Below, in pieces: positions 1-64,000 of a DNA stretch of 64,000 nt; position 1 is the stretch's first letter, and each line of letters starts with the position of its first letter. This DNA is from Nocardia wallacei (lineage in GTDB: Bacteria; Actinomycetota; Actinomycetes; Mycobacteriales; Mycobacteriaceae), in assembly GCF_014466955.1 (NCBI RefSeq), contig NZ_AP023396.1, forward strand, positions 1,240,001 through 1,304,000, given 5' to 3'. The position numbers and the translations under genes are program-made. A model generated the notes under the pieces. That model did not search any database, was not told where the DNA came from, and saw nothing but the letters and a program-made list of their open reading frames with translations.

Positions 1-164
1 CTGGTCACGAACTGCTGCGCGTGCATCGTGGTCTGCAGCAGCCGGCTGATCGCGGTGATCGGCAAATTCACTGCCGCCGTGGGTAGCCGACGGGTTTCCT
101 CGATGGCGTACACGGCGGCCCCGGCGGCGACACGGGCGAGAAACGGCGGTCGAAACATGGTCAT
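1..164 (-). CDS. Rv1109c-like lipid-droplet-associated-type protein, 3' part cut by window edge
   Basis: About 54 codons are visible on the minus strand before the window ends. The protein begins MTMFRPPFLARVAAGAAVYA and continues with an EETRRLP segment and a helical stretch. Two in-frame ATGs (at 164 and 158) could start it and neither has a clear ribosome binding site. It is divergent from ispH, sharing the roughly 200-base gap as promoter region. In mycobacteria and nocardiae a short conserved protein of this type (Rv1109c neighbourhood, often named lipid-droplet-associated) occupies the same place. The identification rests on position plus the N-terminal sequence and no biochemical role can be read from it. 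Confidence 0.6.
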   Translation of the reverse strand, partial: MTMFRPPFLARVAAGAAVYAIEETRRLPTAAVNLPITAISRLLQTTMHAQQFVT

Positions 165-366
165 AGCGTGCCCGAAACGCGGTGTGATGCAAAGGGTGGG
201 GCCGCGTGAGTTACCCATGTGACCACTTAATCAGCCGATCCGCGGCCCGCAGCCGCCGGGGTGCCGCGGGCCGCGCGGCCGACGCCCTTGTCGACAGGCG
301 TGTCGCACCCGCGTGGCGGTGCCCGCGCCTGGGCGCGTCGTTGTGCACGCACGTAAGCTGTGGGGC

Positions 367-1371
367 ATGTCCTCGGCTATCCCGTTGAATGTCGGAATCG
401 CCCGGTCGGCCGGCTCCGGCGCGTCCGGTGCGGCCAAGCGCGTGCTGCTCGCCGAGCCGCGCGGCTACTGCGCCGGGGTGGACCGCGCGGTGGAGACCGT
501 GGAGCGCACGCTGGACAAGCACGGCGCCCCGGTCTACGTCCGCAAGGAGATCGTGCACAACCGGCACGTGGTGGAGACGCTGCGCGAGCGCGGCGTGATC
601 TTCGTCGACGAGACCGACGAGGTGCCCGAGGGCGCCGTCGTGGTCTTCTCCGCGCACGGCGTGTCCCCGGCGGTGCATCAGGCCGCCGCCGAACGCGGCC
701 TGCACACCATCGACGCCACCTGCCCGCTGGTCACCAAGGTGCACCAGGAGGCCAAGCGCTTCGCCCGCGACGATTTCGACATCCTGCTCATCGGCCACGA
801 GGGTCACGAGGAGGTGGAGGGCACCGCCGGCGAGGCCCCCGACCACGTGCAACTGGTCGACGGCCCCGACGCCGTGGACACCGTCACCGTGCGCGACGAG
901 AACAAGGTGATCTGGCTGTCACAGACCACTCTCTCGGTCGACGAGACCATGGAGACGGTACAGCGGCTGCGCGAACGCTTCCCCAAGCTGCAGGACCCGC
1001 CGTCCGACGACATCTGCTACGCCACGTCCAACCGCCAGACCGCGGTGAAGGCCATGGCGCCGGAATGCGATCTGGTCATCGTGGTCGGCTCTCGCAACTC
1101 CTCCAACTCCAAGCGCCTCGTCGAGGTCGCCCTGAACGCCGGCGCCCGCGCCTCCTACCTGGTCGACTTCGCCGCCGAGGTGGACCCGGCCTGGTTCGAG
1201 GGCGTCCGCACCGTCGGCGTCACCTCCGGCGCCTCGGTCCCGGAGATCCTCGTCCGCGGCGTCCTCGACCTGCTGGCCGAACACGGCTACGGCGAGGTCC
1301 AGCCCGTCACCACCGCCAACGAAACCCTCGTCTTCGCCCTCCCCCGCGAACTCCGCACCGCCCGCCGCTGA
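367..1371 (+). CDS. ispH: 4-hydroxy-3-methylbut-2-enyl diphosphate reductase (IspH/LytB)
   Basis: This is the last enzyme of the methylerythritol phosphate pathway. It reduces HMBPP to IPP and DMAPP with a [4Fe-4S] cluster in the cytosol. The 334-residue product has the three expected cluster cysteines: C35 in [11 protein letters not shown]119 in DATCPLV and C217 in DDICYATSN. The HEGHEEVEG motif supplies the substrate-binding His147 and catalytic Glu149. An upstream in-frame start at 313 would add 18 residues not expected of the family, so the ATG at 367 was chosen. The ribosome binding site is weak. The divergent Rv1109c-like neighbour and downstream DUF6542 gene match mycobacterial order. 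Confidence 0.95.
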
Positions 1372-1601
1372 GTTTCCGCAGGCGTGTCGGCCTTGCCGCT
1401 CACGGCCGCCACTGACGTCTCGGCGTACGCGGCTGGGGATCGCTCCGGCTGTGACAGTTTGGTCGCTATCGTTCGGCGAGCGAACATGGCTGGGCGATAC
1501 GTGGCTCGGGTGTGACACCAATCGGCTTGTTGGATAACAGCATTCGGTGTCGCCGCGATGCTCGTGGCGTGAGCGATGAGGTGTGCGCGGGGTGCCTGTG
1601 G

Positions 1602-2420
1602 TCAGCGTTCGATGCGGCCGGAATCGCGGTCGCGGTAGCGGACATTCGGGCGCGGGTGGGGTGGGACGTCGCCGTTGCGCTGTGATCGGGAGCGGCGTGC
1701 GGCGGGGTCGGGTGTGGCGCGGTCCGAATTGGCACGTGGATAGGCCGCTTTGGCGGGGGAGACGCGCGGCGGGCGTTCCGCGACGCGACCGGAGGCGCGG
1801 CGGCTCGTGCGTGGCGCAGGTTCCGGGTCGGCGTCGGCGGCCGACGCACGGGCACGGCGACGCAGGGTGTCCGACGAACTCGCAGCCCGGCTGCGGCGGG
1901 CCCGGTCGCCCGAGCGCGGACTCCGGCTCCGGGACGACGACTTGCGGGTGCGGTCGCCACCGGTACGCGCGGCCTCCTGCCGGTGCATCAGTACGCGGCC
2001 CCCGCCGATCAGCAGCACCAGCACGGTGGCCACCGCCATCGTCGGAAACCGGTTCACCAGCGGGATCGCCAGATTCAGCAGCACATCCTTCACCGACGTG
2101 GAACTGCGGCCGATCAGTTGCTGATAGGCCAGCGGAACCGACACGAACAGCAGCAGCGGCGGCGTCACCATGGTGGTGAACAGACCGCGATAACGCACGA
2201 CCAGCGCGGCCAGCACGCAACCCACGACGTAGCAGATCGCGAAGGTACCGGTCAGCTCCTTGCCGCTGCTGCCTGCATCGATGAAGAACCCGATGAACGT
2301 ACACGCCACCGCGATCAACACCGCCGCGCCGGCGGGAACGCCGGGCACCGATGGAATGATCGAGCGGTGCGATGCCGGTACCTCGGATCGCTCGCGTTGG
2401 GTAGCTGCCACGTAAAGCAC
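1602..2420 (-). CDS. DUF6542-domain membrane protein (Rv1111c-like)
   Basis: A 272-residue protein starting at GTG. The N-terminal half (about residues 22-145) carries four hydrophobic segments, beginning SVPGVPAGAAVLIAV, and is the DUF6542 region found next to ispH in Mycobacterium and relatives. The C-terminal half is a basic, disordered Arg/Ser-rich tail, for example RKSSSRSRSPRSGDRARR, probably cytoplasmic. Function is unknown. It is convergent with ispH, with a 230-base gap in which no gene was seen. An internal GTG nine bases downstream of the chosen start is an alternative. Confidence 0.8.
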   Translation of the reverse strand: MLYVAATQRERSEVPASHRSIIPSVPGVPAGAAVLIAVACTFIGFFIDAGSSGKELTGTFAICYVVGCVLAALVVRYRGLFTTMVTPPLLLFVSVPLAYQQLIGRSSTSVKDVLLNLAIPLVNRFPTMAVATVLVLLIGGGRVLMHRQEAARTGGDRTRKSSSRSRSPRSGDRARRSRAASSSDTLRRRARASAADADPEPAPRTSRRASGRVAERPPRVSPAKAAYPRANSDRATPDPAARRSRSQRNGDVPPHPRPNVRYRDRDSGRIER

Positions 2421-2469
2421 ACTATCTGCCCCGGCCGAGACGTGTCTCGAGGCCGGGCGGATGCGCAGG

Positions 2470-3606
2470 CTACTCGCTGGTGTCGACCAGTCCGACGGCC
2501 CGCGGCCAGGACTCCACCCGGGCGATTGCCGGGACCTCCCGGTCGCCGATGTCCAGCTCGTGCAGTCGGCGGGCGGTCACCATCACCCGCGACTCCACCG
2601 CCGCGACGGTGTGGTTGTAAGCGTCCACGGCCTTGCCCAGTTGAGCGCCGAGCCGGTCCAGGTGGCGACCGGTGGTGCCCAGCCGGGTATACAGCTCCCG
2701 TCCTAATTGCTGCACGGTTGCCATTTCTCGCGACAGGGCCTCCTGACGCCAACCGAAGGCGACCGTGCGCAGCAACGCGATCAGCGTCGTCGGCGTGGCG
2801 AGAATCACATTCCGGCCGAAGGCATATTCCAGCAGCCCGGAATCCGCGGTGAGGGCGGCGTCGAGGAACGGATCGCCCGGCACGAACAGCACCACGAATT
2901 CCGGCGACGGGTCGAATGCCGTCCAGTACGCCTTGTCGGCCAGTTGGTCGATGTGCGCGCGCAGGTGTTTGGCGTGCCGCGCGAGATGTTCGCCGCGCGA
3001 TCGCGGGTCGGTTTCGGCGGTCGCGTCCAGGTAGGCGGTGAGCGGGACCTTGGCATCCACGACGATGTGGCGGCCACCGGCCATGCGCACCACGAGATCC
3101 GGGCGCACGACGCCGTCCGGTCCGGACGCGCTGACCTGGGTGTCGAAATCGCAGTGCCGCGACATCCCGGCCAGTTCCACCACCCGCTCCAACTGGATCT
3201 CGCCCCAGCGCCCGCGCACCTGCGGCGCCCGCAGCGCCGACACCAGTTGGCCGGTCTGCGTGGACAACTGATGCGATACCCGCTGTATCCCCGCCACCTG
3301 TTCCCGCAGGCCCGAATAGGCGTCGACGCGGCTGTGCTCGACCTGCCGGAGATGCTGGTTCAGCGCGCCCACCGCCTCCCGCAGCGGATCGACCAGCGTG
3401 CCCAGCGCCTGCGAATTGCGCCGCGCCGCATCCTCGTTCGCGGCGCTGAGCGACTGCCGCAGCAGCCTCTCGTTGTCGCGCAGCGCGGCCAGCTGGGCCT
3501 CGGCGGCCGCCGCCCGCCGGCCCGCCCGCGCGGCGTGCCCCAGCCACCCGAGTCCGGCTCCGGCGGCGAATACCAACAACAACGCGAACAGCATCGATGC
3601 GGTCAT
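2470..3606 (-). CDS. rmuC: DNA recombination protein RmuC
   Basis: A 378-residue RmuC-family protein. It starts with a single membrane segment (MLFALLLVFAAGAGLGWLG), then a coiled coil to about residue 90, then the nuclease-like RmuC domain with the conserved run VVDAKVPLTAYLDA and the VLFVPGDPFLDAAL segment. In Escherichia coli RmuC limits inversions and acts on aberrant DNA at the membrane. An upstream in-frame start would add 28 residues that precede the membrane segment and look non-coding, so the ATG at 3606 was chosen. It is divergent from sbcD, so two DNA-processing units share the 166-base gap. Confidence 0.9.
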   Translation of the reverse strand: MTASMLFALLLVFAAGAGLGWLGHAARAGRRAAAAEAQLAALRDNERLLRQSLSAANEDAARRNSQALGTLVDPLREAVGALNQHLRQVEHSRVDAYSGLREQVAGIQRVSHQLSTQTGQLVSALRAPQVRGRWGEIQLERVVELAGMSRHCDFDTQVSASGPDGVVRPDLVVRMAGGRHIVVDAKVPLTAYLDATAETDPRSRGEHLARHAKHLRAHIDQLADKAYWTAFDPSPEFVVLFVPGDPFLDAALTADSGLLEYAFGRNVILATPTTLIALLRTVAFGWRQEALSREMATVQQLGRELYTRLGTTGRHLDRLGAQLGKAVDAYNHTVAAVESRVMVTARRLHELDIGDREVPAIARVESWPRAVGLVDTSE

Positions 3607-3772
3607 GGGTGCAGATAGTGCCCCATGCCACCGACAACTACGAGGATCCGGCAATCTCCCGGCGTCGCGCCCGGCGCACCCGATCACCACCGGAATCCAT
3701 GACGGCGTGTTCGGGACACGCTCGGCCGGCCGGTTTCGGATCTGTCAGTGGGAGCGTCTACGGTTGCGCGGC

Positions 3773-4948
3773 ATGCGGATGCTGCATACGTCGGACTGGC
3801 ACATAGGGCGCACGTTCCACGGCGTGGATCTGCTTGCCGACCAGGCACGTTCGCTGCGATCGATCGCCGAGATCGTGGCCGCCGAGGGGATCGAGGTGGT
3901 GATCCTGCCCGGCGACGTGTACGACCGGCCGATACCCAGCGCCGACGCGATCGCGGTGTGTAATCGGGGATTCGAGGCGATCCGGGCGGCGGGGGCGGTG
4001 ATCGTGGCGACGTCGGGCAACCACGATTCGCCCACCCGGCTGGGCGCGCTGGGCAGCTTCGCCGCCGCGGGCGGGCTGCATCTGCGCACCACCGTCGCCG
4101 ATGTCGGGCGGCCGGTGCTGCTGTCCGACCGGTTCGGCGAGATCGCCTGCTACGGCATCCCGTATCTGGAGCCGGAGATCACCCGCGCCGAACTGGAGGT
4201 GCCGCAGGCGCGTTCGCACGCGGAGATCCTCGACGCGGCGATGGCCCGCATCCGCACCGATCTGGAGCAGCGCGGGCGCCCGCGGTCGGTGGTGCTGGCG
4301 CATGCCTTCGTCGTGGGTGGCGAGGCGACCGGTTCGGAGCGCACCATCTCGGTCGGCGGTGTCGAGACGGTGCCGCTGGGCGCCTTCGACGGCATCGACT
4401 ACGTGGCGCTGGGGCATCTGCATTCGCCGCAGACGCTGTCGGATTCGGTGCGGTACTCCGGTTCGCCGCTGCCGTACTCGTTCGCCGAGCGCTCGCACCG
4501 TAAGGCGGTGTGGATAGCCGACCTGGACGCCGACGGGCTGAAGGACGTCGTGCGGCGCGATCTCCCGCAGGTACGTGGTCTCACCCAGCTCACCGGCCCC
4601 CTCGAGGAACTGCTCGACGACCCGGCGCACGCCGGGGCCGAGGACGACTACGTCTCGGCGACCTTGACCGACCACGCCCGCCCGGTCGACGCGCTGCGGC
4701 GGCTGCGCGGCCGATTCCGACACGCCGTCCACGTGGAATGGGTTCGCCCCGAAGGCAATCCGGAGTTGCGCTACCGTGAGCGGGTGCAGGGCCGAGGCGA
4801 CACCGACGTAGCGCGCAGCTTCCTCGCCGACGTCCGCGGCGAGCCGTCGCCGGGCGAGATGCAGTGGATGGAGCGCGCGCTCGCCGCGGCCGTCGCCGAA
4901 CGGGAGACCGAGGTCGTGGCAGCCGTCGCCGACGAGCTGACGGCATGA
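3773..4948 (+). CDS. sbcD: Exonuclease SbcCD subunit D (Mre11-type nuclease)
   Basis: The 391-residue product is the metal-dependent nuclease subunit of the SbcCD complex, which cleaves hairpins and DNA ends in the cytosol. All phosphoesterase motifs are present near the N-terminus: D8 and H10 in HTSDWHIG, D48 in LPGDVYDR, and N83-H84-D85 in SGNHDSPTR. Later come LAHAF and LGHLHSPQ. The start is the ATG at 3773, with MRMLHTSDW matching the usual family start; a longer in-frame extension upstream is not family-like. The stop overlaps the ATG of sbcC in an ATGA arrangement, so the two subunits are translationally coupled. Confidence 0.96.
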   Translation: MRMLHTSDWHIGRTFHGVDLLADQARSLRSIAEIVAAEGIEVVILPGDVYDRPIPSADAIAVCNRGFEAIRAAGAVIVATSGNHDSPTRLGALGSFAAAGGLHLRTTVADVGRPVLLSDRFGEIACYGIPYLEPEITRAELEVPQARSHAEILDAAMARIRTDLEQRGRPRSVVLAHAFVVGGEATGSERTISVGGVETVPLGAFDGIDYVALGHLHSPQTLSDSVRYSGSPLPYSFAERSHRKAVWIADLDADGLKDVVRRDLPQVRGLTQLTGPLEELLDDPAHAGAEDDYVSATLTDHARPVDALRRLRGRFRHAVHVEWVRPEGNPELRYRERVQGRGDTDVARSFLADVRGEPSPGEMQWMERALAAAVAERETEVVAAVADELTA

Positions 4949-7900
4949 GGCTGCATCGGCTGGAGGTGACGGCCTTCGGGCCCTTCGCCGAGACGGCGAC
5001 CGTCGACTTCGACGAACTCGGCGCCGACGGACTGTTCCTGCTGCACGGGCAGACCGGCGCCGGAAAGACCACGGTGCTCGACGCTATCGCGTTCGCGCTC
5101 TACGGCCGGGTGCCGGGCGCGCGGGGGGAGAGCAAGCGGCTGCACTCCGACCACGCCGATCCGCAGATTCCGCCGCGGGTGCTGTTGGAGGCCACGCTCG
5201 GCGGTCGGCGGCTGCGCCTGATCCGCTCCCCGGAATTCCAGCGTCCGAAGAAGCGCGGCACCGGCTGGGTGACCGAACAGGCCGCCGCGACATTGGAATG
5301 GCTGGACGGTCGCGGGCATGCCAACCTCTCCCGCATACCCGATATCGGTGACGAGATACTCCGCCTGCTCGGCATGAGCGCCGATCAGTTCTTCCAGGTG
5401 GTGCTGCTGCCGCAGGGCGATTTCGCCCGCTTCCTGCGCGCGGACAACGAGGACCGCGAGAAGCTGCTCGAAAAGCTATTCGACACCGAGCGTTTCGGCA
5501 CCGCCGAACAGTGGCTCGCGCAGCGTCGGCGCGAGAGCGGCGCCGAGCTGGAGACGCAGCGCCAGAGCATCGACCGGCTGATCGCGCAGGTGGGCGGCGC
5601 TGCCGGGCTCGGCGTCACCGAAACCGTCGCCCCGTTGGAGTCTGTCGAGTGGTCGCAGCGGCTCCTGGCGACCGCGCGCACCGAGCTCACCACCGCGACC
5701 ACGGAACTCGAACGCTGCCAGCAGGTTTCGGCCCGCGCCCAGACGGCGGCCGAGGAGCAGCGCCGCCTGCGCGACCTCCACCGCCGCCTGTCCGCCGCCC
5801 GCGCCCAACTCGACGAGTACGCCGCGACCGCCGGTCACCGCACCCGGCTGACGGCCGAACTGGACCGCGCCCGCCGCGCCGAACCGGTAGCCGCGGCCTT
5901 GTCCGACGCCCGCTCCGCGGCCGTGACGCTGCGCCGCCGCACCGACGAGGCCCGCGCCACCGCCGAACGCCTGGCCGTCCGCCTCCTCGACCCACCCAGT
6001 GCCGAACTACCCGGAACCGCCTGGGCCGCATCCGATCTCGCCACCGCCGAACTGGCAGGCACCGACCTGGCAGCCGACCTGTCCGAACTGATTCCCGCCC
6101 CGTCGGCGGCTGCCGAGACTCCGGATCCCGACCGCCAGGCACCGTCCACGTCGGCCGAGGAATCGTCCGGACCGGCTGGTCATGTGGCGCGTGCGGCCGA
6201 GTCCCGCGACCGCGTACTGCGCGCGGCGGCTCCCACGGCCCCCGATCGGATCCTGTCGCCCGCGGCCGAAACTGTCGACGTCGATGACCCTGTGCCGACG
6301 GTCGAATCGGCCGAGTCCGGCGCACCGGTGTCGGCTGCCGAGCCCGAGGAACTGGAGCTGTTCTCGATCGACAGCTTTCTCACCCCGAGCGCGAAGGCTC
6401 GAGAGAAGCTCGAGGCCGCTACGGGCGAACAGCCCACATCCGCTGAGCGGCCGCCCACGTCTGCCGCCGGCAAGCGGAAGCCGCCGGCCAGCGATCGTAG
6501 CGAGTCCACAGCTGGTGAACGGCCCGAAACCGCGGCGGCGGAGCCGTTCCCGGCCGATCCGCGATCCGCGTTCGGGGAGCGTGCCGAGGTGGCGGCTCGC
6601 GGGCAGGCCGAGAGCCTGTCGGCGGGCAGGGTGCCGGTCGAGCGATCGGGAGCTGCGGCCGAGGCCCGGTCCGCGACCCCGGCCGAGAGCGGGCTCGAGG
6701 CGGCTGTGCGGGGTTGGTCGGCGCAGATCGGAGCGTTGGACGAGGTTCGGGCGGATGCCGAGTCGGCCAAGTCGTTGGCGGCCGAATTGGCCAGGCTGCG
6801 TGAGGAATACGCGAATACGACCGCGCGGGCCGAGAAGCTGAGAGTGCGGCGGGCAGAGCTGCCCGAGTCGATCCGGACGGCCGAGGTGCGGTTGCGGGCG
6901 GCCGCCGATGCCATGGCCGGGCTGGCGGGGCTGGCCGCCGAGTGCGAGCGGTTGCGGGCTGCCGCGACCGCCGCGGTGGATCTGGTGCGGCGCCGTGCCG
7001 AGGCCGCGCGGGCCCGCGACGAGTACGAGACGGCCCGGACCGCGCACGCCGATGCCCGTGAGCACACGCTGGATGTGCGTGAGCGTCGGCTCGCGGGCAT
7101 GGCCGCCGAATTGGCGGGCGAGTTGGCGGACGGCCGGCCGTGCGCGGTGTGCGGCGCCACCGAACATCCCGAACCGGCCCGCCCGGCCGCCGCGGCCGCC
7201 ACCCGCAGCGACGAGGAACGGGCGGTCGCGGCCGAACGCGCAGCCGAAGCCGCCCGCGACCGCGCACTGGCCCGCACCACCGAACTGGAGCGCCGGATCG
7301 AGGTGCTGGTCGAACGCGGCGGTGACGGCGACAAGGCGGAGCTGGCCGCCGCCCTGACGGCCGCCACCGATGCCTACGAGGCGGCGGGCCGCGCGGCCGC
7401 CCAGCACGACGACCTCACCGTGGAATCGGCCCGCCTGCGCAGTGCCGAGACCCGCCTGCACGACGAACTGCGCGAACTCGAATCCCAGTGCAGCGCGGTG
7501 CAGGAACGCCTGCTGGCCGCCGATCGACGCCTGGCCGAACTCACCGAACGCCTGCGAGAGGCGGCGGGCGCGGACGGCACGGTGGACCGCCGCCGCGCCC
7601 GCCTCGAATCCCTCGTCCGCGATGCCGCCGAACTACGTGAGGCACGCGTCGAGGCCGCTGCCGCTCGCGACCGGGTGACCGCGCTCGCCGCCCGCGTCGA
7701 GCAACTGGCACGCGCCGCGGACCTGGTACCGCAGTCGGAAAAGGCTGCCGCCGAGGGAGTTTCGAGGTACGGGCGGTCCATTGCCGATACCCGGTCCGAA
7801 CCAGAGCACGCCGAAGGCGTTTCGGACCCGGAGCGGTCCATCGCCGCTACCCGGCCCGAAACAATGCACGCCGAAGGCGGTTCGGACCTGGAGCGGCTCC

Positions 7901-8811
7901 ACGCCGATACCCGTTCCGCGACAGGGAACCCCGACTTCGCCGTGCTGGCCTCTTACGCCGAGGTCGTGGACGCCGCCACCCGTACCGCCGCACAGCAGTC
8001 GGAGATGGAGGCCGTGCTGGTGGCGGCCGACCGCGCCCGCGCGCATGCGGAGGCCGTCCTGGCCGAGCCGGAGATCCGCGCGGCCGCCGACACCGAGCCC
8101 GCCGATCTCGCCGAGCTGGAAACCGCTGTCGCACAGGCACGTACCCGCTTGGACGCGGCGGTCGGCACACACGCCGAGGCCGCCCGCAGGGTGGCGCGGC
8201 TGGAGGAGCTCGGCGGGCAGTTGTGGGCGGCGGTGGATCGGATCGCCCCGATGCAGCAGGCCCACGACGAGCTGGCCGGGCTGGCCGAGGTGGTGGCCGG
8301 ACGCGGCGAGAACAGCCGCCGGATGTCCTTGCGCTCCTACGTCCTGGCCGCGCGTCTGGAGGAGGTGGCGCTCGCGGGTTCCGTGCGGTTGCGCCGGATG
8401 TCCGGCGGCCGTTACGAATTCGTGCACACCGACGCGGCCGGTCCGCGCGGCCGCCGCGGCGGGCTGGGCCTCGATGTCCGCGACGACTACACCGGCGCCA
8501 TCCGCCCCGCCAAGACCCTCTCCGGCGGCGAGACATTCATGGCCTCACTGGCCTTGGCGCTCGGCCTGGCCGACGTGGTCGCCGCGGAGGCCGGCGGCCT
8601 GGTGCTCGACACCCTGTTCATCGACGAGGGTTTCGGCAGCCTCGACGCCGACACCCTCGACTCCGTCATGGGCGTCCTGGACGAACTCCGTTCCGGCGGC
8701 AGAGTCGTCGGCGTGGTCAGTCACGTCGACGAAATGCGCCAGCGCATCCCCAGCCGCCTCCACGTCATCCGCGAACCCACCGGCTCCCGCCTCCGAACCA
8801 CCGTCGCCTGA
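4945..8811 (+). CDS. sbcC: Exonuclease SbcCD subunit C (SMC/Rad50-type ATPase) with long linker insertions
   Basis: This 1288-residue ATPase pairs with SbcD. Walker A is GQTGAGKTT (residues 35-43), the ABC signature LSGGE begins near residue 1192, and Walker B is LDTLFIDEGFGSLD. The zinc hook is CAVC (C733 and C736). Between about residues 350 and 590 the N-terminal coiled coil is interrupted by a low-complexity Ala/Pro/Glu/Ser-rich stretch unlike a coiled coil. A second insertion (about 933-995) contains three 20-residue tandem repeats. The protein is longer than the usual roughly 1000-residue SbcC mainly because of these insertions. Both ATPase halves and the hook look intact, so the complex should be active. 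Confidence 0.95.
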   Translation: MRLHRLEVTAFGPFAETATVDFDELGADGLFLLHGQTGAGKTTVLDAIAFALYGRVPGARGESKRLHSDHADPQIPPRVLLEATLGGRRLRLIRSPEFQRPKKRGTGWVTEQAAATLEWLDGRGHANLSRIPDIGDEILRLLGMSADQFFQVVLLPQGDFARFLRADNEDREKLLEKLFDTERFGTAEQWLAQRRRESGAELETQRQSIDRLIAQVGGAAGLGVTETVAPLESVEWSQRLLATARTELTTATTELERCQQVSARAQTAAEEQRRLRDLHRRLSAARAQLDEYAATAGHRTRLTAELDRARRAEPVAAALSDARSAAVTLRRRTDEARATAERLAVRLLDPPSAELPGTAWAASDLATAELAGTDLAADLSELIPAPSAAAETPDPDRQAPSTSAEESSGPAGHVARAAESRDRVLRAAAPTAPDRILSPAAETVDVDDPVPTVESAESGAPVSAAEPEELELFSIDSFLTPSAKAREKLEAATGEQPTSAERPPTSAAGKRKPPASDRSESTAGERPETAAAEPFPADPRSAFGERAEVAARGQAESLSAGRVPVERSGAAAEARSATPAESGLEAAVRGWSAQIGALDEVRADAESAKSLAAELARLREEYANTTARAEKLRVRRAELPESIRTAEVRLRAAADAMAGLAGLAAECERLRAAATAAVDLVRRRAEAARARDEYETARTAHADAREHTLDVRERRLAGMAAELAGELADGRPCAVCGATEHPEPARPAAAAATRSDEERAVAAERAAEAARDRALARTTELERRIEVLVERGGDGDKAELAAALTAATDAYEAAGRAAAQHDDLTVESARLRSAETRLHDELRELESQCSAVQERLLAADRRLAELTERLREAAGADGTVDRRRARLESLVRDAAELREARVEAAAARDRVTALAARVEQLARAADLVPQSEKAAAEGVSRYGRSIADTRSEPEHAEGVSDPERSIAATRPETMHAEGGSDLERLHADTRSATGNPDFAVLASYAEVVDAATRTAAQQSEMEAVLVAADRARAHAEAVLAEPEIRAAADTEPADLAELETAVAQARTRLDAAVGTHAEAARRVARLEELGGQLWAAVDRIAPMQQAHDELAGLAEVVAGRGENSRRMSLRSYVLAARLEEVALAGSVRLRRMSGGRYEFVHTDAAGPRGRRGGLGLDVRDDYTGAIRPAKTLSGGETFMASLALALGLADVVAAEAGGLVLDTLFIDEGFGSLDADTLDSVMGVLDELRSGGRVVGVVSHVDEMRQRIPSRLHVIREPTGSRLRTTVA
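7750..7929 (+). repeat. Three 60-bp in-frame tandem repeats in sbcC
   Basis: Three consecutive 60-base units (7750-7809, 7810-7869, 7870-7929) each encode a diverged 20-residue repeat of the form AEG-x-S-x(3)-R-(S/L)-x-A-x-TR. The units keep phase exactly. They lie in the C-terminal coiled-coil arm of SbcC between the zinc hook and the ATPase half. Confidence 0.9.
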
Positions 8812-9003
8812 ACGTCTCGCCGCGCGACAGAACCGCCCGGCCCCGCGGTCGTCCGACGCTTCGCCGAGTGCACGTCCTCGCGACCGGTGCTCTGTCCAAG
8901 GGCATTCCTGCGAGTCAACCGCCGTCATACCGGCATGTTTCGGCCGGGATCCGCCCGCGCACAGGTCGTTCCGGGTGACGGCATGCCCGAAATGACGATG
9001 GGG

Positions 9004-9513
9004 TCACCCAGTCCGCGACGCCTCGTGGTCCAGCAGCCACCGCTTGACCGGGAGCCCCCAGCGGAACCCGCCGAGGGAACCGTCGGTGCGCAGGATGCGG
9101 TGGCAGGGGACGAAGAGGGCGGCGGCATTGCGGGCGCAGGCGTTGGCGGCCGCGCGGATCGCCTCGGGGCGGCCGGACAGGTCGGCGAAGGCGGTGTAGG
9201 TCACCGGTTTTCCGGCCGGGACCTTGCGCAGCACCTCCCAGGCGTGCACGAGGAACGGCCCGGAGAGCTGCCGCACGGTGATGTCGTCGATCGCGAAAAC
9301 ATCACCGTCGTGGTACTTCTCGACGGCGCGGGTCACCGCTCCGAGCGACGGCCGCTCGCGCAGCGAGGCGGGGCGCAGGCGCGGGTGGATCAGCACGCGC
9401 AGTTCCTCGGCGTCGCCGGTCCAACCGGCGGCCAGGACGGCACCGTCGGGATCGACCAGCGTGGTGAACGGCCCGACCGGCGTCGGGCTCGTCGCGTACT
9501 CGGCCGTTGTCAT
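9004..9513 (-). CDS. ogt: Methylated-DNA--protein-cysteine methyltransferase
   Basis: A 169-residue suicide enzyme that removes alkyl groups from O6-alkylguanine by transfer to a cysteine. The active-site motif PCHR is present with the acceptor Cys137, preceded by the helix-turn-helix segment GRPEAIRAAANACARNA and the RKVPAGKPVTY segment. The start codon overlaps the stop codon of the upstream ada/alkA fusion as ATGA, so the two are co-translated. The same gene pair is found in Mycobacterium (alkA-ogt), where it forms the adaptive response to alkylation damage. Confidence 0.94.
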   Translation of the reverse strand: MTTAEYATSPTPVGPFTTLVDPDGAVLAAGWTGDAEELRVLIHPRLRPASLRERPSLGAVTRAVEKYHDGDVFAIDDITVRQLSGPFLVHAWEVLRKVPAGKPVTYTAFADLSGRPEAIRAAANACARNAAALFVPCHRILRTDGSLGGFRWGLPVKRWLLDHEASRTG

Positions 9514-11009
9514 TGCCGCACACTCACTTTCGCGGAGCCGTTGGTGGTACCGGCGGGCACCGTGCGCTCGGCCAGCGCCCGCTTCCACAGATGCATGGAC
9601 AGGTAGGACCGCCACGGCGCCCATCGCGCGGTGTCGGTGAGATCGATGCCGAACAGCGCCGCTCCCTGCCGCACGACGAGGTCGGTGTGCAGCAGGATGT
9701 CGGGGTCGGCGAGCAGCCGCATGGTGACGTAGTCGGCCGTCCACGGACCCACTCCGTCCAGCGCCAGCAGGTCGCGGCGCACGTCGCCGGCGGTGCGCCC
9801 GGCGTGCAGCGACAGGTCGCCGGAGGCCAGTGCGCGCGCGGCCGACAGGATCGATCCCGTGCGCCGCGCCGGTCCGGTGAGCACCTCGGCGCCGCGCTCG
9901 GCGATGGTCTCCGCGGTCGGGAACAGCCGCGGCACCGGCCCACTCACGGTGTCACCGAGCGCCTCGACCAGCCGTGCGGTGTGCGTGGCCGCCGCCGACA
10001 CCGAGATCTGCTGCCCGATCATGGTGCGCAGCAACAATTCCGGGCCGTCCAGGCAGCCCGGCACGCGGATGCCCGGGGTGATCGCCGCGCGGCGGAATCC
10101 GGCCGCCAGCGCTTCGTCGATACCGACCGGGTCGGCGTCGAGGTCGAGCAGGTGTCGCAGCCGCGCGACCGTCGGCGCCAGGTCCCGCATGTCGTGCAGT
10201 GCCAGACCCGCGCGCACGTGCCCCGCCTGCACGCTCAGCCGCACCGTCGCGTGTCCGTGCGGGGTGCGCAGGGCACGGGTGTAGGTGCCGTCCTCCCACA
10301 GCTCCAGCCCGGGCACCGCGTGCGACGACAGGAACCACTCCAGCCAGGACCGGTCCAGCGGTTCCCGATACGGCAGGCGCAGGGTGAGCATGCCGTTGGT
10401 GGCCGGCAGCGTGTCGCCGCGCAGCCGCCGCGCCTCGTCTCGCAGCGTCGTCGGGCTCACCGCGAACACCTCGCGCACGGTGTCGTTGAACTGCCGGATG
10501 CTGGCGAACCCGGCCGCGAAGGCGATGTCCGACATCGGCATCCGGGTGGTCTGGATGAGCAGCCGGGCGGTGTGCGCGCGATGGGCGCGAGCCAGCGCCA
10601 GGGGCCCGGCGCCGAGCTCGGCGGTGAGCACCCGGGTCAGCTGCCGCTGCGAGTAGCCCAGTGCGCCGGCGAGCGCGGGCACCCCACCGCGTTCGATGGT
10701 GCCGTCTGCGATCAGCCGCATGGCGCGGGCGGCCAGGTCGGCTCGCGTGTTCCACAGCGGCGACCCGGGCGCGGCGTCGGGCAGGCAGCGGCGGCAGGCC
10801 CGGAATCCGGATTGCTGCGCGGCCGCGGCGGTCGGTAGGAAGGTGACGTTGGTGCGCTTCGGAGTGATAGCAGGACACGATGGGCGGCAATAGATTCCGG
10901 TCGTCCGCACCGCGGTGACGAAGTGACCGTCGAATCGGGCATCGCGGGTCGCCACGGCACGGTAACAACGCTCGAAGTCCAGTCCGTTCGCACTCACGCC
11001 GTCCACCAT
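9510..11009 (-). CDS. alkA: Ada-type regulator fused to DNA-3-methyladenine glycosylase (AdaA-AlkA)
   Basis: A 499-residue fusion. Residues about 10-80 form the Ada zinc domain with Cys41, Cys45, Cys72 and Cys75; Cys41 is the expected methylphosphotriester acceptor. Residues about 90-185 are an AraC-type DNA-binding domain. The AlkA N-terminal domain follows, then a HhH-GPD glycosylase with LDGVGPWTADYV and the catalytic-region Asp in HTDLVVRQG. One protein thus senses methylation, activates transcription and excises methylated bases. The operon with ogt suggests autoregulation, though no operator was identified. Confidence 0.93.
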   Translation of the reverse strand: MVDGVSANGLDFERCYRAVATRDARFDGHFVTAVRTTGIYCRPSCPAITPKRTNVTFLPTAAAAQQSGFRACRRCLPDAAPGSPLWNTRADLAARAMRLIADGTIERGGVPALAGALGYSQRQLTRVLTAELGAGPLALARAHRAHTARLLIQTTRMPMSDIAFAAGFASIRQFNDTVREVFAVSPTTLRDEARRLRGDTLPATNGMLTLRLPYREPLDRSWLEWFLSSHAVPGLELWEDGTYTRALRTPHGHATVRLSVQAGHVRAGLALHDMRDLAPTVARLRHLLDLDADPVGIDEALAAGFRRAAITPGIRVPGCLDGPELLLRTMIGQQISVSAAATHTARLVEALGDTVSGPVPRLFPTAETIAERGAEVLTGPARRTGSILSAARALASGDLSLHAGRTAGDVRRDLLALDGVGPWTADYVTMRLLADPDILLHTDLVVRQGAALFGIDLTDTARWAPWRSYLSMHLWKRALAERTVPAGTTNGSAKVSVRQ

Positions 11010-11134
11010 GTCAGTCCGAGCCGATCCGCGCTAGCGGAAATCTGCCACCTTCCCCCACGGCTCGAATGTTGCATCGCGATGCACGATCGCTATCACAGTG
11101 ATTGCTGGAGATGAACTGGATACCCGGCCGCCGC

Positions 11135-11374
11135 TCAGCAACATCGGGTGCCCGGATTGCGGGCCGCCGCGTCGTGCCGGTCCCGCCAGTACTCCCGCTC
11201 GCTCGGAAGCGGCCGATCGGGATGGTTGCGCCGCAGATGCTCGACGTAGCGCGCGTAATCCTCGCCGCCGAGGATCGAGTTCATGTACCAGACCATGGCG
11301 CGTGCGCCGCGCAGGACGGCCCGGCCGGGACCGCCCCGCGCGGCGCGCGGCGTGTCGATGCCCGGCTCGGTCAC
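11135..11374 (-). CDS. YbdD/YjiX family small protein, partner of CstA
   Basis: A 79-residue protein starting at GTG whose first four bases overlap the cstA stop (GTGA). The C-terminal half has the family pattern: W-Y-x(4)-GG-x-D-Y-x-x-Y-x-x-H, then NHPDRPLPSEREYW. YbdD-type proteins are almost always encoded directly behind CstA/BtsT transporters and are thought to be needed for their activity. The N-terminal 25 residues are Gly/Arg-rich and less conserved; a later methionine (MVWYMNS) could be an alternative start. Confidence 0.85.
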   Translation of the reverse strand: MTEPGIDTPRAARGGPGRAVLRGARAMVWYMNSILGGEDYARYVEHLRRNHPDRPLPSEREYWRDRHDAAARNPGTRCC

Positions 11375-13665
11375 TTTGTCGCCACGGCGGACGCGGCTCC
11401 GGGCGTCTCGGCCTTGTCCGTGCGCGCCCGTTCGTCCCATTCCCGCTGCACCTCCTTCTCGGCCTTCGAGGTGAGAAAACCGCTGGGCCCGAAGATCTTC
11501 GACGGCGATTCCGGCGACTCGGTGGTCGGGCCGCCGCCCTTGCGCAGCGCCCGCACGCAGACGATCAGGCCCACCGCCGCCACGATCAGCACCAGCACCG
11601 CGAAGACGATCGACAGGGTGCCCTGGATGAAGGTGTTGCGCACCACCTTGTCCATGTCCGCCATGGACTTCGCCGGTGCCACGATCTTCCCCGCCTGCCG
11701 CGCGTCGCTGTAGATGCTGTGCTGCTTCCAGTATCCGATGTTCTTGTCGGCGGAGAAGATCTTCTGCCAGGAGGCCGTCATGGTGACGACGAGATCCCAG
11801 ATCAATGGCAGCGCGGGAATCCAGGCCCATTTGACCAGGCCCTTCTTCACCACGATGACGAGCACGACGGTCAGCGCCACCGCGGCCAGCAGCTGGTTGG
11901 CGATGCCGAACAGCGGATACAGCGTGTAGATGCCGCCCAGCGGATCGGTGACGCCCATCAGCAGCACCGAACCCCACGCCGCGACCACGACGAACGAGCA
12001 CAGGAACACCCCCGGCCACCAGGACGGGTTCTTGAACTTGGCGGCCGGACCGCCGAAGTTGCCGAGGGTGTCCGAGAGCATGAACCGCGCGACCCGGGTA
12101 CCGGCGTCGATCGTGGTGAGAATGAACAGCGCCTCGAACATGATCGCGAAGTGGTACCAGAACGATTTGAGCCCGGTACCGCCGATGAACTTGTGCATCA
12201 CCTCGGCCATGCCGACGGCCAGCGTCGGCGCGCCGCCGGTGCGCGAGACGATGCTCTCCTCGCCGACATCCTGCGCCGCCTGGTTCAGTTCGGCCGCGGT
12301 CATCGGATCACCGCCCAGGCCGAGGCTGTTGGTGTAGGTGGCCGCCTTCTCCGCGGTGCCGCCGGTGACCCCCGCGCCCGCGTTCATGGCGAAGTACAGG
12401 TGCTGGTCGAGAATGCTGGCGGCGATGAGCGCCATCACCGCGACGAACGACTCCATCAGCATGCCGCCGTAGCCGATCATCCGCGCCTGCGACTGCTTCT
12501 CCAGCAGCTTGGGCGTCGTGCCCGAGGACACCAGCGCGTGGAATCCCGACAGCGCACCGCAGGCGATGGTGATGAACAGGAACGGGAACAGGCTCCCGGC
12601 GAAGGAGGGACCGCTGCTGTTGCCCGCGAACTGCGAGACGGCCGGGGCCTTCAGCACCGGCATGGTGACCACCACGCCGACCGCGAGCAGCACGATGGTG
12701 CCGACCTTCATGAACGTCGACAGATAGTCGCGCGGGGCCAGCAGCAGCCACACCGGCAGCACCGAGGCGATGAAACCGTAGACGATCAGCAGCCAGGCGA
12801 TGGTGGTACCGGACAGTGTGAACAGGTCGCGGCCCCAGCCGGATTCGGAGACCCAGCGGCCGGAGATGATGGCCAGCAGCAGCAGCGCGAAGCCGACGAT
12901 CGAGATCTCGCCGACCTTGCCCGGCCGCACGTAGCGCAGGTACAGGCCCATCAGCACGGCGATCGGGATGGTCATCGAGATGGAGAACACGCCCCAGGGG
13001 CTGCCGCCGTGCAACTGCCCGTCCGCGCCCTTGGTAGCGGCCAGCGCGTTCACCACGACGATGCCGAGCACGGCCAGCAGGATCACCATGATGACCAGCA
13101 CGGCGATCAGCGCCGCCGCGCCACCGACCACGCCGAGTTCGTCGCGGGCCATCTGGCCGAGACTGCGCCCGCGTCGTTTGGTCGACGCCCACAGCACCAG
13201 ATAGTCCTGTACCGCCCCGGCCAGCACCACGCCCACCACGATCCACAGCACGCCCGGCAGGTAGCCCATCTGCGCGGCGAGCACGGGACCGACCAGCGGC
13301 CCCGCACCGGCGATGGCGGCGAAGTGATGGCCGAACAGGACCCGCCGGTCCATCGGCATGTAGTCCTTGCCGTTCTCCATCTCCTCGGCGGGAGTGGCGA
13401 CCCGATCGTCCGGCTTGGTGATCTTCCATTCGATCAGCCGCGCGTAGAACTGGTAGGCGATGATGTAGGTGCAGACGGCGGCGATCACGATCCACACCGC
13501 GTTCACGTTCTCGCCGCGGGCGATGCCGAGCACGGCCCAGGCGGACGCGCCCAGGACCGCGATGACGAGGAAGATCCCCTTCTTGGCGGGCGTGATCGGG
13601 GAACGGTCCACGACTCCCACGGGAGGTAGGTCGGGGTCTGTTCGGAGGGCTTCGATGGTCGCCAT
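11371..13665 (-). CDS. cstA: Carbon starvation protein CstA / pyruvate-peptide transporter
   Basis: A 764-residue integral membrane protein with many transmembrane segments. It matches the CstA/BtsT family, with FGHHFAAIAGAGPLVGPVLA and GAVQDYLVLW as recognisable blocks. These transporters take up pyruvate or peptides, often during carbon limitation. The ATG at 13665 is preceded by GGGAGAG at suitable distance, which favours it over a start 16 codons upstream. It is divergent from the sugar ABC operon across 335 bases and is translationally coupled to the YbdD-like gene. Confidence 0.93.
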   Translation of the reverse strand: MATIEALRTDPDLPPVGVVDRSPITPAKKGIFLVIAVLGASAWAVLGIARGENVNAVWIVIAAVCTYIIAYQFYARLIEWKITKPDDRVATPAEEMENGKDYMPMDRRVLFGHHFAAIAGAGPLVGPVLAAQMGYLPGVLWIVVGVVLAGAVQDYLVLWASTKRRGRSLGQMARDELGVVGGAAALIAVLVIMVILLAVLGIVVVNALAATKGADGQLHGGSPWGVFSISMTIPIAVLMGLYLRYVRPGKVGEISIVGFALLLLAIISGRWVSESGWGRDLFTLSGTTIAWLLIVYGFIASVLPVWLLLAPRDYLSTFMKVGTIVLLAVGVVVTMPVLKAPAVSQFAGNSSGPSFAGSLFPFLFITIACGALSGFHALVSSGTTPKLLEKQSQARMIGYGGMLMESFVAVMALIAASILDQHLYFAMNAGAGVTGGTAEKAATYTNSLGLGGDPMTAAELNQAAQDVGEESIVSRTGGAPTLAVGMAEVMHKFIGGTGLKSFWYHFAIMFEALFILTTIDAGTRVARFMLSDTLGNFGGPAAKFKNPSWWPGVFLCSFVVVAAWGSVLLMGVTDPLGGIYTLYPLFGIANQLLAAVALTVVLVIVVKKGLVKWAWIPALPLIWDLVVTMTASWQKIFSADKNIGYWKQHSIYSDARQAGKIVAPAKSMADMDKVVRNTFIQGTLSIVFAVLVLIVAAVGLIVCVRALRKGGGPTTESPESPSKIFGPSGFLTSKAEKEVQREWDERARTDKAETPGAASAVATK

Positions 13666-14000
13666 GCGAGCTACTCTCCCGTGCTTCATTGCTGGTCTTG
13701 CGGAAACGGACACAACGTAGCCGAACCGAGGCGCGTCCGAGTTCGACTTAAGAAAGTCCGAACACAGCGATCGGTACGTTCTTGTATCCGACTGTATGTT
13801 GCCACGCGAATCTCACATACTGCGCGGTCCATTCCCGCTTCTCGAGATCGTGCGAATGCGCGGCCGCGCGTGTCACTGCGGCCGTGCGCGCCGCGCGTCC
13901 GTATGCTCCCGTGCTGGTCAGCGGTTTACCGCCACGCGGTGCCGACTGACCGGGTCGGCGCACCGGTCGGCCGCGCCCGCCGCCGTGCCGAGGGAGATTC
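13666..14000. other. Divergent intergenic region between cstA and sugar ABC operon
   Basis: No convincing gene was seen in these 335 bases. The region must hold promoters for cstA on the minus strand and the ABC importer on the plus strand. The part nearest cstA is relatively AT-rich. AGGGAGA lies just upstream of the GTG at 14001 and serves as ribosome binding site. No clear CRP-like palindrome was found. Confidence 0.5.
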
Positions 14001-15290
14001 GTGACACCGACGCGTCGTTCCGTACTCCGGTCCGCGCTGGCGTTACCGCTGGCGGCCGCCTCGGGGTGCGGCGCGGACGACGACGCGGTGACGTTCTTCT
14101 TCCAGGCGCGCCCGGAGGAGGCGCGCGCCCGGGTGCGGATCATCGACGAATTCCACCGTCGCCGCCCGGACATCCGGATCCGCACCGTGCTGTCCGGCCC
14201 CGACCCGCTGCAGCAGATGCTGACCTACTGCGCGGGCGGTCGATGCCCGGACGTGCTGATGTCGTGGGAACTGCTCTACGCGGGCCTGGCCGAGCGTGGC
14301 GTGCTGCTGGACCTGCGCACCATGCTGGACCGGGAGCCCGACTACGCCGACCGGCTCCGCCGCGACAGCTACGGCCCGCTGTACGAGACGTTCGGTTACA
14401 ACGGCGGGCAGTACGCGCTGCCCGAACAGTGGTCCGGGGTGTTCCTCTACTACAACCGGAAACTGTTCGAACAAGCCGGGATCCGGCCGCCGCGACGGTG
14501 GAGCGAAGCATGGACCTTCGCCGAATTCCTCTCCGCGGCACAGGAATTGACACGATCCGGCCGCAACCGGCAGTGGGGATTCGTCGACGGCTGGGTGCCG
14601 TATTATTCGGCGGCCTGCTTCGGGATGAACAACGGCGCAGAATGGTTCAGCCCGCCGATGGCTCCGGCGCGCACCAATATCGGCGACCCGCGATTCGCCG
14701 CGGGCGTGCAGTTCTACGCCGATCTGGCGCTGCGGCACCGGGTCGCGCCCGCAGTCGCGGACCAGCAATCGGTTTCGGCCTACGACCTGTTCTCGCGCGG
14801 ACGCGCGGCGATGCTGCTGGGCGGGCACTGGCTGTATTCCGAATTCGCCGGGCGCGAGGGCCTGGACTTCGATGTGACGGTTCTGCCGGTCGGACCGCAC
14901 GGCGGGCCCGGCGCCGTCACCGACGTCGGCTGCACCGGCCTGGGAATCGCCGCCGCCAGCCCGCGGCGCGAACCAGCCTGGGAGTTCGTGAAATTCGCTA
15001 CCGGGCCGGAGGGGCAGGCGATCATCGCCGAATCCGGGCTGTTCGTCCCGGTGCTCGGCTCGGCCATGCACTCACCGCAGTTCGCCGCCGCGCACCGGCC
15101 GATCGCCAACTTCGAGGTGTTCACCGAGGGGCCTGATCACTCTCGCCAGTTCGCGATCACGCCCGCGTGGGGAAAGGTGGAATCGCTGTTGTCGCGCAAC
15201 TGTAATCGAGTACTGCGAGGGGCTGCCTCGGCCGACTCGCTCGCGGACACGGCCGCCGACATCGACACCTTGTTGCGGGCACGGGCATGA
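14001..15290 (+). CDS. Sugar ABC transporter substrate-binding lipoprotein
   Basis: A 429-residue family 1 extracellular solute-binding protein. The N-terminus MTPTRRSVLRSALALPLAAA carries a twin-arginine-like pair, followed by a lipobox with Cys23 (AASGC), so it should be a membrane-anchored lipoprotein. Conserved features include PDVLMSWE, LPEQWSGVFLYYNRKLFEQ and a C-terminal GPEGQAI region typical of CUT1 binding proteins. It starts at GTG with AGGGAGA upstream. The stop overlaps the next gene as ATGA. The sugar bound cannot be predicted. Confidence 0.9.
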   Translation: MTPTRRSVLRSALALPLAAASGCGADDDAVTFFFQARPEEARARVRIIDEFHRRRPDIRIRTVLSGPDPLQQMLTYCAGGRCPDVLMSWELLYAGLAERGVLLDLRTMLDREPDYADRLRRDSYGPLYETFGYNGGQYALPEQWSGVFLYYNRKLFEQAGIRPPRRWSEAWTFAEFLSAAQELTRSGRNRQWGFVDGWVPYYSAACFGMNNGAEWFSPPMAPARTNIGDPRFAAGVQFYADLALRHRVAPAVADQQSVSAYDLFSRGRAAMLLGGHWLYSEFAGREGLDFDVTVLPVGPHGGPGAVTDVGCTGLGIAAASPRREPAWEFVKFATGPEGQAIIAESGLFVPVLGSAMHSPQFAAAHRPIANFEVFTEGPDHSRQFAITPAWGKVESLLSRNCNRVLRGAASADSLADTAADIDTLLRARA

Positions 15291-16252
15291 GCCGATGCTC
15301 GCTCCCTGACGCGCCGATCGACCGGCACGGCACCGTGTCGAATCGGGGGAACCGCACCCAGCGTCCACGCTCCGCGCTGGCGCGCCGACGGATGCGGGCC
15401 GGGATGGGGTTCGTGGCACCCAATCTCGCGGCGGTCGCGGTGTTTCTCCTGTTCCCGCTGGGCTTCTCGCTGTACATCAGCTTCCACTCGTGGGATCTGT
15501 TCGGCCCCATGCGTTTCGCCGGGCTCGGTAATTATCGGCAGCTGCTCGGTGATCCGCTGTTCTATATCGCCTTGCGAAATACGGCCGTGTTCACCGCGGC
15601 GGCCCTGGCGCCGACGGTGGCGATCAGTCTCGCGGTCGCCGCCGCCCTGAACCGGACGGTGCGGGGCATCGGGATATTCCGCGTGCTGGCCTTCCTGCCG
15701 CTGGTGGCCTCGACCGTGGCGATGGCCGTGGTCTGGCGATTCCTGTTCATCACCGACGACGGACCGGTGAACCTCCTGCTCGGCTGGTTCGGGCTGGGAC
15801 CCGTTCCCTGGCTGAGCGACCCGAACTGGGCGCTGCTCGCGCTGACCGTCGTCACGGTATGGAAGAGCGTGCCGTTCGCCACCGTCATCCTGCTCGCGGC
15901 CATGCAGGGCGTTCCGGAGAACCTGTACGAGGCGGCGCGCATCGACGGCGCGGGCACGTGGCGGCGGTTCCGCTCCATCACGGTGCCGCTGATCCGGGGC
16001 GCGCTGTCGTTCGTCTTCGTGATCACGATCATCAACTCGGTGCAGGCCTTCGACCAGGCATATGCCTTGACCGACGGCAACGGCGGACCCGAGACCGGCA
16101 CCTACGTGCTGGGAATCATGCTGTTCCAGAACGCCTTCCGGTTCTACGAGATCGGCTACGCGGCCGCGCTGGCCTGGGTGGTGTTCGCGCTGCTGCTGGT
16201 GCTCACCCTGATCCAGCTCTGGCTGGCGCGCCGCGAACCGGAGCAGCCGTGA
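15287..16252 (+). CDS. Sugar ABC transporter permease (MalF/UgpA type)
   Basis: A 321-residue permease with about six transmembrane helices. The EAA loop, which contacts the ATPase, is recognisable as EAARIDGAGTWRRFRSITVP. A basic, non-hydrophobic N-terminus of about 45 residues precedes the first helix; a later start within it cannot be excluded. It overlaps both neighbours by four bases, so the three genes form one translationally coupled operon for CUT1 sugar import. Confidence 0.92.
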   Translation: MSRCSLPDAPIDRHGTVSNRGNRTQRPRSALARRRMRAGMGFVAPNLAAVAVFLLFPLGFSLYISFHSWDLFGPMRFAGLGNYRQLLGDPLFYIALRNTAVFTAAALAPTVAISLAVAAALNRTVRGIGIFRVLAFLPLVASTVAMAVVWRFLFITDDGPVNLLLGWFGLGPVPWLSDPNWALLALTVVTVWKSVPFATVILLAAMQGVPENLYEAARIDGAGTWRRFRSITVPLIRGALSFVFVITIINSVQAFDQAYALTDGNGGPETGTYVLGIMLFQNAFRFYEIGYAAALAWVVFALLLVLTLIQLWLARREPEQP

Positions 16253-17099
16253 ACTCCGCCACCGCGCGTGGGCAGCAGCGGATCCTGCGCCGGACCATGC
16301 GCGGCGCACTCGGGTACGTCGTGCTGATCGGGATCGCCTGGTGCGCGGTCGGCCCGATCCTGTGGGCGCTGTCGGCATCGCTGAAAACCGAAGGGGCGGT
16401 GAGCGATCCGAATCCGATTCCGGCCGAACCGCACTGGGCGAACTACGGGGAGGTGTTCGTCCTGCTGCCGCTGGGGCGCATGCTGTTCAATACCGCCGTC
16501 TATGCCGGGTGCGTCACCGCCGGGCAGGTCTTCTTCTGCTCGCTGGCCGGTTACGCCTTCGCGCGCTTGCGTTTTCCGGGCCGGGAGATACTGTTCCTGG
16601 CCTATCTGGCGACGCTGATGGTTCCGCTGACCGTCACCGTGATCCCGCAGTTCATTCTCATGCGCACCTTCGGCTGGGTGGACACCCCGTGGGCGATGAT
16701 CGTGCCCGGTCTGTTCGGCTCCGCCTTCGGCACGTATCTGATGCGCCAGTTCTTCCGGACCCTGCCCGCCGAACTGGAGGAGGCGGCGATCCTCGACGGC
16801 TGCGGCACCTGGCAGGTCTACCGGCGGGTGCTGCTGCCGCACGCCCGGCCCGCGGTGATGGTGCTGGCCGTCCTCACCTGGATCACGGTGTGGAACGACT
16901 TCCTGTGGCCGCTGGTGATGATCCAGCGCAACCAGATCGCCACGGTCACACTGGGTCTCGTGCGGCTGCAGGGCCAATATCACACCGAGTGGCCGATCCT
17001 CCTCGCCGCGGCCGTGATCGTGCTGGTGCCGCTGCTGGTCGTCTACGCGGTCGCGCAGAAGTCGTTCGTGCGTGGCATCGCGCAGTCGGGTCTCGGCGG

Positions 17100-17106
<7 letters not shown>
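16249..17106 (+). CDS. Sugar ABC transporter permease (MalG/UgpE type)
   Basis: A 285-residue permease starting at GTG that overlaps the previous stop (GTGA). The EAA loop is EEAAILDGCGTWQVYRRVLL and the segment WNDFLWPLVMI is typical of the MalG branch. Six transmembrane helices are evident. No ATPase follows; the next gene is convergent. In actinobacteria such importers commonly borrow a shared MsiK-type ATPase encoded elsewhere, which is the likely situation here. Confidence 0.92.
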
Positions 17107-19559
<2,453 letters not shown>

Positions 19560-19935
19560 GGCCGCAGCCTAACGCGGTCGGAGCCTTTGCGCGGATGAAC
19601 TTTTCGGAAAATGGGTGCGAGCGTCGGGAGAACAAAGGCTCACCTGCTCGGCGCCCTCCTTCGCGGATGGGGTGCCGAGCGGACAGCGGCGGAAATCAGG
19701 CCGGTGCCGCTCCAGCGCGCTTCCACCGAGGCTCCGGCCGCCATGCGTACTCAGGTCAGCGATATGTAGGCAGCGAAGTTGTCGGACACGATGGATATCG
19801 TCGGCGTGCGGTTCTCGACCGGTACCGTCCGCGGGATGCGATGTCGTCGGCCGGGAATGCGCGGGCGCGCCGCCGGGTTGGTGAGTTCATCCGGGCGGCT
19901 CGGGCCGTGTGGCTGCTGACGAAGGGATCACACCC
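19560..19935. other. Intergenic region with no recognisable gene
   Basis: This 376-base stretch separates the divergent thioesterase and SGNH hydrolase genes. Open frames here do not show protein-family features. A 9-bp inverted repeat (GAGCCTTTG near 19582, CAAAGGCTC near 19634) is separated by about 45 bases and could be a weak structural or regulatory element. The ribosome binding site AAGGGA for the downstream gene lies at its end. Confidence 0.4.
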
Positions 19936-21168
19936 GTGCGTGCTGTGAGTGTTGTCGCCGCGATCGTCGCGGTCGTCCTGGGATTGTCCGGAGGGGCCAC
20001 GGCCGCACCGGCGGCGGGCTGGGAAGCGGTGTGGGCGACGGCGCCGATGCGCGCGGCGGAGGGTTTCGCGCCCAACTGGTCGGAGGCCGGGTTCGCGGAT
20101 CAGACTGTGCGGCAAACGGTTCGGGTCAGCAGCGGCGGACCGGCGCTGCGGGTGCGGCTGTCCAACGCGTACGGCACGCAGCCGCTGGAGGTGACCGGAG
20201 CGACGCTGGCCCGGACGGCTGCCGGCGCCGCGGTGCGCACGGACACCTTGCAGCACTTGACGGTCGGACTGAGTCGCACGTTCACCCTCGCGCCCGGCGC
20301 GGAGATCGCCACCGACCCCGTCGTACTCGCGGTGTCGCCGCTGGAATCGCTGACCGTCACCCTGTATTTCGCCCGCGCGACCGGCCCGGCCACCCACCAC
20401 GCGCAGGCGCTGACCACGACGTACCGCGCGAACGGTGACCACCGAGCCGACGGCACGGCCGACGCGTTCACCGACACTTCGGAGTCCTACTACTACCTCT
20501 CCGGCGTCGAAGCGGCCGCGCTGCCGCGTAACTCGGGCGTGGCCCTGTTCGGCGACTCGATCACCGACGGCTACGGCGCGACACCCGACGCCCGCAACAC
20601 CTACCCAGACGAACTCGCCGAGCGGCTGACCGCGCGGGGCACGCCGCGCCCGCTGCTGAACCTGGGCATCGGCGGCAACCGCGTGACCGTCGACTCGCCG
20701 AGCCTCGGCGACAGCGCGCTCTCCCGGTTCCATCGCGACGTGCTCGCGCAGCCCGGCGTCGGCACGGTCGTGATTCTCGAGGGCATCAACGACATCGGTC
20801 TCAGCGGCGGCGGCGATCCGGTCGGCGCACCGTTCACGGTCGTCTCCGCCGAGCGGCTCATCGACGGGCACCGGGAACTGATCCGCCAGGCGAGGGCCGC
20901 TGGCATCCGGGTGATCGGCAATACCCTGCTGCCCTTCGCGGGCTCGGACTACCACACCGCCGACCGGGAAGCCGTCCGCCAGGCCGTCAACGCCTGGATC
21001 CGCACCTCGGGAGAGTACGACGCGGTCGTCGACCTCGACGCCGCCCTCGCCGACCCGGCCGACCCCGCCCGCCTGGACCCCCGCTTCGACGTCGGCGATC
21101 ACCTGCACCCCAACGACGCTGGATACGCGGCAATGGCCGACGCCATCGGCCCGCGCCTGCCCGCGTAG
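19936..21168 (+). CDS. Secreted SGNH/GDSL hydrolase
   Basis: A 410-residue esterase-like enzyme. The GTG at 19936 gives a typical signal peptide (VRAVSVVAAIVAVVLGLSG, then cleavage near ATAAPAAG) and is preceded by AAGGGA. All four SGNH blocks are present: FGDSITDGYG (nucleophile Ser), the GIGGN glycine, GINDIG (Asn) and DHLHPND (Asp/His). The N-terminal 150 residues form a beta-rich accessory region found in many actinobacterial SGNH proteins. It is probably exported and acts on an ester substrate outside the cell. It is followed 12 bases later by ychF but the two are functionally unrelated. Confidence 0.88.
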   Translation: MRAVSVVAAIVAVVLGLSGGATAAPAAGWEAVWATAPMRAAEGFAPNWSEAGFADQTVRQTVRVSSGGPALRVRLSNAYGTQPLEVTGATLARTAAGAAVRTDTLQHLTVGLSRTFTLAPGAEIATDPVVLAVSPLESLTVTLYFARATGPATHHAQALTTTYRANGDHRADGTADAFTDTSESYYYLSGVEAAALPRNSGVALFGDSITDGYGATPDARNTYPDELAERLTARGTPRPLLNLGIGGNRVTVDSPSLGDSALSRFHRDVLAQPGVGTVVILEGINDIGLSGGGDPVGAPFTVVSAERLIDGHRELIRQARAAGIRVIGNTLLPFAGSDYHTADREAVRQAVNAWIRTSGEYDAVVDLDAALADPADPARLDPRFDVGDHLHPNDAGYAAMADAIGPRLPA

Positions 21169-21180
21169 ACTCTGCTTCTC

Positions 21181-22260
21181 GTGAGTCTCACCCTCGGTAT
21201 CGTCGGCCTGCCCAACGTCGGAAAGTCGACGCTGTTCAACGCGCTGACCAAGAACGACGTGCTGGCGGCGAACTACCCGTTCGCCACCATCGAGCCGAAC
21301 GTCGGGGTGGTGCCGCTGCCCGACCCGAGACTCGACAAGCTGGCCGAGATCTTCGGCTCCGCGCGCATCCTGCCCGCCACGGTGTCGTTCGTCGACATCG
21401 CCGGCATCGTGAAGGGCGCCTCCGAGGGTGCGGGCCTGGGTAACAAGTTCCTGGCCAACATCCGCGAGGCGGACGCCATCTGTCAGGTGGTCCGCGTCTT
21501 CGCCGACGACGACGTGGTGCACGTCGACGGCCGCGTCGACCCGCTCGCCGACATCGAGGTCATCGAGACCGAGCTGATCCTCGCCGACCTGCAGACCCTG
21601 GAGAAGTCCGTCCCGCGCCTGGAGAAGGAAGCCAAGGTCAAGAAGGACCGCAAGCCGGCCTACGAGGCGGCGAAGGCGGCCCAGGACGTCCTCAACGAGG
21701 GCAACACCCTGTTCTCCGTCCGCGACAAACTCGACACCGACCTCCTGCGCGAACTCTCCCTCCTCACCATCAAGCCCTTCCTCTACGTTTTCAACGCCGA
21801 CGAATCCGTCCTCACCGACGAATCGCGAGTAGCCGACCTCAAAGCCGCCGTGGCCCCCGCCGACGCCGTCTTCCTCGACGCCAAGGTAGAAGCCGAACTC
21901 CTCGAACTCGACGACGAATCCGCCGCCGAACTCCTGGAATCCATCGGCCAATCCGAACCCGGCCTCCACGCCCTCGCCCGAGCCGGCTTCCACACCCTCG
22001 GCCTCCAGACCTACCTCACCGCCGGCCCCAAGGAAGCCCGAGCCTGGACCATCCACCAGGGCGACACGGCCCCCAAGGCCGCAGGCGTCATCCACACCGA
22101 CTTCGAACGCGGCTTCATCAAGGCCGAAATCGTCGCCTACGACGATCTGATCGAGGCGGGTTCGATGGCCGCAGCCAAGGCGGCGGGGAAGGTGCGGATG
22201 GAGGGGAAGGATTATGTGATGGCGGATGGGGACGTGGTGGAGTTCCGGTTCAACGTGTAG
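21181..22260 (+). CDS. ychF: Redox-regulated ATPase YchF (Obg family)
   Basis: A 359-residue YchF/OLA1 protein starting at GTG. G1 is GLPNVGKST, the switch region DIAGIVKGASEGAGLGNKFL is intact, and the NKxD motif is replaced by NADE, the change that gives YchF its preference for ATP over GTP. The C-terminal TGS domain ends ERGFIKAEIVAYDDLIEAGS. It binds ribosomes and is linked to stress responses. In M. tuberculosis it lies next to the DUF6542 gene; here about 19 kb intervene. Confidence 0.97.
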   Translation: MSLTLGIVGLPNVGKSTLFNALTKNDVLAANYPFATIEPNVGVVPLPDPRLDKLAEIFGSARILPATVSFVDIAGIVKGASEGAGLGNKFLANIREADAICQVVRVFADDDVVHVDGRVDPLADIEVIETELILADLQTLEKSVPRLEKEAKVKKDRKPAYEAAKAAQDVLNEGNTLFSVRDKLDTDLLRELSLLTIKPFLYVFNADESVLTDESRVADLKAAVAPADAVFLDAKVEAELLELDDESAAELLESIGQSEPGLHALARAGFHTLGLQTYLTAGPKEARAWTIHQGDTAPKAAGVIHTDFERGFIKAEIVAYDDLIEAGSMAAAKAAGKVRMEGKDYVMADGDVVEFRFNV

Positions 22261-22567
22261 TTGATCAGCGTCGGCTCCCTCTCCCTCCAGGCCGCGCCCG
22301 GTGCCGAAACCGGCCCGATCTCCGCCGCATACTCAGCGTCGAAGACCTTCCTCAACGCCGTCACGATCCGATACGCCAAAGAACTCAGTGACACCAACAT
22401 CCTGATCAACTGCGGTTGCCCCCGGTTTCACCGCAACGGACCTCAACGGCTTTCGCGGTTACCGCACCCCCGCACAAGGAGCGGCAATCGCGATTCACCT
22501 CGCGAACCTCCCCGACAGCGGACCGACTGGGGGATTCTTCGATGACGCCGGAACGATGCCCTGGTGA
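22261..22567 (+). pseudogene. SDR C-terminal remnant with frameshift
   Basis: Directly after ychF the sequence encodes the C-terminal half of a short-chain dehydrogenase: the catalytic-type YSASK motif with flanking ISAA and TFLNAVTIRYAKEL, then ILIN. At 22411-22415 one extra G shifts the frame. In the shifted frame the family ending continues perfectly: VAPGFTATDLNGF, RTPAQGAAIAIHLA, GPTGGFFDDAG, MPW, stop at 22567. The N-terminal Rossmann glycine motif is absent. This is therefore a truncated and frameshifted gene. Confidence 0.85.
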
Positions 22568-23223
22568 CAGGTTCAGATGGTCGTGCCACGATCTATCGGG
22601 TGGAGACCGACTCGTCGCGGTTGGCGGATTACCTGGCGGCCCGTCCGTATTGTCGTGCCGAGGTACTTACGAAGCCATCGCCCGTCCCGGCGGCGCGTGG
22701 TGTCTACGGCTGGTGGTTCCGGAGATTGCCGGCTGGGATCGACGCTGGATGCTGCGTCACAAAGGATGGTCTTACGCTGCTCTACACCGGAATCGGACCG
22801 TCGAAGCCGCCCTCGAACGGCAAGGCGCCAAGTCGGCAGACCCTCAGATCGAGGATCAGGACCCATTACACGGGTAATGCGGCCGGTTCGACGCTCCGGT
22901 TGACACTCGGGTGTCTGCTATCGGATCAGCTCGGGATCGAACTCCGCTTGTTCGGTTCGGGCAGGCGATTGCATTTCGGTTCGGGTGAACGTCTGTTGTC
23001 GCAATGGATGCACGAAAACGCGCTGGTTTCATGGATAACCGATCCAACGCCCTGGGAGCTCGAGGACGAGCTGATCGCGACGCTCGATCTGCCGTTGAAT
23101 CTGAAAGGCAACGCGCGCAACGGGTTTCATACGGTTCTTACGGCAGCCAGGTCGGCAGCGAGAATTCGCGCGGCCGGTCTGCCGGTGCTGGCCAATCCGG
23201 GCGTAGGCGGCCGCTGGCCGTAG
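22564..23223 (+). CDS. GIY-YIG nuclease-fold protein
   Basis: A 219-residue protein starting at GTG that overlaps the SDR remnant stop (GTGA). The GIY motif appears as GVYGWWF (residues 46-52) and the YIG motif as LLYTGIG (72-78). The Arg-containing helix TLRSRIRTHYTGN and the GSTLRLTLGCLL segment follow; WELEDELI supplies a candidate catalytic Glu. The fold is used by homing endonucleases and UvrC; this stand-alone actinobacterial type has no assigned role. It sits in an accessory cluster with lower GC than flanking core genes. Confidence 0.78.
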   Translation: MTGSDGRATIYRVETDSSRLADYLAARPYCRAEVLTKPSPVPAARGVYGWWFRRLPAGIDAGCCVTKDGLTLLYTGIGPSKPPSNGKAPSRQTLRSRIRTHYTGNAAGSTLRLTLGCLLSDQLGIELRLFGSGRRLHFGSGERLLSQWMHENALVSWITDPTPWELEDELIATLDLPLNLKGNARNGFHTVLTAARSAARIRAAGLPVLANPGVGGRWP

Positions 23224-23331
23224 TGGCCGATATCGCCGGACTGAAGCGGAACGCTCCTTCCCGCGCGGTCGGGAGCGGACCACGACGTGGCGGGTTCTCA
23301 TCCCCACGATATGAATGGGCGTTTCGGTCAG

Positions 23332-23460
23332 TCATTCGGCGTCCAGAAGCTCTCGTGCTTCGAACTCGCCTCGTTCCGCGTCGTCTGCGGACTCGAGCAG
23401 GCGTACTCCACCGTGGGTGGTGAGGACGTGGAGCGTCTCGTGGATTGGGTTTGCAGTCAT
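23332..23460 (-). CDS. Possible 42-residue acidic small protein
   Basis: A short frame starting at ATG encodes MTANPIHETLHVLTTHGGVR and ends with an acidic helix (GEFEARELLDAE). Codons are predominantly G/C-ending and the frame lies 57 bases downstream of, and in the same orientation as, the NUDIX gene, so it may be the second gene of that unit. The ribosome binding site is weak (AGAGA). No family was recognised. Confidence 0.4.
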   Translation of the reverse strand: MTANPIHETLHVLTTHGGVRLLESADDAERGEFEARELLDAE

Positions 23461-23517
23461 GGCGAGTCTCTGTCGACGTTGTATGAGAGCTGTGGACCGT
23501 ATGCTGGTTCGGTCAAA

Positions 23518-23991
23518 TCAGCCGATGTAAGGGTGGGGCAGCGTGGCGTAGCCGTGGTTGATGCGGAGGCGGATCGACGGGTGAATAGGTAAGGTGGCTA
23601 GTTCGTTTCGAGATGTCCACCTTACGTTCGGGGATTCGGGGCTGGGCTTCAAGGTGTCGGTGCCTGTTGGGTGTGCTTTGAAACAGATCGAGAACTGTTG
23701 GCGTACTTCGCCGTCCGAGTAGGCCATGATGTGTCTGGGGTCGCTGTAGATACCTACCAAGCATGTGACTTCTATGTCTATGCCGGTTTCCTCTCGCGTT
23801 TCTCGTACTGCTGTTTCGGTGATGTACTCGCCGAAGTCCTGGGCGCCGCCGGGTATGGCCCACAGACCGTTGTCGCTTCTCTGGATGAGGAGTACGCGGT
23901 TGTCGGCGTCTCGGACGAAGGCTGTTGCTGCGACGACGATGCTGTTCGGCTGAGGTGCGTTCGGGTCGTCGTAGTATTCGACGCGGGACAT
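23518..23991 (-). CDS. NUDIX hydrolase
   Basis: A 157-residue enzyme with a full Nudix box at residues 49-71 (GAQDFGE, seven residues, RETREETGI). Members hydrolyse nucleoside diphosphates linked to other moieties; the substrate is not predictable. The ATG at 23991 is preceded by GGAGG six bases away. It is divergent from a HAD hydrolase with a gap of only 77 bases, so the promoters are closely packed. Confidence 0.9.
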   Translation of the reverse strand: MSRVEYYDDPNAPQPNSIVVAATAFVRDADNRVLLIQRSDNGLWAIPGGAQDFGEYITETAVRETREETGIDIEVTCLVGIYSDPRHIMAYSDGEVRQQFSICFKAHPTGTDTLKPSPESPNVRWTSRNELATLPIHPSIRLRINHGYATLPHPYIG

Positions 23992-24068
23992 ATAATCCTC
24001 CGCTCGGACCGAGCAACGCTCAGGCGGGACCAGCGTTCGCCCCGGAACCTACAGGTACGGTTGGGATC

Positions 24069-24740
24069 GTGATTTCGGCGGTGGTGTTCGACGTTGGTGA
24101 GACGCTTGTCGATGAGACTCGGGAGTATGGGACGTGGGCTGATTGGTTGGGGGTTCCGCGGCATACGTTTTCGGCGGTATTCGGTGCGGTTATCGCGAGT
24201 GGGCGCGACTACCGGGAGGCGTTTCAGGCGTTCCGGCCTGGGTTCGATCTGACTCGTGAGCGGCAAGCCCGGATCGATGCGGGCGATCCGGAGACTTACG
24301 GGGAGGAGGACCTCTACGCCGATGTTCGGCCCGCGTTGTCCAGGTTGCAGGAGATGGGGGTATGGGTGGGTGTCGTTGGTAACCAGACAGTTCGGTCCGG
24401 CAGGATTCTGAGGAGTCTGAACCTTCCGACGGATTTTGTTGCGACATCGGATGATTGGGGTGTCGCGAAGCCGTCGGTGGAGTTCTTCGCGAAGGTGGTC
24501 GAGGTGGCGCCGTGCAGTGCTGGACAGATCGTGTACGTCGGTGACCGCATCGACAACGATGTCGCGCCTGCCAAGAAGGTTGGCATGCGGACCGCCTACA
24601 TCCAGCGCGGTCCATGGGGCTGGATTCTCCGCGACCAGCAAGTGGTCGCGGACATGTCGGACTGGCGGATCCGGGAGCTGACTGAGTTGCCGGAAATCGT
24701 TGCGGCGGAGAATGGTTCGGCTAACCAATCAGTGAGTTGA
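24069..24740 (+). CDS. HAD-superfamily hydrolase
   Basis: A 223-residue HAD protein starting at GTG. Motif I is FDVGETLVDE with nucleophile Asp8; the usual second Asp is replaced by Gly10, a variant seen in some HAD groups and possibly affecting phosphatase chemistry. Motif III includes KPSVEFFAK and motif IV is VGDRIDNDVAPAKKVGM. Its last 20 bases overlap the convergent XRE-TPR regulator gene. Substrate unknown. Confidence 0.88.
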   Translation: MISAVVFDVGETLVDETREYGTWADWLGVPRHTFSAVFGAVIASGRDYREAFQAFRPGFDLTRERQARIDAGDPETYGEEDLYADVRPALSRLQEMGVWVGVVGNQTVRSGRILRSLNLPTDFVATSDDWGVAKPSVEFFAKVVEVAPCSAGQIVYVGDRIDNDVAPAKKVGMRTAYIQRGPWGWILRDQQVVADMSDWRIRELTELPEIVAAENGSANQSVS

Positions 24741-25992
24741 CTGTTGTGTGCCAGTCGTAGAGTCGATTGTCGAGGCTCCGGACGGCTGGCAGCGAATCCC
24801 ACTGGCGAAGCGTCTGACGGACCGCCTTGATGCGTTCCATTGCCGTCGCGTACCAGTTGCGACCAAGGATATCGAGCGCTTCCTCGAGATGTGTGCAGGC
24901 TTGCTCGGGGTTCGCCTCCAGCGCTGAGGCGGCCGCCAGGTCCGCAAGATAGATGGATCGCTGTTTGATCGAGTCGTCGGGGAGGTCCGAGAGGACTCGC
25001 TCGAGAGCTTCGCGTGCCTCTCTGCCCCGCCCGGCGGCGATGAGGGTGTTCCCCTTGAACCCGGCAAGTCGAGTGGGCGAGAACCAATCGAGCCAGGCCG
25101 GAGATGGATTGGTTTCACTGTCGTATTCGCTATAGGTCTCCTCGGCATGCTGGAGCAGTTTGAGAGCACGGCGGGTATCGCCGAACCGTGTCTCGATTTC
25201 GGCTTCCACGGCATCGAGCCATGCGACCATTTCGGCGCTGGCGTTGCCCCGGCGTGCGAACGTTCGAGCGGCTCGAAGACGGTCGCGAGCTTCTTCCGCA
25301 CGTGACGGGTCGCCGGAGAAGGCCGGAGCGAATGCCATGTGGGCCAGCGTCGCCGAGCCGAGCAGCGCATCGTCGGCCTCGTGGGCTGCTTGAAGTGCCG
25401 ACACCAAGCTTCTTTGGGCGAGTTCTGGCTTCTGAAGATCGAAGAACTCGATCCGTCCGGTAAGCAGACTCGACTCGGAAACCGCCCGGGCCAGAAGCGT
25501 TTTCGCGGGCGAAGGCACCCGTTGAAGTAGGTCCAATCCTAGCGCCGAATGCTCGGCAACAGCATGATGCAGCCGTACCACAGGCACCGACCAATAGAGG
25601 TGCCGATAGGAAACGGTGATCGCCATGAAGTCGGTCGCGACCGACGGCGGGAGGGTGGACATCGGTGCACCGAAACGTCTCGGAACCCAATTTTCGGATG
25701 TGGGAGCGCCCGAAGGCTTCTTGATGCCGGGCGCTTCGTCCTCTGTCCAAGGGGGAGTGAAGCCGAGGTCGGTAATGGGCCGTTTGAACAGGGCCTCCAG
25801 GGCGGCTGCGTGTTCGGGGTGTGGCCAAGGCGATTCGCTGGATTCCCAACGACGAACCGTCCGCGTGCTGATCGAAATGCGCAGTCCGACTGCATGTGCC
25901 GTGTCATTGAGCGCTTCCGCGAGGGCGGCTTGCGACCGGTATCCGAGGGCCTGGCGGGCCGCGCGTAGTGCGGAGTTTCCTGAAGTCGTCAT
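24721..25992 (-). CDS. XRE-type helix-turn-helix regulator with TPR-like C-terminus (module A)
   Basis: A 423-residue protein. Residues about 8-50 form an XRE-like DNA-binding domain (SQAALAEALND, then ISTRTVRRWESSESPWP). The rest is helical and repeat-like, resembling TPRs, including segments such as ALKLLQHAEETYSEYD and AREALERVLSDLPDD. Such regulators in actinobacteria sense a small ligand or partner through the helical domain. It is divergent from two small genes (26207 and 26506), and a perfect palindrome lies 13 bases upstream of its start. A second regulator of similar design occurs at 45626. Confidence 0.85.
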   Translation of the reverse strand: MTTSGNSALRAARQALGYRSQAALAEALNDTAHAVGLRISISTRTVRRWESSESPWPHPEHAAALEALFKRPITDLGFTPPWTEDEAPGIKKPSGAPTSENWVPRRFGAPMSTLPPSVATDFMAITVSYRHLYWSVPVVRLHHAVAEHSALGLDLLQRVPSPAKTLLARAVSESSLLTGRIEFFDLQKPELAQRSLVSALQAAHEADDALLGSATLAHMAFAPAFSGDPSRAEEARDRLRAARTFARRGNASAEMVAWLDAVEAEIETRFGDTRRALKLLQHAEETYSEYDSETNPSPAWLDWFSPTRLAGFKGNTLIAAGRGREAREALERVLSDLPDDSIKQRSIYLADLAAASALEANPEQACTHLEEALDILGRNWYATAMERIKAVRQTLRQWDSLPAVRSLDNRLYDWHTTVNSLIG

Positions 25993-26004
25993 GCCACCAG
26001 GCTA

Positions 26005-26019
26005 GTCCTCTATGAGGAC
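26005..26019. promoter_or_regulatory. Palindromic candidate operator upstream of XRE-TPR regulator
   Basis: GTCCTC-TAT-GAGGAC is a perfect 6-bp inverted repeat 13 bases before the regulator's ATG. A related element, GTCCTCTCTATGGAC, begins at 26046, and another ATGTCC half-site lies near 26068. The series of half-sites between divergent genes suggests autoregulation and control of the small genes at 26207-26673. Confidence 0.55.
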
Positions 26020-26206
26020 ATCGTGCGCGGAAGGGGCGTCGTTATGTCCTCTCTATGGACTCTTGTATGTCCTTTCTTCGTCATCCTTCTAGCGAGAGCA
26101 TTCACGCATCAAAGCTCGCCGTCCGGGTGGGCAAAGGCGCTCGGAGATCGATCTCCCGACACGGATGTGCCGACCGGACCGGACATGACAGAACGAGGGG
26201 TGACTC

Positions 26207-26509
26207 ATGAGGCGGCTTCCGACGGCTATGGGATGGATCGATCCCGATATGTCGGATTCTTTGGAATGGGATGTGGCGCAGGTGCGGCGGTTGGCCCGGC
26301 GGCTAGGCTACCAGCTGATCTGGCGCGGTGACTCTCCGGTTCGGTTGGTCGATCAGGTCCGCGCCGAGGAGGTCGATGTGGTGCTTGTACCCGCGCCGTA
26401 CCATCTCGGGGTGCTCGAGATCGACGCGGTCACGCACATTGCCGATATTGAGACGGCTTGTCCGCGTCTGTCTTTCAGTCGTTGGGCCGTGGGGAGTGGC
26501 GGCAGATGA
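26207..26509 (+). CDS. Small protein with degenerate resolvase-like fold (module A)
   Basis: A 100-residue protein starting MRRLPTAMGWIDPDMSDS with a GAGGGG ribosome binding site. The order of elements (PTA-strand, D-x-S-D, helix, LGY strand, helix, VDVVLVPAPYHLG strand) resembles the N-terminal catalytic fold of serine recombinases, but no recombinase active site is evident. The protein at 44751-45410 shares the same layout (PTA, DVSD, LGY, VDAIVAY). The next gene overlaps its stop by four bases. The function is unknown and the fold relation is inference. Confidence 0.6.
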   Translation: MRRLPTAMGWIDPDMSDSLEWDVAQVRRLARRLGYQLIWRGDSPVRLVDQVRAEEVDVVLVPAPYHLGVLEIDAVTHIADIETACPRLSFSRWAVGSGGR

Positions 26510-26673
26510 GTGGATGGGTAGTGGTGGGGCTTGTTGCCGCGGTGGTTATTCCGGCGGCGGTTCTGGGAGCGGCGTTGTTCTGGCCGCATAGGCCGCCAAC
26601 GGGCCGGTCGGTCAACGTTATTCGTCGTGTCGAGGCTGAGGACCGTTTTGAAGGGGGAGGGAAGGCGCTGTAG
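26506..26673 (+). CDS. Small single-span membrane protein (module A)
   Basis: A 55-residue protein beginning at an ATG that overlaps the preceding stop (ATGA). Residues 3-27 form one transmembrane helix (WVVVGLVAAVVIPAAVLGAA), followed by a basic/acidic cytoplasmic or exported tail (NVIRRVEAEDRFEGGG). Tight coupling to the resolvase-like gene suggests the two act together. No family was recognised. Confidence 0.6.
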   Translation: MSGWVVVGLVAAVVIPAAVLGAALFWPHRPPTGRSVNVIRRVEAEDRFEGGGKAL

Positions 26674-26843
26674 GTCGTTGCGGTGGAGTGGTCGATCGAG
26701 TGCTCAATGTCCGCGAGCAGTCGGGTGCAGTGGCGAGCCGGGGTCGGTCGCTGATGGGAGTGGGTGGCTGACTTTTCTACAAGACACGGGCGTTGTCGCT
26801 GGGCAGGGTTGGGGTGCTGCGGGACGAAAGGAAAGGGGCTCTC

Positions 26844-27770
26844 ATGGGCGACACCAGTGCCAGGTCGGTGATGGGACGGCGTTTCAAGTCGGTGGGTGTT
26901 GCGGTGTTGGCCGCCTTGGTGATTGGTGGTGCGGGGGGCGTTGGGAATGCCGCGCCGGAGGGCTCATACGAGGGGATGGTGACGGTGACCGGCGGAGACG
27001 TCCATGTCGTGACGGACGGGAAGCCGCGGGCCGAGGCGGTGGTACTGGTGCATGGGTTGGGTGGGTCGGTGGGGTGGTGGGAGGAGGTGATGCCCGCGTT
27101 GCGGGACAAGTACGTGTTGCGGATCGATCTGCTCGGGCACGGGCAGTCGGCGAAATCCGAGAGTGGGTACAGCATCGCGGAGCAGGGCAGTCGGGTCGGG
27201 GAGGTGCTCGATCGGCTCGGTGTGCGGCGGGCGGTTGTGGTCGGGCATTCCACGGGTGGATATGTGGCGACGGCGCTGGCCGAGCAGCGACGAGGACTTG
27301 TCGAGGCGCTCGCGTTGATCGATTCCGGGCCACGGCTCGATGCGTTGACCGACAACGGCCCTGCGGGGGAGTTGCTGCTCAATCCCGCTATCGGGCAACC
27401 GTTGTGGCCGTTGCTGCCGGATGCTGCGATTCGGTATTCCATGAGCAGTGCCTTCAGTTGCGATGTGCCGATCCCCGATCGGCTGGTCGCTGATTTCCGG
27501 GGTATGACCTATCGCAGCGTCACCGCGACATCAAATGCCTCGGACGAGTATTTGCGAGATCGGGTCGAATCGGATCGGCTCGTGGACCTCCACCTGCCCA
27601 CCATGGTGATCTACGGCGTGCAGGACAAGCGTTGGCCCGCGGAGTCTTTCGAGGAATATCGTCGGGTACCGAATGCGCGGCTCGAGTCCCTCGATTGCGG
27701 CCACACCCCGATGCTCGAGAATCCCGATATTACCGGCGCCCTCATCCGCGACTTCGCAGAGAATCACTGA
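26844..27770 (+). CDS. Secreted alpha/beta hydrolase
   Basis: A 308-residue enzyme with a signal peptide (RRFKSVGVAVLAALVIGGAG, cleavage near GNAAPEG). The alpha/beta-hydrolase elements are present: oxyanion HGLGGS, nucleophile elbow GHSTGG, acid in YGVQDKRWP and His in DCGHTPMLENPD. GAAAGGGG upstream supports the ATG at 26844 over an earlier start. It precedes an FAD monooxygenase by 65 bases and may share transcription. The substrate is unknown. Confidence 0.87.
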   Translation: MGDTSARSVMGRRFKSVGVAVLAALVIGGAGGVGNAAPEGSYEGMVTVTGGDVHVVTDGKPRAEAVVLVHGLGGSVGWWEEVMPALRDKYVLRIDLLGHGQSAKSESGYSIAEQGSRVGEVLDRLGVRRAVVVGHSTGGYVATALAEQRRGLVEALALIDSGPRLDALTDNGPAGELLLNPAIGQPLWPLLPDAAIRYSMSSAFSCDVPIPDRLVADFRGMTYRSVTATSNASDEYLRDRVESDRLVDLHLPTMVIYGVQDKRWPAESFEEYRRVPNARLESLDCGHTPMLENPDITGALIRDFAENH

Positions 27771-27835
27771 ACAGGGCTCCAGCGCCCGACCACCACCGAG
27801 TACGAGGGCAACTACCCAAACCAACGGAGGCGCAG

Positions 27836-29056
27836 ATGCGGATCCTGATCTCCGGCGCCAGTATCGCCGGTCCCGTACTGGCGTACTGGCTTGCGCGGCA
27901 GGGCTTTTCGGTCACGGTGGTCGAACAGGCGCCCGCACCGCGCAAGACCGGCGGCCACGCGGTCGACCTGTTCCGGCCCGCGATGGACATCTCGGAGAAG
28001 ATGGGTGTGCTGGCTCGCATCGAGGAGCGGACGACCGGCACGCGGAGGTTGGCGCTCGTCCCGGAAGGTGGGCGGCCGGTCCGGGTGGACTTGGCCAAGG
28101 TCTTCGGCGCCGCCTCCGATCGGCACGCCGAGATCATGCGCGACGATCTGAGCGAGATCTATTACGAGGCATCCCGCGACGACGCCGAGTACCTGTTCGG
28201 CGACTCGATCACCGCGATCGCACCCGACGGTGCGGTGCGGTTCGAGCAAGCCGCGCCGCGCCGCTTCGATGTGATCGTCGGTGCGGACGGCCTGCATTCC
28301 ACCGTGCGCCGCCTGGTCTTCGGCGCCGAGTCCGGTTTCACCGTCGGCACCGGGGCATACCTCGCGGTGCTCACGCTGCCCGCCGCCACCGGCATCGATG
28401 GTGAACTCCGCATCCATGTCGGCGTCGGCCGCACCGCCGGGATGTACAGCGCGCGACATCTCGGGGAGGCGCGGGCACTGTTCCTGTTCCGCAGCCGACA
28501 TCCACTCGACTACCACCACCGCGACGTACCCCGGCAGAAGGAACTGTTGCGCGCCGCGTTCACCGGCGTGGATCCCGAGGTGCGGCGCTGGCTCGACGCC
28601 CTCGACGACACCGACGCCTTCTACTTCGACTCCATCACCCAACTGCGCATGGACACCTGGTCACGGGGAAGGGTGACGCTCGTCGGCGACGCGGGCTACT
28701 GCCCGGGGCCGGCGGTCGGCGGCAGTACGAGTCTCGCTGTCGTCGGCGCGTACGTCCTGGCCGGTGAGCTGGCACGGGCGGGCGGCGACCCCGACCGCGC
28801 GTTTCCCGCCTACGAGCGCGCGATGGCCGAGCACGTGCGCGGCAGCCATGCCGTCGGCCGGAGCGCGGCGAAAACGCTCATTCCCACCTCCCGGCTCGGT
28901 GTGCGGGGCCTGGCCCAGGGCACGCGCCTGCTCGCGGCCCTGCCCCCGTCGCTCGGCCGGGCCTTCCTCCGCCTCACCACCAAGAGCGCACGCGTCCACA
29001 ACGTCATGACAGTCGCCGACTATCCGGCCCCGCCGGGGCAGCGGGTCGACGCCTGA
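27836..29056 (+). CDS. FAD-dependent monooxygenase
   Basis: A 406-residue class A flavoprotein hydroxylase. The FAD-binding Rossmann motif is ISGASIAGPVLAYWLARQG at the N-terminus, the DG-type motif is VIVGADGLHSTVR, and the second FAD motif is VTLVGDAGYCPGPAVGGS. GGAGG lies seven bases before the ATG. Such enzymes hydroxylate aromatic or polyketide compounds and are often found in resistance or catabolic loci. The upstream hydrolase may belong to the same unit; the TetR gene further downstream is separated by a gene in opposite orientation. Confidence 0.9.
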   Translation: MRILISGASIAGPVLAYWLARQGFSVTVVEQAPAPRKTGGHAVDLFRPAMDISEKMGVLARIEERTTGTRRLALVPEGGRPVRVDLAKVFGAASDRHAEIMRDDLSEIYYEASRDDAEYLFGDSITAIAPDGAVRFEQAAPRRFDVIVGADGLHSTVRRLVFGAESGFTVGTGAYLAVLTLPAATGIDGELRIHVGVGRTAGMYSARHLGEARALFLFRSRHPLDYHHRDVPRQKELLRAAFTGVDPEVRRWLDALDDTDAFYFDSITQLRMDTWSRGRVTLVGDAGYCPGPAVGGSTSLAVVGAYVLAGELARAGGDPDRAFPAYERAMAEHVRGSHAVGRSAAKTLIPTSRLGVRGLAQGTRLLAALPPSLGRAFLRLTTKSARVHNVMTVADYPAPPGQRVDA

Positions 29057-29084
29057 GAAGGATTGCGCCGGCACATCTTCGGTC

Positions 29085-29801
29085 CTACGCGCCGGTCACC
29101 ACCGGCGCCCTACCCCGCACCCGCCGCTCCCGCGTCAGCCCCCGCTCCAGCCACCACTCCGCCACCAGCAACGAGGAAGTCCACCCCAACCACGTGCCGA
29201 TCCCCGCGATCGTCTGCGTCATCAACTGCTCGTCGCCGTGAAATGTGGTGTGCAGCTGCGGACTCAGCGCGACGGTGAGGACGCCGCCCACCAGCCGGTT
29301 GAGGATGATCGACAGGGTGAGGGCGAAGCTGCGGATCATCCAGCGTCGATGGTCGGCGAAGCGGCGGCGCCGGGCCGCTCGCCAACCGGTGATCGTGACG
29401 GCGAGCCACAGCAGTGCCAGCATGACGTTGCTGACCCGGGCGACCGGGCCGAACGGGCTGGTCGCGCCGATCACGACGCCCGCGAGCCCGGCGGGCAGCA
29501 CACCGGCGAAGACGTACCAGCGGCCCATCCGCCGATGCACCGCCGAATACCTGCGCCGAAACCACGGCCACACCTGGAACCCGCAGAGCAGGATCGCGAT
29601 CGAGCCGCAGACCACGTGCACCACGAGCAGCGGATAGTGCGGCGCGAAGCCGGGATCCGGCACCCGCGACCGCGCCGGGTCGAGTGTCAGATACGGCGGC
29701 AGGGAGAAGGCGACGAAGGCGACGACGAGCACCAGCAGCGGGCCGACCCAGGGCCGCTGCCACCAGCGTCGTGAACTGTTCGTGCGCACAGGTATTGCCA
29801 T
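29085..29801 (-). CDS. DUF2306 membrane protein
   Basis: A 238-residue integral membrane protein with about six helices. The region VHVVCGSIAILLCGFQVWP and VHRRMGRWYVFAG, with FADHRRWMIRSFALT further on, is characteristic of DUF2306 proteins; the conserved His residues suggest haem or metal binding but this is not shown. The ATG at 29801 was chosen because the upstream extension crosses the operator region. It is divergent from the TetR regulator across a repeated palindrome, so it is the likely target of that regulator. Confidence 0.82.
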   Translation of the reverse strand: MAIPVRTNSSRRWWQRPWVGPLLVLVVAFVAFSLPPYLTLDPARSRVPDPGFAPHYPLLVVHVVCGSIAILLCGFQVWPWFRRRYSAVHRRMGRWYVFAGVLPAGLAGVVIGATSPFGPVARVSNVMLALLWLAVTITGWRAARRRRFADHRRWMIRSFALTLSIILNRLVGGVLTVALSPQLHTTFHGDEQLMTQTIAGIGTWLGWTSSLLVAEWWLERGLTRERRVRGRAPVVTGA

Positions 29802-29837
29802 GGTGGACCACCCTGAGATGTCGGAAGAACAACTACT

Positions 29838-29870
29838 GCGTAGAATATACGCAAAGCGTAGCGCATACGC
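29838..29870. promoter_or_regulatory. Duplicated TetR-type operator GCGTA-N5-TACGC
   Basis: Two identical imperfect palindromes, GCGTA-N5-TACGC, lie at 29838-29852 and 29856-29870, 18 bp centre to centre. Between them a third arrangement, TACGC-AAA-GCGTA (29848-29860), is formed. The outer arms extend to 10 bp (CTACTGCGTA at 29833 and TACGCAGTAG at 29866). The array sits between the divergent DUF2306 and TetR genes, in the only AT-rich patch of the gap. Confidence 0.75.
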
Positions 29871-29886
29871 AGTAGAGGAGGACAAG

Positions 29887-30612
29887 TTGGCCGAGCAACC
29901 GCCGCGCGTGGCCCGCCTGCTATGGGACGGCAATCAGTGGTCCGGCCGCGGGCCGCGACCGGCGCTCAGTCTCGAGCGCATCGTCGCCGAGGCCATCGTC
30001 ATCGCCGACGAGGAGGGCATCGGCGCGGTGTCGATGCAGCGCGTGGCCAGGCAACTCGGTGCGGCCACCATGTCGCTGTACCGGTACGTGCCGAGCAAGG
30101 ACGAACTGGTCGCGCTGATGTTCGATACGACCATGTCCGACCCGCCGGACCTGTCCCGGCACGGGTGGCGCGCGGCGCTGGAGCAATGGTCGCGGGAGAG
30201 CCGGCAGCTGTATCTGCGACATCCGTGGATGCTCGCCATCGGCGCGAACAATCGCTGGATGGGACCCAACGAGGCCGCGTGGGGTGAGGCCGCGATCGGT
30301 GCGGTGACCGCGGCCGGGTTGCCGCCGGACACCGTCGCCGACATCATCTTCTCCGTCAACGCGTTCGTCGGCGGCATCGTCCGGCTGGAGATCGACCCGA
30401 CCCTCGGGCGCGACCAGACCGGGCATGTCGGCCCCGCCCTCGATCCCGCGATGATCGAGAACTACGGCCGCCCGGAGCGATTCCCGGCCCTGCTGGCCAT
30501 GCTGTCCGCCGACCCCGGTGACGACTACGGCACTCGCGACCTCGCCGCGTCCGTCTTCGAATTCGGCCTCGGCAAACTACTCGACGGCATCGCCGCCCAC
30601 CTCGACTCCTGA
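29887..30612 (+). CDS. TetR/AcrR-family regulator
   Basis: A 241-residue repressor-type protein. TTG at 29887 is preferred because AGGAGG lies six bases upstream, right after the operator; an in-frame ATG at 29782 would place the operator inside the coding region. The DNA-binding domain spans about residues 20-70 (IVAEAIVIADEEGIGAVSM, then ATMSLYRYVPSKDEL). The C-terminal half resembles the tetracycline-repressor type ligand domain. It likely represses itself and the divergent DUF2306 gene. Its end overlaps the convergent metallo-beta-lactamase-fold gene by 36 bases. Confidence 0.87.
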   Translation: MAEQPPRVARLLWDGNQWSGRGPRPALSLERIVAEAIVIADEEGIGAVSMQRVARQLGAATMSLYRYVPSKDELVALMFDTTMSDPPDLSRHGWRAALEQWSRESRQLYLRHPWMLAIGANNRWMGPNEAAWGEAAIGAVTAAGLPPDTVADIIFSVNAFVGGIVRLEIDPTLGRDQTGHVGPALDPAMIENYGRPERFPALLAMLSADPGDDYGTRDLAASVFEFGLGKLLDGIAAHLDS

Positions 30613-31293
30613 CCGAGAGCGCCAGGCCCGCAACGCCTCTGCCTCGAGTACATCCCCGTGGCCCACGCAGACGGTGTCGACATCCAGCTCCGTGAGGCGG
30701 TGGGCGGCGGCCGCGACGGCGTCACTGTCGAGATTGAACACTCCCGGCATGGTGGCGCCCCGGAGGTTGGCGAGAGTGTCGCCGGTGAACAGCACGCGGT
30801 GGCTCGGCAGGTGCAGGGCGATGCTGCCCGCCGTGTGCCCGGGGACGGCGAGAACTGTTGCGCCGCCGCCGAAGTCGAGTGACTCACCGGCGTGCAGTTC
30901 GCGGTGCACCGGAGCCGGACGCGGTGGGATGCCCGGCGGCAGCGCCGCCGCGATCGGGCGTTCCCAGTCGCGCAGCACCGGAGCGGGCTGCGGGCGCTCG
31001 CCCCGCACGATGGCGGCATCGGCGTGATGAGCCCAGATCTCGGCGCCCCATTCGGCCAGGTCGGCGGCCGAGCCGAGATGGTCGTCGTGGGCGTGGGTGA
31101 GGATCACTCGCCGCACCTGGCGGGGCGCGAAACCCAGTGCGCGCAGGCCGTTCTCGATCGCACCGGCGGCGCCGGGCAGGCCACTGTCGATCAGCGTCAC
31201 CGCCCCGTCGTCGTTCCAGACGTACACATTGAGGTCGTTGACCTCGGAAAACCGCAGGGCGTTCAGCTGCGGCAGCACGGATACGATCTCCAC
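30577..31293 (-). CDS. Metallo-beta-lactamase-fold hydrolase
   Basis: A 238-residue protein with the dinuclear metal motif THAHDDH, followed by PGHTAGS (His), FTGDTL (Asp) and VGHGD (His), so both metal sites look intact. This is the glyoxalase II/quorum-quenching-like branch of the superfamily; the substrate cannot be deduced. It starts at ATG near 31293, just downstream of the PucR-type gene and its terminator, and therefore probably has its own promoter. Confidence 0.9.
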   Translation of the reverse strand: MEIVSVLPQLNALRFSEVNDLNVYVWNDDGAVTLIDSGLPGAAGAIENGLRALGFAPRQVRRVILTHAHDDHLGSAADLAEWGAEIWAHHADAAIVRGERPQPAPVLRDWERPIAAALPPGIPPRPAPVHRELHAGESLDFGGGATVLAVPGHTAGSIALHLPSHRVLFTGDTLANLRGATMPGVFNLDSDAVAAAAHRLTELDVDTVCVGHGDVLEAEALRAWRSRSGVEVGGDAVE

Positions 31294-31351
31294 ACCGCGA
31301 ACCTACCGACAACCGGCCCGGCCACCCGGGAAATCTGCTCTGAGCAGAGAA

Positions 31352-31379
31352 CGGGCGCCGCGCGACGCGGCGGCGCCCG
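31352..31379. terminator. Hairpin terminator downstream of PucR-type regulator gene
   Basis: A 10-bp perfect GC stem (CGGGCGCCGC at 31352, GCGGCGCCCG at 31370) with an 8-base loop lies 7 bases beyond the stop codon of the regulator on the minus strand. It fits an actinobacterial terminator without U-tract. Confidence 0.65.
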
Positions 31380-31385
31380 CACGGA

Positions 31386-32708
31386 TCATGCTCTGTCGCG
31401 CAACGGCGTTCGCCCACCGGCCAATTCGGCCGTGAACGACTGGGTGTGCCGGTAGCTGCGGGCCACCAGCGCGGAGCGCAGATACCACAACCCGCTGGCC
31501 TGGGTGGGGTCGCACCCGGTGAGGGTGGCGATGCGTTTGAGCCGGTAGTCGACCGTATTGGTGTGGATGTGCAGGGCATGGGCGGTGCGCTGGCGGTTCA
31601 GGTTGTTGCTGATGTGCCGTTGCAGGGTGTCGAGCAGTTCCGGATGCGGGTCGAGCGGGTCGAGCAGGGTGCCCAGGTGCTCGCGGCCGGGACCGGGCCG
31701 GGTGAGCTGATACTCGAGCGCCAGGTCGTCGAACCGGTAGAGGCCGCGTACGAGCCGGAGCCGGTGCACCATGTCGAGCAGTTGGTGGGCGCGGTCGGCC
31801 GCGGCCGGGATGTCGTGGGTGTCGGAGGTGACGACGGTCGCGGTGATCGCCACCTGCGCCGCCTGTGACAACGTATCGACCAGCTGATCGAGATCGATCT
31901 CCCGGGTGGCCGGAATGAGCAGCGTGCCGCCGTCGACGCTCAGCAGCGACAGCGGGGCGTCGCCGTTGAGACTGGTGGCCAGCGCGGCCTGGATGCGGCG
32001 CAGCTTGCGGCGCGCGACCACCGCGCCGTCCAGCATCGGATTGTTCTCCTCCGGATGCGGCGGCACCGCCAAGGCCAGCACGTGGTACTGCTCGGCGATC
32101 TCGATGCCGGATTCGCGGGCCATGGTGGAGGTCGGCCGGCCGCCCAGCAGCGCCGAGGTCAGCGTGTGCACCGCGGTGTGGTGTTCGCTGACCACCGAAC
32201 GCAGTTCGCGCACATAGGCTTTCGATACCGCGGTGGTCATGGTGTCGAGCATGTCCACCACCATCTTGGCGGCGCCGACCAGATTGTCGTAGTCGTCGCG
32301 CCGCAGTGCCAGCATCTGCTCGTCGCCGTCGATCGTGCGCCGATAACTGTTGGTGGCGCTGGTGATCACCAGGTCGAGTCCGAGGCGGAAACCCTCGTGG
32401 ATGGCGTGGTGGATGGTGTCGATCGGCACGCCTTCGCGCGCCCACTGCGCGGCGGTGTCCTCCAGTTTCCGGGTCTTCTCCGGCACGTCGGCGCCGTCGA
32501 GCATACTGACCGCCAGCTCGAGACACAGCCGGGTGATGGAGGTGACGTCACCGTGGATCGCGTCGCCGGGCAGGGTTCGGCACGGTGCGACGGTCTCCAC
32601 GAAGTGCCCCACCATCTGACGCGACAGGGCCCGCACGTCCTTCAACGGCGTGGAGAACGGCGTCCCGGAATACGTCAGACCGGGACTGTTGGACATGTCG
32701 GCTTTCAT
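31386..32708 (-). CDS. PucR-type transcriptional regulator
   Basis: A 440-residue regulator. The C-terminal HTH of the PucR family is clear (DTLQRHISNNLNRQRTA, then HIHTNTVDYRLKRI, TLTGCDP). The middle region (about 220-340) is a GGDEF-like or sensory domain typical of CdaR/PucR proteins, and the N-terminal part is a helical regulatory domain. The ATG at 32708 has GGAAGG upstream; an in-frame upstream extension of 70 residues is unlikely. No target gene is obvious. Confidence 0.85.
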   Translation of the reverse strand: MKADMSNSPGLTYSGTPFSTPLKDVRALSRQMVGHFVETVAPCRTLPGDAIHGDVTSITRLCLELAVSMLDGADVPEKTRKLEDTAAQWAREGVPIDTIHHAIHEGFRLGLDLVITSATNSYRRTIDGDEQMLALRRDDYDNLVGAAKMVVDMLDTMTTAVSKAYVRELRSVVSEHHTAVHTLTSALLGGRPTSTMARESGIEIAEQYHVLALAVPPHPEENNPMLDGAVVARRKLRRIQAALATSLNGDAPLSLLSVDGGTLLIPATREIDLDQLVDTLSQAAQVAITATVVTSDTHDIPAAADRAHQLLDMVHRLRLVRGLYRFDDLALEYQLTRPGPGREHLGTLLDPLDPHPELLDTLQRHISNNLNRQRTAHALHIHTNTVDYRLKRIATLTGCDPTQASGLWYLRSALVARSYRHTQSFTAELAGGRTPLRDRA

Positions 32709-32968
32709 CGGCGACCTTCCTTCCACCTTTGGTAAGACGAGGTGGGTATCACCCGCTTGTTGCTCTGCCACAAACGGTAAGCCGAGCTTCAACTCACCTT
32801 CTACTCCTCTTTGAAGATTGTTCGGCAGTCGCGAAAACGCCGATTCATCAGGCGAAACAGTGCGCGGCGGCGGGGGTTGCGGAGCGTTCTGCGCGCGGAT
32901 AGTTGGCCACAAGCTCACTTTTGGCGAGTCGTTCCGTACGCTGCGGTACGTTCGTGCCCGTCCGCAGC

Positions 32969-33598
32969 TCAGGCGGCCCGGGCGTTGATTTCCGCCTGGG
33001 CCATCGCGGCGATCATCCGCGCCGTCATCGCGATGGCCTCCTTGCGCTGCTGGGCGTCGATGTCCAGCGCCGAAACCCGCAGCACCGCGGCGAAACCCGT
33101 GTTGATCAGCACGAACGTCATGACGTCGTACTCGTGGTCGTCGCCCGGTCCGAGCATCTGGATGACCAGCACCTTGACCAGCAGGCGCAGCCGCGGCTCG
33201 AATTCGGGGATGCCGCTGCTGTAGAACTGCACACCGGCCACCAGGGCTCGCACCAGCTGCGCGTTGTCTACCAGCTCGTCGCTGATGACCTCGAGGATGC
33301 CGGTGATCATGTCCACGGTCGGCTTGTCCGACATGCCGAAAACCCGCTGTGTGAAGCGTCTTTCGATGTTCTCCAGCAGTCGCCCGAGCAGTTCCTCGAC
33401 GATGACCGAGCGATCGGAGAAATACCGGTAGACCGTGCCGATGCTGACTCCGGCCTCCGCCGCGATGCGGTTCGTCGAGGTGTTGGCGATGCCGCGCTCA
33501 CCGAAGAGCTGCGCGGCGGTGTCGAGTATGTGTTCCCTGGTCGCCTTGGCACGATCCTGTCTCGGGCGACGGCGCTGTCCCGCGGTTTTCGGCGGCAT
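32969..33598 (-). CDS. TetR-family regulator
   Basis: A 209-residue regulator with a canonical TetR DNA-binding domain (REHILDTAAQLFGERGIA, NRIAAEAGVSIGTVYRYF). The C-terminal ligand domain is helical, with no assigned inducer. It is divergent from the ABC1 kinase gene across 196 bases, making that gene the most likely target. It is co-oriented with the PucR-type gene but 260 bases separate them. Confidence 0.88.
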   Translation of the reverse strand: MPPKTAGQRRRPRQDRAKATREHILDTAAQLFGERGIANTSTNRIAAEAGVSIGTVYRYFSDRSVIVEELLGRLLENIERRFTQRVFGMSDKPTVDMITGILEVISDELVDNAQLVRALVAGVQFYSSGIPEFEPRLRLLVKVLVIQMLGPGDDHEYDVMTFVLINTGFAAVLRVSALDIDAQQRKEAIAMTARMIAAMAQAEINARAA

Positions 33599-33794
33599 CG
33601 CGCTCTCCTGCCTGCTGTCGAAAGAAGATGAGCGTCGCTCAGTTTAAGCACAGTCCGCCCGCACCGTGGCGGAATCCGCGCCCGGAACCTGTTGGTCGGT
33701 TCGCCGTACTTGCGAATTCCCGGCCCGGCGCCGCCTCGATGGGGTGGAATGTGGGTGAACGGGAACAGGCAGCGTTGCCAGTGGAGGTGCGGTA

Positions 33795-35165
33795 GTGGCC
33801 GGTCGAGTGCCGAAGGGGCGTTTCGTACGGGGGAGCAGAATGGGCCGGCTCGCGGCCGGGCAGGCCGTCCGCGGGGTCGGGACCAGGCTGTCCATGATCG
33901 GCCGTCCCGAGCAGGCTCGGCAGGTGCTGGCCGAACGGGCCACGCTGCAGGCGGCACAGCAGTTCGTCACGGTGCTCGGCGCGATGAAGGGCGCGGCGAT
34001 GAAATTGGGGCAGATGCTGTCGGTGCTCGACGTCGATCTGCTGCCGGAATCGCATCGCGAGATGTTCCGCGTCAAACTCGCCGAACTCCGCGACCAGGCG
34101 CCGACCGTGCCGTTCGGGCAGATGCGGGCGGTGCTCGAGGCCGATCTCGGGCCGCTCGGTCGGACCTTCCGGGATTTCGACGAGACACCGGTCGCGGCCG
34201 CCTCGATCGGCCAGGTGTATCGGGCCACGCTGCGCGACGGCCGGACGGTCGCGGTGAAGGTGAAGTATCCGGGCGTGGACGAGGCCGTGGAATCGGATAT
34301 GCGCAACCTGGCCATGATCAGCAGGTTGTGGAAGTCCATTCTGCCGAGCGCGGCCGACGAGGACGTACTGGACGAGATCGCGCGCAATATCGGCACGGAA
34401 CTCGATTATGTGCGCGAGGCCCGGACGCAGCACCGGGTGGCGACGCGCTACCGGGATCACCCGTTCATCACCGTGCCCGACAGCGTCGAGGAATGCTGCG
34501 GGCCGCACGTGCTCGTGACGGAATTCGTCGAAGGCGAATCGTTTTCGCAGCTGCGGCAATTGCCGGCGGCCGACCGGGACCGGATCGGGGAATTGATCTA
34601 CCGCTTCTACATCACTCCCATCTTCGCCGACTACGAATTCTGCGGCGATCCCCATCCCGGCAATATCCTGCTCGCCGCCGACGGCCGGCTCGCCTTCGTG
34701 GATTTCGGGCTCTACAACACCATGGACGCCGTGTACGTGGAGGCCGAGCGCACGGCCATGCGCATGGCGTGTGAGCAACGCGCCGAGGATCTCTACGACA
34801 CGTGGGTCGGCCGCGGCATCATCGACCCGAACGCGGGCGTGACCCCGCAGGAGTGCATGGAGTACGTCTGGGCCGCCGCCGGCTGGCACCTGCTCGACGA
34901 GGAGATCACCATCACCCCCGAACTCGCCACGGGCGCGGTCGTTCTGGCCATCGATCCGCGCGCGGCCAGCTTCCGCGGCATGCGCCGCCAGCACCTGCCC
35001 GCCGAGCACGTCTTCTCCCGCCGCGCCGACCTGTTCACTTTCGCGGCCCTCGGCCAACTCGTCACCACCAACAACTGGCATCGCCTGGCCCGCGAATGGC
35101 TCTACCACGAACCCCCGGCCACCGAGATCGGCCGCGCCTGCGCCGAGTGGCGGGCGAGCCGGTAG
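33795..35165 (+). CDS. ABC1/UbiB-family atypical kinase
   Basis: A 456-residue protein starting at GTG with GGAGG upstream. The family-specific KxGQ motif is KGAAMKLGQ, the nucleotide loop is AAASIGQVYRA, the invariant Lys lies in VAVKVKYPG, and the catalytic and DFG-like motifs are CGDPHPGNILL and FVDFGLYN. ABC1 kinases support lipid or quinone metabolism; in actinobacteria, which use menaquinone, the role is unclear. Regulation by the divergent TetR protein is plausible. Confidence 0.9.
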   Translation: MAGRVPKGRFVRGSRMGRLAAGQAVRGVGTRLSMIGRPEQARQVLAERATLQAAQQFVTVLGAMKGAAMKLGQMLSVLDVDLLPESHREMFRVKLAELRDQAPTVPFGQMRAVLEADLGPLGRTFRDFDETPVAAASIGQVYRATLRDGRTVAVKVKYPGVDEAVESDMRNLAMISRLWKSILPSAADEDVLDEIARNIGTELDYVREARTQHRVATRYRDHPFITVPDSVEECCGPHVLVTEFVEGESFSQLRQLPAADRDRIGELIYRFYITPIFADYEFCGDPHPGNILLAADGRLAFVDFGLYNTMDAVYVEAERTAMRMACEQRAEDLYDTWVGRGIIDPNAGVTPQECMEYVWAAAGWHLLDEEITITPELATGAVVLAIDPRAASFRGMRRQHLPAEHVFSRRADLFTFAALGQLVTTNNWHRLAREWLYHEPPATEIGRACAEWRASR

Positions 35166-35182
35166 CGCGGTGAGGGGCATCG

Positions 35183-36085
35183 TTACGGCGACATGCCGAC
35201 GAGTTCGGCGCTATCCGCCCACAGCGCCCGCGCCGCCTGGGGGTCGCGCGCCGACTCGGACGGTTGCGGCCAGGTGAGCACTCCTCTGCGCAGGGCGGCG
35301 TAGGTACGGCCGTCCGGGGGCGTGGCATGGCCGAGCGCCAGGTCGGCCAGGGCGGCACCGGCGGCCGCGGGCGTGTTGAAGTGACGGTTGAACGCACGCA
35401 GGGGGCGGGCGAGCGCGGGCGTGCCGAGCAGCGACCAGACGACCGGCAGCGGGAAGGCGAGGTTGCCTGCCAGACCGGTGCCGAAGACCTGGCCGGGGCA
35501 GTAGGCGATGGCGGTGAGGCGGCGGTGGGTGCCGCCGTACTCGGACAGTGCCCGCGCGGTCAGGACAGCGCACAGTTTGGCGGCGGTGTAGGCGTGCTGG
35601 CCCGCCTTTCTCGGCGTGGGATCCCGGCCGGGATCGCGGTCGGGGTGGGCGAGCAGCGTCGCGTCGGCGTGGCGCGGCGGCGTGAGACCGCCCTTGGTAG
35701 CGGGGTCGTGGGTGCCGCTCGTGGTCAGCACGACGGTCGCGGTGTCCGTCAGAAGGGGCAGCAGCAGGCGCAGCAGGAGGTAGTGGGCGAGGTGGTTGAC
35801 GGCGAAGGTGGTCTCGAAGCCGTCGACCGTGCGGCCGTCGGCGTCGGGGCGGATCACGCCCGCGTTGAGCACCAGGGCGTCGATGCGGGTGTCTCCCAGG
35901 GTCTCGCGGACCTCGGTCGCGAAGGCGCGCACCGACGCCAGCTCGGTGAGGTCGAGCGGGAGAACCGCGCCTGTGGCCGTGCGGCGCGCGCCGAGAAGGA
36001 GCCGCGCGGAGTCCGTACATGCTATCCGGTCGGCCGCGATCGCACCGAAACCCGATGTGCCGCCGGTCATTACCATTACTGACAT
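35183..36085 (-). CDS. Short-chain dehydrogenase/reductase
   Basis: A 300-residue SDR. The cofactor motif TGGTSGFG (7-14), the LNAGV motif and the YTAAK active site (YxxxK) are present, with LTTSGTH giving the Ser region. GGAGGAAGC precedes the ATG at 36085. It resembles the retinol-dehydrogenase/protochlorophyllide-reductase-like branch. It follows the NarI-like gene by 54 bases in the same orientation and may be co-transcribed. Confidence 0.9.
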   Translation of the reverse strand: MSVMVMTGGTSGFGAIAADRIACTDSARLLLGARRTATGAVLPLDLTELASVRAFATEVRETLGDTRIDALVLNAGVIRPDADGRTVDGFETTFAVNHLAHYLLLRLLLPLLTDTATVVLTTSGTHDPATKGGLTPPRHADATLLAHPDRDPGRDPTPRKAGQHAYTAAKLCAVLTARALSEYGGTHRRLTAIAYCPGQVFGTGLAGNLAFPLPVVWSLLGTPALARPLRAFNRHFNTPAAAGAALADLALGHATPPDGRTYAALRRGVLTWPQPSESARDPQAARALWADSAELVGMSP

Positions 36086-36139
36086 GCTTCCTCCGGGAAG
36101 CCCGTCGAATTGTGACGGTCTCGAATGTAGCGCCATGGC

Positions 36140-36820
36140 TCAGAAACCGATACCCGGACGGCCGGGCCGGGGTATGAGGCGGGCGGTGCGGCATCTGGTG
36201 GCGTAGCGGACCACCGGGCCCGCGAAGATTCCGGCGAGACGGGTGTAGGGCCAGATGCCGATCAGCAGCAGCACGGTCAGGGCGCGCAACCGGTGCAGGG
36301 CGGGGGCGTCGGCCATGGTCTCGGGTTTCGGGCGCAGGATGAAAAGTGAACGCGCCCAAGCGAACAGCGTTTCCGCGGGGCGGTAGTTGCCGTCGAGGGA
36401 GTTCGGGTCGAAGCGCACCAGGATGCCGGACAGGACGACCGCGGTCAGGACCGGGAGCGTCAGCCGGTCCAGCGGGGTGACCGGCGCGCGGTAGGCGCCG
36501 GCGATCATCGGCGGCAGGAACACCAGGACCGCCCCGGCCGCGGCGGTCGGCCCGGCCACCATCTCGACCCCGGCCGGGATCGCGTGCAGGACGCCGCGCG
36601 GGTGATCGTGCGGTCCGGAGGTGGCGACATCGGTGACGCGGGCGGCCAGCACGAGGACGGTTCCGAGGCGAAAGGCGTTGGCGCCGTAGCGTTCCAGTCG
36701 GTCGATGTCCGGGCCGCCACCGGCCGGGTGGAAGCGGTCGTGGCGGTATCGCCACACATTGCCGAGTACGAAGGACACGACAGCGCAGTAGGGCAGGACG
36801 ACCCAGAGCAGAACCGGCAC
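36140..36820 (-). CDS. Orphan NarI-like membrane protein lacking haem ligands
   Basis: A 226-residue membrane protein starting at GTG. The start LLWVVLPYCAVVSFVLGNVW followed by RYRHDRF and the end IWPYTRLAGIFAGPV match the gamma subunit of respiratory nitrate reductase helix by helix. Aligned from memory to E. coli NarI, the four haem-b ligands His56, His66, His187 and His205 correspond to Arg51, Arg61, Arg179 and Gly197 here. No narG, narH or narJ is present in the window. The protein therefore keeps the fold but should not bind the two haems, suggesting a new role. The family assignment is by pattern. Confidence 0.65.
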   Translation of the reverse strand: MPVLLWVVLPYCAVVSFVLGNVWRYRHDRFHPAGGGPDIDRLERYGANAFRLGTVLVLAARVTDVATSGPHDHPRGVLHAIPAGVEMVAGPTAAAGAVLVFLPPMIAGAYRAPVTPLDRLTLPVLTAVVLSGILVRFDPNSLDGNYRPAETLFAWARSLFILRPKPETMADAPALHRLRALTVLLLIGIWPYTRLAGIFAGPVVRYATRCRTARLIPRPGRPGIGF

Positions 36821-36903
36821 GGTTCGTCATCGCCTTCCGGAGTGGGGGAACTGGTGCACCACGGTCGCAGAGGCGCAAACTCCGAGCTAGGGGCCAAAGA
36901 CAC

Positions 36904-37470
36904 CTACCGAGGCGGCTCATCGGGACAAGCGCGCCCCCATTGCCGCAGGAAAGCCCGTGCCGCGTCGAGGTGCTGCCGCTGCAACCCGGTGTGCCGGTCG
37001 ACCGGGATCAGCCGGGTGGGCGCCCCGGAGTCGCTGCGCCGTTCGGCCCAGCTCCCGTCTGCCGGTTGGAACTCGTCGTCGAACCAGCACAGCGGCCGCC
37101 GGCCCGCCCAGCGGTCGATCGTGGGCAACTTGCCGTGCCGGCCGTCGCGATGCCGGATACCGGTGTCCTCGAAGACGATCACCTCGAGCGCGGGCAGCCC
37201 GAGCAGCGGGCCGAGGAGGCGGTCGGCCTCATGCTCCCAGGCGGTGGCCCACACCAGATCGGCGTTCGTCTCCTGCGCCAGTCGCAGCAGGTCGCGCCCG
37301 CGCTCGGGATGCAGCAGCACCCGCTGCTCGATCGGGGGCACGGCCGGGATGATCCGGTGCGACACCACGAAGGGCAGGTAGCCGGTGGGCGGCGGCCGGC
37401 CCCGGCGCGGATAGGGATTCAGCGGGCCGTCGACATCCAGAAGTATTGCCGCACGCGGTGATTCGACCAT
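36904..37470 (-). CDS. HAD-fold protein (Swiss-army-knife RNA-repair type)
   Basis: A 188-residue protein with the HAD motif LLDVDGPLNPY (Asp12 and Asp14). Later WATAWEHEAD and CWFDDEF provide the motif II and IV-like positions. The layout resembles stand-alone HAD domains related to those in RNA-repair proteins. GGGGAGG lies directly against a first ATG, so the ATG at 37470, six bases further, was chosen. No partner gene is evident. Confidence 0.7.
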   Translation of the reverse strand: MVESPRAAILLDVDGPLNPYPRRGRPPPTGYLPFVVSHRIIPAVPPIEQRVLLHPERGRDLLRLAQETNADLVWATAWEHEADRLLGPLLGLPALEVIVFEDTGIRHRDGRHGKLPTIDRWAGRRPLCWFDDEFQPADGSWAERRSDSGAPTRLIPVDRHTGLQRQHLDAARAFLRQWGRACPDEPPR

Positions 37471-37744
37471 GCGCATCCTCCCCGAATTCGGCAAGTTTAC
37501 CCGGTCCGGACGCTCGGCGGGCGGATAGCCGGCGAAACGCTCGGCTGTGCGGTGGGCCTCCGGCTGCCGCTGGTTCGGCGAATCCGCGCTGGTGACGCCG
37601 AGATTGTGGCACCATTCGAAGTAGGTAACGGTCGGGCGTCGAGGAGATCGGTCCGAATCGGGTGACTCGGCGACCGGCGAACTTCGGACCACACACAGGA
37701 TCGCGGCAGGGCCGATCATCGGCCCTCATTCCCAGGAGCCCGCT

Positions 37745-38260
37745 ATGTCGGATCCGTCGCACACCAGAATCTGCCTGACCGGGACGGCGTCGCGCGCGCC
37801 GATGGTCAGCCTGTTCCTCGTCCCAGAGCCGCGCGTGCGCGGCGCCTGCATGCTGCACCTGCTCGAGCAGGCGCCGGTCGACGACGCACCCCGCCCCGAC
37901 CCGGAACTGATCGCCTCCGTCGAGGCCCGTCACCTGCCCGGCGCCCGGGCCCGGCTGCTCGAAGTCGAACCGGTCCGCGCGTCCGCGCCGCAACTGCGCA
38001 CCGTGTACCACGACCACTACATCGCCGACGGCCCACTCGGGCTGGACACCGGTGATCCGGCCGAGCTGGCGCGCCTGTCGATGCTGCCCGAGCATCCGAT
38101 CGGCCCGCGCCGCATCGACGACTTCGAGGATCACTCGGTCCGGCAGGCGATGCTGGCCGTGTACCGCTATTTCGGTGTGGACCAGCGCATTCCGCTGATG
38201 TACCACGGATTCGCCGATCCGGGCGGCGGGTGGCTGGCGTTGCGCACGGCCGTCGCCTGA
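37745..38260 (+). CDS. Hypothetical 171-residue protein
   Basis: A soluble acidic protein with an AGGAG ribosome binding site. No signal peptide or membrane helix is seen. It contains VYHDHYIADGPLGLDTGD and ends DQRIPLMYHGFADPGGGW. No family was recognised. It stands alone, convergent with the betaine ABC operon. Confidence 0.65.
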   Translation: MSDPSHTRICLTGTASRAPMVSLFLVPEPRVRGACMLHLLEQAPVDDAPRPDPELIASVEARHLPGARARLLEVEPVRASAPQLRTVYHDHYIADGPLGLDTGDPAELARLSMLPEHPIGPRRIDDFEDHSVRQAMLAVYRYFGVDQRIPLMYHGFADPGGGWLALRTAVA

Positions 38261-38303
38261 GGGCTCGGTCGGCGGGCGGCCTGGTAGCGGGAAACGTGCG
38301 GTG

Positions 38304-39527
38304 TCAGCGTGCGGTGACGAAGCCCTGCGCGACCAGCCAGTCGCGAGCGACGTCGGCCGGTTCCTGGCCCTCGACGTCCACCTTGCGGTTGAGTTCGGTG
38401 ATGCTCTCGTTGGTCAGCTGCGCGGTGATCGGGGCCATCACCTCGGCGACCTGAGGATGTGCGGTGGCGAAGGATTCGCGCATCACCAGCGCCGCGTTGT
38501 ACTTCGGGAAGAACTTCAGATCGTCGTCCAGCAGTTTCAGGTTCAGGGCCGGGATGCGGCCGTCGGTGGCGGCCACCGAACCGAACTGGCAGGTGCCGTC
38601 GGCCGTCGCCGGGTACACCAGCGAATCCTGCATGACCTGCTTGCGCACCTTGCCCATGTCGACGCCGTACTTGCGGACCAGGCCGGGGAAGCCGTCCTGC
38701 CGGACGCTGAATTCGGTTCCGACACAGGTGGTTCCGGTGGCCGGGTCGGTGTTCACCAGGCGGGCGTAGTCCGACAGGGTGGTGGCGCCGGTCCGCTGCT
38801 GGGCCGGTCCGCTGGTGACGAGCGCGTAGGTGTTGTTCATCGGGGCCAGGTCGGCCCACACCATGCCGTGCTCGGCGCGGTCCTGGTCGCGGACCGCCTC
38901 GAACTGCGCGACCGAATCCGGGACGGGGGTCTCGTTGCCGAGGTAGTTGATCCAGCCGGTGCCGGTGTAGTCGAACGCGACATCGACCTGCCCGTGCAGT
39001 TGGGCATCGCGCAGGCTGTTGGAGCCGGTGATGGCGGTCAGGTCGCGGACCTCCGCCCCGGCGGCGCTGAGCGCGAATTCGATCAGGTAGCCCAGGATGA
39101 TCTGCTCGGTGAAGTCCTTGGAGCCCACGATGACTCGCACCCCGTCGAGTTCGGGGACAGGCTGAATGCTGCCGGGCCCGACCCGCAACGGCACCGCGCC
39201 CCCGGCCTCCAGCCCGCATCCGCACAGCAGCAGCCCCACCGCAGTCAGCGCGGCTATTGCCTTGGCCCCCACCGAGACAGGCCGTTGCCGCGCCGACGCG
39301 GACCGTCGCCTTGCCGCCGAGGTCTGTCGCCTTGCCGCCGAGGTCTGTTGGCTTGCTGGCGTGGGTTGTTGGTGTGCTGCTGTGGGCGGTTGGTTCGCTG
39401 GCGTGAGGTGTTGGTGTGCCGTTGTAGGCGGTTGGCTTGCTGGCGTGGGGGGTTGGCCTGCCGCTGTCGGCCATCGCCGCGCCGGCGCAGGCGGTGGAGT
39501 TCGTGACGGGAAGTTGGGAGTGCTCAT
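38304..39527 (-). CDS. Glycine-betaine-type ABC transporter substrate-binding lipoprotein
   Basis: A 407-residue ProX/OpuAC-type protein. The binding domain begins VRVIVGSKDFTEQIILGYL and ends ARDWLVAQGFV. A lipobox LLLCGC precedes it, but about 85 residues rich in Pro, Gln, Thr and Ala lie before the hydrophobic segment, including seven heptapeptide repeats. A GTG at 39272 would give a normal lipoprotein signal (322 residues) but lacks a ribosome binding site; the ATG at 39527 has GAGGGGG and overlaps the permease stop (ATGA), so it is preferred. Last gene of the operon. Confidence 0.85.
   Translation of the reverse strand: MSTPNFPSRTPPPAPARRWPTAAGQPPTPASQPPTTAHQHLTPANQPPTAAHQQPTPASQQTSAARRQTSAARRRSASARQRPVSVGAKAIAALTAVGLLLCGCGLEAGGAVPLRVGPGSIQPVPELDGVRVIVGSKDFTEQIILGYLIEFALSAAGAEVRDLTAITGSNSLRDAQLHGQVDVAFDYTGTGWINYLGNETPVPDSVAQFEAVRDQDRAEHGMVWADLAPMNNTYALVTSGPAQQRTGATTLSDYARLVNTDPATGTTCVGTEFSVRQDGFPGLVRKYGVDMGKVRKQVMQDSLVYPATADGTCQFGSVAATDGRIPALNLKLLDDDLKFFPKYNAALVMRESFATAHPQVAEVMAPITAQLTNESITELNRKVDVEGQEPADVARDWLVAQGFVTAR
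39309..39455 (-). repeat. Seven 21-bp tandem repeats near the start of the betaine-binding protein gene
   Basis: Seven 21-base units encode heptapeptides QPPTPAS, QPPTTAH, QHLTPAN, QPPTAAH, QQPTPAS, QQTSAAR and RQTSAAR. They form a disordered stretch before the putative lipoprotein signal. Confidence 0.88.
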
Positions 39528-40282
39528 CGCAGCCCCCTCGGTCCGAGGAAGCGTTCGGCGAGGGCGCCGAGCCAATCCACCAGGAGGGCCAGGGCGACGG
39601 CGAGGAGTGCGCCTACCCATAGCGTTACGTTGTCGCGCAGTTTGTAGCCGGTGTCGATAAGGATGCCCAGGCCGCCCGCGCTGACCAGGAACGACAGCGT
39701 CGCGGTGCCGACCGCCAGCACCAGCGAGGTGCGCAGGCCGGCCAGGATGTAGGGCACCGCGAGCGGAAACTCGATGCGGCGCAACACCGTAACGGCCGAC
39801 ATGCCCTGGCCGCGTCCGGCGTCCACGAGCGTCGGATCGACCTGCTGGTAGCCGAGGATGGTGTTGCGCAGCACCGGAAGCAGCGAATACAGCGCGATCG
39901 GCCCCACGCCGACCCAGAAGCCGGTGTGCTCGGTCCACAGGTAGGTCAGCACGATGAGCCCGATCGTGGGCGCGGCCGAACCCAGGTTCGCGATACCCAC
40001 GAACAGCGGCGCCGCCCGCCGGTATCGGGCGCGCGTCAGCAGCGTGCCCAGCGGTACCGCCACCAGCACGACGATCACCATGACGGTCAGGGTGATGACC
40101 ACGTGCTCGCGGGTGGCGGTGGCGATGTTGTCGGCGTTCATGCTGGCCTGCTGGGTGGCGGTCAGCGTGCGGCCGAATCCCCACCAGAGCACGCCGACGG
40201 CCAGCGCGAGCGCCAGCAGCGGCTGGGCGAACAGTCGGATGCGTTCGGCCCGCCGCTCCGGGTGCCCAGTGGCGACGCTCAT
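39524..40282 (-). CDS. Glycine-betaine-type ABC transporter permease (second)
   Basis: A 252-residue OpuCB/ProW-type permease. The conserved loop VDAGRGQGMSAVTVLRRIEF and the VLRNTILGYQQVDP segment are present, with about six helices. It overlaps the ATPase stop and the binding-protein start by four bases each. The N-terminus adds about 45 mostly polar residues before the transport domain proper. Confidence 0.9.
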   Translation of the reverse strand: MSVATGHPERRAERIRLFAQPLLALALAVGVLWWGFGRTLTATQQASMNADNIATATREHVVITLTVMVIVVLVAVPLGTLLTRARYRRAAPLFVGIANLGSAAPTIGLIVLTYLWTEHTGFWVGVGPIALYSLLPVLRNTILGYQQVDPTLVDAGRGQGMSAVTVLRRIEFPLAVPYILAGLRTSLVLAVGTATLSFLVSAGGLGILIDTGYKLRDNVTLWVGALLAVALALLVDWLGALAERFLGPRGLR

Positions 40283-41466
40283 GTCCGCGGGCCCGGTTCG
40301 GTTGTGGCGCTGGTGTGTTCGGCGCGCATCTCGGACAGGTGCGCCACCAGGGTGTCGATGGTGATCAGGCCCGCGTATTCGCCGCGACGGCCGGTGACGA
40401 CGGCGTGGGCGTTGCTCTCGGCCAGCAGCACCTCGAGCGCCCCCTGCAGCGACGAGCGCAGCGCGACCGTGCCGGTGACGGGCAGCCCGGCCGCGCGCAG
40501 CGAGGTCGCCTGCGCGAGCAGGGCATCCGAGACCCACCGCAGCGGACGGCGTTGGGCGTCGAGCACCAGGCCCCATTTCCACTCCCGCTCGGCGAGCGCG
40601 GCGCGCAGCGGCTGCACCTCGTCGGATTCCAGGGCGGTGGGGCACTGCCCGAGCGCCACGTCCTGCACCCGGACCAGCGTGAGCTGCTTGAGCGCGGCGT
40701 CGGCGCCGACGAATCCGGCCACCGTCTCGTCGGCCGGTTCGGCCAGGATCGCGGCGGGGGTGTCGTACTGCAGAATCCGGGACCGGTTGCCCAGCACCGC
40801 GATTCGGTCACCGAGCTTGACCGCCTCGTTGAAATCGTGGGTGACGAACACGATCGTCTTGTGCAGTTCGGCCTGCAGGCGCAGCAACTCGTCCTGCAGC
40901 AGGCCGCGGGTGATCGGGTCGACGGCGCCGAACGGCTCGTCCATCAGCAGCACCGGCGGGTCGGCGGCCAGCGCCCGGGCCACGCCGACGCGCTGCTGCT
41001 GCCCGCCGGACAGCTGGCGCGGGTAGCGGTCGCGGAAGGTGGCGGGGTCCAGCCCGACCAGTTCGAGCATCTCGTCGACGCGGATGGCGATCCGCGCGCG
41101 GTTCCAGCCGAGCAGCCCGGGCACCGTCGCGATATTGCGCGCCACCGTCATGTGCGGGAACAGCCCGGCCTGCTGGATCGAATAGCCGACCTGCCGGCGC
41201 AGCTGGTCGGCGTTCACCGCGGTCACGTCGCGTCCGGCGATGGTGATGGTGCCCGACGTCGGCTCGATGAGGCGGTTGATCATGCGCATGGTGGTGGTCT
41301 TGCCGCAGCCCGACGGGCCCACGAATACCACGATCTCACCGGCGGGAATGGTGAGCGAGATGTTGTCGACGGCCGGATCCCGTTGTCCCGGATAGTGTTT
41401 GGTCACCGAGTCGAGGACGATCTCGGCGCGGGGATGCTCCGCGGCGGCGGGTGCGGTCTCAGTCAC
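40279..41466 (-). CDS. Glycine-betaine-type ABC transporter ATPase with CBS domains
   Basis: A 395-residue ATPase. Walker A is GPSGCGKTT, the signature LSGGQQQR, Walker B LLMDEPFGAVD, and the His switch VFVTHDF. The C-terminal 150 residues contain paired CBS-like segments (VSDALLAQATSLRAAGL, HAVVTGRRGEYAGLI), as in OpuA, where CBS domains sense ionic strength. This supports a role in osmoprotection. Overlaps in both directions show an operon. Confidence 0.93.
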   Translation of the reverse strand: MTETAPAAAEHPRAEIVLDSVTKHYPGQRDPAVDNISLTIPAGEIVVFVGPSGCGKTTTMRMINRLIEPTSGTITIAGRDVTAVNADQLRRQVGYSIQQAGLFPHMTVARNIATVPGLLGWNRARIAIRVDEMLELVGLDPATFRDRYPRQLSGGQQQRVGVARALAADPPVLLMDEPFGAVDPITRGLLQDELLRLQAELHKTIVFVTHDFNEAVKLGDRIAVLGNRSRILQYDTPAAILAEPADETVAGFVGADAALKQLTLVRVQDVALGQCPTALESDEVQPLRAALAEREWKWGLVLDAQRRPLRWVSDALLAQATSLRAAGLPVTGTVALRSSLQGALEVLLAESNAHAVVTGRRGEYAGLITIDTLVAHLSEMRAEHTSATTEPGPRT

Positions 41467-42109
41467 GGATTCCCCTCGCAGTGGTGAGCCGGCCGACGAG
41501 CACGAGCACGGCGTCGAGCAGCAGCGCCAGCACGATGATCAGCACCGTGCCCGTCAGCGCCATCGGCACCGCGGTGGGGCTGCCGAGCCGGGCCAGGCCG
41601 GAGAAGATCAGGTTGCCCAGACCCGGGCCCTTGGCGTAGGCGGCCATGGCGAGAATGCCCATGCTCAGCTGGGTGCTGACCCGGATGCCCGCCAGGATCG
41701 ACGGCCACGCCAGCGGCAGTTCGATGCGGGCCAGGATGCGCAGGCGGTTCATGCCCACGCCGCGCGCGGCATCGGCGACGGCCGGGTCGACGCCGGCCAG
41801 GCCGATGATGGTGTTGCGCAGGATCGGCAGCAGCGCGTACAGCACCAGGGCCACGACGGTCGGCGCGACACCCAGGCCCAGGGCCGGAATGAGCAGGCCC
41901 AGCAGGGCGAACGAGGGCACCGTCAGGATGATGCTGGCGGCCGCTGTGGACAGCGCCGAACCCCACGGGCTGCGGTGCACCGCGATACCGGCCAGCACGG
42001 CCACCACGGTGGCGAGCAGCACCGACTGCACGACGGCGGAGACGTGCAGGTAGGAATCGGTCAGCAGCTGGTTTCGGTGGTCGACGACGAAGGTCCACAG
42101 CGTGTCCAG
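41459..42109 (-). CDS. Glycine-betaine-type ABC transporter permease (first), possible CTG start
   Basis: A 216-residue permease if started at the CTG of 42109; conserved sequence begins at once (LDTLWTFVVDHRNQLLTDSY). GGGAGGG lies six bases upstream, but no ATG, GTG or TTG occurs in frame until a GTG at 42217, which would add 36 residues with no hydrophobic or family features. The loop ADAARGVGMNRLRILARIEL and LLPILRNTIIGLAGVDP define the family. The stop overlaps the ATPase start by eight bases. The start remains uncertain between 42109 and 42217. Confidence 0.85.
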   Translation of the reverse strand: MDTLWTFVVDHRNQLLTDSYLHVSAVVQSVLLATVVAVLAGIAVHRSPWGSALSTAAASIILTVPSFALLGLLIPALGLGVAPTVVALVLYALLPILRNTIIGLAGVDPAVADAARGVGMNRLRILARIELPLAWPSILAGIRVSTQLSMGILAMAAYAKGPGLGNLIFSGLARLGSPTAVPMALTGTVLIIVLALLLDAVLVLVGRLTTARGIRD

Positions 42110-42580
42110 GGTCAGCCCTCCCGCATCCTCGACGTCCGGGCAGAGTGTAGCGACACAGAAGGGGACGGTATGGCATTTCCGGCGGTTTGTCGCGGTAGCG
42201 CCATCCGGTCCGGACACTCGGCGGTCGTTCCCGCGAATCGGGCTGCGGCCCTGGTCGTTCCGCCGTTGGAGGCCGAATGACGGCGCAACCGGACACAGTG
42301 GGACAGCTATGCCTCTTGACGGTCGGCCCGGCGGCTCGGGATGCTCATCCGGCCGTCCTGCGCAGTGCGGCCAGTAATGCCCGGCGGGGACGGCACGAGC
42401 AGACGATCGCACCATGCCGGTGCGGACGGCGCGTGCCGACAGGGCACGGCTGCCTCCCGGCGGCAGCGGACCGGCGGTCGATGCGCACCGACCGCCGGTT
42501 TCGCGTACTGCCGCCCCGTCGGGAACCGCGAGGCTCTCCCGGTCGTCTTACTCTGTGACGGCCCGGGGAGGGGAGCGGAG
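42110..42580. other. Divergent intergenic region between betaine operon and CHAP gene
   Basis: If the first permease starts at 42109, 471 bases contain no recognised gene; open frames on both strands lack family features. The region presumably holds the promoters of the ABC operon and of the CHAP-protein gene. A long purine-rich run (GGGGAGGGGAGCGGAG) precedes the ATG at 42581. Confidence 0.4.
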
Positions 42581-43174
42581 ATGACAGGACGCACGCGGAC
42601 GCGATCGTGGTGGCTCGTGGCGGGGGTGATAATCGTGCTCGCCGTCGTCGCGGTGGGCGGGGTGTGGTGGCAGCATAGTTCGGGCCCGCGGCCGATCGCC
42701 GGTGAGCGGCTCACGGCCTTCCCCGATATCGACTCCTCCGGGCTGGATCCCGGCCGGTCCCGGATCATCGCCGTGGCCCGCGCCGAATTCGCCCACCCCG
42801 GCGACGGGCGCAAGTACGCCGAAGGGGTCGAGGAGGCGTGGTGCGCCGACTTCGTCAGCTGGGTGCTGCGGGAGGCCGGAATGCCGCTGGCCAACCCGAA
42901 TTCTGGGTCGTGGCGCATACCCGGCGTCTACACGCTGCAGGAGTACTACGAGTCCGAGCAGCGGTTCGCCGCCGCCGATTCCGGCTACCAGCCGCGCCCC
43001 GGCGACGTGGTGCTCTACGACAGCAGCAGCCCGTTCGGTCAGCACACCAATATCGTGCTCGCCGCCGACGCCGCCACCCTCACCACGATCGGCGGAAACG
43101 AGCAGGGCGATATCAGAATTCACCGTTACATCCGGGCCGAGGTACCGGGTATGGTCGGGTTCGGTCGTTCCTGA
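42581..43174 (+). CDS. CHAP-domain protein with N-terminal membrane anchor
   Basis: A 197-residue protein. Residues 10-30 form one membrane helix (WWLVAGVIIVLAVVAVGGVW), placing the rest outside the cell. The CHAP amidase/peptidase residues are Cys88 in EEAWCADFVSW, His155 in FGQHTNIVL and Asn173 in IGGNEQ. It likely trims peptidoglycan peptides. Ribosome binding site GGGGAGCGGAG. It stands alone, so its partners are unknown. Confidence 0.88.
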   Translation: MTGRTRTRSWWLVAGVIIVLAVVAVGGVWWQHSSGPRPIAGERLTAFPDIDSSGLDPGRSRIIAVARAEFAHPGDGRKYAEGVEEAWCADFVSWVLREAGMPLANPNSGSWRIPGVYTLQEYYESEQRFAAADSGYQPRPGDVVLYDSSSPFGQHTNIVLAADAATLTTIGGNEQGDIRIHRYIRAEVPGMVGFGRS

Positions 43175-43347
43175 AACGGATCCGCCCGCGGGGGCTGTCA
43201 CCGAGCGGTGGGTGAGGTGCATCGCGCACATCTCGGCCTACGATGGACCCGGCGGTGCCCGGCAGCGCCGCCGTCGCGGTCCCTGTCCTGCTGCCCCCTC
43301 ATCGGCAGGACGGGGATCCGCATCGCACGGCGAGGTTTCGGGAGCTC

Positions 43348-44469
43348 ATGCGACAGTCCACTGAAGACCCTTCCACCTGGATCGACTACGCGGATTTCGG
43401 TGAGCGTTTCGTCCGGCACGCGGTGACGCGGGCGCGCATCGAGGCCGCGGTCTCCGGGGTGGCCGGGCGCGGGATGACGATCGGCCCGTTCTCGGTCGGG
43501 CCCGCCGGGCTGGCCGGATTCGTCGCCGAGGGCAGTGTGGGCAAGCCGATCATCGCGCGCAGCGGGCCGCAGGTCACCTTCGAGGTGCGGGTGCCGGTGT
43601 CGCTGCACGTCACCATCACTCTGGGCGGTCAGCGCCTGCGGCTGGAGGCCATAGTCGAGATCGATCTGACGCTGCACGCGCGTACCGCCGCGCCGCTGCT
43701 GATCGTCATCGACATACCCCCGGTCACCGCGCCGGACGTCAGTTTCGTGGTACGGGCCCAAGCCATCGGCGCGGCCTTCGAATTGCTGCTGGACCCCATC
43801 GCGGTGCTGGTGCAGCGCGAGGTCGCCCACCGGATCAACGCCCTCCTCGCCGACCCCGCCGCCCGCCGCGGGCGGGTCTTCGACGTCGAGGCGATCATGA
43901 ACGGCACCCGATCCGAGCATCTCGGGCGGGAGAGCCTCGACTGGATCGGTTACGACGAGTTCGGGCGGCGGTTCTTTCCGCTCATCGTCACCGCGGAACG
44001 AGTGCGCGAGGTGGTGGACCGCCTCGCCGGGCGGCCCATCGAGATCGGGCCGCTGCGCACCGGGCCGCGCGAGGCGGCGACGGTGGAGGTCAGAGGAGCG
44101 GTCCGGGTGCCGCGCCTGGCAGAGCGGGAAGGCGAGGATCCGGTGTCCTTCGATCTGGTGATTCCCGTGGGGCTGGACATCACCGTCGATGTGCTGAAAG
44201 CCAATCGGTACCGGGCTGAGGTGGAGATTCCGCTCGTGCTCGAAGCCCGGGCCGCCGACCCCCTACTGATCGTCATCGACACGTCCGCTCCCGACCCCCA
44301 CGCCATCTCCGTCGACCTGCGTGCCGAGGGCTGGCGGGCCAAGGCGTTGGGGCGGGTCGGGCAGATTCGTCAACAGATCGCTACCCAGGTCGCTGCGGTC
44401 ATCCGGAACGAACTGGCTGATCCCGCCGGGCGGACGATCGACGTTCAGGCGCGTATCGACGGGGTGTAG
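43348..44469 (+). CDS. Protein with two copies of an unknown domain
   Basis: A 373-residue protein built from two homologous halves. The first begins WIDYADFGERFVRHAVTRAR and the second WIGYDEFGRRFFPLIVTAER; both then have an IGP motif, long beta-rich stretches with V-L-I-V-I-D, and an amphipathic helix. The layout suggests a lipid-binding or beta-sandwich fold but no family was recognised. GGGAG precedes the ATG at 43348, preferred over an ATG 35 codons upstream. A decayed copy of the second half lies at 47083-47219. Confidence 0.72.
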   Translation: MRQSTEDPSTWIDYADFGERFVRHAVTRARIEAAVSGVAGRGMTIGPFSVGPAGLAGFVAEGSVGKPIIARSGPQVTFEVRVPVSLHVTITLGGQRLRLEAIVEIDLTLHARTAAPLLIVIDIPPVTAPDVSFVVRAQAIGAAFELLLDPIAVLVQREVAHRINALLADPAARRGRVFDVEAIMNGTRSEHLGRESLDWIGYDEFGRRFFPLIVTAERVREVVDRLAGRPIEIGPLRTGPREAATVEVRGAVRVPRLAEREGEDPVSFDLVIPVGLDITVDVLKANRYRAEVEIPLVLEARAADPLLIVIDTSAPDPHAISVDLRAEGWRAKALGRVGQIRQQIATQVAAVIRNELADPAGRTIDVQARIDGV

Positions 44470-44493
44470 GGGGCGCGCACTCGTCCTGGGAGC

Positions 44494-44742
44494 CTAATAG
44501 TTTCGTCCGCTGTCCGGCTTGATCTTTCCGGCGCGGACCAGCGTGTACCACGCCGCACTCTTACGCGGGCAATCTTGCACCGGGCAGTCCCGGTGCTGCT
44601 GCATGATCCGGTGCGCGTGGCTAGTAGTCAGTGGCTCGGCCGGGGCTTGATGCGCCCAGCCAACTGTTTGGTGCTCACGCGCGAGCCGTTCCTGGATGTC
44701 ATCCACGGTCTGGCCGGCCGTGTCCTTGCGCCACCAGTTCAT
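44494..44742 (-). CDS. Small protein with RIMQQHR-Cys motif (module B)
   Basis: An 82-residue protein. The C-terminal half, AHRIMQQHRDCPVQDCPRKS, is closely related to the tail of the adjacent 219-residue protein (RIMQQHRGCRADSCRRKSAA). Cys53 and Cys58 are kept, followed by LVRAGKIKP. The paired cysteines within a basic helix could bind metal. It lies 8 bases downstream of its larger relative and is probably co-transcribed. No known family. Confidence 0.6.
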   Translation of the reverse strand: MNWWRKDTAGQTVDDIQERLAREHQTVGWAHQAPAEPLTTSHAHRIMQQHRDCPVQDCPRKSAAWYTLVRAGKIKPDSGRNY

Positions 44743-44750
44743 TTTCCGCC

Positions 44751-45410
44751 CTATCCCTCGGAACCGGGGGACAGGCGTACTGAGGACACGTGTTCTTCGG
44801 CGTCGGCCGCCAGACCATCGAGCACGGCTATCAACGTCTGAAGATCGACTCCGGACGGTGGTGACGATTCGGCCGACGACCAGTAGGGGATGCCGCGCGC
44901 CGCGGCTCGCTCGCGCAGCGTCTCCACCGGCGGAACGATCTTCCCCTCCCGGACCAGGCACCTGTACGCGGCCGACTTACGCCGACAGGAATCAGCACGA
45001 CATCCCCTGTGCTGCTGCATGATTCGCTGGGCTTCGGTCACGGTAAGCGGATGGTGGGGATATGCGTGTTCAAGATCGGCGAGGCTCGGCAGCGCAAGGG
45101 GCCACGTATTCGGTGGCCGGACCGTCTCCAGGATGAACGAGTCACAGATCCTGGACGGCATGTTGTCGATCGTGTCGAGGTCGTACGCGACGATCGCATC
45201 GACCCCGAGGCCCGCGGCGATTCCCAACCCGTACCCGATCGGGTCCGGATGGTCTGCGGGTGGACGCACCGTGTAGAGGCAGACATATCCCAGCTCGGCG
45301 GCATGGTCCTGCGCGAGTATCGCGTGCCGTGGGGCTTCGAGGTCCGACACGTCGCCGCGGACCAGGCATGCGGCAGTGGGCTTGGTTGCGTTCTCTTCCT
45401 CGAGACTCAT
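44751..45410 (-). CDS. Resolvase-like-fold protein with Cys-motif tail (module B)
   Basis: A 219-residue protein. Residues about 10-100 (KPTAACLVRGDVSD, LGY, VDAIVAYDLDTID) follow the secondary-structure order of a serine-resolvase catalytic domain but lack a recognisable recombinase active site. Residues 127-160 carry the RIMQQHR-Cys137-Cys142 motif shared with the downstream 82-residue protein. The gene is divergent from an XRE-TPR regulator (215-base gap). The same pairing of regulator and PTA-D-x-SD protein occurs at 24.7-26.7 kb. Confidence 0.62.
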   Translation of the reverse strand: MSLEEENATKPTAACLVRGDVSDLEAPRHAILAQDHAAELGYVCLYTVRPPADHPDPIGYGLGIAAGLGVDAIVAYDLDTIDNMPSRICDSFILETVRPPNTWPLALPSLADLEHAYPHHPLTVTEAQRIMQQHRGCRADSCRRKSAAYRCLVREGKIVPPVETLRERAAARGIPYWSSAESSPPSGVDLQTLIAVLDGLAADAEEHVSSVRLSPGSEG

Positions 45411-45625
45411 GACTTCCTCTCAGCTCGTCCTTCGGGGCGGCCCGCCACCGCCGGAAAGCTGTGCGCCATCGGCCAGTTGGAGAGGGTGGATCGACCGACG
45501 TGCAGGAATGGAATTGCATCAACCCAGCGGCGGGGCAGGTTGAACAGTGCGTGTTCGAGGCGTCGCCAAGGGACAGGAAAAGGACAACCGACGCACGACC
45601 AGGCCAGAGGACCTACCCTCGGGGT

Positions 45626-46792
45626 ATGACGACTGCTGGTGAAGCGATAGCACGCGAGCGGAAGCTGGCGGGTCTCACACAGCGCGGCTTGGCGAACCGG
45701 ATCACCTACAGTCTGAGTCTCGTCAAAGCCGTTGAGCAGAAACGTGAACCAGCCAGTCCCGGCATGATCTCCGCCGTGGCGAGAGCGCTGCGCATTCTGC
45801 CGGAGCAACTGACCGGAGCGCCCTACGACGATGGCAAGCCGATGTCCGACGCCGTGAACGGGATCACCGCGCTGCTGGCGGAGGGCCGCTACGCCAGAGC
45901 CGAGGAGCCGCTACCGCTGGATGCCATCGAGGCGAAGCTGAACGAGGCCCGGCGCCTGTATCGGGCGGATCGTACGAGGCAGACCATCGAGATGCTGCCG
46001 GGCATCATTCGCCAGATTCACGGAGCTGTCCAGACAATGACAGGTGATGCCCAGCGCCGAGCGTATTCGCAGCTCGCGTGGGCATACATATTCGCCGAAT
46101 GGGCCGCGCGGCGAGTCGGCCAAACCCGGCTGGCCATCCCGGCGCTGGACCTGGCCGACCACTACGCGCCGAAGGGGGATGACCCGCACTACGGCGACTT
46201 CTCGATGCTCGCCCGCGCCCGTGTACTCACTCACATCGGCGAGTCGGGCGTCGCGGGCCAGCTGATCGACACGGTCATCGAACGTGCGGAGGCGGACACG
46301 ACGACCACCGGCCTCGTCATGACCGGCTACTCGCATCTGGCTGCTTGTATCAATGAGGCTCGGAAGTTGAACTACGCCAACGCCGTATCGCATGTGGACG
46401 CGGCACGGGAGTACGCGGATCGCACCGGCGAGACAGATGTGTACATGACTTCGTTCGGGCCGTTGAACGTCGAATTCCATCGGCACGCAATCGAACTCGA
46501 GTCGGGCGACCCACACAAAGCGGCCCGCGAAGGAACACAGCTGACCATCCCGAGCGGGTACGACAAACCGACACGAATCGGACACCATTGGCAGGACAAC
46601 GCTCGTGCGTGGTTGATGGCCGGCAATCCCGACAAAGCCCTCGTAGCGTTGAACAAGGCGCGGGCAGTCGCGCCGCAACAGACACGACTGCATCCCTCGG
46701 TGCGGGAGACTCTGCACGGGATCGCCGCGGCCCAACGACGGAGAAGTGAATCGTTGGTGGGCTTCGCCTCCTGGTTGGGGACTTCCCTCTAA
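45626..46792 (+). CDS. XRE-type helix-turn-helix regulator with helical-repeat C-terminus (module B)
   Basis: A 388-residue protein. The XRE domain is at the N-terminus (AIARERKLAGLTQRGLANRI, then YSLSLVKAVEQKREPASPG). The remaining 300 residues are helical and repeat-like, with segments such as LDLADHYAPKGDDPHYGDF. An upstream in-frame start would add 55 residues that run through the intergenic region, so the ATG at 45626 was chosen. It is divergent from the resolvase-like gene and probably controls it. The end of the gene is followed by a decayed duplicate region. Confidence 0.85.
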   Translation: MTTAGEAIARERKLAGLTQRGLANRITYSLSLVKAVEQKREPASPGMISAVARALRILPEQLTGAPYDDGKPMSDAVNGITALLAEGRYARAEEPLPLDAIEAKLNEARRLYRADRTRQTIEMLPGIIRQIHGAVQTMTGDAQRRAYSQLAWAYIFAEWAARRVGQTRLAIPALDLADHYAPKGDDPHYGDFSMLARARVLTHIGESGVAGQLIDTVIERAEADTTTTGLVMTGYSHLAACINEARKLNYANAVSHVDAAREYADRTGETDVYMTSFGPLNVEFHRHAIELESGDPHKAAREGTQLTIPSGYDKPTRIGHHWQDNARAWLMAGNPDKALVALNKARAVAPQQTRLHPSVRETLHGIAAAQRRRSESLVGFASWLGTSL

Positions 46793-47082
46793 CGAGCCCT
46801 ACATCGACTCCAACGCTCGCGGACCGTCCAGGCGACGGCCGCGGAACTGGGGCTGTACAACCCCAGAGCGGTGAAAGCGAAGACCTCGCAGTCTGGTACG
46901 GGTGTCGAAGCTGCCCTAGGCTGGAATTGGGGTGGCGAGGAGAACGCCTTCCATCCGCTGTCCCACTGCGATGGAGTGAGCACAGCGTGGTTCGGTGAGC
47001 GCGGAGAACAGCTCGGTTACGGCGTCGTTCACGGCCGCCCATGCTACGCCCGGTATTTCGCGGAGAGTATGGCTGCTGGAGA
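46793..47082. other. Intergenic stretch after XRE regulator gene
   Basis: No gene was recognised here. A near-perfect palindrome, TGGGGCTGTACAACCCCA (46848-46865), lies about 55 bases beyond the regulator stop and could be a terminator or a binding site. The stretch leads into the gene remnant at 47083. Confidence 0.35.
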
Positions 47083-47219
47083 TGATTTCGGGCGGCGGTT
47101 CTTCCCTTGATAGTTACCGCTGACCGCGTGCGTGAGGTGGTGGAAGTGAGCGGGCGGTTCGGGTGCGGCGGCTGGCAGGGCGGGAGGGCGTGGATCCGGT
47201 GTCTTTCGATCGGGTAATC
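47083..47219 (+). pseudogene. Decayed partial copy of the duplicated-domain gene
   Basis: The sequence reads as the second domain of the 43348-44469 gene: FGRRFFP, then with a one-base deletion LIVTADRVREVV, then after a gap of some 50 to 60 bases RVRRLAGREGVDPVSF. It corresponds to about 43960-44165 of the intact gene. Flanking parts cannot be aligned with confidence. Stop codons and the deletion show it is not functional. Confidence 0.8.
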
Positions 47220-47317
47220 AAATTTGTGCGCGATCCAGCATTGGTGCGATGTTGGCCGGTGGCTCGGCTTCGTGGAGCTGCCGAGGTGGCCGTTGCGGAT
47301 TCGGGAGGTAGCCGGGT

Positions 47318-47572
47318 TCAGGGATGCGTCGGCGGGAGATGGAAGCGGTCGTGATTGTGGAAGCGGCTGTGGTCATGGATGCAGGTGGGGTCGTTGATGC
47401 GTAAGCCGTTGTGTACGCGCGTGTTCTCGTCGATGCAGAAGCCGTCATCTCGAGTTGGCTGTGCTTCGGCGGTCGCCGCCATCGCGCTTGGTGCTCCGAT
47501 CGCCGCGGCGATGAGCGCTACAACCAGGGTGCGGCGTACCGGGGTGGTCGTCGCGGGAATTGTTCGGCTCAA
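47318..47572 (-). CDS. Small secreted His-rich protein
   Basis: An 84-residue protein starting at TTG with AAGGAA about seven bases upstream. The N-terminus is a clear signal peptide (RRTLVVALIAAAIGAPSAMA, cleavage near ATAEA). The mature part has two cysteines (GFCIDENT and DPTCIHD) and a His-rich tail (HDHSRFHNHDRFHLPPTH) that could bind metal. No family recognised. Confidence 0.6.
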   Translation of the reverse strand: MSRTIPATTTPVRRTLVVALIAAAIGAPSAMAATAEAQPTRDDGFCIDENTRVHNGLRINDPTCIHDHSRFHNHDRFHLPPTHP

Positions 47573-47741
47573 TGGGGTTCCTTCGGTCGCGGGATCTCAC
47601 ACCGTTCTATCAGCGGACGCGGGATGGCAACAACTACCAATTCCAGAGGTGGATCGGCGATCGACGGGGTGGGGGTGGGTGCTGGTTGGCGTGGTTGTGG
47701 GGTGGGGCGGCTGTATTTTTGGCCTCCGCTTCGCTCCGGCG

Positions 47742-47837
47742 GGTTTTCGGCGCCCTGTGGCTCGGTTTTCGGGTACCGCTGCTGGCTCCTTCGTCGCGGA
47801 CGCAGCGGTACCCGAAAACCGAGCCGCGCCGAAAACC
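47742..47837. repeat. Large perfect hairpin (24 + 12 bp arms)
   Basis: A 24-bp perfect inverted repeat (47759-47782 with 47802-47825) encloses a 19-base loop. A second 12-bp perfect stem (47742-47753 with 47826-47837) continues outward after a five-base bulge on the left side. It lies between the divergent His-rich-protein and DUF1906 genes and outside any recognised coding region. Confidence 0.9.
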
Positions 47838-47882
47838 TTTGGGGTTGGCGGGCTATGGGATGTTTTTGGCGGAGGGGGTTGC

Positions 47883-48260
47883 GTGAGGGTGGGAAGAGTT
47901 GCGTGCGGGTTGGAGAGTCGCCCGAGGGCGGGGGAAGTGGCGCGAGGGTTGAGGAGTCGCGTGAGAGTTGAGGAGTCGCTCGAGGGCGGTGGAAGTTGCG
48001 TGGGGTTGGAGAGTTGCCTGAGGGCGGGAAATGGGATGAGGGTTGAGGAGTCGCGTGCGAGTCGGAAGTTGCGTGAGGGCCAGGGAGTTTCGTGGGGTTG
48101 GGGGAGTTGCCTGAGGGCGGTGGGAGTTGGGGGAGAGTTGGGGGTTGCGGGAAGTGGGGGGTTGCTCGAGGGCGGGGAGTTGCGGAGAGGGTGGGGGAGT
48201 TGCCTCAGGGGTGGGAAGAGTGCGCGTGAGGGTTGGGGAGTTGTTCGAGGCCGGGGGCTG
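47883..48260. repeat. Degenerate G-rich tandem repeat tract
   Basis: About 380 bases consist of imperfect units of roughly 18-20 bases of the type GTTG(A/G)GGAGTYGC(S)TGAGG, with strong G-over-C bias on the plus strand. Translations are Gly/Glu/Val-rich on one strand and Pro/Ser/Thr-rich on the other and look non-genic. Start and end are approximate. Confidence 0.6.
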
Positions 48261-48469
48261 AGGCATTGTTTCTTGTGGGGTTGGTGGGTTTGATGGGTCT
48301 GGCGGTTCTTGTGTGCTTGTGGTGAAATGGGGCAACGTTCGAGGCTGCCGGGCGCGCGCTTTATGGGGAAGGTGCGCCGGGCATGCTGGTTGCTCGGCCA
48401 TGGGCGGTACCGGGCGTTCGCGTCCGGCGCGAGATTCTCGATCCACCAACGGCGCGAAGGGGTTGTTCG

Positions 48470-49192
48470 ATGCGTTCTGTTCCGATGTCTCGGCGGGCTC
48501 TTTTCGGTGTGGCCGCGGGTGCCGCCGCGTGCGCTGGGCTGTCTGCCCTTGCTCCGGGCGCTTCGGCGACAGGGGCTCGGTTGGGGACGTTGCTCGATTA
48601 CGCGGGGGCCGTGCCGTCAGCCGATGCCATTCGGGAGGCGGGGCATGTGGGGGTGATTCGATACGTGTCCGATCGGCGGCCGGGGGCGGAGTGGATGGCG
48701 GGAAAACCGCTGCTGGCCGGGGAGGTCGAGGCGTTGCGGGCGGCGGGGCTTTCGGTTGTGTCCTGCTATCAGTACGGCAAAGGGCCGACGGCGGATTGGC
48801 GCGGTGGGCTGGAGGCGGGTAAGCGGCATGCCGAGCGCGGGCTGGCGCTGCACAGTGCGGCGGGTGGACCCGAGGGCGTGCCCATCTATGCCTCCATCGA
48901 CGACAATCCGTCCGCGGCCGACTTCGCCACCATGATCGCGCCCTACCTGGCGGGCTGGCGGTCGGTGCTCGGCAACGGGAACGTGGGGGTGTACGCCAAC
49001 GCGCCCACGATCGAGCTGGCTCGCGCGGCGGGCCTCGGTTCGTGGTTCTGGCAACACGATTGGGGGACACCGGAGGGGGTCGTGCATCCCGCCGCCAATC
49101 TGCACCAGTTCGAGATCGACGAGCGTTCGGTGGGTGGCGTGGGTGTCGACGTCAATGCCATCCTCACCCCGCAGTACGGCCAGTGGTGGTGA
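48470..49192 (+). CDS. Tat-exported DUF1906 glycoside-hydrolase-like protein
   Basis: A 240-residue protein of the Rv2525c type. The signal [18 protein letters not shown] has the twin-arginine pattern. The TIM-barrel-like domain begins LLDYAGAVPSADAIREAG and includes VGVIRYVSDRRPG, SVVSCYQYG and PIYASIDDN, where Asp residues line the active site. It ends with a VGVDVNAIL strand. It is probably a cell-envelope enzyme; Rv2525c deletion alters drug sensitivity in M. tuberculosis. AAGGGG upstream supports the ATG at 48470. Confidence 0.88.
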   Translation: MRSVPMSRRALFGVAAGAAACAGLSALAPGASATGARLGTLLDYAGAVPSADAIREAGHVGVIRYVSDRRPGAEWMAGKPLLAGEVEALRAAGLSVVSCYQYGKGPTADWRGGLEAGKRHAERGLALHSAAGGPEGVPIYASIDDNPSAADFATMIAPYLAGWRSVLGNGNVGVYANAPTIELARAAGLGSWFWQHDWGTPEGVVHPAANLHQFEIDERSVGGVGVDVNAILTPQYGQWW

Positions 49193-49579
49193 CTACGTCT
49201 GGCAGTGGCAGGTGGGGTCCTCGCACAGGTCCGGTTCGTCGGCGACGACCGTGAGCGCGGGGCGGGCCTCGGGTGCCTCGCGCACGCCCATCCAGGAGAA
49301 CAGCGACCACCGGGACAGGCCGGAGAACGCCGAGCCCAGACTGAAGAACGAACCGATCGACCCGACCGACAGCACCGAGCCCACACTGCCGACCGACAGG
49401 ATCGAATAGGCCGAGCCGATCGACAGGATCGAGCCCTCGGAGCGGATCGACAGGATGGACCGGTTCGACCGGGTGGACAGCACCGATCTGAACGAGCGCC
49501 GGGACATCACCGACTTGCCGGAGCGGGATACCGCCCGGGTGGAACCTGTGGATCGTTCGAGCTGATCGACAGTCGCCAT
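49193..49579 (-). CDS. Ser-triplet nonapeptide-repeat protein
   Basis: A 128-residue protein. Residues 32-94 are seven nine-residue repeats with Ser at every third position, for example SILSIRSEG, SILSIGSAY, SILSVGSVG, SVLSVGSIG and SFFSLGSAF. The N-terminus is polar and basic; the C-terminus ends with a Cys cluster (LCEDPTCHC). The S-x-x periodicity with hydrophobic residues between suggests a solenoid or a membrane-associated helix stack. No known function. It is convergent with the DUF1906 gene, with only the stop codons between. Confidence 0.65.
   Translation of the reverse strand: MATVDQLERSTGSTRAVSRSGKSVMSRRSFRSVLSTRSNRSILSIRSEGSILSIGSAYSILSVGSVGSVLSVGSIGSFFSLGSAFSGLSRWSLFSWMGVREAPEARPALTVVADEPDLCEDPTCHCQT
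49298..49486 (-). repeat. Seven 27-bp in-frame repeats encoding Ser-triplet nonapeptides
   Basis: Seven consecutive 27-base units encode S-hydrophobic-hydrophobic-S-hydrophobic-(G/R)-S-x-x. Middle units are most alike; the last (SGLSRWSLF) is the most diverged. Confidence 0.88.
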
Positions 49580-49674
49580 GAATAGCGGTCTACCACAGCC
49601 GATGAACCACTGCCCGGCTATTGGGCAGGAAAGGCCCGGAGTGTCACATTGGTGACGGCTCCGGACGGCGGGAC

Positions 49675-50487
49675 CTACCGCTGCGCCTGAGCGGCCGGTG
49701 CGGTCTGCGGGACCACGAAGAAGCCCAGCGTCGGCAGGAACGAACAGGTGATCGGCGCCTCGTCCGCGGCGGGCTGCGTCGTCAGCGAGCCCGCGACCAC
49801 CGCGATCACCCGGCCGGGGCCCGTGTCGGCGATGGCGGACAGGGTGGCCGGGCCGTCGGGGTTGATGTGCGCCTCGTCGGTCAGCGGCTGGGTGGCCGTG
49901 CGCCGGGTGTCGAGGTTCAGCCACTGCACCGTCATCGGCGGGTTCTGCTGCGGCGTCAGGCCTTTGGTGCCCAGCGCGGTGAACACGAAGCCGGTCTGCC
50001 CGGCGGCCGGTCCGGGCGGGGGCAGTTCGGCGGGGCCGGGGACGGCCAGCGCGGTGCCGACCGAATCGGCGCCGGGGCCGATGCAGCCCTTGCCGATGGT
50101 CGGGTAGAGGAACTGGGCGATGGCCGGGCCGTTCTCCGGAATGTCGGGGCCGCCACCGCCGCTGCCGTCGAGGAACTTGATGATGGCCTGCAGCGCCTGC
50201 TTCACCTGCGGCGGCAGGTTGGCCGAGTTCAGGATCTGCTGGGCCTGGTCGAGGATGCCCTGCTGGGCGGGTGCGGCGATATCGCCCGCGGTCGCGGCGG
50301 CGCCGACGATGGCGGGAGCCAGGTTGGCGATCGCGTCGACCGGCACACCCTCGGGGATCAGCGGTACGGCGGCCGGTGCGTCCTGCTTCGGCGCCGGAGC
50401 GGCGACAGCGGTCGACGCGGCGACAGTGGCACCGGCCGCGAGGGCCAGCGCGGACATTGCGAACCGCGATCCTCTGTTGCGAAGCAC
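49675..50487 (-). CDS. Secreted Ala/Pro-rich protein (Rv1157c type)
   Basis: A 270-residue protein with a signal peptide (SRFAMSALALAAGATVAAS, cleavage near AVAAPAP). The mature part has helical regions (LDQAQQILNSANLPPQVKQA) and a beta-rich C-terminal domain with two cysteines (GCIGPG and TCSFLP). In mycobacteria Ala/Pro-rich exported proteins of unknown function (Rv1157c, Rv1158c) lie at the same position next to pimE. It is divergent from pimE. Confidence 0.72.
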   Translation of the reverse strand: MLRNRGSRFAMSALALAAGATVAASTAVAAPAPKQDAPAAVPLIPEGVPVDAIANLAPAIVGAAATAGDIAAPAQQGILDQAQQILNSANLPPQVKQALQAIIKFLDGSGGGGPDIPENGPAIAQFLYPTIGKGCIGPGADSVGTALAVPGPAELPPPGPAAGQTGFVFTALGTKGLTPQQNPPMTVQWLNLDTRRTATQPLTDEAHINPDGPATLSAIADTGPGRVIAVVAGSLTTQPAADEAPITCSFLPTLGFFVVPQTAPAAQAQR

Positions 50488-50522
50488 TGGTGTAGCCGTC
50501 CTTACCTCGGGTACTTCATCCG

Positions 50523-50540
50523 GCGATGCGGCCGCATCGC
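50523..50540. promoter_or_regulatory. Perfect 18-bp palindrome between divergent genes
   Basis: GCGATGCGGCCGCATCGC is a perfect palindrome located 36 bases before the start of the secreted-protein gene and about 175 bases before pimE. Its position suggests a dimeric regulator binding site; no family can be named. Confidence 0.45.
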
Positions 50541-50714
50541 TTGCGTCACTTTAGGGATAGAGCAGCCGTGTTGTACAGCCGTGGTGCGATCTCACAGGCA
50601 GCGGGCATCGGGTGCGCGCCGTGCACGGACGATAACTCCGCGTGGCTGCGGGAGCGACGTGCCACGCCGGTACCCTTGTCCCGGCCTGCCAACCGAACCG
50701 AAAGTCTGCGTGCC

Positions 50715-51977
50715 GTGAACCGACACCCCCGCCGGATCGCTCTCGCCGCGCTGATCCTGTCGGTCCTGGCCCGCATGTTGTGGATGCTGTTGGCGCCCAA
50801 CGGAATGAACCTCGTCGACCTGCACGTCTACGTCGACGGCGCGGCGAGCCTGGGCAGCGGCCACCTATTCGACTACACCTACGCGGAGAAGACGCCCGAC
50901 TTCCCGCTGCCGTTCACCTATCCGCCGTTCGCGGCCGTGGTGTTCTATCCGCTGCATTTCCTGCCGTTCACGCTGGTCGCGGTGGCCTGGTTGCTGCTGA
51001 TCGCGGCGGCGCTGTACGCGGTGGTGCGGATCAGCTTCGCGATGCTGCTCGGCGCGGCGGCGCGGGAGAGCCGCTGGCGCACGGCCGCGATCGGCTGGAC
51101 CGCGGTGGGACTGTGGCTGGAACCGACCCGGACCACCATGGACTACGGGCAGGTCAACGTGTTCCTGGTGCTGGCCGGGATGGCCGCCGCCTACTACACG
51201 GCCTGGTGGCTGTCCGGCCTGCTGGTCGGGGTCGCGGCCGGGGTGAAGCTGACGCCCGCGGTCACCGGGCTGTATTTCCTCACCCAGCGGCGGTGGGCGA
51301 GCGCCGTGTGGGCGGCGGTGGTGTTCGCGGCGACGATCGGGGTGAGTTTCGCGATCTCGCCGGGGGAGACGCGCACCTACTTCGGCCCGCTCATCGGTGA
51401 CGCGAACCGGATCGGCCCGGTCGGCTCGGTGTGGAACCAGTCGCTGCGCGGCGCACTGACCCGCATCCTCGGCTACGACGCGGGCGCGCCCTGGCATATC
51501 GGCGGGCATCGGGTGCCGTTCGGGCCGTGGTGGCTCGGCGGGGTGGTCGTGCTGGCGGTGCTGGCCTTGTTCGCCTGGCGCGCACTGGAATTCGGCGATC
51601 GGCTGGGCGCGCTGCTGGTGGTGCAGTTGTTCGGGCTGCTGGTGTCGCCGATCTCCTGGTCACATCACTGGGTGTGGCTGCTGCCGGTGGTGCTGTGGCT
51701 GCTGTACGGGCCGCTGCGCGAGGTCGCGGGCGCGCGGATCCTCGCGGGCTACTGGCTGGTGACCACGCTGATCGGACTGCCCTGGGTGCTGTCGTTCGCC
51801 CAGCCGACCATCTGGACCATCTCCCGGCCCGGCATCCTGTCCTGGCTCGGTGCGGTCGACGTGATCGGCGTGGTCGTGTTCTATCTCTGGCTGATCCGGG
51901 CCGGGCGGCGGCGCGGGCTCAACTCTCCTGCGCCAGCCGATCGATCGCGCGTGCCAGTTCCACATCCAGGCGGGTGA
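50715..51977 (+). CDS. pimE: Polyprenol-phosphate-mannose-dependent mannosyltransferase PimE
   Basis: A 420-residue GT-C glycosyltransferase with about ten membrane helices. It adds the fifth mannose to phosphatidylinositol mannosides (PIM4 to PIM5) on the outer side of the membrane. The catalytic acidic residues lie in the first loop (VDLHVYVDGAAS); PDFPLPFTYPPFAAVV and GVKLTPAVTGLYFL are further family features. GTG at 50715 gives a start directly before the first helix; an upstream in-frame start would add 63 unlikely residues. Its 3' end overlaps the convergent pterin dehydratase gene by 59 bases. The neighbour order matches M. tuberculosis Rv1159. Confidence 0.88.
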   Translation: MNRHPRRIALAALILSVLARMLWMLLAPNGMNLVDLHVYVDGAASLGSGHLFDYTYAEKTPDFPLPFTYPPFAAVVFYPLHFLPFTLVAVAWLLLIAAALYAVVRISFAMLLGAAARESRWRTAAIGWTAVGLWLEPTRTTMDYGQVNVFLVLAGMAAAYYTAWWLSGLLVGVAAGVKLTPAVTGLYFLTQRRWASAVWAAVVFAATIGVSFAISPGETRTYFGPLIGDANRIGPVGSVWNQSLRGALTRILGYDAGAPWHIGGHRVPFGPWWLGGVVVLAVLALFAWRALEFGDRLGALLVVQLFGLLVSPISWSHHWVWLLPVVLWLLYGPLREVAGARILAGYWLVTTLIGLPWVLSFAQPTIWTISRPGILSWLGAVDVIGVVVFYLWLIRAGRRRGLNSPAPADRSRVPVPHPGG

Positions 51978-52212
51978 GCCCGCCCTCGGAGTGCGTCGAC
52001 AGCGTGAAGGTGACGCGGCGCCAGCGGATATCGATGTCGGGGTGGTGGTTGGCCGACTCGGCCTCGGCGGCCACCCGGCGCACCAGCTCGATTCCCGCTA
52101 GGAACGACGGCGCCTCGACGGTGCGGGCGATGCTGTTTCCGGTGTGGGTCCAGTCCGGCAGTTCCTCGAGCGCGGTCCGGATCTCGTCCTCGGACAGTAG
52201 TGGGGTGCTCAT
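51919..52212 (-). CDS. 4a-hydroxytetrahydrobiopterin dehydratase (PCD/DCoH)
   Basis: A 97-residue protein with the pterin-binding signature: ANHHPDIDIRWRRVTFTLSTH contains the HHP triad and a later His. It recycles 4a-hydroxypterins or acts on related cofactors. In M. tuberculosis the homologous Rv1159A also follows pimE. The coding region overlaps the end of pimE on the opposite strand. Confidence 0.92.
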   Translation of the reverse strand: MSTPLLSEDEIRTALEELPDWTHTGNSIARTVEAPSFLAGIELVRRVAAEAESANHHPDIDIRWRRVTFTLSTHSEGGLTRLDVELARAIDRLAQES

Positions 52213-52233
52213 ACCCCGGTTCTACCCGCCGAG

Positions 52234-52410
52234 CTAGGCCGCACGCGCCTGCTTCAGGTACTTCTTCAGGTCTTTGCCGCAGATCCCGGCGGATTCGGCC
52301 TTCTTCATCCGCATGATCACGACCGGGCATTTCACGCAGCGCGTCTTCTTCCGACAGCACTTCTTCTTAGGCTTCAGGCGCGAGACCTTTTTTGCCTTGA
52401 CCTTGCCCAT
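52234..52410 (-). CDS. 58-residue Lys/Cys-rich protein preceded by iron box
   Basis: A short frame starting at ATG (52410) encodes MGKVKAKKVSRLKPKKKCCR and continues KKTRCVKCPVVIMRMKKAES, then AGICGKDLKKYLKQARAA. Five cysteines (18, 19, 25, 28, 44) and about 18 lysines suggest a nucleic-acid- or metal-binding peptide. The coding frame is free of stops and uses G/C-ending codons. An IdeR/DtxR-type box ends right at the ATG, leaving no ribosome binding site on this strand (leaderless translation is possible). No family was recognised. Confidence 0.68.
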   Translation of the reverse strand: MGKVKAKKVSRLKPKKKCCRKKTRCVKCPVVIMRMKKAESAGICGKDLKKYLKQARAA

Positions 52411-52429
52411 GGAGGTTAGCTTAACCTAA
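52411..52429 (-). promoter_or_regulatory. IdeR/DtxR-type iron box
   Basis: On the minus strand the 19 bases read TTAGGTTAAGCTAACCTCC, matching the IdeR/DtxR consensus TTAGGTTAGGCTAACCTAA at 16 of 19 positions. The palindrome abuts the ATG of the 58-residue gene, so binding of the iron-loaded repressor would block its transcription. It is about 160 bases upstream of typA on the other side and less likely to control that gene. Confidence 0.8.
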
Positions 52430-52589
52430 CTCAGAGCCCGGGGGCCTCCCCGGCCCGAACGGGTGCCCCGGCCGTTTCGGTACTGTGTAGCTGGCCGCAT
52501 GCCCGGTGAGTCGCTCGTCCACCTGTCTTGTTCGGACCCTCTACGGCGAGGGTTGGCCGGCAACCATCTCATCAGCAGGAGGATTTCAC

Positions 52590-54506
52590 GTGTCGTCTGT
52601 CGAGTTCCGCAACGTGGCGATCGTTGCTCACGTCGACCACGGCAAGACGACGCTGGTCGACGCGATGCTGCGGCAGTCCGGCGCGTTCGCCGAGCGGGCC
52701 GAGCCGGTCGACCGGGTGATGGATTCGGGCGATCTGGAACGCGAGAAGGGCATCACCATTCTCGCCAAGAACACCGCCGTGCACCGGCACAACGCCGACG
52801 GCAGCGTCACCGTGATCAATGTCATCGACACCCCCGGCCACGCCGACTTCGGTGGCGAGGTCGAGCGCGGGCTGTCCATGGTCGACGGCGTGGTGCTGCT
52901 GGTCGACGCCTCGGAGGGGCCGCTGCCGCAGACCCGTTTCGTGCTGCGCAAGGCGCTCGCGGCGTCGCTGCCGGTGATCCTGGTGGTGAACAAGACCGAC
53001 CGGCCCGACGCGCGGATCGAGGAGGTCGTGGAGGAGTCTCACGATCTGCTGCTCGACCTCGCCTCCGATCTGGACGACGAGGCCTCCGAGGCCGCCGAGC
53101 TGGCGCTGGACCTGCCGGTGCTGTACGCCTCCGGCCGTGAGGGCAAGGCCTCCACGCAGCGTCCCGAGAACGGCAACGCGCCCGACGCGGAGAACCTGGA
53201 CGAGCTGTTCGACGTGCTGCTGAAGTGCGTCCCCGCGCCCAAGGGCGACGCCGCCGCGCCGCTGCAGGCCCACGTCACCAACCTCGACGCCTCGCCGTTC
53301 CTGGGCCGCCTGGCGCTGCTGCGCATCCACAACGGCACCCTGCGCAAGGGACAGAACGTGGCGTGGATCGCCGCCGACGGCGTCAAGAACGTCAAGATCA
53401 CCGAACTGCTCAAGACCGTTGGGGTGGAACGCAATCCGGCCGAGGAGGCCGTGGCCGGTGACATCGTCGCGGTCGCCGGGATTCCGGACATCATGATCGG
53501 CGACACCCTGGCGGATCAGGAGAAGGTGGCGGCGGGCGAGGATCTCGCGCTGCCGCGGATCACCGTCGACGAGCCCGCCATCTCGGTGACCGTCGGTATC
53601 AACACCTCCCCGCTGGCCGGGCGCAACGGCGGCACCAAGCTCACCGCGCGCCTGGTCAAGGCCCGGCTGGATCAGGAACTGGTCGGCAACGTGTCGCTGC
53701 GGGTGCTGCCCACCGAGCGTCCCGACACCTGGGAGGTCCAGGGCCGCGGCGAGCTGGCGCTGGCGATCCTGGTGGAGACCATGCGCCGGGAGGGCTTCGA
53801 ACTCACCATCGGCAAGCCGCAGGTGGTCACCCGCACCGTCGACGGCAAGGTGCACGAGCCGTACGAGGAGCTGACCGTCGACGTGCCCGAGGAGCACCTG
53901 GGCGCGGTGACGCAGCTGCTGGCCGCGCGCAAGGGCAAGATGGTACAGATGACCAACCACGGATCCGGTTGGGTCCGAATGGAATTCATCGTGCCCTCGC
54001 GCGGGCTCATCGGATTCCGCACCGACTTCCTCACCGAGACCCGCGGCACGGGCATCGCCAACGCCGTATCGCACGGGTACGCGCCGTGGGCCGGGGAGAT
54101 CCGCGCCCGGCACACCGGGTCGCTGGTGTCGGACCGGGCGGGCAGCGTCACCCCCTACGCCATGCTGCAGCTGGCCGATCGCGGCACCTTCTTCGTCGAG
54201 CCGGGCGCCGACACCTACGAGGGCATGGTGGTGGGCATCAACCCGCGCGCCGAGGACCTCGACATCAACGTCACCCGCGAGAAGAAGCTGACCAACATGC
54301 GCAGCTCCACCGGCGACGTGCTGGAGACCCTGGCCCGCCCGATGGTGCTGGATCTCGAAGGGGCCCTGGAGTTCTGTGCCGGTGACGAGTGCGTCGAGGT
54401 CGGCCCCGACGTGGTCCGGGTGCGCAAGGTGATCCTGAACGCCACCGAACGCGCCCGTGAGCTCTCCCGCCGCAAGGCCCGCGACCGCGCCGCCCAGAAC
54501 GCGTAG
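52590..54506 (+). CDS. typA: Translational GTPase TypA/BipA
   Basis: A 638-residue ribosome-associated GTPase. G1 is [13 protein letters not shown]2/G3 include EREKGITI and [11 protein letters not shown], and G4 is [14 protein letters not shown]-like domains follow, and the C-terminal TypA domain is recognisable in [17 protein letters not shown] at 52590 is preceded by AGGAGGA. It adapts translation to stress. It heads the conserved typA-lpqW-mshB block. Confidence 0.97.
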
Positions 54507-54611
54507 CGCGGCCGGATTCGGCGCGGCCTTATGCTGCTATCGCCGCCGACCTCGTGAATACACCGCCCGGACGGTGCGCACGAGGACTTTTCGACAGAGA
54601 GGTGGACCTGC

Positions 54612-56393
54612 ATGTGGGTCGCGGCCCGGCTCGTTTCCGGACTGACGGTGCTGGCCATGTCGGTGACGGCGCTGGTCGGCTGCACCGCGAACCCGCCGCC
54701 GCCGATCGAGAGCACCGACAGTCCGAAGACCCAGCCCGCCAAGCCCACCAAGAGCACGGTGGTGGTGGCGGTGGACGACATCGGGATCGGGTTCAATCCG
54801 CATCTGCGGTCGAATCAGTCGCCGGCGACCAACGCGGTCAGCTCGATGGTGTTCCCGAGCCCGTTCCGGCCGGTGCCGTCGCAGGCGGTGCCGGGCTCGA
54901 CCGACTGGGCGCCCGACGGCGCGCTGATGGTGTCGGCGGATGTGACCGCGCAGGAGCCGTTCACCGTCAGCTACAAGATCCAGAATCAGGCGTCGTGGTC
55001 CGACGGTGCGCCGATCGCCGCCGAGGATTTCCGGTATCTGTGGCAGCAGATGATCACCCAGCCCGGGGTGGTCGATCCCGCCGGCTATCGGCTCATCTCG
55101 GATGTGAATTCCAGTGAGGGCGGCAAGTCGGTCACGGTCACGTTCCGGGAGCCGTATCCGGCGTGGCGGCAGCTGTTCACCGACCTGCTGCCGGCGCATC
55201 TGCTGAAGGACTCGCCCGGTGGCTTCCAGCGCGCCCTGGCGGTGGAGCGCGGTCTGATCGATCAGAATCCGATCTCCGGCGGGCAGTTCCGGGTCAAGCA
55301 GGCCGATTCCGGTCGCGAGGAGATCCTGCTCGAACGCAACGACCGCTACTGGAGCACCCCGGCGGTGCCGGATCAGATCCTGCTGCGGCGCGGCGGGACC
55401 ACGGCGCAGCTGGCCGAGTCGCTGCGCTCGGGGGACGCCCAGATGGCGCTGGTGCGCGGCGGTACCGCGACACAGGCTCAGCTGCAAGCGATTCCGGCGG
55501 TGCGCACGTCGATCATGCCGCAGGCGCGCGAACTCCAGCTGGCGTTGAACGGGCGCACCGGCGATCTCACCGACCCGCGGGTGCGGCACGCCGTGCTGGG
55601 CCTGCTGGACCCGACGCTGCTGGCGACGGTCGCCGCCCAGACCGGTTCCTGGATGGAACCCGCTCGCGCGCAGGTGCTTTCGCCGTCGGATCCGGGTTAC
55701 GCGCCGACCGCGCCGCCGCGGCCGTCGACCGACGAGGCGTTCGGGCTGCTGGCCGAGGCCGGGTACGCCCGCGCGCCGGAGCAGCCGGTGAGCAACTCCT
55801 CGCCGACCTCACCGGCGCCGCAGCCGCGTCAGGTCGCCAAGAACGGGAAGACGCTGGCCGTGCGGATCGGCGCGGTGGACAAGGACACCACCGCGCTGGC
55901 GGTCGCCAACACCGCCGCCGACATGCTGCGCAGCGCGGGCATCGACGCGAGCGTGCGCAGCCTGCCCGCCGAGGAGCTCTACGGCAAGGAACTGCTCGAC
56001 GGCAACGTCGACGCGATCGTCGGCTGGGACCGCGCGGGGAACGATCCGGCGACCGTGCTGGCCTCCCGTTTCGGCTGCCCGCCCGCGGCCGAGGCGACGC
56101 CGGACGGCCCGTCGTCGTCGCAGCTGGAGGAGATTCGCAAGGCGCCGAGCAATATCTCCGGGGTCTGCGACCCGGCGTTGCAACCGGCGATCGACACCGC
56201 GCTGCGCGGCATCGACGTGCCGAAGGTCGTCGGCGAGGCGGAGCCCAAGCTGTGGGAGCTGGGCATCGTGCTGCCGATCATGCAGGACAACGGCGTGGCC
56301 GCGGCCAGCTCGCGGATGGACGGCGTCTCCCTGAGCGGTGCGATCGAGGCCGGGATCTTCGGCGGCGCGGCGACCTGGCGGCGACTGTCGTGA
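54612..56393 (+). CDS. lpqW: Lipoprotein LpqW (SBP-family-5-like)
   Basis: A 593-residue protein with a lipoprotein signal ([14 protein letters not shown], Cys24) and a domain related to oligopeptide-binding proteins ([37 protein letters not shown]). In mycobacteria LpqW acts at the branch point of PIM and lipoarabinomannan synthesis, together with PimE, which lies 3 kb upstream here. Its stop overlaps the GTG of mshB, so the two genes are co-translated. Confidence 0.9.
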
Positions 56394-57316
56394 GCGCCGC
56401 CGCGGGCGGTCTGCTGCTGGTGCACGCGCATCCCGACGACGAGTCGATCGCGACCGGCGGCACCATCGCGCACTATCGGCGGCGTGGGGTGCCGGTGACG
56501 GTGGTGACCTGCACGCTCGGGGAAGAGGGCGAGGTCATCGGGGACGAGTGGGCGCAGCTGGTCAGCGCCCGGGCCGATCAGCTCGGCGGGTATCGGATCG
56601 GTGAATTGTCCAGGGCGCTGGCGGCTTTGGACGCCGGGCCGCCGCGGTTCCTCGGCGGTGCGGGGCGCTGGCGCGATTCCGGGATGGCGGGGGAGACCTC
56701 CGATCCGCGGTTGCCCGAGACCCTGCATCCGCGGGCGTTCGTGAACTCGGGCGAGGAGGCGGTGCGGGAATTGGTGCGGGTGCTGCTGGAACTGCGGCCG
56801 CAGGTGGTCGTGGGGTACGACCCGCGCGGTGGTTACGGTCACCCGGATCATGTTCGGGCCCACCGGATCACGATGGCCGCCGTCGACGCGGCGGCGGAGC
56901 GGGGGTGGACGGTGCCGAAGGTCTACTGGACCGTGACCGATGCGGAGGTGCTGCGCCTGCACACCGAGGCGCTGGCCCGGCGCACGATCGACCGGTTGCC
57001 CGGTGCGCTCCCGCCGGGCTGGCGGCTGCCGGTGCTGGACGAGCTGCCTTCTGTGCCAACCGAATCGGTGACTACCACCATCGACGTCTCCGATGTGCTG
57101 GCGGCCAAGCGCGCCGCCCTGCGCGCCCACGCCACCCAGGTGAGCGTGGCGCCCTCCGGCCGCGAGTTCGCCCTCTCCAACAACGTGGCCCAGCCGGTAC
57201 TGCCGGAGGAGCACTACATCCTGGTCCGCGGCCGCCCGGGGCCCCGCGCCCCCGACGGCCGCGAGCACGACCTGTTCGCCGGGCTGCCACTGCCGACCGG
57301 GACACACACTGAGTAG
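56390..57316 (+). CDS. mshB: Mycothiol biosynthesis deacetylase MshB
   Basis: A 308-residue zinc hydrolase that deacetylates GlcNAc-Ins in mycothiol synthesis. The LmbE-family motif HAHPDDES gives zinc ligands His14 and Asp17; [12 protein letters not shown] gives His154. The catalytic base is the neighbouring Asp16. GTG at 56390 overlaps the lpqW stop (GTGA). The C-terminus RGRPGPRAP is typical. Confidence 0.95.
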
Positions 57317-57388
57317 CCCGCTGCGGCGTGGTCGCGGCGATTGTGGGTCTCCGGGTACGGGGAGGCCGCGCGGCCTAGACTGGCGCGC

Positions 57389-57547
57389 ATGTACAACTGG
57401 AGCCTGCAGGACGCGATTGTGGCGTTCGTCGAGAGCCAGAAACCCCACTGGCAGGCGCAGCACGATCTGTACCTGTCGGTGCTCTACGGGTTCGTGGACA
57501 TGCAGAGTCATTTGCTGACGCTGCTCGGCTTTCCGCCGGTGCCGTGA
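57389..57547 (+). CDS. 52-residue hypothetical protein
   Basis: A short protein, MYNWSLQDAIVAFVESQKPH followed by WQAQHDLYLSVLYGFVDMQS and a hydrophobic C-terminus. The stop overlaps the GTG of the next membrane-protein gene (GTGA), which argues that it is translated. No ribosome binding site is obvious and no family was recognised. Confidence 0.6.
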   Translation: MYNWSLQDAIVAFVESQKPHWQAQHDLYLSVLYGFVDMQSHLLTLLGFPPVP

Positions 57548-57963
57548 CGGCGACGTCGATCGGGCGGTCGCGCACGGTTCCGGAGGAACAACTGCCCGGC
57601 TGGGCGGCGCTCGGTGGCGTGCTGGCCGGTGTGCTGGTGTTCGAGGGTTTCCTGTCGCTGGCGCTCGAGGTGCTGTATCTGCCCGCCTACATCGGCAGTA
57701 CCCCGTTTCCGATCTCGGTGCTGGCCGCCGCGGTGGTGAACGTGCTGCTGGTGATGGGCATGGGCGTGGTGGTGACCCGCCCCGCCGCCATGGCGCTGCC
57801 CCTGCTCGCCTGGCTGCTCGGCTTCCTGCTGCTGTCGACTACCGGCCCCGGCGGAGACGTCCTGCTCACCGACAGTTGGACCTCGCCGCTGCTGCTGGCC
57901 TGCGGCCTGATTCCGGCGGGCTTCTACCTGTTCCGCCGCGCGTTCCTGCGGCCTCGCCGCTGA
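57544..57963 (+). CDS. Small membrane protein (Rv1171-like)
   Basis: A 139-residue protein with four transmembrane helices, for example AALGGVLAGVLVFEGFLSLA and LPLLAWLLGFLLLS. It corresponds by position to M. tuberculosis Rv1171 between mshB and fbiC. It starts at GTG, overlapping the preceding small gene. Function unknown. Confidence 0.72.
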   Translation: MTATSIGRSRTVPEEQLPGWAALGGVLAGVLVFEGFLSLALEVLYLPAYIGSTPFPISVLAAAVVNVLLVMGMGVVVTRPAAMALPLLAWLLGFLLLSTTGPGGDVLLTDSWTSPLLLACGLIPAGFYLFRRAFLRPRR

Positions 57964-57982
57964 GCCGAGGTTGCCGCACGGC

Positions 57983-58131
57983 CTGTTGCCGGGCCGGATG
58001 GCCGGGTGCGCGCTGCGGGGACTGTTGCCGGGCCGGATGGCCGGGTGCGCGCTGCAGGGCCTGTTGTCGGCCGGATGGCCGGGTGCGCGCTGCACGACCT
58101 GTTACCGGCCGGATGGCCGGGCGCGCGATTC
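57983..58131. repeat. Four 39-bp tandem repeats between convergent genes
   Basis: Four units start at 57983, 58022, 58061 and 58099 (39, 39, 38 and about 33 bases). Each contains a GGCCGGATGGCCGGG core; in the last two units CCGGCC-GGAT-GGCCGG can form a 6-bp stem. The array fills the gap between the Rv1171-like gene and the PH-domain gene and may act as a terminator. Confidence 0.88.
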
Positions 58132-58134
58132 GTT

Positions 58135-59928
58135 TCACGCGGTTCGGGCCGGGCGGTGTCCGGCTCGGCCGGGAGTGACTTCCTCGATCAGTTCCCATGC
58201 GCGCGCGACGGGCACGTCCACGACGTGGTAGCGCTTCTTCCCGGCGGCGGTGGCCGCGACCAGGGTGGCGACTCCGGCGCGGCGCTGGAAGAAGGTCTGG
58301 CGGACGGTCCAGCCGATGATGCCGGGCGCCTCGAGACAATCCCGGTCTCGATCCAGCGAGCCGCTGCGCGTGATCAACCAGGTGGGGCCCTCCGGAGCCG
58401 CGTCGGATGCCTGGCCCGGCTGCCCGGGAGGCAGGACGGCGTGGCCCAGCCCGCGATACCGGTCGTGCGCCAGAGCCGCTGCCGCCGCGGCGATCACGGC
58501 TACCACCACCCACACCCATATCGGAACCTCTTCCCCCGCAACGGTGATGGCCGCGAGCACGATCGCCGCCACGGTTACGGGCGCCAGCGCCCGGGTATAC
58601 CTTCGCCGCCGAGCCTGCGGCCCATGCGCCACCAGCGGAATGTTCGCCGGTGCCGCAGCCTTCTCCGAAAGCTCTTGCCCCACCGGTCCTTCCGATGCCT
58701 CCACCGAGACCACACCCGTGGTGTCGGGCTCGGTGAGTTCCGCAGCACTGCAGAGCTGTCGTCCCGCAGGCGGGTTCCCGGTATTCGGCGAGGTCCCACC
58801 TGTAGGCGAGGTCTCGGGTCGTGCCGGATCGGTGGTGTCGGAGCGGCCCGCCAGGGGCAGAGGGGTCGGACGGGAGGCCAGGAGATGACCGAGCGTGCGT
58901 TCGACGGCGGCGCGCGGGGCTTGGGGGAGGATTTTCTGGCGGGGGCTGGTGCCTACCATGATGGCCTCGAGTTCGGCGCCGCCGGCCAGGCGTAGCAGCA
59001 GGGGTTCGTTCACCGTGGCGCCGCGCAGGCGGGCCAGGTCGAGGGTGGTCTGGCGGGTGGTGAACAGGCCGTGGCGCAGGTGCAGGGTGCGGCCGTCGTC
59101 GCGCACGCGCAGGCCGAAATACGTGGTGAGGTACCGCGCGCACCCGGCCAGGCTGACGATCGCCACCACGGCGACCACCAGTCCCGCCACGACGGCCGCG
59201 AGGAACCAGGCGCTCCGGTCGCCGACCCGGTGCACCGCGTCGGAGCGGAACAGGGCCTCGGCCAGGCCGTACTGGAATGCCAGGCCGACCACCGGCGCGA
59301 CGATCGCGAACCCGGTCAGCGACAGCGGCGCGTACCGCACCCATTTCGGTTGCCAGTGGCCGATTTCCACGCTCTCGCGACGCGAAGAGCCGACGGGCCC
59401 GGTGTTTTCGACACCGACGGCCGCGCTGACCGGCGCACTCGATCCCGAATCCTGTTGCGCGCCGGGGCTTTCCGTGTCTCTGAGGTGCCGCAGCAGCTCG
59501 GCGCGCAATCCCGGAACCAGCCGATTCGCCAGGGCATCGAGCTTGAACTGTTCGTCCTTGCTCGCCTGCTGCCCGGTCCCGATGGTCAGCACCGCCAGCC
59601 CGAGCAGCCGGTGCAGCGGCGACGCCTCGACGTCCACCGAGCGAATCCGCGAGCGCGGCACCGCCAGTCGCTTGCGCTGCAACACCCCCGTGCGCAATTC
59701 GAGATTGTCCGGGCCGATCCGATAGGTGGTCGTGAACCAGCGCGCGACCGCGAATCCCACGATGACCGCGAGCGCCAGCAATCCCCAGCCGGGATTGTCG
59801 TTGCGGGTGCCCACGATCACCGAGACGGCCAGCACCGGAACGTAGCGGCCCACCTCCCGCACCGGGTGCACCAGCAGCATGCGTTTGTCGAGCCGCTGCC
59901 AGGACGCCTCGGTCGGCTGTTCGGTCAC
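58135..59928 (-). CDS. PH-domain membrane protein (YdbT type)
   Basis: A 597-residue protein with multiple membrane helices and three bacterial PH (bPH2) domains. Domain cues are YRIGPDNLELRTGVLQRKRL with VPRSRIRSVDVEASPLHRLL, then LRHGLFTTRQTTLDLARLRG and a third near WTVRQTFFQRRAGVATLVA. A disordered Pro/Thr/Ser-rich linker lies between the second and third. It begins at GTG overlapping the stop of the smaller PH protein, a pairing known from ydbS-ydbT, which in Bacillus subtilis influences resistance to some envelope-active agents. Confidence 0.88.
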   Translation of the reverse strand: MTEQPTEASWQRLDKRMLLVHPVREVGRYVPVLAVSVIVGTRNDNPGWGLLALAVIVGFAVARWFTTTYRIGPDNLELRTGVLQRKRLAVPRSRIRSVDVEASPLHRLLGLAVLTIGTGQQASKDEQFKLDALANRLVPGLRAELLRHLRDTESPGAQQDSGSSAPVSAAVGVENTGPVGSSRRESVEIGHWQPKWVRYAPLSLTGFAIVAPVVGLAFQYGLAEALFRSDAVHRVGDRSAWFLAAVVAGLVVAVVAIVSLAGCARYLTTYFGLRVRDDGRTLHLRHGLFTTRQTTLDLARLRGATVNEPLLLRLAGGAELEAIMVGTSPRQKILPQAPRAAVERTLGHLLASRPTPLPLAGRSDTTDPARPETSPTGGTSPNTGNPPAGRQLCSAAELTEPDTTGVVSVEASEGPVGQELSEKAAAPANIPLVAHGPQARRRRYTRALAPVTVAAIVLAAITVAGEEVPIWVWVVVAVIAAAAAALAHDRYRGLGHAVLPPGQPGQASDAAPEGPTWLITRSGSLDRDRDCLEAPGIIGWTVRQTFFQRRAGVATLVAATAAGKKRYHVVDVPVARAWELIEEVTPGRAGHRPARTA

Positions 59929-60443
59929 GTCGCGTCTCCCCGGTGCCGCGCCGCGATCCGCGTCAGCCGGGCCACCGTCTGCTCGGCCACCGGCCGGTCC
60001 AATGCGCTGATCCGGACGGCTCCCGCCGACGAGGCGGTGGTGACGGTGACGGTGGCCAGACCCAGCAGCCGTTCCAGCGGGCCGCGCTGGGTGTCGACGG
60101 TCTGCACCCGGGTGATCGGCGCGACCCGGCTCTCCTGCGTGAGCCACCCGGTGCGGGTGTAGACCGCCTCGCCGGTCACCTCCCACCGATGCACCGCGTA
60201 CCGCCACAGCGGCACCGCGACCACGCTGACCGCCGCCGACACCAGCGTGGCGGCTACGACCGCGGCCTGCGCCGCCCGATGCGCACTGTCGACGCCGAGC
60301 CAGATCAATTCGGCGATCAGCACGATCGCCCAGCCGATCGCGGGACCGAGCGCCCACAGCAGGCGGGCGCGGGGACTCGGCCGCCAGGCGGGCTCGGCCA
60401 TGATCGTGTCACCGGCCGCGGGCGGATCGGAAGGCTGTGCCAT
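59925..60443 (-). CDS. PH-domain membrane protein (YdbS type)
   Basis: A 172-residue protein with two N-terminal membrane helices (LLWALGPAIGWAIVLIAELI and a second near AAVVAATLVSAAVSVVAV) and one bPH2 domain (EVTGEAVYTRTGWLTQESRV, ITRVQTVDTQRGPLERLLGL). The pair with the downstream gene is translationally coupled. It is divergent from fbiC. Confidence 0.88.
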   Translation of the reverse strand: MAQPSDPPAAGDTIMAEPAWRPSPRARLLWALGPAIGWAIVLIAELIWLGVDSAHRAAQAAVVAATLVSAAVSVVAVPLWRYAVHRWEVTGEAVYTRTGWLTQESRVAPITRVQTVDTQRGPLERLLGLATVTVTTASSAGAVRISALDRPVAEQTVARLTRIAARHRGDAT

Positions 60444-60589
60444 GCAGTCATCGTTGCATGGAATTTCCTCGCATTCCGGGTTCGCGCCCGCATCCCGGCG
60501 CTGATCGGCGCGCGGCGGAATAGCCCGGTCGCGGGCCGGGTTGTGTCACGGCACAGGCACCGGAGGGAGAACACTCGAATGGTTGGCGC

Positions 60590-63190
60590 ATGATCGAGGG
60601 CGTGACGGATCTACCGAACCCTGGCATCCCGCCCGCACCCCCGTCCCCCTCGGCGATGCGCCGGGCGCTGCGGCGGGCCCGCGACGGAGTGACGCTGAAC
60701 GTCGACGAGGCCACCGTGCTGCTGCACGCTCGCGGCGACGACCTGGTGGAGCTGAGTCGCAGCGCCGCCCGGGTCCGCGACGCCGCCGTGGCGTCGGCGG
60801 GCCGATCCAAGACCATCACCTACTCCAAGAACGTCTTCATCCCGCTGACCCGATTGTGTCGCGATCGCTGTCACTACTGCACTTTCGTCACGGTGCCCGG
60901 CAAGCTGCGCGCCGAGGGCAAGGGCATGTACCTCGAGCCGGACGAGGTGCTCGACATCGCCCGGCAGGGTGCGGCATTGGGTTGCAAGGAGGCCCTTTTC
61001 ACGCTCGGCGACCGGCCGGAGGATCGCTGGCCCGAGGCCGCGCAGTGGCTCGACGAGCACGGTTACGACTCCACCCTGGACTACCTGCGTGCCGTCTCGA
61101 TCATGGTGCTCGAGGAGACCGGGCTGCTGCCGCACCTCAATCCGGGCGTGATGTCGTGGGCGGAGATCTCGCGGCTCAAGCCGGTCAGCCAGTCCATGGG
61201 GCTGATGCTGGAGACCACCGCCACCCGCCTGTTCAGCGAGAAGGGCAACTGCCACTACGGCAGTCCCGACAAGGATCCCGCGGTGCGGTTGCGCGCCATC
61301 ACCGACGCCGGGCGGCTGTCGGTGCCGTTCACCACCGGCATCCTGGTGGGCATCGGCGAGACGCTGCGCGAGCGCGCCGAGTCCATCATGGCGATTCGCA
61401 AGCAGCACAAGGCGTTCGGGCACATCCAGGAAGTGATCGTGCAGAACTTCCGGGCCAAGGACGACACCGCGATGCGCGAGGTTCCCGATGCCGACATCGA
61501 GGAGTTCCGCGCGGCGGTCGCGGTGTCGCGGCTGGTGCTGCCGCCGGACGTGGCGGTGCAGGCCCCGCCGAACCTGGTGTCGCAGCAGGAATGCCAGGCG
61601 CTGATCGACGCCGGTATCGACGACTGGGGCGGCGTGTCGCCGGTGACGCCCGACCACGTGAATCCCGAACGGCCCTGGCCGAACCTGGACACCCTGGCCG
61701 AGATCACCGAGGCGGCGGGATACCGGCTCGCCGAGCGCACCTCCGCCCATCCGCGTTATGTGCGGGCCGGAAACCCGTGGGTCGATCCGCGCATCGGCGC
61801 GCACGTCGCCGCGCTCTCCGACCCGGAGACCGGGCTGGCGAAGCCCGACGCGATCCCGCAGGGCCTGCCCTGGCAGGAGCCGGACGAGTCGTGGGAGTCC
61901 ACCGGGCGCGTGGACCTGAACACCGCCATCGACACCGACGGCCGGAACACCGACGCGCGCAGTGACTCCGGGCTCGGCGACGAGGTGGTCGGCGCGTTCG
62001 GTGACTGGGAGACCATTCGCGAGCAGGTCCGGGAGCTGGCCGTGGCCGCGCCCGAGCGGTTCGACGCCGACGTACTGGCCGCGCTGCGGGCCGCCGAGCG
62101 CGATCCGGCCGGGCTGACCGACGACCAGTACCTGGCGCTGGCGACCGCCGACGGCGCCGAACTGGACGCCATCGCCGCGCTGGCCGATCAGCTGCGCCGC
62201 GACACCGTGGGCGACGACGTCACCTACATCGTCAACCGCAACATCAACTTCACCAACATCTGCTACACCGGCTGCCGCTTCTGCGCGTTCGCCCAGCGCA
62301 AGGGTGACGCCGACGCGTTCTCGCTGTCCGCGGAGGAGGTCGCCGATCGAGCCTGGGAGGCTTACGTCGAGGGCGCCACCGAGGTCTGTATGCAGGGCGG
62401 CATCGACCCGGATCTGCCGGTCACCGGGTACGCCGATCTGGTGCGGGCGGTGAAGAAGCGGGTGCCGTCGATGCATGTGCACGCGTTCAGCCCGATGGAG
62501 GTGGCCAACGGCGTCGCCCGCAGCGGGCAGAGCATCCACGACTGGCTGTCGGCGCTGAAAGAGGCTGGGCTGGACACGATTCCGGGCACCGCCGCGGAGA
62601 TCCTGGACGACGAGGTGCGCTGGGTGCTCACCAAGGGCAAGCTGCCCACCTCGGCCTGGATCGAAGTCGTCACCACCGCGCACAAACTCGGCATCCGCTC
62701 CAGCTCGACCATGATGTACGGGCACGTCGACAGCCCGAAGCACTGGGTCGGGCATCTGCGGGTGCTGCGCGGGATCCAGGACGAGACAGGCGGTTTCACC
62801 GAATTCGTGCTGCTGCCCTTCGTGCACCAGAGCGCCCCGCTGTATCTGGCCGGGGCCTCCCGCCCCGGCCCGACCATCCGCGACAACCGCGCCGCCCACG
62901 CCCTGGCCCGCATCATGCTGCACGGCCGCATCGACAATATCCAGACCAGTTGGGTCAAACTGGGCACCAAGGGCACTCAGGTCATGCTCAACAGCGGCGC
63001 CAACGACCTCGGCGGCACCCTGATGGAGGAAACCATCTCGCGCATGGCCGGCTCCCAGCACGGCTCGGCGAAAACCGTCGCCGAACTCACCGACATCGCC
63101 ACCGGCATCGGCCGCCCCGCCCGCGAACGCACCACCCTCTACGGCAAACCCCCGCACCGCGCCCCCGCACTCTCCCTTCCGGTGGGGTGA
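60590..63190 (+). CDS. fbiC: 7,8-didemethyl-8-hydroxy-5-deazariboflavin synthase (FbiC)
   Basis: An 866-residue double radical-SAM enzyme that builds the F420 chromophore from tyrosine and the flavin precursor. The CofG half carries CRDRCHYC (Cys90, Cys94, Cys97) and the CofH half CYTGCRFC (Cys558, Cys562, Cys565). Both halves are full length, as in mycobacterial FbiC. An ATG at 60590 was chosen; a GTG at 60602 is an alternative, as neither has a strong ribosome binding site. Confidence 0.97.
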
Positions 63191-63209
63191 GGCCGACTAC
63201 GATCGGGTC

Positions 63210-63824
63210 GTGACCGTGAGTTGGCAGAAGGCCCAACAGGAACCCGTGACATGGGAGGCGTTCCTGGACATCGACGAGGACTTCCGGCGTGAACTGGAAA
63301 TCGTCGACGGGTATGTGGTGCCCCGGGAACAGCGCGGTCGCGATCACCAGAAGGTGGGCACCCGCCTCTCGCTGGCACTGGAACGCGCCGCGGTGGACGA
63401 GATGCGCGGCAGCGACGGGTCGTGCTACGAGACCAACACCGAGGTCGATGTGTTGCTGTGGGAGGTGCCGCCGACCGCCCGCAAACCCGACGCGGTGCTG
63501 CATCGATGCCTGCCCGACTACGAGCAGTTGGGCGCGGAGCACTGTCTTGTCGTCGCCGAGGTGCTGTCCACCTGGTCCGAGCGCCGAGACCGGGTACACA
63601 AGATGGGCGACTACGCGGACGCCGGTATTCCGCATTACTGGCTGGTGAGCTTCGACAAGGTCGGAGCCCTGACGATCGAACGCTATGCGCTGTCCGACCG
63701 GAAGGGGCCGTACACCCACATCGGCACCTCGCATCGAGATATGGGCCCGGTGGCGGTGTCCGTGTCGGATCCTTTTCCGCTGCAGTTGCTTTGGGCCGAC
63801 CTGGAGGTCGGCCCAAAGCTGTAG
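63210..63824 (+). CDS. Uma2-family PD-(D/E)XK-type protein
   Basis: A 204-residue protein starting at GTG. The nuclease-like core includes KPDAVLH (Asp94), LVVAEVLS (Glu117) and RVHKMGDYADAGIPHYW with Lys131. Uma2/DUF820 proteins are widespread and of unknown biological role. Its last codons are part of a perfect 15-bp hairpin that probably ends transcription. Confidence 0.85.
   Translation: MTVSWQKAQQEPVTWEAFLDIDEDFRRELEIVDGYVVPREQRGRDHQKVGTRLSLALERAAVDEMRGSDGSCYETNTEVDVLLWEVPPTARKPDAVLHRCLPDYEQLGAEHCLVVAEVLSTWSERRDRVHKMGDYADAGIPHYWLVSFDKVGALTIERYALSDRKGPYTHIGTSHRDMGPVAVSVSDPFPLQLLWADLEVGPKL
63788..63819. terminator. 15-bp hairpin at the 3' end of the Uma2 gene
   Basis: A perfect 15-bp inverted repeat (63788-63802 with 63805-63819) has two bases between the arms, so the real loop is probably six bases. 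It lies inside the last codons of the Uma2 gene and just before the stop of the convergent MFS gene, so it may serve both strands. Confidence 0.75.
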
Positions 63825-63827
63825 GGC

Positions 63828-64000
63828 TCATACGAGAGCGGAGCGCCGGTCGCGGCGGAGCAGGTGGAGGGCGAGGGTTGCGCCTGCGAGGGTGAGGGCG
63901 GCGGCGAGGAGGGGGAGGGTGCGTAGGCCCGGGCCTTCGGCGATGGTCCAGCCGCCGAGGCGGCCTGCTATGGCCGCGGCTACCTGGTAGCCGGAGGCGT
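63828..64000 (-). CDS. MFS transporter, C-terminal part, cut by window edge
   Basis: About 57 codons are visible. The sequence ASGYQVAAAIAGRLGGWTIA followed by a hydrophobic helix (LPLLAAALTLAGATLALHLL) and a short basic tail RRDRRSALV matches the end of drug-efflux-type MFS proteins. Stop at 63828-63830. The substrate is unknown and the N-terminal part is outside the window. Confidence 0.7.
   Translation of the reverse strand, partial: ASGYQVAAAIAGRLGGWTIAEGPGLRTLPLLAAALTLAGATLALHLLRRDRRSALV

Follow-up and report, generated by a model that had tools for sequence, protein, structure and literature searches.

A conserved basic microprotein with a four-cysteine core and an IdeR-type iron box in Nocardia and relatives: a probable gene of iron homeostasis

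What does a frame of only 58 codons, located beside typA and preceded without any gap by an apparent iron box, contribute to the cell that carries it? To our knowledge, this microprotein is not a known member of the IdeR regulon. The initial annotation had described the frame as rich in cysteine and lysine and the element directly before its ATG as an IdeR/DtxR box, and both descriptions were borne out by the present analysis of the window (hereafter, the whole stretch of 64,000 nt that was analysed; Table 1). As candidate roles it named a metal chaperone, an RNA-binding regulator and a ribosome-associated factor of iron starvation. Of the 58 predicted residues, 5 are Cys and 2 are acidic, versus 22 basic residues (17 Lys and 5 Arg), which gives a net charge of +20. 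The sequence of the box agrees with the consensus pattern TTAGGTTAGGCTAACCTAA at 16 of 19 positions. The frame following the microprotein gene is presumably that of a PCD-like protein.

Table 1. Coordinates of the features of the microprotein locus in the window
Feature	Position	Strand	Basis or remark
Microprotein ORF, basic, Cys4, 58 aa	52234..52410	-	ATG start at 52410; homologues, codon-position pattern
Codons of the invariant core C18-C19-x5-C25-x2-C28-P29	52324..52359	-	Invariance across 69 members
IdeR/DtxR-type iron box TTAGGTTAAGCTAACCTCC	52411..52429	-	16/19 match; abuts the microprotein ATG; conserved across lineages
TAAGCT within the box, a possible -10 element (leaderless promoter)	52418..52423	-	7 nt ahead of the ATG; read by eye, similar layout in orthologues
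typA/bipA, divergent neighbour	52590..54506	+	Divergent to the microprotein in 164/199 loci
Downstream PCD-like ORF, 97 aa	51919..52212	-	Like frame present in G034

The microprotein frame behaves as a coding sequence. Comparison of the window with 29 orthologues of the same genus (Nocardia, as deduced from the named loci) revealed 350 synonymous versus 182 non-synonymous codon changes, and over 42 codons the differences at the first, second and third positions numbered 167, 61 and 423, respectively, i.e. they were concentrated at the third position. The gene was found in 35 of the 36 genomes of the genus, the own genome being counted. A query with the single sequence gave no match in 24 genomes of the same order; a profile search detected the gene in 145 of 201 genomes at the level of the family, 43 of 150 at the level of the order and 60 of 296 at the level of the class. 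Among the best 80 of 305 matches, the named loci include Nocardia, Rhodococcus, Gordonia, Williamsia, Hoyosella and Mycobacterium. The widest profile collected 4959 proteins at an E-value of 0.01 (the top 120 were viewed), and within the phylum the core CC-x4-RC-x2-CP extends to relatives from further families and classes. On one contig (C233 of G704), two microprotein-like matches lie about 1 kb apart, one of them with an in-frame TAG.

Alignment of 69 diverse members showed that K15, C18, C19, R24, C25, C28 and P29 are invariant. Exactly four cysteines are present in 62 of these members, and their net charge ranges from +11 to +22 (median +16). The five cysteines pointed out by the initial annotation are thus all present in the window protein, but only C18, C19, C25 and C28 belong to the invariant set, C44 being variable. 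No Pfam or NCBIfam model matched the window protein at an E-value of 10, and searches with distant members gave weak Pfam and NCBIfam rows only, all below the cut-off where a cut-off is given. Similarly, the 69 diverse members touched 15 Pfam families in weak rows, with a best E-value of 0.0091. We recognised no publication as treating this gene, which is weak evidence given that the gene has no searchable name; a copy from Saccharopolyspora may figure among the IdeR targets of PMC8464063.

The AlphaFold2 model of the window protein consists of a short helix, an ordered loop that carries the cysteines, and two helices (mean pLDDT 86.5, pTM 0.68). For P0232, a relative of another type, the model shows a strand, the Cys loop, a helix, a hairpin and a helix (mean pLDDT 85.9, pTM 0.65). 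The helix and beta hairpin of the latter recall half of a winged helix, and weak Foldseek rows to winged-helix regulators were obtained. This could suggest that the protein is a metallochaperone, a zinc knuckle or a small DNA-binding protein that has no tie to ferritin; Foldseek and VIA-align searches against the PDB gave no meaningful match for either model, and we regard this explanation as improbable.

Which regulator, then, would read the box? Shuffling the window 100 times by dinucleotides produced no match to the pattern with up to three mismatches, and the whole genome (7.9 Mb) contains seven sites of this quality, versus none for a control in which the pattern was taken backward. Two of the other six sites precede siderophore-interacting proteins of the SIP/FAD_binding_9 type (L140 and L144), a third lies before a Peripla_BP_2 protein (L139), a fourth some 200 nt ahead of an NRPS-type thioesterase (L141), and a fifth ahead of an ABC ATPase (L142). 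The boxes L139 to L142 span 38 kb, a stretch that is probably one siderophore cluster (the NRPS/PKS character of other frames there is our own reading), so that these four boxes are probably not independent of each other. The remaining box (L138:1501-1520; G000:C1:92801-92819) abuts the start of a frame of 155 aa that matched no Pfam family and is followed by a frame that we take to be PheA-like. It shows the same layout as the microprotein box, and two tandem ferritins are located at a distance of about 3 kb. The microprotein gene shares with members of the IdeR/DtxR regulon the sequence of the box and its position at the start, and siderophore-uptake-type genes of its own genome have boxes with just as many mismatches. 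The protein itself, in contrast, has no likeness to siderophore, transport or storage proteins.

The own genome encodes two regulators of the DtxR family, and a 13/19 site is found just before the start of its single Nramp gene, a score that about 1% of 330-nt regions reach at the background rate. It is thus possible that a manganese regulator (MntR, with Nramp as a possible target) reads the microprotein box, alone or shared with IdeR. Since the equally good sites of the genome are mostly found at siderophore-type genes, IdeR is the likelier reader. On these sequence grounds, the microprotein is in all likelihood an IdeR-controlled gene of iron homeostasis.

Conservation of the box together with the gene was assessed in 199 loci. 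The box score was defined as that of the highest-scoring 19-mer within 330 nt ahead of the CC codons, relative to the consensus TWAGGTWAGSCTWACCTWA given in the available text of PMC9505556. A score of at least 14 was found in 131 of the 199 loci and of at least 13 in 154; after removal of 21 repeated loci the counts were 114 and 135 of 178 distinct loci, respectively. Dinucleotide-shuffled versions of the same 199 regions, 20 per region, reached at least 14 in 27 of 3980 cases and at least 13 in 196. The background of these loci, with the repeated ones counted, comprised 1,225,797 19-mers, of which none reached 14 and 45 reached 13. Furthermore, a box scoring at least 14 was present in 17 of a further 19 loci, outside the 199 and the shuffle set; L213 and L219, missed by the motif search, were left out of the 199, and their genomes are among those of the further 19 loci. 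The box also occurs in families with other neighbour genes. The partner positions of its dyad showed no covariation beyond column-shuffled controls, so that the argument is one of conservation and company rather than of compensatory change.

The distribution among lineages is uneven. A score of at least 14 was found in 60 of 66 distinct Nocardia loci (at least 13 in all 66) and in 54 of the 112 distinct loci outside Nocardia. By family, as labelled by the search tool, it was found in 10 of 10 distinct loci of f14, 4 of 6 of f21 and 5 of 10 of f100. The expectation that frame and box would be found together in related genomes consequently held for Nocardia and well beyond it, and for the named Rhodococcus loci mainly at the lower threshold (1 of 5 distinct loci at a score of at least 14, 4 of 5 at a score of at least 13). 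It failed for the Mycobacterium-type group (six named loci and eight of a genus taken as the same), in which the gene is kept and none of the 14 loci has a box scoring at least 14. Likewise, no such box was found in the two Aldersonia loci, and only one of seven distinct Gordonia-type loci has one. The Mycobacterium-type loci apparently have the same gene under different control; in two of them (L154 and L155), the microprotein and typA matches are tens of bp apart, with no box. The only same-genus genome that lacks the gene, G034, has neither a microprotein frame nor a box (best score 12) in the stretch between typA and the PCD-like frame. This joint absence, although a single case, indicates that the box is tied to the microprotein and not to typA.

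In 29 of 30 same-genus loci the box lies 0-1 nt ahead of the start codon, the exception being L022, in which the assigned start is misplaced. With this layout, the conserved element could also be no more than the -10 region (TANGCT followed by 7 nt and the start) of a leaderless promoter in which IdeR plays no part. Indeed, most of the 30 loci have a TANGCT that is correctly spaced from the start, and where it has been lost (L153, L158 and L163) another TANNNT is present in the left arm. However, both arms of the box are retained in those same loci, and the same long motif occurs at other distances, e.g. in several Rhodococcus- and Prescottella-like loci, where some 50 nt separate it from the ATG. 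Moreover, the background 19-mers, none of which reaches 14, include the other promoters of the loci. This explanation is therefore hardly tenable.

In Nocardia the box spans the start region, a position that implies repression; iron would then switch the microprotein off. IdeR loaded with iron is also known to activate the ferritin genes of mycobacteria. The box could accordingly be an activator or dual site, at which iron-loaded IdeR turns the gene on, and the protein could help to fill ferritin with iron. Ten tandem gene pairs, in which the box lies ahead of the microprotein and ferritin comes next, fit such a scheme, but a regulator bound 0-1 nt before the start codon, as in the same-genus loci, should block initiation, and we consider this explanation unlikely. 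At boxes that lie ahead of a microprotein-ferritin pair, the effect may be either repression or activation.

The neighbourhood of the gene brings in two candidate partners. By thresholds of our own choice, 164 of 199 loci have a divergent typA within 1.5 kb of the microprotein, 7 have a ferritin, and 28 have neither. Re-inspection of five of these 28 placed typA about 3 kb away in two (L087 and L094) and outside the 3-kb locus in three (L032, L050 and L051). Among the 14 Mycobacterium-type loci, 13 gave a typA match. The location beside typA noted by the initial annotation is thus valid for Nocardia and its nearer relatives, but it is not general, as the box persists without typA and some of these loci have ferritin instead. 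In three Gordonia-type loci (L103, L122 and L161), a palindrome-like sequence, GTGAGATCGCGATCACA, lies between the microprotein and typA; to us it resembles a CRP/GlxR site.

Ferritin neighbours were found in some loci of f2, f16, f21 and f56, and all four examples examined matched PF00210. Among the 29 class-level genomes with matches to both genes, the gap between microprotein and ferritin is at most 90 bp in 17. These close pairs comprise 16 of the 17 genomes of f21 and one of f20; seven are divergent, and ten are tandem with the microprotein first. A box scoring at least 14 lies ahead of the microprotein in 16 of the 17 close pairs, L205 having a score of 10. In the own genome the microprotein gene is not adjacent to ferritin. 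At another locus of this genome, an iron-box-like 14/19 site, TGAGGCAAGTATTGCCTAA (L243:2196-2214), lies between two tandem ferritin genes, and in L192, a locus of f35, two frames close to the microprotein appeared by eye to be a Fur-like regulator and a ferritin-like protein. With one ferritin query, representing one ferritin type, and a threshold of 1e-20, no ferritin was found in 31 of the 60 class-level genomes that have the microprotein, including all 16 of f100, and 25 class-level genomes have ferritin without the microprotein. These two counts argue against a tight functional tie.

The frequent company of typA, a ribosome-linked GTPase gene, together with the small size, the charge (+20 in the window, median +16) and the IdeR box, leaves room for a role in sparing iron through RNA, in which the Cys site would sense metal or stabilise the fold. 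The models for such a role are FbpA, FbpB and FbpC of Bacillus subtilis, and the available text of PMC7430163 describes FbpB as a Fur-regulated protein of 48 aa and suggests that it is an RNA chaperone. The likeness rests on size (about 50 residues, versus 58 here), basic character and control by an iron repressor, the last being predicted for the microprotein from its IdeR-type box; in contrast, the repressor of the Fbp proteins is Fur, and the ferritin neighbourhood in some families is a feature of the microprotein. Furthermore, no convincing match to a nucleic-acid-binding family was obtained, only weak rows, the box persists in loci without typA, and four invariant cysteines are unnecessary for a role of this type. 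We rate it as rather unlikely, but the strongest of the alternatives.

Taken together with the Cys4 core, the ferritin neighbourhood favours instead a part in iron release like that of Bfd. From the gene, the box, their joint conservation and one joint loss, and the presence of ferritin next to the gene in some families, we infer IdeR binding, the sign of the response, metal binding and a partnership with ferritin. When iron is replete, Fe-loaded IdeR would occupy the box over the -10 and start region of a probably leaderless Nocardia transcript and block it; as iron falls, the microprotein would be made. Its Cys4 site (CC-x5-C-x2-C) would bind a metal or a small Fe-S centre, and the protein would dock on the iron store, ferritin, and aid the release of iron, as the unrelated ferredoxin Bfd does for bacterioferritin. 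An IdeR-controlled Cys4 protein of iron handling, probably induced by iron starvation and most likely acting by way of such a metal or Fe-S site and docking on ferritin, is our leading explanation, which we put forward tentatively. It is supported by the constant Cys core, the high charge and the confident small model with its ordered Cys loop. The absence or rarity of the box in the Mycobacterium-type, Aldersonia, Gordonia-type and named Rhodococcus loci counts against it, as do the lack of dyad covariation, the lack of a Fer2_BFD match and the absence of ferritin beside the gene in the own genome. A further point against it is that a repressing box in the tandem pairs would also shut down ferritin, which is usually induced by iron.

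Two known proteins invite comparison. Like Bfd, as presented in the available text of PMC12363616, the microprotein is small, has a cluster of cysteines, is encoded beside ferritin in some families (not in the own genome) and is predicted to be made at low iron. Unlike Bfd, it is very basic, has its CC-x5-C-x2-C motif in one short loop, and is the neighbour of another type of ferritin, non-heme by our reading. Moreover, the window protein gave no match to Fer2_BFD at an E-value of 10, and this family was not among the 15 touched by the 69 diverse members. The second comparison concerns endonuclease III and MutY, whose iron-sulfur cluster loop has the pattern C-x6-C-x2-C-x5-C. The spacing C18-x6-C25-x2-C28 of the microprotein corresponds to the first part of this pattern, and a sub-threshold row to PF10576 (E-value 0.051) was found among 10 distant members; however, the microprotein lacks the fourth cysteine of the loop, and PF10576 is not among the families touched by the 69 members.

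In its boldest form, the explanation by ferritin docking would make this phylum-wide, IdeR-controlled Cys4 microprotein the missing partner that mobilises ferritin iron in starvation, an analogue of Bfd of independent origin that is located beside typA in Nocardia and relatives; we offer this as a speculation that is more doubtful than the leading explanation itself. We propose the uncharacterised, conserved protein family as part of the actinobacterial iron regulon, and in several families the gene order links it to ferritin. Iron control has been much studied in Actinobacteria. This one small gene makes it directly testable how these bacteria retrieve iron from ferritin, and whether their iron-sparing response has a protein arm.
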